Source: Chloroflexi bacterium OHK40 (GTDB lineage Bacteria; Chloroflexota; Chloroflexia; Chloroflexales; Chloroflexaceae). Taken from it: DNA of 34,561 bases. Below the pieces are notes generated by a model. The model saw only the letters and a list, made by a program, of their open reading frames with translations, ran no database searches and had not been told where the DNA came from. Location: contig SFCB01000173.1 in assembly GCA_004367505.1 (NCBI GenBank), positions 1-34,561 on the forward strand, in the 5' to 3' direction. Each line of letters opens with the position of its first letter. Position 1 is the stretch's first letter. Of this stretch, positions 1 through 34,561 are shown piece after piece. A program made the translations under genes and the position numbers.

Positions 1-484
1 GGGGATGAGCGGCCCGCCCGGCGCTCGGATGAGCGGGGGCCGTGGGAGGGCGCCGTCCGCGCCCAGGGTGGGGATGATCGACCCTCCCGCCGCTCCGGTG
101 ATGATCGCGGGTTGCGCGACTCTCCGCCCCGTTCCGACGACCGGATGCGACGTGAGGATGGCGCAACCCGATCCGCTGCGATCCAGGATCAGGGCGCCAC
201 GGCGGACAGCGCAGCCGTCTCGGAGCAGTTGCCAGCGCGTAGCGCCGGGCGTGCTCCAAGGGTGGTAGCCGTGACCCCGCGCGGGCGCAGTGCCTTTCGC
301 GTGCGGCCCGGAGGGCGGCCTAACTTCACCGTTCGCCCTCGACCCGCCGACGACGGCGACGACGCCTGACTGACCCTCTCTTCCGAACCGCGAACTGACG
401 GCCAAGAACGGTCGTACGACGACGCAGTGCGAGCTTCACAACCCGGATAGGGCTGCGTTCTCACATCCGGTGCGATAGTCCGGC
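1..484. other. Non-coding or unrecognised left edge
   Basis: I see no convincing gene here. The open frames are short, Arg/Pro-rich, have no ribosome binding site and resemble no family I know, so I treat them as GC-driven shadows. One inverted repeat is visible: a GGGTTGCGC arm near 109-117 pairs with GCGCAACCC at 161-169, with about 43 bases between, and the match continues outward to GATC on both sides with one extra base. It could be a remnant of a mobile element or a chance hairpin. Confidence 0.4.
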
Positions 485-892
485 TCAACCGAGCAGCATG
501 CGGTGGTCGACGGCCATGCAGCGATCCATGATCACGGTGAGCCCCGCGGCCCGTGCCATGGCCGCGGCCTCGTGGTGGATAACACCAAGCTGCATCCAGA
601 TCGCCCGCGCCCGGATCGCGATCGCAGCCGTGACGATGTCTGGTACATACTCGGGCCGTCGAAAGATCTGCACGATATCGACGGGCAGAGGTAGTTCGGT
701 GAGATTGGGGTAGGGCTCCTCGCCGAGCACGGGCTCGTGGAGTAGCGGGTTCACCGGGATGATCCGGTAGCCCTTTCGCTGCAGGTAACTTGCCACCCCG
801 TAGGACGGGCGGTCCGGGTTCGCGCTCAGCCCGACGATGGCAATCGTCTGCGCTGAGCGGAGCAGGCTCACGATCTCGGTTTCCTGGGCCAC
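485..892 (-). CDS. CoA-binding (Rossmann) domain protein, YccU-like
   Basis: This 135-residue protein is a stand-alone CoA-binding domain of the kind found at the front of succinyl-CoA synthetase alpha subunits. Residues about 17-33 (IAIVGLSANPDRPSYGV) form the first beta strand and the nucleotide-binding Gly-rich turn. The stretches IIPVNPLL, VDIVQIFRRPEYVPDIV and AIWMQLGV are the later Rossmann strands. The product should be a small cytosolic CoA binder; the exact substrate of this family is not established. I chose the GTG at 892 because AAAGGAG sits 5 bases upstream, whereas longer starts would run through that site. It is divergent from the cupredoxin gene and ends without a visible neighbour downstream. 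Confidence 0.88.
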   Translation of the reverse strand: MAQETEIVSLLRSAQTIAIVGLSANPDRPSYGVASYLQRKGYRIIPVNPLLHEPVLGEEPYPNLTELPLPVDIVQIFRRPEYVPDIVTAAIAIRARAIWMQLGVIHHEAAAMARAAGLTVIMDRCMAVDHRMLLG

Positions 893-1001
893 AGAGTCTC
901 CTTTTCGCATTCGTTTCACCCTCGCCTTTGCAAGGCCTGTTCCAGCGTACCACAGCGGTGATGAGCCCGGCGGTGAAAGCGGAGACCCCGGCGCGTCCAA
1001 C

Positions 1002-1029
1002 TTGACAACTGACAGGATGGTGCTATAAA
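1002..1029 (+). promoter_or_regulatory. Sigma-70-type promoter of the cupredoxin gene
   Basis: A perfect -35 hexamer TTGACA at 1002-1007 is followed after 16 bases by TATAAA at 1024-1029. The transcript would start near 1036 and leave a leader of about 57 bases before the ATG at 1093. A second AT-rich box (GATAAAAT) near 1049 could be an alternative -10. Confidence 0.6.
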
Positions 1030-1092
1030 TGAGCGTGGCCTGGCTCTTGTGATAAAATGCACCAGGTCCCTTGTAGTGCTAGGAAAGTCGTG

Positions 1093-1593
1093 ATGGAGAT
1101 GAACCTGCGGATGCTCAGGCTCGCCCTGCTGCTGGGTCTTGCGCTGATTCTCAGCGCCTGTGGCGGCAACAGCGGCGGCGCCAGCGGTGGCGGTGGCGCC
1201 GCCAGCGGTGGCGCCAGCGGTGGCGCAACCACGATCGAGATCGGGTCGGATGGTGAGAACCTGGCCTTCGACAAGACGGCGCTCACGGCGACCGCCGGCC
1301 AGCAGGTGACAGTGCGCTTCATTAACAACTCGGCTGTGCAGCAGCACAACTGGGTGCTCGTTCAGGGCGGCGAGGCTGAGGCTGCCGCCGTGGCGAACGG
1401 AGGGCTGACGGCTGGCGCTGCCGCCGAGTACCTCCCCGCCGATAAGGCCAACGTGCTTGCCCACACCGCTGTGCTCAACGGCGGCGAGACGGGCGAGGTG
1501 ACCTTCACCGCTCCGGCCGCCGGGAGCTACCTCTTCATCTGCACCGTCCCCGGCCACTACCCGCTCATGCAGGGTACGCTCACGGTGAGCTAA
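1093..1593 (+). CDS. Auracyanin-like blue-copper lipoprotein
   Basis: This is a 166-residue type I copper protein that probably shuttles electrons at the outer face of the membrane. Residues 1-22 are a lipoprotein signal peptide ending in a LSAC lipobox with Cys23 as the lipidated residue. A Gly/Ser linker (about 24-45) made of repeated GASGG-like units follows, then the cupredoxin barrel. The copper ligands are visible: His85 (QQHNW), Cys150, His155 and Met159 in CTVPGHYPLM. Auracyanins serve photosynthetic and respiratory electron transfer in Chloroflexales, which fits the taxonomic guess. The ATG at 1093 is preferred because AGGAAAG lies 5 bases upstream; an ATG two codons later is also possible. 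The gene has its own strong promoter and a terminator-like hairpin, so it is probably monocistronic. Confidence 0.88.
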   Translation: MEMNLRMLRLALLLGLALILSACGGNSGGASGGGGAASGGASGGATTIEIGSDGENLAFDKTALTATAGQQVTVRFINNSAVQQHNWVLVQGGEAEAAAVANGGLTAGAAAEYLPADKANVLAHTAVLNGGETGEVTFTAPAAGSYLFICTVPGHYPLMQGTLTVS

Positions 1594-1624
1594 CCGGTCC
1601 CACAGACCTTTATCGGTCGCGAGC

Positions 1625-1650
1625 GAGGGGCGCAGCAGGCTGCGCCCCTC
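1625..1650 (+). terminator. Terminator-like hairpin after the cupredoxin gene
   Basis: GAGGGGCGCAG at 1625-1635 pairs perfectly with CTGCGCCCCTC at 1640-1650 around a CAGG loop. The 11-bp stem lies 31 bases after the cupredoxin stop and is followed by TGTTGTG, a weak U-tract. Its sequence resembles the dispersed palindromes at 5267 and 20281, so it may be a repeat copy serving as a terminator. Confidence 0.6.
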
Positions 1651-1831
1651 TGTTGTGCCAACCATGGTGTGGAGCGTGGCCGTGATGCGGCGTTACGGGG
1701 CATTCGCGGATAGTGGCAGGTTGTGCGGGTTTGCCGGATGCTCCCGCTTCCTCGTATGCCGTGGCACGGAAGCGCGCGGCTGCCGATGGCGGCCTATCCC
1801 CTGTCCCCTGTTCCCTGGTTGTGCCTTGCAG

Positions 1832-1860
1832 TTGACACCACCCAGCCCTTAGACTACACT
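1832..1860 (+). promoter_or_regulatory. Promoter of the parA-membrane protein cluster
   Basis: TTGACA at 1832-1837 and TACACT at 1855-1860 are separated by exactly 17 bases. Transcription would start near 1867, leaving an untranslated leader of about 175 bases before the ATG at 2044. That leader contains the palindrome at 2003-2020. Confidence 0.65.
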
Positions 1861-2002
1861 GCACAACATTCACAGGCGGCGGGGAACGGCAGCGCCGCGG
1901 TGACGAAACCCACAGTGCTCGCTCGGCACGGACGCGGCTGGTTGCATCAGTGCCTGTTCTCCCTCTCTCTGGAGTCACAATGCTTTTCTGGCGCCTGGTA
2001 CA

Positions 2003-2020
2003 GACGCAGCACGCTGCGTC
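2003..2020. repeat. Palindromic repeat copy in the parA leader
   Basis: GACGCAGC and GCTGCGTC form an 8-bp inverted repeat around AC. The same core occurs at 5267-5294 and, degenerate, at 20281-20306. Here it is bracketed by direct repeats of GGCGCCTG followed by GTAC-like bases (from 1990 and from 2029), as if inserted. It lies 24 bases before the parA start and could fold in the mRNA near the ribosome binding region. Confidence 0.6.
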
Positions 2021-2043
2021 CACGCGGGGCGCCTGTACCGCAT

Positions 2044-3096
2044 ATGGGCCGCATCGTCGCCGTCACCAATCTGAAGGGCGGAATCGGTAAGACCACGACG
2101 GTGGTCAACGTCAGCGCGGGCCTCGCTCTCAAGGGCGCCCGCGTGCTCCTCGTGGACGTGGATGCCCAGGGGAACCTCTCCATGGCCCTCGGTGTGCGCC
2201 CGCGCCGGACCCTCTACGAGGTGCTCGTGGACGGGGCCCGCGCCACCGATTGCCTGACCGCTGTGCGCCCGAATCTCGACCTGCTCGCCGCCGATGAGTC
2301 GCTTCTGACGGCCCAGCCGACGATCGCGCGGCGCCCCGACTGGCCGCGGGTGCTGGAGCAGGCGCTGCGACCCTTGCGGGCCAGCTATGAGTTTATCTTC
2401 GTCGACTGCGGCGGGTCGCTCACGGTGCTGAACCTGAATGCGTTGAACGCCGCCAGTGATGTGATTGTGCCGACGACCGTCGAGCCCTTTTCGCTCAAGG
2501 GCCTGGAGATGCTGATTGCCCAGATCGGGCGCGTGAAGGGAAGCGCCGGGAGCCTGCGGGCGATCGTGCCAACCCTCTTCGACCCGCGCCGCCGCCAGTC
2601 GGTTGAGCTGCTGGGCGAGCTGCAGACGCGCTATGGCGATCTGGTGACGGCGCCTGTGCGGGTGAATGTGCGGCTCTCCGAGTCGTCGGCGCTCGGCAAA
2701 ACGATCTACGAGTACGATCCGCGCTCGCGTGGGGCGATCGACTACGCGCAGTTGGTGGAGCATTTGAGCGCGCTCTGGGGTTTTGCGCCCCAGGCTGCCC
2801 CGGCGCCCGCGCCCATGCCTGCCATACCCCAGACCACCCGAGCGCCTGAGCCCATCCCTGCGGCACCTCAGCCCCAGCCGTCCGTGGAAGCGCGCCCCCA
2901 GCCGCCACTGCTGGAGCAGGTCCAGCCGGTGTCGGCTCCGGCGCCAGTTGTGACCGGCGCGGGGAACATGCTCTCGCTGAGCTGCCCTAACTGTGGTGGC
3001 CCGCTCCGTCGCGCTACTGTGGCTGGCTACCGGGTGGCCTACTGCGACACGTGCAAGTATCGTCGGCAGGAGTTGGCCGCCGGTGGGCGTCGCTAG
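2044..3096 (+). CDS. ParA/MinD-family ATPase with C-terminal zinc ribbon
   Basis: The 350-residue protein opens with the deviant Walker A motif KGGIGKTT (residues 11-18), followed by VLLVDVDAQGN (Walker A') and FIFVDCGG (Walker B), so it is a ParA-type ATPase of the partition and positioning family. A Pro/Ala/Gln-rich linker occupies about 250-305. The C-terminus carries a four-Cys zinc ribbon (C314, C317, C334, C337), which ordinary ParA proteins lack. No parB or parS-like site is next to it. It is the first gene of a cluster with two membrane proteins (26-base gap), which suggests positioning or regulation of a membrane complex rather than chromosome partition. The ATG at 2044 gives the correct ParA N-terminus, but it has no clear ribosome binding site. 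Confidence 0.9.
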   Translation: MGRIVAVTNLKGGIGKTTTVVNVSAGLALKGARVLLVDVDAQGNLSMALGVRPRRTLYEVLVDGARATDCLTAVRPNLDLLAADESLLTAQPTIARRPDWPRVLEQALRPLRASYEFIFVDCGGSLTVLNLNALNAASDVIVPTTVEPFSLKGLEMLIAQIGRVKGSAGSLRAIVPTLFDPRRRQSVELLGELQTRYGDLVTAPVRVNVRLSESSALGKTIYEYDPRSRGAIDYAQLVEHLSALWGFAPQAAPAPAPMPAIPQTTRAPEPIPAAPQPQPSVEARPQPPLLEQVQPVSAPAPVVTGAGNMLSLSCPNCGGPLRRATVAGYRVAYCDTCKYRRQELAAGGRR

Positions 3097-3122
3097 CCGG
3101 TCTACCCCTGTACGGGCGCTGG

Positions 3123-4520
3123 ATGGTGCGCCCCCGCTTCTCTTGTACCTCTGCGGCGCGACTCGTGGAACCATACGCGATACCTGAGGCGGATCGAGAA
3201 CTCCGCCGTGAGCCATCGGCGCGTCACGCAGGTGCTGATCTGCTCGCCGCGCTGGCACTCGGTCTGGCCTTGCTCGCTGGCCTAGCTCTGGCCTGGCTGG
3301 TGCGTGATGCGCCGCTCGCGCCGCTGCGCGCCCGCGAGTTGCTCCGCGCCGATGCGCTTACAGCGCTGATACTGATCGTTGCGGCGGGCCATGGACTTGC
3401 CGATCTGGCGCACGGCACCGGGCGGCCCCGCCGAACTGCCACGGCGGTAGTGGTTACCGGCGTGGCTGCCGCCATGGACCACCTGGGGCTGGCCGGGGTG
3501 ATGCTGCTCGTGGCCGCGTGGCTGCGGGCGGCCCGGCCCGGCCCGGCCCGCGTATGGCTGCCCGGCACGCTGCCGGCGCTCTGCACCGCTGCGGGCCTGG
3601 CGCTCACGGGGGTCGTGAGTGGCGAGTGGCGCTTCGGCGCTCCGCTAGCGGGCGCCGGCCTCAATAGCGCCAGCTTCGCACTGCTACTGATCGGCCTGCT
3701 GCTCGGGTTGGACGCGGGGGCGCTGCCGCGCCGCCGGCCTCCTGTAGGCGACCCGCTGGTGGCGCTCGGCTGCCTGTACGGGCTCCTGCGGCTCTACAGC
3801 CTCGGCCCCTGGAACCTGGGCTGGCTCGCTGCGGCGATGCTGCTCGGTGCGGCGGTCGCCCTGTGGTCGGCCTGGGAGGCAGCGGCGGCCCCGGCCCCGG
3901 CGGCCGGGCCCTGGCTGGCGCTCTTTATGGGTGGGCTGGCCCTCGTGGGCGCGGGCCTGGGCTCGGGTGCCGGGCTCACCCTTGCGGGCTATACCCTGCT
4001 CCTGCGCCCGGTGGTGCAGCTCGGGTCTGCGCCGCCAGCGCCCCCGGGGCGGGCTAGCTGGCTACTGGCCACCGCTGTTCCGCTCAGCGGGCCCTTCGTG
4101 GCGGCGTGGATGGCTGTCGCCGCTGCGGTTGCGGGCGGCCTGACGCTGCTGGCGGCCGTCGTCTGGGCGGCGGCATTGCTCGCCGCGCTGCCGCCCCTGC
4201 GGCTGGCTCGGGCGGTGCCGGCGCCGGGCAGGCCCAACGGCGATTTGCAGGCGGTGCTCGCGGCGGCCCTGAGCCTCGCGCTTGGCGCCGGTTCGCCGGC
4301 CGTGGTCGGGCTGCTGTTGCGACCACTCGTGGCGCAGTTGCAGGGTGGGCTGACGCCCTTCGGCGAGTTGGAGCTCTGGCCCTGGGCCGGACTGATCGCC
4401 TACGATGCGGCGCGGCAGCCGGTGGCTACGCTGCCCTCGATCGCGCTGCTGGCCCTGATGGCAGTGCTGGCCGCGCTCTGCTGGGTGGCGCTGCGGCTCG
4501 GCGCCCTGCGGCGGCCCTGA
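3123..4520 (+). CDS. Polytopic membrane protein, lysine-free, unknown function
   Basis: I do not recognise this protein with confidence. It is about 465 residues, almost entirely Leu/Ala/Gly/Val, with roughly 12-14 predicted membrane segments separated by short Arg/Pro loops. The segment ATAVPLSGPFVAAWMA loosely recalls the LP(x)GF(x)xKW region of complex I antiporter-like subunits (NuoL/M/N), but the Lys residues those proteins use for proton transfer are absent: there is no Lys in the whole protein. The start is uncertain: the ATG at 3123 and the GTG at 3165 both lack a clear Shine-Dalgarno. It follows parA closely and is separated by 5 bases from the next membrane gene, so the three are probably one operon. 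Confidence 0.7.
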   Translation: MVRPRFSCTSAARLVEPYAIPEADRELRREPSARHAGADLLAALALGLALLAGLALAWLVRDAPLAPLRARELLRADALTALILIVAAGHGLADLAHGTGRPRRTATAVVVTGVAAAMDHLGLAGVMLLVAAWLRAARPGPARVWLPGTLPALCTAAGLALTGVVSGEWRFGAPLAGAGLNSASFALLLIGLLLGLDAGALPRRRPPVGDPLVALGCLYGLLRLYSLGPWNLGWLAAAMLLGAAVALWSAWEAAAAPAPAAGPWLALFMGGLALVGAGLGSGAGLTLAGYTLLLRPVVQLGSAPPAPPGRASWLLATAVPLSGPFVAAWMAVAAAVAGGLTLLAAVVWAAALLAALPPLRLARAVPAPGRPNGDLQAVLAAALSLALGAGSPAVVGLLLRPLVAQLQGGLTPFGELELWPWAGLIAYDAARQPVATLPSIALLALMAVLAALCWVALRLGALRRP

Positions 4521-4525
4521 CGCCC

Positions 4526-5203
4526 GTGGGGGAGCTGCTCGGCGCGATCGGGCTGGCCTGGCCCCGCCTGCTGCTCTACCCCGGGGGGCTCTTCGCCGTT
4601 GTGGCGGCACACCTGCTCGGGGCCTGGCTGCGACGTTGCGCCGGGAGCCCGGTTCCTGCGATGGCTCTCCCAGGCCCTGCCACGCTGTGCCACGCGGTGG
4701 GAACCCTGGCGCTGCTAGCGCTGCTGCCGCTCGCGCCCGCCCGGAGTGTGCCCTTCGGCCTCGATCTGTTCATGGCCCTTGGATTGCTGGAGTGGCCCTA
4801 CCTGGCGCGTAGGGCCTCGCGTGAGCGGGTGCTGCGCGCGTATCTGCCGCTGATCGTCGCCACGACCGCGCTGGCGACGGCTACAGGAAGTGTTGAGCTC
4901 ACGGCGCTGCTGCGGGTGCCAGCCAGCCCGCAGGGCCAGGCGCTGCTCGCGGGAGGGACGGCCCTCTGGCTGCTGGCCCTCCGGCGGCTGCTCACCGATG
5001 CGTCTGGCGGCGTCGCGGATGATCTGCGCGCGCTTGGTTTGCTGCTCGTTGCCGCGCTCCCGGTGCTCGGCGCGCTGGCGTCGTTGCTGGAGGCGATCCT
5101 CCCGGGGCCGCTGGCGGGGTGGCTGCTGCCGCCCGCCGCGATGCTGATCTGCGCGCTTGCGCTGGGGGGGATGATGCGGGCCGCGCGAGGCCGGGCGTGT
5201 TAA
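4526..5203 (+). CDS. Second lysine-free membrane protein of the parA cluster
   Basis: A 225-residue hydrophobic protein with about 6-7 membrane segments and no recognised domain. The N-terminal WPRLLLYPGGLF and the later LDLFMALGLLEWPYLARRA faintly resemble the NuoH/HycD type of complex I and hydrogenase membrane subunits; this is a weak eye-level resemblance, not an assignment. It also contains no Lys. The start GTG at 4526 lies 5 bases after the previous stop, which implies translational coupling. The frame stays open far upstream, but that part overlaps the preceding gene and is not hydrophobic. Confidence 0.62.
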   Translation: MGELLGAIGLAWPRLLLYPGGLFAVVAAHLLGAWLRRCAGSPVPAMALPGPATLCHAVGTLALLALLPLAPARSVPFGLDLFMALGLLEWPYLARRASRERVLRAYLPLIVATTALATATGSVELTALLRVPASPQGQALLAGGTALWLLALRRLLTDASGGVADDLRALGLLLVAALPVLGALASLLEAILPGPLAGWLLPPAAMLICALALGGMMRAARGRAC

Positions 5204-5229
5204 ACGGCTGCGGTGCGGTGCGCGAACGG

Positions 5230-5249
5230 ATGGGGATGGATGGGGATGG
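5230..5249. repeat. 10-bp tandem duplication next to the palindrome
   Basis: ATGGGGATGG occurs twice head to tail, 17 bases before the palindromic repeat. A similar ATGGGGAT precedes the copy at 20281 by about 45 bases, so it may belong to a longer degenerate repeat unit. Confidence 0.5.
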
Positions 5250-5266
5250 CGACGCCGGAGACGCGG

Positions 5267-5294
5267 GTAGGGACGCAGCACGCTGCGTCCCTAC
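5267..5294. repeat. Palindromic repeat, most complete copy
   Basis: Two perfect 13-base arms (GTAGGGACGCAGC and its complement) surround a 2-base AC centre. It sits in the 179-base gap between the converging membrane-protein gene (+) and the 5383-6009 gene (-), where it could act as a bidirectional terminator. The core is shared with 2003-2020 and 20281-20306. Confidence 0.75.
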
Positions 5295-5382
5295 CAGGGC
5301 CGCGATGGGTGAACCGGGGCGTGGGGGTAGCTGCTGGCGGATGGGTGCGGCTGGTGCCGCTACCGACGCTCGCGGCTGGTGG

Positions 5383-6009
5383 TCAGGCTGCGTCCACGCT
5401 GCGGTAGCCACCCCGGCCACGGGGGGTGAAGGAGTCGGCGAGGTTGGCGATGATCGCGCTGGCGAGCTGCATCTCCACGCGCAAAACACTCCGCAGGCTC
5501 TGGATATCGCGGTCGGGCCACTGTTCGAAGAGGTCGGAGACGGTGCTGCTTACCAGCTGGACATAATCGAGCTGAAGGCGCTGGCCGGCGTTCGAATAGA
5601 CCCGGCGCACCTCAACGGCGATAGGCTCCATCTCGGCGGCCTCAGCGGGGTAGTAGCGTTGGAAGGCATTCTGCACCGCGCGCTGGAACATCCGCACAAG
5701 CTCGGCGTCGCTGCGCTCGGGCTGGCCGATCACCGTGGCAGTATAGGTCCAGCTCAGATCGAGCGGCTCGATCGGCAGATCACGGCCCTCGGCGATCAGC
5801 TGATGTACCGGCGACCAGGTGAAGCTCAGATCGAGCCAGGGCGGCATATTCTCATTGCTCATGGGCTCATCGTGCTCGGGGAAGAGCTCCACCTTGCAGG
5901 TGCGGTCGTGGGTTGCGGGGATCACGCTCTCAATAAAGGCGTGCTCGTGCAATCCCACGGCGAGCCAGGCATCCTCGAGCCCCGTTATCAGGTCGTCGTA
6001 CGTTAGCAT
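5383..6009 (-). CDS. Conserved-looking protein of unknown function, 208 residues
   Basis: I do not recognise this protein. It looks soluble and acidic, without signal peptide or membrane segments. The N-terminal MLTYDDLITGLEDAWLAVGL reads like a helical domain. The C-terminal third (about 130-195) is helical and amphipathic with many Leu/Val/Gln, possibly a coiled coil. The start ATG at 6009 is supported by GGGAG 7 bases upstream and by a promoter at 6042-6070. It converges on the membrane-protein cluster and is followed, on the other side of its own promoter, by the end of ada; it is not obviously co-transcribed with either. Confidence 0.75.
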   Translation of the reverse strand: MLTYDDLITGLEDAWLAVGLHEHAFIESVIPATHDRTCKVELFPEHDEPMSNENMPPWLDLSFTWSPVHQLIAEGRDLPIEPLDLSWTYTATVIGQPERSDAELVRMFQRAVQNAFQRYYPAEAAEMEPIAVEVRRVYSNAGQRLQLDYVQLVSSTVSDLFEQWPDRDIQSLRSVLRVEMQLASAIIANLADSFTPRGRGGYRSVDAA

Positions 6010-6041
6010 CCCGTGCTCCCGCGGTCGCCGTTCGTCGCGCT

Positions 6042-6070
6042 ATTGTACCGCCAACGGCCCGGTGGGGCAA
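6042..6070 (-). promoter_or_regulatory. Probable promoter of the 5383-6009 gene
   Basis: On the minus strand TTGCCC (6070-6065) is followed after 17 bases by TACAAT (6047-6042), about 33 bases before the ATG. Confidence 0.5.
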
Positions 6071-6207
6071 CCGCCCGTCGGGTGGGGCGGAAAGGTGCCA
6101 CCTCCCGTCATTCTGCACCCTTTTCTGCCGGTAGTACGCTTCCCAAACCATCCTGTGCCGGGCGATGTGGGGCGGCACGGGGTGGCCGCGCGGGTCTCAT
6201 CGAGCCG

Positions 6208-7269
6208 TCAGGAGTGGTCGCCGGCAAGGGAGCTCGCCGCCTCGCGCTCCAGCAGCGCCTGCTTGCGGGCCGTGCCCCAGCGGTAGCCGCTGAGATCGCC
6301 GTCACCGCGCACCACGCGGTGGCATGGCACCGCCACGGCAAGCCGATTGGCGGCGCACGCCTGCGCTACGGCCCGCGCCGCGCCCGGCTGGCCAATGCGA
6401 GCGGCCACCTCGCTGTAGCTCGCGGTGTGGCCAGCGGGGATCGTGCGCAGGGCGGCCCAGACCCGCCGCTGAAAGGCGGTGCCCTGGATGTCGAGGGGAA
6501 GATCGAGGCCTTGCGCGGGCGCCTCGATCAGAGCCAGCACCCGGGCCACGGTTTCGTCGAAGGTGGTGTCGCCGGAGGCGAGTGCGGCGTTGGGGAAGCG
6601 AGCCACAAGCCGTGCCTGGAGTTGCTCGGCGCTCTCGCCGAACTCGATCGCGCAGATCCCCCGGGTGGTGGCGGCCACCAGCACCGGGCCGAGGTAAGAA
6701 TCGGCAACGGCGTAGCGAATGTGCTCGCCCTCTGCGCCGGCGCGGTAGGCTCCGGGCGTCATCCCGAGTGGCGCGCTGGACCCGTAGGCGGCGCTGGTGG
6801 AGCCGTAACCGGCTGCGAAAATCGCTTCCGTCACACTGTCGGCGGCGCGCAGGCTCTGGCGCAGGCGCTCCTCGCGGCGCGCCCGGCCGTACTCAGCGGG
6901 GGTGACACCCGTTGTGGCCTTGAAGACGCGGTGAAAGTGGAAGGGGCTCAGGCCCGCCGCGTCGGCGAGCTCGCGCAGGGTGGGCAGTTCGGGCGCGGCC
7001 TCGATCAGCGCGCATGCGCGAGCCACGGCCTCGGCCTGTGGTCGCTCGCCGCCCCGGGGGAGACAGCGTTTGCAGGGGCGCAGGCCTGCCTCCTCGGCGG
7101 CCTCCGGCGTGGTGAAGTAGCGCACATGGTCGCGGCGCGGCGTGCGCGACGAGCAGCCCGGCCGGCAGTAGATCCCCGTAGTGATCACGCCGAACAGGAA
7201 GGCCCCATCGGCTCCACGATCGCGGGCGACCACTGCCGCCCAGCGCGCGTCGTCGGTTGTATACTGCAT
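6208..7269 (-). CDS. ada: Ada: DNA alkylation repair and AraC-type regulator
   Basis: A full-length 353-residue Ada protein. It removes alkyl groups from phosphotriesters and O6-alkylguanine in DNA and, once methylated, activates its regulon. The N-terminal domain shows the four zinc Cys: C35 and C39 (YCRPGC), C66 and C69 (PCKRC). The AraC-type helix-turn-helix region follows at about 85-170 (LRELADAAGLSPFHFHRVF, then VTEAIFAAGYGSTSAAY). The C-terminal methyltransferase has the PCHRV active site with Cys at about 316. The ATG at 7269 has AGGAG 7 bases upstream; longer starts run into non-conserved sequence. A TATGAT box about 30 bases upstream may be the -10. It is transcribed alone, downstream of the hairpin-rich gap after ppdK. 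No alkA or alkB lies nearby. Confidence 0.95.
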   Translation of the reverse strand: MQYTTDDARWAAVVARDRGADGAFLFGVITTGIYCRPGCSSRTPRRDHVRYFTTPEAAEEAGLRPCKRCLPRGGERPQAEAVARACALIEAAPELPTLRELADAAGLSPFHFHRVFKATTGVTPAEYGRARREERLRQSLRAADSVTEAIFAAGYGSTSAAYGSSAPLGMTPGAYRAGAEGEHIRYAVADSYLGPVLVAATTRGICAIEFGESAEQLQARLVARFPNAALASGDTTFDETVARVLALIEAPAQGLDLPLDIQGTAFQRRVWAALRTIPAGHTASYSEVAARIGQPGAARAVAQACAANRLAVAVPCHRVVRGDGDLSGYRWGTARKQALLEREAASSLAGDHS

Positions 7270-7426
7270 CTCAGTGCTCCTGGCGTCAAGCCTTCGTTCT
7301 GGAGCATCATACCCGGGCGCGCGGCGGGGCGCCACCGGCGGCTTGCGCAGTTATTCGGGGTCGTGGACCGGGCTGGGCAGCTCCAGTTGGATAGCGCCGG
7401 GCTCCCGGAGCCCCGCAGTGATGGGA

Positions 7427-7460
7427 GAAGCCCCCTCGCCCGGATGGACGAGGAGGCTTC
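7427..7460. repeat. Imperfect hairpin between ppdK and ada
   Basis: Twelve-base arms (7427-7438 and 7449-7460, GAAGCC...CTCG against CGAG...GGCTTC) pair with a single C-A mismatch around a 10-base loop. It lacks a U-tract on either strand. It is one of three hairpins in the 337-base gap. Confidence 0.55.
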
Positions 7461-7508
7461 TACATCGGCTCACGTCCGGCGTGATACTGGGTAGCGGCGA
7501 GGAGGCGC

Positions 7509-7529
7509 GGAGGGGCCGCAGGCCCCTCC
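7509..7529. repeat. Perfect 9-bp GC hairpin after ppdK
   Basis: GGAGGGGCC and GGCCCCTCC flank a GCA loop. It lies downstream of ppdK on the minus strand and could stop or stabilise that transcript. Confidence 0.6.
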
Positions 7530-7550
7530 ACACTACCCCTCCTTGCGCTC

Positions 7551-7569
7551 GATCAAACAGGGTTTGATC
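7551..7569 (-). terminator. First hairpin after ppdK
   Basis: GATCAAAC and GTTTGATC form a perfect 8-bp stem around AGG, 38 bases after the ppdK stop. The following minus-strand sequence is not U-rich, so the terminator function is uncertain. Confidence 0.4.
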
Positions 7570-7606
7570 GGGTGATCGCACTGGTCGGGGCGCGGCCCCA
7601 GCGTAA

Positions 7607-10237
7607 TTACTTGTCCCGCTTGCCCTCGCCCAGCGCCGCCTGGGCGGCCGCGAGGCGCGCGATCGGCACGCGGTAGGGCGAGCAGCTCACGTAGTTCAGG
7701 CCCGCCCGGTGGAAGAACTCCACCGAGGCCGGGTCGCCGCCGTGCTCGCCGCAGATGCCGACCTTCAGCGAGGGGCGCGTGCCGCGGCCCCGCTCGGTGC
7801 CCATCTGCACCAGCTGGCCCACCCCGCGCTGATCGATCGTCTGGAAGGGATCGTCGGCCAGAATCTTGCGCTCGATGTAGAGCGGCAGGAAGCGGCCCGC
7901 ATCGTCGCGCGAGAGGCCGAGGGTCGTCTGCGTGAGATCGTTAGTGCCGAAGCTGAAGAACTCGGCCGTCTGGGCGATCTCGTCAGCGGTAAGCGCGGCG
8001 CGGGGGAGCTCGATCATCGTACCTACCAGATACGGGATCTCCACTCCGGACTCGGCGAAGACCTCGGCGGCCACCTTGCGTACCAGCTCCTCCTGGGGCT
8101 TCAGTTCGCTGAGATTGCCGACGAGGGGGATCATCACCTCGGGGTGCACCTCGATCCCCTCACGCTTGACGGCCACGGCGGCCTTGAAGATCGCGCGGGC
8201 CTGCATCTCGGTGATCTCGGGGTAGATGATACCCAGGCGGCAGCCACGGAAGCCAAGCATGGGGTTGGCCTCGCGCAGGGCCTCCACGCGGCTCTTGACC
8301 TTCCTGGCGTCCACGCCGAGCTTGCTGGCCAGGTCCTCGATCTCCTGATCCTCGTGGGGCAGGAACTCGTGCAGCGGCGGGTCGAGGGTGCGGATCGTCA
8401 CCGGCAGACCGGCCATCTCGCGGAAGAGGCCCTCGAAGTCGCCCTGCTGGAGCGGCTCGATCTTGGCCAGGGCGGCGCGGCGCTCCTCCTCGGTATCGGC
8501 GAGGATCATCTCGCGCACGGCGTCGATCCGGTCTCCCTCGAAGAACATATGCTCGGTGCGGCAGAGGCCGATACCCTCGGCACCGAACTGCCGGGCCACC
8601 TTCGCATCGCGGGGGATGTCGGCGTTGGCACGCACACCGAGCCGGCGGAACTCATCGGCCCAGCGCATCAACTCGGTGAACTCGGCCGAGAGCTCGGGCT
8701 CCACCGTAGGCATCTGCCCGGCGAAGACCTCACCGGTACTGCCATCGAGGGTCACCCAATCGCCCTTGGCGATTGTGGTGCCGTTGACAGCCACCGACTG
8801 CTCACGGTAGTTGATCCGCAGGTCGCCGGCGCCGGCCACGCAGGGCTTGCCCATACCACGGGCAACCACTGCGGCGTGGCTTGTCATGCCCCCACGGGCC
8901 GTGAGGATAGCCTGAGCCGCGACCATGCCGTGGAAGTCCTCGGGGGCGGTCTCCACACGGATGAGGATCACCTTCTCGCCGGCGTGGGCGAGCTGCTCGG
9001 CCTCGTCCGGGTCGAAGACGGCCTTACCGCTGGCGGCGCCGGGGGAGGCGGGCAGGCCGGTGGTGAGCACCCGGGCCGTCTTGCGGGCGGCTGGATCGAT
9101 CATCGGGTGGAGCAACTGGTCGAGGGCGGCTGGTTCCACCCGCTGCACGGCGGTGGCCTTATCGATCACGCCCTCGTGCACCAGGTCCACGGCGATCTTC
9201 ACGGCGGCGGCGGCGGTGCGCTTGCCGGCGCGGGTTTGCAGCATCCAGAGCTTGCCACGCTCGATCGTGAACTCAACGTCCTGGACGTCTTTGTAATGGG
9301 CTTCGAGCTGCTTGGCGATCGTGTGGAACTGCTGGTAGACCTCGGGCATGGTCTCCTGGAGTTTGCTGATCGGCTGGGGGGTGCGCACGCCAGCCACCAC
9401 ATCCTCGCCCTGGGCGTTGACGAGGTACTCGCCGAAGATCTCGGGGGCACCGGTGCTCGGGTTTCGCGTAAAGGCCACGCCGGTGGCGGAGTCGTTGCCC
9501 ATATTGCCGAAGACCATAGCCTGTACGTTCACGCCGGTGCCAAGATTGTCGGGGATCTTGTTGATCCGGCGGTAGTCGCGGGCGCGGCGGCCGTTCCAGG
9601 AGCGGAAGACGGCCATCACGGCCTCGCGCAGCTGCTCGTGGGGGTCCTCGGGGAACTCGACGCCCGTTTCCTCTTTGATGATCCGCTTGAAGGTCTCGGC
9701 GATCTCCAAGAGTTCCTCGGCGGAGAGATCGGTATCCTGGCGCTGCCCGTGGCCCTTGGCCTCGTCCATCACGTGCTCGAAGCGCTCGCCCTCGACACCG
9801 AGCACGATCTTGCCGAAGAGCTGCACGAAGCGGCGATAGGCGTCGGCGGCGAAACGGGGGTTATCGGTCAGGCGAGCGAGCCCCTCGCGGGTCGCCTGGT
9901 TGAGACCGAGGTTGAGCACGGTATCCATCATGCCCGGCATAGAGAACTTGGCGCCGGAGCGGACGGAGACGAGCAGCGGGTTCGACGGGTCGCCGAAGCG
10001 TTTGCCCGTCTGGGCCTCGATCTCCTTCAGGGCCTCAAACGTCTGCTCCCAGAGCCCCTCAGGGGGTTGCTGGCCGTTCTCGTAGTAGGCGTTGCAGGCT
10101 TCGGTCGTAATCGTAAAGCCGGGGGGCACCGGGACCCCGGTGCGCGTCATCTCGGCGACGCCGGCACCCTTGCCGCCGAGCAGGTCGCGCATCGTGGCGT
10201 TGCCCTCGCGGAAGAGATAGACCCACTTCTTGCTCAT
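7607..10237 (-). CDS. ppdK: Pyruvate, phosphate dikinase
   Basis: The 876-residue enzyme interconverts pyruvate, ATP and phosphate with PEP, AMP and pyrophosphate in the cytosol. It has the full three-domain order: N-terminal ATP-grasp nucleotide domain (1-340; KKWVYLF, LGGKGAGVAEM, SVRSGAKFSMPGMMDTVLN), central swivelling domain with the phosphorylated His454 in GGMTSHAAVVARGMGKPCV, and C-terminal PEP/pyruvate barrel ending with CGEHGGDP (Cys829, the acid/base) and SCSPYRVPIARLAAAQAAL. The length matches the family. The ATG at 10237 has a strong AGGAGG and a consensus promoter. In Chloroflexia this enzyme could feed gluconeogenesis and regenerate PEP for carbon fixation. The regulatory protein (DUF299 family) is not seen in the window. 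Confidence 0.98.
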   Translation of the reverse strand: MSKKWVYLFREGNATMRDLLGGKGAGVAEMTRTGVPVPPGFTITTEACNAYYENGQQPPEGLWEQTFEALKEIEAQTGKRFGDPSNPLLVSVRSGAKFSMPGMMDTVLNLGLNQATREGLARLTDNPRFAADAYRRFVQLFGKIVLGVEGERFEHVMDEAKGHGQRQDTDLSAEELLEIAETFKRIIKEETGVEFPEDPHEQLREAVMAVFRSWNGRRARDYRRINKIPDNLGTGVNVQAMVFGNMGNDSATGVAFTRNPSTGAPEIFGEYLVNAQGEDVVAGVRTPQPISKLQETMPEVYQQFHTIAKQLEAHYKDVQDVEFTIERGKLWMLQTRAGKRTAAAAVKIAVDLVHEGVIDKATAVQRVEPAALDQLLHPMIDPAARKTARVLTTGLPASPGAASGKAVFDPDEAEQLAHAGEKVILIRVETAPEDFHGMVAAQAILTARGGMTSHAAVVARGMGKPCVAGAGDLRINYREQSVAVNGTTIAKGDWVTLDGSTGEVFAGQMPTVEPELSAEFTELMRWADEFRRLGVRANADIPRDAKVARQFGAEGIGLCRTEHMFFEGDRIDAVREMILADTEEERRAALAKIEPLQQGDFEGLFREMAGLPVTIRTLDPPLHEFLPHEDQEIEDLASKLGVDARKVKSRVEALREANPMLGFRGCRLGIIYPEITEMQARAIFKAAVAVKREGIEVHPEVMIPLVGNLSELKPQEELVRKVAAEVFAESGVEIPYLVGTMIELPRAALTADEIAQTAEFFSFGTNDLTQTTLGLSRDDAGRFLPLYIERKILADDPFQTIDQRGVGQLVQMGTERGRGTRPSLKVGICGEHGGDPASVEFFHRAGLNYVSCSPYRVPIARLAAAQAALGEGKRDK

Positions 10238-10278
10238 CTGAGCCTCCTAGCTCCTGGCGCGTTCCAATGCCGCCCCAA

Positions 10279-10307
10279 ACTATACCGCCCGCCCTACTAT
10301 ATGTCAA
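10279..10307 (-). promoter_or_regulatory. Promoter of ppdK
   Basis: On the minus strand TTGACA (10307-10302), 17-base spacer, TATAGT (10284-10279), 41 bases upstream of the ATG. An AT-rich stretch lies directly upstream of the -35. Confidence 0.75.
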
Positions 10308-10380
10308 AAGTTTTTGATGCTTGCGCAGGGGTGCGTACCATCTGGCAGCCCCACCGGCCGCTGACGTGGGATCGGCCCGG

Positions 10381-10680
10381 ATGCGGGTGACCGGCGAGCG
10401 AGGCTACTGCTGGCCCTTCGCCATCAGCGAGAGCCTGGAGCGGCCCGAAGAGTGGGCACAGATGGCCGACGGCGCCGCGGTGCTGCCGATTCCGCGGACC
10501 ATCCCTGGCCGCGTGGTAGGCCCCGGGCACAACTCGGTGGTGCGCGGGTCGAACAATCACGAGCTCCTTTGCGTCTACCACCGTTGGGCCGATGATGGAA
10601 GCGGGCGCCAGATGGCGGTGGACCGACTCGATTGGGCGGGAGAGCGGATGGTAGTGCTCGGCGGCGAGTACAAGGCTTGA
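10381..10680 (+). pseudogene. Truncated GH43-type glycosidase remnant
   Basis: The reading frame encodes 99 residues resembling the last third of a glycoside hydrolase family 43 catalytic domain (arabinofuranosidase/xylosidase type): a RGYCWPFAISES strand, then VVGPGHNSVVRG, LLCVYHRWADDGSGR and MAVDRLDW, the order seen near the end of the five-bladed propeller. A complete domain needs about 300 residues, and only about 75 bases separate this fragment from the ppdK promoter, so the catalytic front half is missing. No Shine-Dalgarno precedes the ATG at 10381, although the frame is open from 10321. I read it as a decayed gene left by a deletion or by insertion of the ppdK region. Alternatively it is a small expressed fragment, which I think less likely. 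Confidence 0.65.
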
Positions 10681-11119
10681 GGTCCAATTTCGGCCACCAG
10701 GCCGAGGGCATGCCGTGTCTCGCGTGCTACCATCGGGCCAGTGCCGGGATGGGGAGCGCCGTGATACTGCGGCGCAACGATCCCTGCTTCTAACGAGCGT
10801 GAGAGGAGGCTCCTGATTTCTACAGCGTCGGCGGGTATCCACAGCATCGCACGGGCACACCTGCAGAGCGAGGCCTGAGCCGCTCATCGTGTAGGGAACC
10901 TGGCGGGCCTGGCAGGGCTTGCGGGCCGGCGCTACGGCGTCGCGCTCGCTGGCGCTGCTGGAGTGCGCTAGCCTGCACGATGGACGCCTCGCCACGGGTG
11001 CGCTCGCGACCCGTGGCGTCGCCGACGTGAGGGGTGGAGCGTAAGGCGCTCCGAGCCCGATCACGCCTGAATACCAGGGCAGCGTGTGTGTGCGGTTCTG
11101 CCGCCGCCGCACGCGGGCG
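10681..11119 (+). ncRNA. Structured non-coding region, candidate leader or small RNA
   Basis: No coding sequence is recognisable here. Several hairpins are visible. One is at 10746-10784, where GGGAT/ATCCC encloses GCGCCG/CGGCGC. A perfect 9-bp stem GCCACGGGT/ACCCGTGGC lies at 10991-11017, and a GGAGCG/CGCTCC stem follows near 11035. The block runs directly into the intrinsic terminator at 11120-11150. I checked by eye for motifs of RNase P RNA, SRP RNA, tmRNA and common riboswitches and found none. It may be a small RNA, or an attenuating leader of the RNHCP gene. The boundaries are guesses. Confidence 0.4.
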
Positions 11120-11150
11120 CCGGCCACGGGGATTGCCGTGGCCGGTTTTT
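11120..11150 (+). terminator. Strong intrinsic terminator upstream of the RNHCP gene
   Basis: CCGGCCACGG (11120-11129) and CCGTGGCCGG (11136-11145) form a perfect 10-bp stem with a GGATTG loop, followed at once by TTTTT. It is the clearest plus-strand terminator in the window, yet no intact gene lies directly upstream. It therefore ends either the GH43 remnant transcript, a small RNA, or a leader of the gene at 11205. Confidence 0.85.
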
Positions 11151-11204
11151 GTTGCCCTCGCCGCGCGAGGTGAGGGCCGCGCCTCTGGAATCAGGAGCCA
11201 GACC

Positions 11205-11714
11205 TTGAAGCAGCTACGGAACCAGCGGCGCCAGTCGGCGTCGCCCCAGCGCTACGGACAGAGCTACAACGGCACCCAGGAGTTCACGTGCCTGCACTGC
11301 GGGCACTTCGTTGGCTTCGCCCCGGAGATCGCCGGGGTGCAGAACCGTAACCACTGCCCCTATTGCCTCTGGTCGCGCCACCTCGACTGGCGCACCCCAG
11401 GCGACCGGTTGTCGAACTGCCAGGCGGGGATGCGCCCCGTCGGCCTGACCACCAGGCGCAGCCGCAACAAGTATGCCCGCGAGCGTGACGGCGAGCTGAT
11501 GATCGTCCACCGATGCACTGGCTGTGGTGTGCTGGTGCTCAACCGGATCGCCGCCGATGACTGGGCCGAGGCGATCCTGGAACTCTTTGAGCGCTCCGCC
11601 AGCGACCAGGCCCTTGCCGCCGAGCTCGCCGCGAGCGAGGTGGTGCTGCTCGGCGCCAACGAGGCTGCCCTGCTTTCCCGACGCCTCTTCGGCGGTGTGA
11701 TTCGGGCAGGGTGA
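11205..11714 (+). CDS. RNHCP domain zinc-binding protein
   Basis: A 169-residue protein with the diagnostic QNRNHCPYC motif (about 46-54) of the RNHCP family, a small Cys/His-rich domain of unknown function found mostly in actinobacteria and Chloroflexota. Likely metal ligands are C29, C32, H50, C51, C54, C72, C104 and C107; RCTGCG at about 103-108 looks like a zinc knuckle. The C-terminal 50 residues are acidic and helical. The basic N-terminus (LKQLRNQRRQ) suggests nucleic-acid contact, which is only inference. The TTG start at 11205 is chosen because AGGAG lies 7 bases before it and no ATG or GTG fits. The terminator 55 bases upstream could attenuate it. Confidence 0.85.
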   Translation: MKQLRNQRRQSASPQRYGQSYNGTQEFTCLHCGHFVGFAPEIAGVQNRNHCPYCLWSRHLDWRTPGDRLSNCQAGMRPVGLTTRRSRNKYARERDGELMIVHRCTGCGVLVLNRIAADDWAEAILELFERSASDQALAAELAASEVVLLGANEAALLSRRLFGGVIRAG

Positions 11715-11835
11715 TCTTGCGAAATGGCTGGAGGGCGCCCCTTGTGGGCGCCCAACGCCACCATCCGGCGCCATCTGCGTGGAGAGCCGCCAGGGCTAAC
11801 CAGAACAGCAGCTGCGGTGCCCTGCGGCCCGAGGA

Positions 11836-11877
11836 TAGAATCGGCGTACAATCGGTCCACATCTTGCCGCCTACAAT
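11836..11877 (+). promoter_or_regulatory. Cluster of -10-like boxes before the UPF0303 gene
   Basis: TAGAAT (11836), TACAAT (11847) and TACAAT (11872) lie in the 175-base gap ahead of the gene, but none has a good TTGACA at the right distance. The first two give a sensible leader length; the last would leave a leader of only about 6 bases. Confidence 0.35.
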
Positions 11878-11889
11878 GAGGGGTCACCC

Positions 11890-12393
11890 ATGGAGATCAA
11901 CCGCGACCTGGCCCGCATCGCCGAGCAGGAGCGCCGCCTGCGCTTCGCCCACTTCGACACCCAAACCGCCTGGGAACTTGGCACGCGGCTGAAGGCCGCT
12001 GCCGAGGCTCGTGGCGTGGCGGTAACGATCGAGATCCGCCTCGCCGGGCAGACCGTTTTCCTCTACGCGATGGAGGGCACCGCGCCTGTCAACGCCGACT
12101 GGGCGCGCCGCAAGCGCAATGTGGCCGAGCTCTATGGCCAGAGCTCTTACGCGGTGGGCCTGGCGCTCACGCGTGACGGCGGTAGTCTGGAGGAGCGGCT
12201 CGGCCTTCCTACCCGCGACTACGCCGCCCACGGCGGGAGCTTTCCGCTCGTCCTCCAGGGCTCCGGCCCCGTCGGCACCGTGACTGTCTCGGGGCTGCCG
12301 CAGCGCGAGGATCATGCCCTGATCGTCGCGGTGCTGGCCACCTACCTGGGTATCCCCATCAGCGAGGTGGCCTTCGACGACGCGCAGCTATGA
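11890..12393 (+). CDS. UPF0303 / haem-degrading domain family protein
   Basis: The 167-residue protein matches the GlcG/HbpS-like 'haem-degrading' family in its UPF0303 branch. Typical stretches are the N-terminal helix with LRFAHFDTQTAWELGTRL, the strand VAVTIEIRLAGQTVFLYAMEG, the WARRKRNVAELYGQSSYAVGL helix and the GGSFPLVLQGSGPVGTVTVSGLPQREDHALIV core. The family binds haem or small ligands in some members, but the reaction here is unknown. The protein is cytosolic with no signal peptide. GAGGGG lies 7 bases before the ATG at 11890. The next gene starts 10 bases after the stop, so the two form an operon. Confidence 0.88.
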   Translation: MEINRDLARIAEQERRLRFAHFDTQTAWELGTRLKAAAEARGVAVTIEIRLAGQTVFLYAMEGTAPVNADWARRKRNVAELYGQSSYAVGLALTRDGGSLEERLGLPTRDYAAHGGSFPLVLQGSGPVGTVTVSGLPQREDHALIVAVLATYLGIPISEVAFDDAQL

Positions 12394-12403
12394 GAGGTGC
12401 CTG

Positions 12404-12886
12404 ATGCAATGCCCCACCTGCGACGCCGCCATTCCCGACGACGCCCGCTTCTGTATCGTCTGTGGGGCCGTGGTGGCTCCGGCCGCAACGGGTGCCACCA
12501 GCCGGCTCGACGCTCCCCGTGGGCTCGCCCTGGACCCGGCGATGGTCACGTCGGCCTTTACACTGCCGGGGTACCGTATCGTGAGTTCGCTGGGCATCGT
12601 GCGCGGGCTGACGGTGCGCTCGGCCAGCCTGGGCGGGCAGGTTGTCGCGGCCTTCCAGTCGCTGGCTGGCGGCACCATCGGCCGCATGACGGCTGTATGC
12701 GAGCACGCGCGCACCGACGCCTTCCTCATGGCGCTGGAGCACGCCGCGCAGCTCGGCGCCAACGCGATTATCGGCTTCCGCTACGATACTACCGAGGTGG
12801 CCCAGGGGATGACGGAAGTCCTCGCTTACGGCACCGCCGTCGTGGTTGAGCCCGGCAGGAGCGAGGCTCCAGCAGGCCTGGCGTGA
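12404..12886 (+). CDS. Zinc-ribbon YbjQ (UPF0145) family protein
   Basis: This 160-residue protein fuses an N-terminal zinc ribbon (C3, C6, C17, C20 in CPTC...FCIVCG) to a YbjQ/UPF0145 domain beginning near residue 48 (FTLPGYRIVSSLGIVRGLTVRS). The domain core includes the LGANAIIGFRYDTTEV segment characteristic of the family, which forms oligomeric rings of unknown role. Most stand-alone YbjQ proteins lack the ribbon, so the fusion may recruit it to nucleic acid or a protein partner. GAGAGG precedes the ATG. It is the second gene of an operon with the UPF0303 protein. Confidence 0.88.
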   Translation: MQCPTCDAAIPDDARFCIVCGAVVAPAATGATSRLDAPRGLALDPAMVTSAFTLPGYRIVSSLGIVRGLTVRSASLGGQVVAAFQSLAGGTIGRMTAVCEHARTDAFLMALEHAAQLGANAIIGFRYDTTEVAQGMTEVLAYGTAVVVEPGRSEAPAGLA

Positions 12887-13218
12887 GTCGCCGCGCTGTC
12901 CCAGCACGGGCCATGGAACATCCCCTGCTCTGGTGCGGGGCGCGTGCCCTCGCTTGTGCGTTCAGGGGCGAACAGAACATGTGAGCCCCCAACGGGTATA
13001 CGGCGTTGGGATGCGCCGCTGGCCCTCACCCCGCTTGCGCGGGGGCAGGCCCATGGCCCCTTCTCCCGCACGCAGGAGAGGGGGGCGCGGACCGTCAGGA
13101 TGGGGTACATCGCCAATCACACGCCGGAGCTGTCCGCCTTTGAACGCTTGTGCGGGGACGGCATGACACCGAGCCACTGGCTTCAAAGTGGTTGGCTGTT
13201 TTGCCCGCACGCCAGCGT
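12887..13218. other. Intergenic region with hairpins
   Basis: No gene is seen between the two converging genes. The region contains a CCCAACG/CGTTGGG hairpin at about 12987-13009 and the double-hairpin repeat at 13026-13084. Short open frames here lack ribosome sites and family resemblance. Confidence 0.5.
13026..13084. repeat. Double-hairpin intergenic repeat (CTCACCCC type)
   Basis: CCCCGC/GCGGGG pairs around TTGC at 13029-13044. A second, 10-bp stem with one mismatch follows (13057-13066 with 13075-13084, TTCTCC against GGAGAG flanked by C and G runs). Sequences of this CTCACCCC...CTCTCC...GGAGAG kind occur as dispersed extragenic repeats in many GC-rich genomes. It lies between two converging genes. 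Confidence 0.6.
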
Positions 13219-15045
13219 TCAGCTCCCGCGACCGAGAGGCAGGAAGAGTCGCTCCGGGTCGCTGGAGATCGTGGCGGTTGCGGGCGTGCCGCTGGGGCTA
13301 CAGCCAGCCGTGTTGCAGGCCCTGATGCGCACGGCATAGCTGCCGCGTCCGAGCACCAGGCGCTGCTCGCCGCGCCCGGCGGCGGCCCAGTGCGTGAAGC
13401 TCGCGGGCGCGTCATCGCGGGTGACGGCGAGCTCGTACCACTCCGCGCCGCTCACCTGCTCCCAGCTGACGTGGAGGGTCGGCCCGTCGGCGCTGACGGC
13501 GCGGAGGGTGGGTGTGGGTGGCGGCTCAAAGCCCGCGACCTGGCCGCCGAACTCGAAGGCGCCGAGGTCGCAGGGGCCAACACGGGCAGCGCCACGGGCA
13601 TCGGTGGGCGGGCAACTGGCGCCGGCATCGATCGCGGGGCTGTCGCCGCGCAGGGGGATGGTGGGGACGGGGCCACCGTAGTTGCCGAGCTCGCCGAGGA
13701 GCGGGTCGCCATAGGTGATGCCGGGGGCACAGGGGTGGTTGGTCGCGTGCGCGGCTCGTGGTGGCGTCTGTAGATTGTGGTCGCCACGGGAGAAGGCCCG
13801 GCCGCATTGTTCGAGGCGGGTGCCATCGTTGGCCCAGTTGCCAGCGATGATCGAATTGTGGAAGCGTACCACGTCGTCGCCGGCGTCAACGGCGCCCCCG
13901 CTGTAGTCGGCATAGTTGCCGACGATCGTCGAGTTGACGATGGCCAGGTCGCCCTCGCCGGCGATGAAGATGGCGCCGCCCTCGCCCGTGCTCGCCGGGT
14001 GACGCACCTCGTTGGCGCTGAAGGTGGTATTCTCCACGCGGCTGTCTGGCACCTTCCCGAAGAGGATCGCGCCGCCGTTGCCTGCCGAGCGGTTGCCGAC
14101 GAAGAGGCTGCCGCTGATGGTGATCGGACCGTTGCCCTGGCGGATGGCGCCGCCGCCGGAGCCACCCGTGGCGGAGCGGCCGGCCTCGTTGTTCTCGAAG
14201 ATGCTCCCCTCGATCACGATGCGCTCGTGCGGCGGGTAAATGTACAGGAAGGCGGCGCCGCCAGCGTGAGCGGAGCGGTTGCCCCGGAAGAGGCTCTTGC
14301 GAATGGTGATCACGCCCGCCGGGTCGCCCTTGGGCGTGTGGGCGCCGTCGGTGAAGATAGCGCCACCCATGCCGTGGCCCCCGTCGTAGCCGGGGGCGGC
14401 GGTGCCGCCTGCGATACTGTCGTTATTGACGAAACTGCTCTCCTCGACGGTGAGGGTCGTGCCGAGGCTATAGATCGCGCCGCCATTGATCCCCTTATTG
14501 CCCTCGAAGTGGCTCGCGCGGACGGTGAGCTTGCTGCTGCGCACGGAGATGGCGCCGCCGCCCTCGGCCTCAAAGGCCTTGCGGCTATCATTGCCAAGGA
14601 AGCGGCTATTCTCGACCGTCACGTCGCTGTAGTAGACGATGCGCAGCGCGCTGCCACGCTCACTGTAGCCATCACGGAGTGTGAGGTTGCGTATCGTGAC
14701 TCGGGAGCTCCGATCGATGACGAAGATGCGGGTGGCGCCCCCCCCGCTGAGTGTGACCATGCCACCCTGGGTGGGGCCGCCGCCGTCGATCGTGGTGTCC
14801 TGGCTGATCGTGATCTGCTGGCTGAGCGTAATCGTGACCGGGTCGGGGCCACAGTTAAAGCTGACGAGCCCGCCGCCCGCGATGGCGGCTCGCAGGGCCG
14901 CTTCTGTACAGCTGGCCGCGGTCCCGTTCCCCACGATGCCGGCCGCCAGGGCCTGGCGGGGTAGGAAGGTGAGCGGTGCGCTGAATAGGAAGAACAAGGC
15001 AAGCAGGAGCGGGGTGCGGCTGCGGGTAAGGTGCTTCTGGACCAT
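13219..15045 (-). CDS. Secreted right-handed beta-helix protein with choice-of-anchor Q region
   Basis: The protein is about 608 residues. A signal peptide (basic KHLTRSR, then LLLALFFLFSAPLTFL, probable cleavage near QALAA) is followed by a parallel beta-helix built from repeated units such as 'GGAI....S.F.GN' (about 70-420). A choice-of-anchor Q-type closure comes next (NYGGPVPTIPLRGDSPAIDAG, then DARGA and CDLGAFEF). A fibronectin type III-like domain (about 510-590) and the tail RLFLPLGRGS complete it. It is exported and probably surface-associated, possibly polysaccharide-binding; no catalytic residues can be named. The ATG at 15045 is favoured because AAGGAG lies 12 bases upstream and it gives a normal signal peptide; the ATG at 15102 is the alternative. 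Confidence 0.85.
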   Translation of the reverse strand: MVQKHLTRSRTPLLLALFFLFSAPLTFLPRQALAAGIVGNGTAASCTEAALRAAIAGGGLVSFNCGPDPVTITLSQQITISQDTTIDGGGPTQGGMVTLSGGGATRIFVIDRSSRVTIRNLTLRDGYSERGSALRIVYYSDVTVENSRFLGNDSRKAFEAEGGGAISVRSSKLTVRASHFEGNKGINGGAIYSLGTTLTVEESSFVNNDSIAGGTAAPGYDGGHGMGGAIFTDGAHTPKGDPAGVITIRKSLFRGNRSAHAGGAAFLYIYPPHERIVIEGSIFENNEAGRSATGGSGGGAIRQGNGPITISGSLFVGNRSAGNGGAILFGKVPDSRVENTTFSANEVRHPASTGEGGAIFIAGEGDLAIVNSTIVGNYADYSGGAVDAGDDVVRFHNSIIAGNWANDGTRLEQCGRAFSRGDHNLQTPPRAAHATNHPCAPGITYGDPLLGELGNYGGPVPTIPLRGDSPAIDAGASCPPTDARGAARVGPCDLGAFEFGGQVAGFEPPPTPTLRAVSADGPTLHVSWEQVSGAEWYELAVTRDDAPASFTHWAAAGRGEQRLVLGRGSYAVRIRACNTAGCSPSGTPATATISSDPERLFLPLGRGS

Positions 15046-15422
15046 GAGCGAGAGCTGCTCCTTACTATTTTTTAACCCTGAGACACCACTGCTGGCGTTC
15101 ATGGATTAAAATTTAGTTAACAGCAGCCTATCATGGGATCAGGCGCGGAGCTATCCGCTCTGCCGGTACCTTGTTACCCTCTTGACGGTCGCCGTACTAG
15201 TACCTGTGGCACACGAGGACACTGCCGTGCGCAGGCCGTTACTGGTGCGGCGCCCTGCGTGCTGAACATCCGTGTGGCGCCCTCCAGGCCGAGCGCCAGG
15301 CGAAGAACGCAACGCGCGCCAGGCATAGAGGCTTGCTCCATGCCTGGCGCGCTCCGAGGTCGTGCGGCGCACTGGCGCTAGATGGCGGCTTCCCGGTTCC
15401 TGGTGCTCGGTTCAGGCGCCGC
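15046..15422. other. Gap between metH end and the beta-helix gene
   Basis: No gene is recognised. The part at 15095-15125 is AT-rich for this genome (TTAACTAAATTTTAAT on the minus strand) and probably holds the promoter of the beta-helix gene. The rest contains the large hairpin at 15314-15352. Confidence 0.45.
15314..15352. terminator. Perfect 13-bp hairpin downstream of metH
   Basis: GCGCGCCAGGCAT (15314-15326) pairs perfectly with ATGCCTGGCGCGC (15340-15352) around a 13-base loop, 70 bases after the metH stop. Neither side has a U-tract, so it may be a transcript-stabilising or Rho-linked structure or a repeat element rather than a classical terminator. Confidence 0.5.
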
Positions 15423-18400
15423 TTAAGCGGCGATGTCCTCCTCGGCGCGCTCGCGGGTGCTGCCGATGCTGAAATACTTCGCCTCGGGGTGGTGCACGAC
15501 GATGGCGGCGGTACTCTGCTCGGGCACGAGTTGGTAGGCCTCAGTGAGCGTGACGCCGATCGCGTCGGCCGGAAGCACCTGCCAGAGCCGGGCGTGCTCC
15601 GCCAGGTCGGGGCAGGCCGGGTAGCCCCAGGAGTAGCGCTTGCCACGCCCAGCGCTAAGACCCAGGCTCTGGCGGATGAGCCGGTTGGTATACTCGGCGA
15701 GGGCCTCGGCCAGGCTCACCCCCAGCCCGTGGATGTAATAGCTGCGGCTGTAGTCGCCCTGGCGCTGTAGCTCCTCCGTCAGGTCGTCCACGGCGGTGCC
15801 CATCGTGACGATCTGGAAAGCGGCGACATCGTACTCGCCGCTCTCGACGCTGCGGAAGTAGTCGCTGAGGCAGAGTCGCTCGCGCTCGGGCTGGCGGGGG
15901 AAGACGAAGCGGGTCAGGATGCTGGAGCGGTCGGCCGGATCATAGACGATCAGGTCGTGGCCATCGCTCTGGACGGGGAAGTAGCCGTAGACGACCTTCG
16001 GCTGGAGCCAGCCATCGCGCTCGGCTTCGCGCACGAGATCGCGTACCTTCTGGTCGAACTCGGCCCTGAGCCGTTCCCACTCGGCGCCCTTGGCGTTTTT
16101 GGCGCCCCACTGGAGCCGGTAGAGCGCGTTGCGGTCGAGGCAGGCCACCACGTCGGCCAGGCGGATGCGCTCGGTGGCGCGGGCGCCCCAGAAGGGCGGC
16201 GTGGGAACGGGCACGTCCTGGCGGACGGCCGAGCGAACGTGCCCGGAGCCGAGGCTGGCCTTCCCGAGGGCATCGAGGGCCACCCGGCCCACCTGGCGGC
16301 GCTGAAGCACCCCGGCGGCCTCACGGATCGTCTGGGCCACGAAGGCGGGCCGCAAGACGGGGTCGCTGAGCTTCTCCATCGTCTCCAGGCCCTCGAAGGC
16401 GTCCTTGCAGTAGAAGACGCCGGCCTCATAGGGCTCTTCGTCGCCGACGAAGCTGATCCGCTGGCCGTACTGCTTGTTGATCGCGGCCCCGCCGACGAGC
16501 ACGGGGAAGCTGAGGCCGCGCTTGTGCAGCTCCTGGACGCAGAGGGGCATCTGCTTGGAGGTGCTCACGAGCAGGGCCGAGAGGCCGATCGCGTCGGCGC
16601 CGACCTCAACGGCCTTCTCGATGATCGTGTTGACGGGCACCTGCTTGCCGAGATCGTAGACGGTGTAGCCGTTATTGGCGAGGATGGTGTGGACGAGGTT
16701 CTTCCCGATGTCGTGGACATCGCCGTAGACGGTCGCGAGGACCACCTTGCCCTTGGTGGCGCCATCGAGCTTGTCGAGGTAGCGCTCGAGGCGAGCGACG
16801 GCCTTCTTCATCACCTCGGCGGACTGGAGCACGAAGGGCAGGATGAGTTGCCCGGAGCCAAAGAGATCGCCCACCTCCTTCATCGCGGGGAGCAACACAT
16901 TGTTGAGCACATCCACCGCCGCGGCGCCCTGTGGCGTTGCCTCGGGGGTGATGCTCGTGATGGCCCCGGCGCTCAGGCGCGTTGCCACGGCCTCGTCGAT
17001 ATCCTCCTCGATGCCCTCCTTCTTGCGGTGGAGGATCTTCCAGTGGAGCCGCTGGTCAACCGGCAGGTCGGCGGTGGGGTCGGCCCGCTCGCCGGTATCG
17101 GTGGCCGTGTTGGCCTCAAAGTAGGCGATAAAACGGGCGAGGGCATCGTCGCGCCGGTTGAAGATCAGATCCTCGCAGAGCTCACGCTGCTCGGCGGGCA
17201 CCTCGGCGTACGGGGTAACATGGGCCGGGTTGATGATCGCGGTATCGAGGCCCGCAGCGACGGCGTGGTAGAGGAAGACGGAATTGAGGGCGGCGCGGGC
17301 GTGGGGGGCCACGCCGAAGCTCAGGTTGGAGACGCCCAGAGTCGTGAAGCAGCCGGGAATCTGCTGCTTGACGAGCCGGATGCCTTCGATCGTCTCCACG
17401 GCGGCGTTGCGCAGCTCCTCCTGGCCGGTCGTGATCGGGAAGGTGAGCACATCGAAGATCAGCGCCTCGGCGGGAAGGCCGTACTCGTCGGCGGCGATCT
17501 GCGCGATGCGGCGGGCGATCGCCAGTTTCCGCTCGCGACTGTGGGCCATGCCCTCCTCGTCGATCGTCATCGCCACGGTGGCGGCGCCATAGCGGGCGAC
17601 GAGCGGCAGCACCTTGTCGATCTTTTCGCCGCGACCGCCCTCCAGCGAGACCGAGTTGACAACGGCGCGGCCGGGGTAGCTGGCGAGCGCCGCCTCGAGG
17701 ACGTCGGCCTCGGTGGTGTCGATCACCAGCGGGAGCTCGATGTTCATGGTCAGCTTCTTGAGCAGCTTGACCATCTGCTCCTTCTCGTCGGCGCGCTCCG
17801 TCATCGCCACACAGACGTCCAGCAGGTGGGAGCCGCTGTCCACCTGCTCGCGGGCCACCTCGAGCACACCGTCGTAGTCGTCGTTGAGGAGCAGCCGCTT
17901 GACTTTCCGGGAGCCGAGAGTATTCACGCGCTCGCCGATCATGGTGAGGGTAAGGTCCTGGCGCAGGGCGGCGGCGCGAATGCCGGAGGAGACGGCGGGG
18001 ATGTACTCGATCTGGCGCGGGGTGGGCCGTCGCTCGTAGCCCACCACCTCACGGAGCCTGGCGATATGGGCAGGAGTTGTGCCGCAGCAGCCGCCCACCA
18101 CGCTCACGCCATACTCGCTGACGAACTCACCCAGGATGCGGGCGAAGGGCTCGGGCTCCATGGGGTAGACGGTGCGGCCGTCCACCTCAAGGGGCAGGCC
18201 GGCATTGGGGATGCAGGAGATCGGCTTGCGCGCGTGGGCGGTGAGGTACTGGATCGCGGCGCGCATGTGCTCGGGGCCGGTGGAGCAGTTGAGGCCGATC
18301 ACGTCTACCGGCATCGCCTCGAGGGTGGCGATCAGCGCGGGCACATCGGTGCCGAGCAGCATGCGCCCCGAGAGATCAAGGAAGACCTGGGCCTGCACGG

Positions 18401-18989
18401 CGATGTCGGGGCGGTCAAGCTCCTGCTTGGCGCGGCGGATGCCATCGAGGGCGGCCTTGACCTCCAGAATGTCCACACTCGTTTCGACGAGGAGCAGGTC
18501 GACGCCACCCTGGATGAGGCCGGTGGCCTGCTCGCGGAAGATCTCCGAGAGCTCCGCGAAGCTAATATCGGAGAGCGCCGGGTCGTCGGAGGAAGGGAGC
18601 TTGCCAGTGGGGCCGATCGAGCCGGCCACAAAGCGCGGGCGGCCATCCCGGGCCGCGAAGCGGTCCGCGACGGAGCGGGCGAGCGCGGCGGCGGCACGGT
18701 TGATCGCCACTGTCTGGTCGCCCAGGCCCCACTCCTCCAGCCGTAGCCGGGTTGACTGGAACGTACACGTTTCGAGCACATCGGCGCCAGCCTCCAGAAA
18801 GGAGGTGTGGATGGCGGCGATCACGTCGGGCCGGGTGATGACAAGATAGTCGCGATTGCCGTTGGTGCGCTCGCCCCCGTAGTCCTCGGCGGTGAGGTCG
18901 AAGGTGTCGATGCTGGTGCCCATCGCGCCATCAAAGATCAGGACGCGCTCGGTGAGGGCCTGGAGATACGAGGATCTGCGCGGTGTCAC
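15423..18989 (-). CDS. metH: Cobalamin-dependent methionine synthase
   Basis: The 1188-residue enzyme transfers the methyl group of 5-methyltetrahydrofolate to homocysteine through cobalamin. All four modules are present. The homocysteine/zinc domain (1-310) carries GLNCSTGP and GGCCGTTP as zinc Cys. The pterin-binding domain lies at about 335-600 (MIGERVNTLGSRK). The B12 cap and binding domains lie at about 640-880, with DVHDIGKNL carrying the cobalt-ligand His. The C-terminal reactivation domain lies at about 900-1188, with RYSWGYPACPDL for AdoMet. The frame extends to 19037, but that part overlaps the riboswitch terminator, so the GTG at 18989 with GAGAGG upstream is the start. Expression is controlled by the SAM riboswitch. 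Confidence 0.97.
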   Translation of the reverse strand: MTPRRSSYLQALTERVLIFDGAMGTSIDTFDLTAEDYGGERTNGNRDYLVITRPDVIAAIHTSFLEAGADVLETCTFQSTRLRLEEWGLGDQTVAINRAAAALARSVADRFAARDGRPRFVAGSIGPTGKLPSSDDPALSDISFAELSEIFREQATGLIQGGVDLLLVETSVDILEVKAALDGIRRAKQELDRPDIAVQAQVFLDLSGRMLLGTDVPALIATLEAMPVDVIGLNCSTGPEHMRAAIQYLTAHARKPISCIPNAGLPLEVDGRTVYPMEPEPFARILGEFVSEYGVSVVGGCCGTTPAHIARLREVVGYERRPTPRQIEYIPAVSSGIRAAALRQDLTLTMIGERVNTLGSRKVKRLLLNDDYDGVLEVAREQVDSGSHLLDVCVAMTERADEKEQMVKLLKKLTMNIELPLVIDTTEADVLEAALASYPGRAVVNSVSLEGGRGEKIDKVLPLVARYGAATVAMTIDEEGMAHSRERKLAIARRIAQIAADEYGLPAEALIFDVLTFPITTGQEELRNAAVETIEGIRLVKQQIPGCFTTLGVSNLSFGVAPHARAALNSVFLYHAVAAGLDTAIINPAHVTPYAEVPAEQRELCEDLIFNRRDDALARFIAYFEANTATDTGERADPTADLPVDQRLHWKILHRKKEGIEEDIDEAVATRLSAGAITSITPEATPQGAAAVDVLNNVLLPAMKEVGDLFGSGQLILPFVLQSAEVMKKAVARLERYLDKLDGATKGKVVLATVYGDVHDIGKNLVHTILANNGYTVYDLGKQVPVNTIIEKAVEVGADAIGLSALLVSTSKQMPLCVQELHKRGLSFPVLVGGAAINKQYGQRISFVGDEEPYEAGVFYCKDAFEGLETMEKLSDPVLRPAFVAQTIREAAGVLQRRQVGRVALDALGKASLGSGHVRSAVRQDVPVPTPPFWGARATERIRLADVVACLDRNALYRLQWGAKNAKGAEWERLRAEFDQKVRDLVREAERDGWLQPKVVYGYFPVQSDGHDLIVYDPADRSSILTRFVFPRQPERERLCLSDYFRSVESGEYDVAAFQIVTMGTAVDDLTEELQRQGDYSRSYYIHGLGVSLAEALAEYTNRLIRQSLGLSAGRGKRYSWGYPACPDLAEHARLWQVLPADAIGVTLTEAYQLVPEQSTAAIVVHHPEAKYFSIGSTRERAEEDIAA

Positions 18990-19026
18990 GGGTTCGTGCC
19001 TCTCTGGTGCGTGGCTGGACGCACAA

Positions 19027-19056
19027 AAAACCTTCACGCGGGCTGGCGTGAAGGCG
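19027..19056 (-). terminator. Riboswitch expression-platform terminator of metH
   Basis: On the minus strand CCTTCACGC (19056-19048) and GCGTGAAGG (19041-19033) form a perfect 9-bp stem around a 6-base loop, followed by six T (19032-19027). It lies between the aptamer and the metH ribosome binding site. High SAM should favour this hairpin and stop transcription. Confidence 0.9.
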
Positions 19057-19066
19057 GCTTCGACCT

Positions 19067-19238
19067 CATCTTCCCAGCTTTCGCTGCCGGACTTAGCACC
19101 CTACTGAGCGATGCAAAAGGCAATCTTCGACGTACAAACTGGCCTGCTGGCGAACAGTTGCACTGTCACGATTGTCTTTTGCATTCCTCCGGGTTGCTGG
19201 GGCTTCACAGGGCCGGTCCCTCCACCCCTCTTGATGAG
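19067..19238 (-). promoter_or_regulatory. SAM-I (S-box) riboswitch aptamer
   Basis: Reading the minus strand, P1 is CTCATC (19238-19233) with GATGAG (19072-19067). The conserved S-box core follows P1: GAGGGGTGGAGGGACCGGCC, CTGTGAAGCCC and GCAACC, and later GGTGCTAAGTCC with the P4 hairpin CAGCGAAAGCTG. These match the SAM-I consensus closely. P3 is much extended: ATGCAAAAG-CAATC pairs with GATTG-CTTTTGCAT (15 positions, one A-C mismatch), capped by about 44 bases with further small hairpins. It binds S-adenosylmethionine and turns off metH. Confidence 0.93.
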
Positions 19239-19259
19239 CACTATTGAGTTGTTCGGTGG

Positions 19260-19289
19260 AGTATAGCATGGCGCCGGGGCGGGTGTCAA
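19260..19289 (-). promoter_or_regulatory. Promoter of the metH transcript
   Basis: On the minus strand TTGACA (19289-19284), 18-base spacer, TATACT (19265-19260). The predicted start near 19253 is about 15 bases before the aptamer, as expected for a riboswitch leader. Confidence 0.75.
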
Positions 19290-19390
19290 ACGAGATGAGC
19301 AGATATTCAGGCCCGGTCTGCCCCGGGCTCAGCAACCTGTCACGCCGGGTAGGTAGAGTGGCGGCGGGGGGAGCGAGAGGAGCACCAACG

Positions 19391-20230
19391 ATGGGACGTG
19401 ATGGAGCTGGGGGGGCCCTCTGGACCGTCGTTGTGTGCCTGGCCCTCGCCTCGGGGCTCTGGTCGTCGGCGGCCGGAGCCCCGACCTATGTCCTCTACGA
19501 TGGATCGGTGCCAGAGGAGACACCGGCCGACCAGGGCTTCTTCTACCTTACGCGGCCAAGCCCGCCAGCCGCAGCCACCGCGAGCTACGCCGGCGGCGGG
19601 ACGACCCTCGACACTCTCGGCGCGCTCGGCGACCTGGCGGGCTACGCCGTACGCCCCGGCGCCACACCGCCCCTTGAGCGCGCGTCCGGCTTTACGCTGC
19701 GCTTCACCGTGCAGCTGACGGCCGAGCAGCACCTGAGCCTGGATCGGGCCGGCCTGAGCGTGCTGCTGCTCGCCGAAGATCAGCGGGGCGTAGAGCTTGG
19801 CCTCTGGCCCGATGAGGTCTGGGTGCAGAATGATGGTGCGGCCCTCTTTACCCACGGCGAAGGTGCCGCCCTGGATCTGGCCGGCGGGCCGGTGGATCTG
19901 GCCCTCACGGTACACGATGACAGCTATACCCTGCTGGCGCAGGGGCAGCCGCTGCTCAGTGGCCCCCTGCGCGACTATCGCGATCCACGCTATCCCCCGC
20001 AGGACTACCCCTTCTACTACCTTCCGAGCGTGATCTTCATCGGCGACAACACGTCGCAGGCCGGGGCTGTTGCGCGGCTGTTCGCCGTGATGCTGGATGG
20101 CCCTCCGCCCGATGATCCGGATGGGCCGCCAGCGGCCCCCACACCCACCCCGCCGACTCCTACCGCAACCCGTGGTCCGGTCGCGTCGCCGCATCGGCTC
20201 AACCTGCCGCTGGTGAGCGGTGTTCGTTGA
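19391..20230 (+). CDS. Secreted choice-of-anchor Y-like protein
   Basis: A 279-residue exported protein. A signal peptide (residues 1-29: WTVVVCLALASGLWSSAAGA) leads into VLYDGSVPEETPADQGFFYL, the DG-[ST] and QG[FW] pattern that opens choice-of-anchor Y domains. A lectin/LamG-like beta-sandwich then covers about 40-235 (FTLRFTVQL, VELGLWPDEVWVQN, VDLALTVHDDSYTLLAQG). A Pro/Thr-rich linker (about 240-265) and the tail HRLNLPLVSGVR finish it. It is likely displayed on the cell surface; the ligand is unknown. AGAGGAG lies 8 bases before the ATG at 19391. The gene is divergent from the metH promoter. Confidence 0.8.
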   Translation: MGRDGAGGALWTVVVCLALASGLWSSAAGAPTYVLYDGSVPEETPADQGFFYLTRPSPPAAATASYAGGGTTLDTLGALGDLAGYAVRPGATPPLERASGFTLRFTVQLTAEQHLSLDRAGLSVLLLAEDQRGVELGLWPDEVWVQNDGAALFTHGEGAALDLAGGPVDLALTVHDDSYTLLAQGQPLLSGPLRDYRDPRYPPQDYPFYYLPSVIFIGDNTSQAGAVARLFAVMLDGPPPDDPDGPPAAPTPTPPTPTATRGPVASPHRLNLPLVSGVR

Positions 20231-20280
20231 TGGGGATCACGGGAGGTTCTCCGGCGCCTCGGATGGATATCGCGGGGAGG

Positions 20281-20306
20281 TAGGGGCGCAGCACGCTGTG
20301 TTCCTA
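20281..20306. repeat. Degenerate copy of the palindromic repeat
   Basis: TAGGGGCGCAGC, AC, then GCTGTGTTCCTA: the arms still pair if G-U wobbles are allowed. It lies just after the choice-of-anchor gene and before the GT39 gene. The core matches the copies at 2003 and 5267. Confidence 0.65.
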
Positions 20307-20377
20307 CAACGATGACCACACGCCGACACGCCCATGGCGGCGTGCGGCGATGCCCTGCGTTCCGGGCGCGCGACTTC

Positions 20378-20386
20378 TGCTAGAAT
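20378..20386 (+). promoter_or_regulatory. Extended -10 element upstream of the GT39 gene
   Basis: TGCTAGAAT at 20378-20386, about 46 bases before the ATG. The nine-base element, followed by GGCGC, recurs exactly upstream of the SH3b gene (28705). No good -35 is seen. Confidence 0.45.
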
Positions 20387-20431
20387 GGCGCGGCGTGAGA
20401 GCGACTGTGCGGAGCGGGGGACGCCGACGTG

Positions 20432-23400
20432 ATGGAGCATCGGGCGACCGGCGCGGCCCTTGTTGCCCTGGCCGCGTTGCTCGCGGCGGCCCTGGTGGCG
20501 GCGGCGCTGCTCGTGCCACGATCATGGGCGGTGCAAGTGGGCGCGCCGGGCGACGCCTATTTTGTCACCGACCTCTTTCCCCCGGAGGGGGGCGCGACGC
20601 CGTTGCGCTGGACGCGAGAGGCGGCGAGCCTGCGGCTCTACGGTGCCTACGCTGGCCCCGCGCGGCTTGAGCTACGCTTCTACCGCGAACCGGTGGCCAC
20701 TACGGGGCGCGCCTGGCCCCTTTCGCTCAGGGCCGGCGCGACGCCCCTGGCCAGCTTTGAGGCCGGGCCGGGCTGGCGCCGCTACACTGTGCTGCTGCCC
20801 CCCGGAGCTACTCTTACGCCCCTGACGCTCACGAGCCCGACGTTTGCGCCCGGCGGCGGTGATGCCCGCGTGCTGGGTGTGGCGCTGGCCGAACTGAAGG
20901 TGGCGCCGGTGGACGGGCCACCGCCCCTCGGCCATGCGCTCGGGCGGGCCACCTGGCTGGGTGCGCTGCTAGCGCTGCTCGGGGTGGGCGCCTGGCTGCT
21001 CGACGCCTGGTGCCGGGGGCCGATGGCGGCCCCCGGGCGTCCCTTGCGTGTAGCGGCCCTGGTTGGTGGCCTGGGCGTGGCCCTCGCGGCCTGGGCCTGG
21101 CTCGGGCCGCCCTGGTTCGCCTGGGCGCTGCCGACACACTGGGCCGTTCCGGGCTGGGCCGTGGCGATGGTGGCTCTGCTGTGGCTCGCGCGCCGAGCCA
21201 ACAGACCGGCGCCGGGGCGCCTGGTCCGGGTAGCCGGTGTGGCCGGGGCGCTGCTGGCGGCCCACGTGCTGCTCCTCGCGCCGGCGCCAGCCCTGTGGCA
21301 GCAGGTGGCCGCGCTGATGATCGTGCTGGCCCCGGGCGCTCTGGCGGCTCGGGCGCTGCTGGATGGCGAGGCCGACGGGGCCGAGCATCTGTTCCTCGCC
21401 GTGGCGGGAGGGCTCGGCGTCGCCGCGCTGCTCGGCCTGGCGCTCCACGCGTTGCCTGGCCCGCTCCCCCGCTGGGCGCTGCTCGTGGCCTCCGATGGGC
21501 TAGCCCTGGTGGGCCTGGCGGCCCTGGCGCGGCCGCGCCACGCGGCGCCAACGGGAGCCTCAGCGTCGGGACCGCCTCCACGCTGGTTGGCCCTGCCGCT
21601 GCTCCTCGCCGCCGGGCTGCGTCTGTGGGGCCTCGGCGTGGGTCAGTTTCAGGGCGACGAGGCCTACGCCCTGATGCTCGCCAGGGGGGTGCTCCACGGC
21701 CAGGAGGAGATCCTGCTCGTCCACATGAAGGGGCCCGTGGAGGCATTGCTGCCAGCCACCATCCTGGTGGCCGCAGGGTCGATCAGCGAGACGGCGGGGC
21801 GGCTGCCCTTTGCGCTGGCTGGTCTGGCTGCGGTGATCGGGGTGTGGAGCCTGGCGGCCCGGCTGATCGGCGGACGGGCCGGCGCCGTGGCGGCGCTTGC
21901 GGCTGCGCTGGCGGTGGCCTCCGATGGGCTGCTGGTGGCCTTCGGGCGCGTGGTGCAGTATCAGACCGTGGTGATGGCGCTGTCGGCGGCGGCGTTGTGG
22001 CTCGCCTGGCGCTTCTACGAGGGCGCCTCTGCTGCTCGCACGCTGCCCGCCGCCGCCGTGTGCGCGGCGGTGGCGGTGCTGGCCCACTACGACGGGATCT
22101 ATGTGGCGCCGGCTCTGGTGTGGCTGGTGCTGGCCGGAGGGTACCGCCGTGGCTGGGGTCCGCGAAGGTGGGTGGGTGCTCTGGCGCTACCACTTGTGCT
22201 CGGCCTCGGGCTCACCTTGAGCTTCTATGTGCCGTTTGCGCTGCACGAGCACTTCGGGCGCACCCTGCGCCACCTCGGCACTCGTAGCGGCCAGGGTAGC
22301 TCCGTGGCGCTCTACAATAACCTGCCGGACTACGGCGCGTTGCTGAGCGTCTATACGAGCCACTATGTAGCTGTGGCGGCAGGCCTGGCGCTGCTGGTGG
22401 TCCTGGCCGCCCTGCTGGCGCGCTTTCTGCGGCCGCGAGCGCCTGGCTATGGCGCGGCGGCGCTCCTGGTGGCCGGTGGGCTGGCAGCAGTGCTCGCGCC
22501 AGCGCGTCTGGCTGTCGGCCCGAACGCAAGCCTGGCGGCGCTGCTGGTGCTGCCACCACTACTGGCGCTGATCCTGGCGCCGCGCCTGCCGGCCGGGCTG
22601 CGGGCGATCGTGATCTGGATGGCCGGGGCTCTCGCCGCCCACGCCTTCCTGATTGTCGATCCGCGCACGCATTTCTACACGATGCACCTTCCGGCATGGC
22701 TCCTGGTGGCCTGGGGCGCCGGGCAACTCTGGGATATGCCGGTGCCCCGGCTTGTGCGCCCACTGCGGGCCGCGCTCGCCGCTAGCGCCACGACCCTCGT
22801 TGCGCTCGGCCTGGCCTACAGCGGGATGACCCTGCTGCGTCCCTGGCCGGAGTATGAGCGCGCCTTTCCCGCCACACTGATCCCCTTCTTTCGGCCGCCC
22901 GGTGGCGAGCAGTTGCCCGACGATGGCCTGTTCGGCTTTCCGGCCCGCGACGGCTGGAAGGCTGCGGCGGTGCTCTTCCAGCAGGGGGTGCTCCGTGGCT
23001 CCTACGACACGAATCAGGAGCTGTTTACGCCCGGCTGGTACCTGCGCGGGCAGTTCAAGTGTCAGCGCGACCCGGATTACTTTCTGACCGCCAACGGTGC
23101 TCGCCCGCTCTATATTCCGCCGGGCTACCATCATGTAGGTACGATCACGGAGGGGGGCGTGCGCGCACTCGAGATCTACAGCCGTGAGCCCGCCATGGGG
23201 CCGCCGCAGGTCTATGCCGCCGAGTCCTTCGCCGCCGCCTACGACGCGGCGCCGGTGCCGAACTTTCCGCTGCGCCGGCTGCTCAGCGGGGTAGTTCCCC
23301 AGGTGCGGCTCGATGCGCTGTGGCAGGGCGGCTTCGCGCTGCGCGGCTTCGACCAGGACCGATCGGCGTTGGGGCCGGGCGATGTGGCCTTTGTGACGCT

Positions 23401-23692
23401 CTACTGGCGGGCGGCTTCGGCACAACCTGGCACGCTGGCGCCGGCCCTCCTGGCACTCGACGAGTCAGGGCGGGTGGTGGCTGAAGCGTCCACCTATTGT
23501 GGTGGCGTGCCGGCAGAGGTCTGGCACCAGACCTACGTGAACGACACGCCCTTCCGCCTCGAGGCGGCCACACTTCCGCCCGGGAGCTACACGCTCCACG
23601 CCGGTGTGCGCGACATCGCCACGGGGCGCTGGGTGCCACTGGAAGGCGGTGGGGAGCTGCTGGAGCTCGGGGCGCTGACCGTGACGAAGTAG
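20432..23692 (+). CDS. GT39-type membrane glycosyltransferase with flanking beta-sandwich domains
   Basis: A 1086-residue polytopic membrane protein of the GT-C superfamily, resembling the PMT/ArnT (GT39) group that transfers sugars from polyprenyl-phosphate donors on the outer face of the membrane. Residues about 1-30 are a signal anchor, and 35-155 a beta-sandwich. Membrane segments follow at about 170-390, then the catalytic-type loop FQGDEAYALML with Asp409, more membrane segments (to about 800), and an extracytoplasmic C-terminal region. The last 130 residues form a second beta-sandwich (LRGFDQDRSALGPGDVAFVTLYW) typical of Chloroflexota members. The acceptor is unknown. The GTG at 20429 is an alternative start. 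The gene converges on the next one with a 10-base gap. Confidence 0.85.
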   Translation: MEHRATGAALVALAALLAAALVAAALLVPRSWAVQVGAPGDAYFVTDLFPPEGGATPLRWTREAASLRLYGAYAGPARLELRFYREPVATTGRAWPLSLRAGATPLASFEAGPGWRRYTVLLPPGATLTPLTLTSPTFAPGGGDARVLGVALAELKVAPVDGPPPLGHALGRATWLGALLALLGVGAWLLDAWCRGPMAAPGRPLRVAALVGGLGVALAAWAWLGPPWFAWALPTHWAVPGWAVAMVALLWLARRANRPAPGRLVRVAGVAGALLAAHVLLLAPAPALWQQVAALMIVLAPGALAARALLDGEADGAEHLFLAVAGGLGVAALLGLALHALPGPLPRWALLVASDGLALVGLAALARPRHAAPTGASASGPPPRWLALPLLLAAGLRLWGLGVGQFQGDEAYALMLARGVLHGQEEILLVHMKGPVEALLPATILVAAGSISETAGRLPFALAGLAAVIGVWSLAARLIGGRAGAVAALAAALAVASDGLLVAFGRVVQYQTVVMALSAAALWLAWRFYEGASAARTLPAAAVCAAVAVLAHYDGIYVAPALVWLVLAGGYRRGWGPRRWVGALALPLVLGLGLTLSFYVPFALHEHFGRTLRHLGTRSGQGSSVALYNNLPDYGALLSVYTSHYVAVAAGLALLVVLAALLARFLRPRAPGYGAAALLVAGGLAAVLAPARLAVGPNASLAALLVLPPLLALILAPRLPAGLRAIVIWMAGALAAHAFLIVDPRTHFYTMHLPAWLLVAWGAGQLWDMPVPRLVRPLRAALAASATTLVALGLAYSGMTLLRPWPEYERAFPATLIPFFRPPGGEQLPDDGLFGFPARDGWKAAAVLFQQGVLRGSYDTNQELFTPGWYLRGQFKCQRDPDYFLTANGARPLYIPPGYHHVGTITEGGVRALEIYSREPAMGPPQVYAAESFAAAYDAAPVPNFPLRRLLSGVVPQVRLDALWQGGFALRGFDQDRSALGPGDVAFVTLYWRAASAQPGTLAPALLALDESGRVVAEASTYCGGVPAEVWHQTYVNDTPFRLEAATLPPGSYTLHAGVRDIATGRWVPLEGGGELLELGALTVTK

Positions 23693-23702
23693 CCGGGGGC
23701 GC

Positions 23703-25916
23703 TCACGGGAGCGGTGTGAGGCTCAGCCGCTCAAAGCGGGCACTGAGCGGGCGCATGTCGCCGTTGCCCTCCAGTTCCTGGCCCGTGGTGGGCGGCTCGG
23801 CGGTGCGCAGGCCCACCACGGTGCGGCCGGGGGGGAGATCGAGCAGCAGCCGGTAGCGGCGAGGGCCGCTGGCAAGCGGGAGATCGGTGCGGCCCCAGGG
23901 GAGCGCGAGGTGGAGCGTGCGGGGGCCACCGGCGGGCGCGACGGTGAAGCTGAGGACGTACGGGCCGCCGGTCGGGGTGATCAGGCCGAGCTCGGCCGCC
24001 TCGGGCAGCCAGCGGTAACGGGTCGTGCCAGCCGTCTCAAGGGGTCCCCACCCATCGCGCAGTTGCAGCATGGCGATCGGGGAGGCCTCGGGGACGGCGT
24101 AGGCGATCAGCCACTCATCCTCGTGGATGGGGCCATCCACGCCAAGGCCGGCCTCGACGAGGGCCCGGAAGGGGGCCTCGTCCTCGGGGCGGAGGGCGAG
24201 GGGGCCGAGGGGCTGCTGCTTGTAGCCGATAATGTAGCGGTAGCCAAGCGTGCGCAGCGCGCCGGGCCAGCCACCGGTGTCGATCACGATGTCGCCGCTG
24301 AGGGCGCCGGCCCGCAGGTCGCGCAGGGCGGGGAGGCCGAGCTGAGGCTGGGGGTAGGCCCGCGAGTGGTAGCCGCCGCTGATCGGCCGGCCATGCACCG
24401 TCTGAAAGAGCATGCGCTCGGCGTCGCGGTAGGTCACCTCGGGGTGGAAGGGGTACTCGATCAGGGCCCCCTGATCACTCCGGGGCAGGGCGGCGAGAAA
24501 GGGCGGAACCGGGGGTGTGCGCGTCACGATCGGCGAGGGCCAGTACTCGAGTAGGATCAGCGCGGCGGCGCTCGCAACGAGGGCGCGGCGCGCCACGCGC
24601 AGCCGGCCTGATCCGGGCAGGCTTGTGGTGAGGGTCGCCACTCCCATGGCTGCCAGCACGCCAAGGGCGATCGTGACGAGGACATTGAGGCGGTCGGGCT
24701 GGCGGGTCAGGCGGACGATTGGGAGATCGGCGATGAGCGCGTAGGGGAGCGGGATGCCCGTATCTACGCCATTGACGCGCAGGCTGCTGCCGAGGGAGAG
24801 CACGGCGAACGCGAGGGCGGCGAGGCCCCAGGGTCGGGCGGCGGGGCGGCGCGCGCAGGCTAGAACGGCGAGAGCGAGCACGGTGAGGCCGACAAAGAAG
24901 CGCCGGTTGACGGTATAGCTCACGCCCCAATCCCAGGGCGCGGCGCCCCAGAACGCGTGGATGCGCGGCGGGACGACATAGGCTAGCAGGTCGGCGGAGA
25001 GGCGGGCGGGGTCTGCGGCGGGAAGGATGGTCATGTATTCGGAGCGGGCGGCCTCCAGGAGCATGGCGGCGATGAGGGGGCCAGCGCCGAGGGCAAAGGG
25101 CAGGGCGATCAGCGCCAGCGACCGCGCGTGCTGGTACCAGGGATGCGGGGGGGCAAAAGCGGGTGTGCCAGCGGAAGGCGTGCTCGCGGGCGGGAGCGCC
25201 TGGTTGGTAGGCAGGGGAGCGTTGGTGGGCCGCGCCGGGGCGGCGGGCCAGGGCACCAGCCGCCACAGCACCGCCCCCACCGAAAAGATCAGCAGAAAGA
25301 GCGTATAGTACCAATCAGTCCAGGCCGTCAGGGTGAGGAACACCCCGGCCAGCAGCGCATCGCGGCGGCGCCCATGGGGTGCCAGAGCCTCCAGCAGATA
25401 ATAGATGTAGAACGGAAGCCACTGGTGGGCAAAGATCTGCAACTGGCCGTCGGTTACAAGGGCGGCCATGTGAAAGGGGCTGGCGGCGTACACAAGGCCG
25501 GCGAGCAGGGCCGGGCCGGGGCCAGCGCGACGCCGCGCGAGCAGCCACATGCCGAGCGTGCCGAGGGCGAAGGAGGCGAGGGCCACGGCGTTAAATCCGG
25601 CGATCGGACCCCAGAGCGCCGTGATCGGGGCGGCCAGCAACGTATTGACCGGCGAGAGCGTATGGTAGAGCAGGTTGGGCCCATCGGGGTAGAAGAGCCG
25701 GTCCGTCACCCAGAGGTTCGTGGGCCGCCGCAGCGCCTCCACCGTCCACCAGAGGTTCCACACGTTCTGGTAGGCGTCCTCCAGCCCGTCCTTGTGGGCA
25801 CCGCCCGGCAAGTCGGTGGCGAGGCGCGTGGCCATAGGCCAGGTGAGGGCGATGCCCAGCACGGCCCCGAGGGCCAGGACGGCGAGCGCGTGGGTGATGG
25901 GCGGGCGTGGTGTCAT
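23703..25916 (-). CDS. Polytopic membrane protein, probable GT-C-type glycosyltransferase
   Basis: A 737-residue protein with about 10-11 membrane segments in its first 460 residues and a soluble extracytoplasmic C-terminus. The first loop holds DGLEDAYQNVWNLWW and FYPDGPNLLYHTLSP, a pattern of acidic residue plus aromatic/His seen in GT-C-like membrane proteins of Chloroflexota. I cannot assign a substrate. The C-terminal part (about 600-737) looks like a beta-sandwich. The ATG at 25916 has only a weak AGG 5 bases upstream, but a consensus promoter lies behind it. It faces the GT39 gene tail to tail. Together they suggest work on an exported glycan or glycoprotein, by inference only. Confidence 0.72.
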   Translation of the reverse strand: MTPRPPITHALAVLALGAVLGIALTWPMATRLATDLPGGAHKDGLEDAYQNVWNLWWTVEALRRPTNLWVTDRLFYPDGPNLLYHTLSPVNTLLAAPITALWGPIAGFNAVALASFALGTLGMWLLARRRAGPGPALLAGLVYAASPFHMAALVTDGQLQIFAHQWLPFYIYYLLEALAPHGRRRDALLAGVFLTLTAWTDWYYTLFLLIFSVGAVLWRLVPWPAAPARPTNAPLPTNQALPPASTPSAGTPAFAPPHPWYQHARSLALIALPFALGAGPLIAAMLLEAARSEYMTILPAADPARLSADLLAYVVPPRIHAFWGAAPWDWGVSYTVNRRFFVGLTVLALAVLACARRPAARPWGLAALAFAVLSLGSSLRVNGVDTGIPLPYALIADLPIVRLTRQPDRLNVLVTIALGVLAAMGVATLTTSLPGSGRLRVARRALVASAAALILLEYWPSPIVTRTPPVPPFLAALPRSDQGALIEYPFHPEVTYRDAERMLFQTVHGRPISGGYHSRAYPQPQLGLPALRDLRAGALSGDIVIDTGGWPGALRTLGYRYIIGYKQQPLGPLALRPEDEAPFRALVEAGLGVDGPIHEDEWLIAYAVPEASPIAMLQLRDGWGPLETAGTTRYRWLPEAAELGLITPTGGPYVLSFTVAPAGGPRTLHLALPWGRTDLPLASGPRRYRLLLDLPPGRTVVGLRTAEPPTTGQELEGNGDMRPLSARFERLSLTPLP

Positions 25917-25957
25917 GGAACCTGGAGTACTGCTCCGTTCGTGACTGGCAGGTGGCG

Positions 25958-25986
25958 ATCGTAGGGCTGGCGGCGCGACTTGTCAA
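25958..25986 (-). promoter_or_regulatory. Promoter of the 23703-25916 gene
   Basis: On the minus strand TTGACA (25986-25981), 17-base spacer, TACGAT (25963-25958), 42 bases before the ATG. It overlaps the end of the upstream phosphatase-family gene region only by proximity (14 bases away). Confidence 0.65.
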
Positions 25987-25999
25987 CTGGCGGGCCAGG

Positions 26000-27271
26000 C
26001 TACCCATAGTGCAGCGCCGCGAACTGGGTATGGGCCTCTTCGGGGGTGAGGCCACCGTGTGAGCCCTTGAAGCGCATCGGGAAGCGCTGGTCATCCCACC
26101 AGACGGTGCTGCCGGGGTAGGGGAGCGCCACAAAGGAACCAACCCGGCTGAGGAAGGCGGGTGAGGGGTTGGGCCCAAAGAACCAGGCGGCGATCAGGTC
26201 GGCGGTACGATGGAGCTCGGCGTGGCCGGCGAGAGCCGTGGCAAGCGCGGCGGCAGAGTCTTCCGCGTGGCCCTCGCGCAGGTAGAAAAAGAGATCGCGG
26301 CTGGAGCCGCTGGGCGCGAGGGGCCGGCCGTCGGTGCCGTGGGGGGTTGCGGCCTCCAGGCCAGGGACGAGGCGGTTGGCGAGCAGGGCCGTGGCCGGGT
26401 CGATCGTGATCTGCCCGTGGTCGGCGCTGAGCAACAGGAGGGCGGGCCGCCCAAGCCGCTGAAGGGCCGGGTGCAGCACGCGCTCGAGCGCGGTGAGCAC
26501 CACGTCGATCTCGGCGGCCACGTGGGGCGAGTCGGGGCCGTGGATGTGGGCGAGGGCATCAACGGTGTCGAGGTAGAGCAGGCTGTAGGACGGCTCGGGG
26601 TGGGCGGCGAGCCGTTCGGTGAGGGTCACGAGGGCCTCGGCGGTGGTGCGGTAGCCGAGCACCTCGGCGCCAGCACAGACGACGCGGGTATAGCTTGACT
26701 GAGCGTAGCTGGCGTGCTGGAGCACGGTGGAGCGTACTCCGGCGGCCGCGAGGCGCCGGTAGAGGGTATCGGAGGGCAGGATCGGGGCCGGATCAACCCC
26801 GGCGGCGGCGAGGGTCTCGCGCTCTTTATCGCCGGCATAGGAGAAGAGCAGGGGGGCGATCACCCGACCGAGGGTGGGCTCATAGTAGAACCACTCGAAG
26901 ATCCCGGATGCAGCCGGATCGAGGCCGGTGTGTAGCGCCGTGACATGGGCCGAGGTCGTCGAGGGGAACATGGTCGTCAGGCGGGAGACGACCCCGTGCT
27001 CGGCGAAGCGCCGCAGAAAGGGATCGTGGTCGAGCCGGGGCTCAAAGAAGCGCCAGCCGAAGGCGTCGATCAGCACGAGCACCACCGTCGTGTAGCGGGC
27101 ATCGAGACCGGCGAGGGCGGCCGGCGGAAGGGGAGGCGCCCCGACTCCGGTGAGCAGCCGCTCGATCGTGCCGGGGATACGCGCGAAGCCGTAGGTATCG
27201 TAGAGCGGGCGGACAAAGTGCGCGCCGAAGCGGGCAGCTTCGACGGCGGCAACCGACTCCTGGTTGAGCAT
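26000..27271 (-). CDS. Alkaline phosphatase superfamily phosphodiesterase/pyrophosphatase
   Basis: A 423-residue metal-dependent hydrolase of the type I phosphodiesterase/nucleotide pyrophosphatase group. The metal Asp69 is in VLVLIDAFGW, the nucleophile is in MFPSTTSAHVTALHTG (Thr105 or Thr106), and later ligands are in LYLDTVDALAHIHG, LLLSADHGQ and the C-terminal KGSHGG. It lacks a signal peptide, so it probably acts in the cytosol. The substrate is unknown, perhaps a nucleotide or phosphonate ester. The ATG at 27271 has GGGGAG 5 bases upstream. It starts 40 bases after pyrC on the same strand and is probably co-transcribed with it, though no pyrimidine role is evident. Confidence 0.88.
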   Translation of the reverse strand: MLNQESVAAVEAARFGAHFVRPLYDTYGFARIPGTIERLLTGVGAPPLPPAALAGLDARYTTVVLVLIDAFGWRFFEPRLDHDPFLRRFAEHGVVSRLTTMFPSTTSAHVTALHTGLDPAASGIFEWFYYEPTLGRVIAPLLFSYAGDKERETLAAAGVDPAPILPSDTLYRRLAAAGVRSTVLQHASYAQSSYTRVVCAGAEVLGYRTTAEALVTLTERLAAHPEPSYSLLYLDTVDALAHIHGPDSPHVAAEIDVVLTALERVLHPALQRLGRPALLLLSADHGQITIDPATALLANRLVPGLEAATPHGTDGRPLAPSGSSRDLFFYLREGHAEDSAAALATALAGHAELHRTADLIAAWFFGPNPSPAFLSRVGSFVALPYPGSTVWWDDQRFPMRFKGSHGGLTPEEAHTQFAALHYG

Positions 27272-27311
27272 AGGATCTCCCCTGGACGGTCTTCTTCGGG
27301 AACGGCGACGC

Positions 27312-28322
27312 CTACGGACGCTCACCGTTCGAGCGGCGCACCTGCCATTGCAACGTCTGGCCGGCGGCAAACGGCACCACATCGCCGTAGCGCGGCGGCA
27401 CCTGCCAGGGCTCACGCACGAGCGTAACGGTTGTGGCGGGCGGCGTGAGGCCATAGACCTGGCACGCGGTGTCGGAGATGAAGGCTTGTAGGCGATCCAG
27501 CGCTCCGTGGCGCTCGAAGAGCTCGACGAGCATCGGTAGGATCACCGGTGCGGTGAAGACACCGGCGGCGCAGCCGGCGGCCTCCTTTCGGGTGACGGGG
27601 TGTGGCGCCGAGTCGCTGCCGAACATCAGGCGCGGGTGCGCGCGGAGAGCGGCGTCGAGGAGTGCCGCCCGATCCTCGGGTCGCTTGGCAATCGGCTTGC
27701 AGAAGAGGTGGGGCTGGAGCAAGCCGCCCGCGACGTCGTCGAGGGTGATCAGCAAGTGGTGCAGGGTGACGGTTGCCGCGAGATTCTCGTGGGCATCGAG
27801 CAGCGCCACCGCAGCCGCAGTCGTAATGTGCTCCATCACGATCCGTAGCCGGGGGAAGGCGCGGGCCCAGCGGGCGTAGATCGGCAAAAAGGCCGCCTCG
27901 CGGTCGAGCACAAAGCCGTGGGCCTCGCCGTGGACGAGCAGTGGGATGCCGAGACGCTCCATCAGCGCCAGGGTCGGCTCCACGGCCTCCAGGTCGCGCA
28001 CGCCAGCCTCGCTGTTGGTGGTCACACCCTCGGGGTAGAGCTTGACGCCAAGCAGGTGGGGGCGCGCGGCCACGAGCTCTTCCTCCTGATAGGGCCGGAA
28101 GAAGAGCGTCATCAAGGGGCGGAAGGGAGTGCCGGCGGTGGCGGCGATGATCGCGGCGCGGTAGGTGAGCAGGCGCTCCAGATCGGCGACGGGAGGGACG
28201 AGGTTGGGCATGACGACGGCGGCGGCGAAGTCGCGGGCGCTCAGGGGGGCGACGAGTTGGAGCATGGCACCGTCGCGCAGGTGGAGGTGCATATCGAGCG
28301 GTGAGTGAAGCGTGATCTCCAT
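27312..28322 (-). CDS. pyrC: Dihydroorotase, class II (PyrC type)
   Basis: The 336-residue enzyme cyclises carbamoyl-aspartate to dihydroorotate in pyrimidine synthesis. The metal site is complete: His12 and His14 in DMHLHLRDG, Lys94 (the carbamylated residue, GVKLYPEG), His131 (LVHGEAHG), His165 (MEHITT) and Asp237 (FGSDSAPH). [12 protein letters not shown] is the usual substrate-loop region. The length and motif order fit the short E. coli-like class II enzymes rather than the class I PyrC/PyrX. The ATG at 28322 has GGAGG 4 bases upstream; the frame runs further upstream without conserved sequence. No other pyr gene is in the window. Confidence 0.95.
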
Positions 28323-28792
28323 GAAGCCTCCGGCGTCAGGCGTGGTGACGCAGGCATTGTACCGTAGGGCGGCAGTCGTGATGGTCACCGTGTCGTGCGA
28401 GATCACCGCAATGGCTCTGCACGGGTTCGGCCCCCTCCCACAGCTCCACCACGCGCCAGAGCTCGCAGTGGAGGCGGTGGGGCTGAGGCCCGGCCGGGAG
28501 CGCCACAGGCATGCTACCGTGAACATCCGATAGCCGATAGGGCCGAAGCGCGCGGCGGTCGTACGGAAGCCGATGTTCATCGGGCGGTGCGCGCGAAGCG
28601 CATAGAGCCTGGTGTGAAGCATCTTAGCGCGGCGAAATGGGGAGCCTGGCAGGGCTACGCCACAAGCGCGCGATCGGCGGCACAGGCGCGGGCTCGCGAA
28701 GGTGTGCTAGAATGGCGCATGCATGTGCGGCTGCGATCGATGGGCGCCAGCGCGTCGATCGCAGGCCGTCAAGGATTGAGGGGGAGACGGGC
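28323..28792. other. Divergent intergenic region between pyrC and the SH3b gene
   Basis: No gene is recognised in these 470 bases. On the minus strand TACAAT (28361-28356) is a likely -10 for pyrC. A 14-base palindrome CCGATGTTCATCGG lies at 28570-28583. Toward the right end TGCTAGAAT marks the likely promoter of the SH3b gene. Open frames here look like shadows. Confidence 0.45.
28705..28713 (+). promoter_or_regulatory. Extended -10 element upstream of the SH3b gene
   Basis: TGCTAGAAT, the same element as at 20378, 80 bases before the ATG at 28793. No clear -35 is seen. Confidence 0.45.
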
Positions 28793-29449
28793 ATGAGCGA
28801 TCCGAGGGGTGAGCAGCGGCGTGGGAAGACACAGCGGCTGCCGGCTAGCGAGGCAGGGGCGCGCGGCGAACCGCGGCGTACCGAGCGGCTGGCCCCCACG
28901 GGCGACGAGTGGAGCCAGGCCGAGCCGGTGAACCCGGGGTGGCGCAGTGAGCGCGCGGCCGGGCGCACCGGGCGCCGGAGCGCGCTGCCCCGCTCGCCAC
29001 AGGAGTTCCAGCTCTGGCTCCAGGCAGGCGGGTGGCGCTACGTCGCGGGGATCGCGGCGCTGCTGGTTGTGCTGCTGATCGCGCTGCTGGCCTTTGCTCG
29101 CAATGAGCAGCGGGCGGCCGGCTTCCCCCGCAGGGCAGAGACGACCGAGACCACGCTGCCAGCAGTGGGGGTGGGCGCCGAAGGGGCGGTGCTGCCCACC
29201 GTTACCGTGGCACCCACCGTACCGCCGACCCCACGCTTTTTTGTCGTCACCGGCACGGATGGCCAGGGCCTCTTCCTTCGACCTGGCCCCTCGACGGAAG
29301 GCGAGCCAATCACTACCCTGCCCGATGGCACACGTCTGGAGCAGATCGGCGAGGATGTGCCCGGTCCCGATCGGGTGTGGCGCCAGGTGCGCGCCCCCGA
29401 CGGGCAAGAGGGGTACGTGGCGGTGGATTTTCTCACCCCGGCACCGTAG
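28793..29449 (+). CDS. Membrane-anchored SH3b domain protein
   Basis: A 218-residue single-pass protein. The first 80 residues are a basic, disordered cytoplasmic part rich in Arg/Gly/Glu. One membrane helix lies at 83-102 (YVAGIAALLVVLLIALLAFA). A Thr/Val/Pro linker leads to an extracytoplasmic bacterial SH3 domain at about 149-215 (GLFLRPGPSTEGEPITTL, VWRQVRAPDGQEGYV). Such domains usually bind cell-wall peptides or other envelope ligands. GGGGAG stands 6 bases before the ATG. The gene converges on lon. The lipid or wall ligand cannot be told from sequence. Confidence 0.82.
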   Translation: MSDPRGEQRRGKTQRLPASEAGARGEPRRTERLAPTGDEWSQAEPVNPGWRSERAAGRTGRRSALPRSPQEFQLWLQAGGWRYVAGIAALLVVLLIALLAFARNEQRAAGFPRRAETTETTLPAVGVGAEGAVLPTVTVAPTVPPTPRFFVVTGTDGQGLFLRPGPSTEGEPITTLPDGTRLEQIGEDVPGPDRVWRQVRAPDGQEGYVAVDFLTPAP

Positions 29450-29525
29450 AGGCGCCGTCGGGTGTCGGGGCGCCATTGGTCGTTCCACCGGCCCCGCTCC
29501 GACGGATGCGGCTGGTATGGCGTCC

Positions 29526-31961
<2,436 letters not shown>

Positions 31962-32019
31962 AGGCCACCTCCCGGTGGGGCTGCCTCGACCAGCCGCAGG
32001 GGGGGGCGAGGGTGGCCTG

Positions 32020-32028
32020 ATTATAGCA
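32020..32028 (-). promoter_or_regulatory. Extended -10 promoter of lon
   Basis: On the minus strand TGCTATAAT (32028-32020), a perfect TATAAT with the TG extension, 58 bases before the GTG. A -35 match is poor. Confidence 0.6.
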
Positions 32029-32103
32029 CAGGCACTGGCGGCTAAGGGGCCGTTTAGGGCACCAGAAAGCTGTGCATTCTGTTGCGCCATGGGGGCGTCC
32101 AGC

Positions 32104-32132
32104 TTGACAGGCGCAGCGAGTTCGGCTACAAT
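32104..32132 (+). promoter_or_regulatory. Promoter of tRNA-Thr
   Basis: TTGACA (32104-32109), 17-base spacer, TACAAT (32127-32132), 10 bases before the mature tRNA 5' end. Spacing and sequence are near consensus. Confidence 0.75.
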
Positions 32133-32142
32133 TCGCGGGTGT

Positions 32143-32218
32143 GCCAATGTAGCTCAGTCGGTAGAGCAGCTGTTTCGTAAACAGCCGGTCGCCGGTTCGA
32201 GTCCGGCCATTGGCTCCA
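32143..32218 (+). tRNA. tRNA-Thr (anticodon CGT)
   Basis: A 76-base cloverleaf. The acceptor GCCAATG pairs with CATTGGC, then comes U73 and an encoded CCA. The D arm holds AGCTCAGTCGGTAGAGC, and the T arm GCCGG-TTCGAGT-CCGGC. The anticodon stem GCTGT/ACAGC has loop TTCGTAA, giving CGT, which reads ACG threonine codons. It is transcribed from its own promoter. It is the probable integration site of the adjacent element, with the integrase starting on its 3' side. Confidence 0.97.
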
Positions 32219-32240
32219 ATCGTTGCAGCAGCACAACGCG

Positions 32241-32286
32241 GAGGGCCGAGACGATCCACGTGGTCGCCCCGGCCCTCGGGCTTTCT
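32241..32286 (+). terminator. Hairpin after tRNA-Thr
   Basis: GAGGGCCG (32241-32248) pairs with CGGCCCTC (32270-32277), followed by GGGCTTTCTT. It can end the tRNA transcript. On the other strand it lies after the integrase gene. Confidence 0.55.
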
Positions 32287-32344
32287 TCAGCCCGGCCGCG
32301 GACGGTTTCACAGACGGTTTGGGCTTGTGAACGGTTCTGCACGG

Positions 32345-33562
32345 CTACTCCTCCTCTCCTTCCTCGCGCCCCTCGGCCTTCCGCCCGCCCCGGCCCAGCC
32401 GCCTGGCCACCGCCGACACCGCCTCGCGCTGGTCGTCGGCGTAGGCGTGAGCGTAGACCGCTGCCGTCACGCTCACCGACGAGTGGCCCAGGTTCTTGCT
32501 CACCGTGGTCATCGTCGCGTTCTCGGCGAGCTGGAGGCTGCCGGCGGTGTGGCGCAGCTCGTGGAAGGTGATCCGCTCGATGCCGGCCTTCTCGGTGAGC
32601 TGGCGCAGGTCACGCAGTAGGTTGCTCGCGTTGAGCGGCGTGCCGATGGTGGTTGGAAAGACCAGGCCCTCGGGGTTCCACTCTGCCTCACGCAGCTCGC
32701 GCTCCTCCAGGTAGCGCCCGTGGAGCGCGCGCAGCTCGCCCAGCGTCTCCTCGTCGAGCACCACGTAGCGGTCGCGGTTGTTCTTGAGCGTCTGCCGCTC
32801 CCAGCGCTTGGCCTCGCGCAGCCACTTGAGCTGCGAGGTCAGGTGGATGGCGCCGCGGCTCCAATCGAACATCGACCAGTTCAGCCCGATGATCTCGCCC
32901 TCGCGCATGCCGGTCACCAGCTCCAGCTTGAAGAGCAGGTAGCGGCGATGGCTGCGGGCGGCGTCGAGGAGCTTGAGGCACTCGGCTGCGCTGAGGGCGC
33001 GGCGCTTGCGCGTGACCGAGGGGTTGCGCGGCATACGCAGGCGCGCCGGCGGCTCCCAGGTGATCAGGCGCTCGTCGTAGGCGATCTGGAGGCAGGTGCG
33101 CAGCCGGCCGTAAGCGTTCTTGCGCGTGTTTCTCGCGTAGTGCCGGCCGGTGGTCGAGCTCACCGCCGCTGATATCTCGACCGCCCAGTCGCGCAGGTGG
33201 TACGGGCGGAAGTCGCCGAGCTTAATCTTAGCCAGGGTGTAGGGCTCGATGTAGAGCCGGGTGACCTGGCGGTAGCTCTCGATCGTGGTGGCCTTGTTGT
33301 CCAGGGCGAGGATGTCGTCGATGCAGTGGTGCATCCACTCAAGCATCGTGATCGACTGGTCGTAGACGCGAATGCCCTCCTTGAGCTCCTGGAGCCGCTG
33401 GGCGAGCTGCTCCTCGCCCGTCTTGCGGTCGGGGACGCGCCACTTCGGCCCGCTCTTGCCGTTGCGCTCGGGCAGCTGCGCCCACCGGGTGCCCGAGCCC
33501 GCAGGGAACTCGTAGACGCGCCCGGTGCCCGACGGGCGGCGCCCCTGCTTCGGCCGGGCCAT
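32345..33562 (-). CDS. int: Tyrosine recombinase (phage/ICE-type integrase)
   Basis: A 405-residue site-specific integrase. The N-terminal arm-binding and SAM-like core-binding domains cover about 1-180 (WMHHCIDDILALDNKATTIE). The catalytic domain shows Arg220 (LVTGMREGEIIGLNW), His334 and Arg337 (FHELRHTAGSLQL), His360 (LGHSSVSVT) and the probable nucleophile Tyr370 (AVYAHAY). The C-terminal tail is acidic (GREEGEEE). It ends 127 bases from the tRNA-Thr 3' end, the classical arrangement for integration into a tRNA gene. The ATG at 33562 overlaps the stop of the upstream excisionase-like gene by one base (TGATG), so int is translated by coupling. Confidence 0.95.
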   Translation of the reverse strand: MARPKQGRRPSGTGRVYEFPAGSGTRWAQLPERNGKSGPKWRVPDRKTGEEQLAQRLQELKEGIRVYDQSITMLEWMHHCIDDILALDNKATTIESYRQVTRLYIEPYTLAKIKLGDFRPYHLRDWAVEISAAVSSTTGRHYARNTRKNAYGRLRTCLQIAYDERLITWEPPARLRMPRNPSVTRKRRALSAAECLKLLDAARSHRRYLLFKLELVTGMREGEIIGLNWSMFDWSRGAIHLTSQLKWLREAKRWERQTLKNNRDRYVVLDEETLGELRALHGRYLEERELREAEWNPEGLVFPTTIGTPLNASNLLRDLRQLTEKAGIERITFHELRHTAGSLQLAENATMTTVSKNLGHSSVSVTAAVYAHAYADDQREAVSAVARRLGRGGRKAEGREEGEEE

Positions 33563-33789
33563 CACAGCACCTCGCCGCACTCGCGGCGGATGTCGTCGAG
33601 GATGCTGCTGTAGAGGATGCGCTTGCCGTTGCCCTCGCCGTAGGTGCGGTAACGGCCGGCGGCGATGCGCCGGCTGAGCGTGCGGAAGTTGATGGCGAGC
33701 AGGGCGCAGGCCTCGGCGTAGGTCAGCAGCGGGCGGACTTTGGCGGGCTCCGGACCGAGGGCGACGAGAGTAGTGCGAGAGTCCTTCAT
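33562..33789 (-). CDS. Excisionase-like helix-turn-helix protein, copy 1
   Basis: A 75-residue protein. The core LTYAEACALLAINFRTLSRR is a MerR/excisionase-type winged helix, followed by GRYRTYGEGNGKRILYSSIL as the wing. Proteins of this type bind att-arm DNA and direct excision. AGGAG lies 7 bases before the ATG at 33789. Its stop overlaps the integrase start. It shares 32 of 52 core residues with the gene at 33931, so the two are tandem duplicates. Confidence 0.82.
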   Translation of the reverse strand: MKDSRTTLVALGPEPAKVRPLLTYAEACALLAINFRTLSRRIAAGRYRTYGEGNGKRILYSSILDDIRRECGEVL

Positions 33790-33930
33790 CTTCTCGCTCC
33801 TGGTTTCAGGTAATACGAAGCCGGCGCGACAGCGCGTGCGCTGTCGCTCGTTCAATCGGCCAGGACACTCAATGCGAGCCGAGCGCCCCGGCGATGGCTT
33901 CAGGGGCGCGTGTACCTCCCGAGGCCAGGG

Positions 33931-34167
33931 CTAGCGCTGGTCGCCGCACTTGGAGCGGATGTCGGCCAGGATGCTCTGATACAACAGGCGCCTGCCGCTG
34001 CCATCACCGTAGGTGATGTACTGGCCGTTGGCGACGCGCCGGCGGATGGTGCGAACGGTGGTGGCGAGCAGCTCGGCCGCCTCGGCGTAGGTGAGCATCT
34101 TGGCCGGGCTGGCGTCCAACTCCTGCAGGACTTCGGGGGCCACGGGGCGGGGAACATAGGTGGTCAT
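33931..34167 (-). CDS. Excisionase-like helix-turn-helix protein, copy 2
   Basis: A 78-residue paralogue of the previous gene with the same helix-turn-helix (LTYAEAAELLATTVRTIRRR) and wing (GQYITYGDGSGRRLLYQSIL). The N-terminus differs (MTTYVPRPVAPEVLQELDAS). AAGGAG lies 7 bases before the ATG at 34167. It is separated by 141 bases from copy 1 on the same strand, likely in one operon ending with int. The two may divide labour, for instance excision against repression, but the sequence does not say which. Confidence 0.8.
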   Translation of the reverse strand: MTTYVPRPVAPEVLQELDASPAKMLTYAEAAELLATTVRTIRRRVANGQYITYGDGSGRRLLYQSILADIRSKCGDQR

Positions 34168-34262
34168 CGCGGGTCTCCTTCCTTCGCTCATCTGTAGCTA
34201 GTGTGCAGAGTATGCGATACTGCTGACCAGCGTGACAGAGAAACGTGATGGGGAGCGACCGC

Positions 34263-34561
34263 ATGTTTGTGTTTCCAATCGGCGAGTTGATGGACGAGGC
34301 GGCGTTTTTGCGGTGGCTGGAGCGACACCTGCATCCAGAAGGCTTGCGTTGGCCACGCTGCTCCTCAACCAACCGACGCGACTTTTGCCCATATCAAGCC
34401 TTTCTGAGCTATCGCTGCCGGGACTGCCAGCGCTCCTACACGCTGGTTACGGGCACCGCATTCGAAAAAACCTAGGCCGGCAAACCCCGCTTGATCTGGC
34501 TGGGACGCTCATGGTAGAGTGCCGCCGGCAACCAGATGAGGTGGGAGGGTGTGATGGCAAA
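34263..34561 (+). pseudogene. Decayed zinc-ribbon transposase (IS1595-like), incomplete
   Basis: The first 70 residues match the N-terminal zinc-ribbon part of IS1595-like transposases (FLRWLERHLHPEGLRWPRCS, RCRDCQRSYTLVTGTAFEKT). The first Cys of the ribbon is replaced by Trp (RWPRC). A TAG stop at 34473-34475 cuts the frame where family members continue with LVLLLRG-like sequence; reading through gives LIWLGRSW and then a second in-frame TAG. The -1 frame is open to the window end after a run of six A (34465-34470). I favour a pseudogene over a programmed frameshift. It lies inside the element next to the excisionase genes and continues beyond the window. Confidence 0.65.

Follow-up and report, generated by a model that had tools for sequence, protein, structure and literature searches.

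Introduction

As far as we are aware, NuoH-type proteins have been described only at the point where a redox module meets the pump arm, in complex I and related complexes. A membrane arm built of one antiporter-like and one NuoH-like subunit is found in the formate hydrogenlyase of Escherichia coli (HycC-HycD, PDB 7z0s) and in the related Ech arm; formate hydrogenlyase also has [NiFe] and Fe-S subunits. The MBS complex of Pyrococcus furiosus (PDB 6u8y), with the NuoH-type subunit MbsM, is likewise a large redox complex, and respiratory complex I (NDH-1) combines the NuoN/NuoM/NuoL and NuoH folds with NuoB, C, D and I. In a search of open-licence papers, we found no description of an orphan pair of a NuoH-like and an antiporter-like protein.

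Here, we analysed a gene cluster within a 34,561-nucleotide window, the whole stretch of DNA considered, from Chloroflexi bacterium OHK40 (contig SFCB01000173.1). The window spans the entire contig, in a 6.9 Mb genome from the order Chloroflexales. An orphan ParA-type ATPase joined to two membrane proteins, hereafter MP1 and MP2, had been proposed there as an undescribed system (the original prediction).

Results and discussion

Gene cluster and promoter-like site

The ParA-type ATPase, MP1 and MP2 are all encoded on the forward strand. The features of the cluster are as follows.

1832-1860 (+): promoter-like site TTGACA-17-TACACT, 10/12 matches to a sigma-70-type site
2044-3096 (+): ParA-type ATPase with a Pro-rich linker and a C-terminal four-Cys zinc ribbon; ATG start at 2044
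2983-3057 (+): zinc ribbon of the ParA, CPNCGG..YCDTC, residues 314-338
3123-4520 (+): MP1, predicted antiporter-like (NuoN/MrpD/HycC fold; AF2 model and fold comparison), no Lys; start codon uncertain
4526-5203 (+): MP2, predicted NuoH fold (AF2 model, fold comparison and profile matches), shortened, no Lys; GTG start
5383-6009 (-): c4, conserved protein of 208 aa, convergent to MP2; no Pfam match

The tight clustering described originally was borne out, with measured intergenic gaps of 26 and 5 bases. So was the single promoter, as a prediction from sequence: the site at 1832-1860, a putative promoter ahead of all three genes, was the sole sigma-70-like site in 1590-5500, where shuffled sequence would be expected to contain 0.2.

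Folds of the two membrane proteins

Neither MP1 nor MP2 gave a useful match in Pfam or NCBIfam, and searches with the Proton_antipo_M (PF00361) and NADHdh (PF00146) models returned neither protein. We then relied on AlphaFold2 models, built from input alignments of 25 (MP1) and 24 (MP2) sequences, whose mean pLDDT was 85.5 and 90.6, respectively. The MP1 model matched MrpD, NuoN, NuoM, NuoL and HycC chains with Z of 25-29 over approximately 350-415 residues, the best matches being MrpD (Z 29.1) and HycC (Z 27.8). The MP2 model was most similar to MbsM (Z 14.3 over 201 residues), followed by HycD (13.3) and NuoH chains (approximately 12-13), and all 50 rows among the matches listed were NuoH-type subunits. 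Foldseek E-values for MP2 alone were weak (best 0.01). MP2 is 225 residues long, compared with 349-465 for the canonical NuoH frames extracted. As the first ~30 residues of MP1 are not common to most homologues and are poorly modelled, its start is uncertain.

The outcome of profile searches against Pfam and the PDB was divided: no Pfam match was obtained for either protein and no PDB match for MP1, whereas MP2 matched MbsM (6e-5) and E. coli NuoH (1.3e-3). Compared directly with antiporter-like subunits, the MP1 profile scored 48, and column-shuffled profiles at most 16. Its weak matches in other Chloroflexota (1e-5 to 7e-4) fall in genuine, ordinary NuoN-type sequences. On the strength of the predicted models, we assign an antiporter-like fold to MP1 and a NuoH-like fold to MP2 with high confidence. 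The complex I-like hint (NuoN/NuoH style) in the original prediction was correct, and stronger than the "weak touches" it spoke of: both folds are clear, and the MP2 profile matches NuoH homologues.

The pair corresponds in type to the two-subunit arm of formate hydrogenlyase, with HycC and HycD both among the close fold matches, and the order of the genes (antiporter-like, then NuoH-like) is that of the formate hydrogenlyase operon. However, no gene for a [NiFe] large or an Fe-S small subunit of a group 4 hydrogenase is encoded with the pair, the relay lysines of MP1 are lost and MP2 is shortened. MbsM is the best match of MP2 by both profile and structure, but the locus lacks the redox subunits of MBS. 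Complex I itself is represented by both folds in the predicted models and by profile matches that are weak but specific; NuoB, C, D and I were not found in the MP1-MP2 locus, and the PF00346 and PF01058 matches of genome G000 lie on other contigs. The earlier claim that no catalytic subunits accompany the pair therefore holds, with neither redox nor hydrogenase-like genes beside it.

A third complex I-like locus in Chloroflexales

In each of six genomes checked, we found a third complex I-like locus besides two separate canonical NuoH genes. Its products are e0, which resembles NuoD, the two antiporter-like proteins e3 and e2, the small e1 and, usually, the NuoH-like e4. Three examples are given below. 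Genome G029 is assumed to be that of C. aurantiacus J-10-fl; by the same kind of assumption, G042 is a Roseiflexus and G053 a Herpetosiphon.

L160:6017-12037 (G029; about 1526000-1532000 in the genome): third complex I-like locus with e0, e3, e1, e2 and e4
L159:5786-11693 (G000): third complex I-like locus
L161:5389-11743 (G042): third complex I-like locus, with a NuoB-like gene

With e0 as query, a match at ≤1e-20 was obtained in 60/61 genomes, although in one or two of them it is perhaps just a lower-scoring canonical NuoD. All six aligned e0 sequences have a C-terminal C-x2-C pair, and some have an N-terminal Cys pair as well. The e4 profile was strong only in Chloroflexales, with weak matches in long frames of other Chloroflexota, and it had no match in the PDB. 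The genome paper of C. aurantiacus described only two complex I clusters (PMC3150298). This Lys-poor locus is apparently specific to Chloroflexales, common to nearly all of them, and overlooked.

The nearest profile relative of MP1 was e3 (score 61-64, shuffles at most 19) and that of MP2 was e4 (49-50, shuffles at most 13, canonical NuoH 20). Furthermore, a tree separated {MP1, e3} from {e2, NuoL/M/N} with support of 92/85, a split that joins long branches. Lysine depletion is common to both sets. We consider it likely, as judged from these comparisons, that MP1 and MP2 are paralogous with e3 and e4. On the other hand, the third locus includes a NuoD-like subunit and a further antiporter, whereas the pair has neither and is located elsewhere: MP1-MP2 was not linked to the e-locus in the compared genomes, and in several genomes the e-locus is present but the pair is absent.

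Loss of lysines and relay residues

We counted 0 Lys and 48 Arg in the 690 residues of MP1 and MP2, in agreement with the original description of about 690 lysine-free, arginine-rich residues of membrane protein. If Lys were as frequent as in the order's canonical Nuo subunits (1.5-2.1%), zero Lys would be expected with a probability of 3e-5 to 4e-7. All MP1 and MP2 homologues have 0-5 Lys per protein, so the scarcity is not an effect of G+C content only; on these two grounds, chance and G+C were ruled out as its source. Lys makes up 0.23-0.42% of MP1, MP2, e2, e3 and e4, compared with 1.5-2.1% of canonical subunits.

Three positions of MP1 bear on its possible activity.

3705-3707 (+): Gly195, aligned to the TM7 proton-relay Lys; G/A/P in 25/25 homologues
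3789-3791 (+): Arg223, found in 25/25 homologues and paired with a NuoN Arg in the alignments
4104-4106 (+): Ala328, in the alignment column of the TM12 Lys of NuoN/NuoL; A/L/F/V/T/G are most frequent

According to two alignments that agree on these positions (one to NuoN, the other to a NuoL-like protein), the complex I relay lysines of TM7 and TM12 are absent from MP1, and the TM12 position is mostly small or hydrophobic. For the TM5 Glu and the TM8 Lys, no aligned position was obtained in MP1, and we presume that both are lost (MP1 of the window has no Lys). Aligned by hand, Arg223 had fallen on the TM7 Lys; we discarded that alignment, as profile alignments place the residue further on, at the NuoN Arg. 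At the corresponding sites of the e-locus, Lys is replaced by Arg in TM7 of e2 (32/33) and in TM12 of e3 (28/34). Judging solely from the lost residues, we think it somewhat probable that the pair does not pump by the classical Lys/Glu relay.

These substitutions also bear on whether the pair could function as a transporter of the Mrp or complex I type, with ion movement retained via arginines or water paths instead of lysines. The top fold match of MP1 to MrpD, the invariance of Arg223 and the Lys-to-Arg exchanges at relay sites of e2 and e3 are consistent with such an activity. Nevertheless, the relay lysines of MP1 itself were replaced not by Arg but by G/A/P in TM7 and mostly by small or hydrophobic residues in TM12; Arg223 is not a new relay because it aligns to an existing Arg of NuoN; and genes for other Mrp subunits are missing next to the pair, with no further gene of the MrpA-G type common to MP1-MP2 neighbourhoods. 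We regard ion transport of this kind as quite improbable.

Possible role of the pair

Taken together, we lean slightly towards reading MP1-MP2 as a membrane arm from the complex I superfamily, detached and specific to Chloroflexales, derived from e3/e4 and serving as a non-classical accessory module, with the ParA independent of it. The pair would have arisen as a duplicate of e3/e4-type subunits, would no longer pump protons via the Lys/Glu relay, and may provide the third complex with an accessory membrane module or an alternative one, as a scaffold or docking arm. That the complex served is the one encoded by the e-locus is a tentative and less probable part of this reading. It is likewise conceivable, but doubtful, that the pair is a complex I-type arm without any redox module, stripped of lysines and relay residues and put to new use in the membrane of filamentous Chloroflexales for structural, docking or transport purposes. 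If the detached-arm reading is true, a conserved pair without redox partners and relay lysines would show what role such an arm has outside redox-driven pumping, and would bear on whether complex I-type arms can be independent membrane modules. It also draws attention to the equally Lys-poor third complex I-like complex of Chloroflexales.

Distribution and gene neighbourhood of the pair

MP1 was detected in 48/61 related genomes and in 57/158 genomes of the class, and strong homologues were confined to four families of the order Chloroflexales (f1 to f4, of which we take f1 to be Chloroflexaceae). Pseudogene status was ruled out for MP1 and MP2, with the frames open and kept in those 48 of 61 genomes. 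A genome scan with the f1 alignment of MP1 recovered 21 loci, including relatives in Oscillochloris, Chloroflexus and Viridilinea; the same scan with the MP1 sequence of the window as query gave no match. MP2 was detected in 31 of the 34 MP1 loci, and one of the three without it lies at a contig end. In two genomes of genus g13 (L028 and L051, one of them a Candidatus Viridilinea), MP1 was present and MP2 was not detected. An MP1 relative also occurred in a contig binned as Candidatus Gracilibacteria (L150), which is probably mis-binned.

MP1 and MP2 stay paired in f2-f4, but the upstream genes differ from those of f1. In f2 and f3, the genes ahead of the pair encode a LysM protein, a LysM-polysaccharide deacetylase lipoprotein or both, with a tight order of LysM, LysM-deacetylase, MP1 and MP2 in f3, and in f4 a GH5-like protein is encoded two genes upstream. 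These neighbours would fit a cell-envelope module in which the pair supports cell-wall or polysaccharide modification. However, the gene upstream varies by family (a MobA-like nucleotidyltransferase in f4, the ParA in f1), and the deacetylase domain match is weak in the f3 genomes of genus g20. An envelope role is unlikely in our view.

The ParA-type ATPase as a neighbour of the pair

The first gene of the cluster matched AAA_31 of Pfam at 3.6e-41 and has a deviant Walker A motif (KGGIGKTT), both also features of ParA/MinD-type ATPases such as those of ParAB partition systems. It differs from the latter in its C-terminal zinc ribbon and in the absence of an adjacent parB. The C-terminal CPNC...CDTC matched Zn_ribbon_TFIIB at 2.3e-4, slightly below the Pfam cut-off, and its four Cys are conserved in orthologues. 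The four-Cys ribbon reported originally was thereby confirmed; as for the accompanying claim, no ParB was found among the scanned ORFs of the window.

The three-gene neighbourhood that had been expected to be conserved was so in part. The ParA gene lies near MP1 in 29/29 f1 genomes (≤2.2 kb in all, ≤600 nt in 21) and in 0/19 genomes from the three other families keeping MP1. The gaps are larger in eight f1 genomes, six of them from genus g10 (Chloroflexus), and in G029 a reverse-strand gene for a STAS-domain protein (L034:8063-9256, -) lies between ParA and MP1. ParA orthologues occur in most Chloroflexales, including genomes without MP1, and are more widely spread than MP1. In two genomes lacking MP1-MP2 (G005 and G017), the ParA gene is directly beside c4, which in most f1 loci comes next after MP2.

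One explanation of the f1 arrangement is a three-gene unit of Chloroflexaceae in which the ATPase localises or gates MP1-MP2, comparable to cargo-placing MinD/ParA-type ATPases. The order ParA-MP1-MP2 recurs at close range across many f1 genera, and the short gaps and one promoter-like site of the window point the same way; the three genes are perhaps co-transcribed in f1. The link is nevertheless weak because it is limited to f1 and because the ParA abuts c4 in the two pair-less genomes; the STAS gene that intervenes in G029 and the greater frequency of the ParA across the order also argue against such a unit, which we consider improbable. An obligate partnership of the ParA with the pair is similarly disfavoured and has a low probability. 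The proposal that the ParA positions or gates a membrane complex was not supported as a general mechanism, given the lack of linkage outside f1 and the presence of the ParA gene in genomes without MP1. Instead, gene content and order suggest that the ParA-zinc ribbon protein is probably a separate gene conserved across the order and a neighbour of the pair in one family only, where it is encoded upstream of MP1-MP2. In the window, a plastocyanin/azurin-like copper protein gene (1057-1593, +) lies upstream of the cluster.
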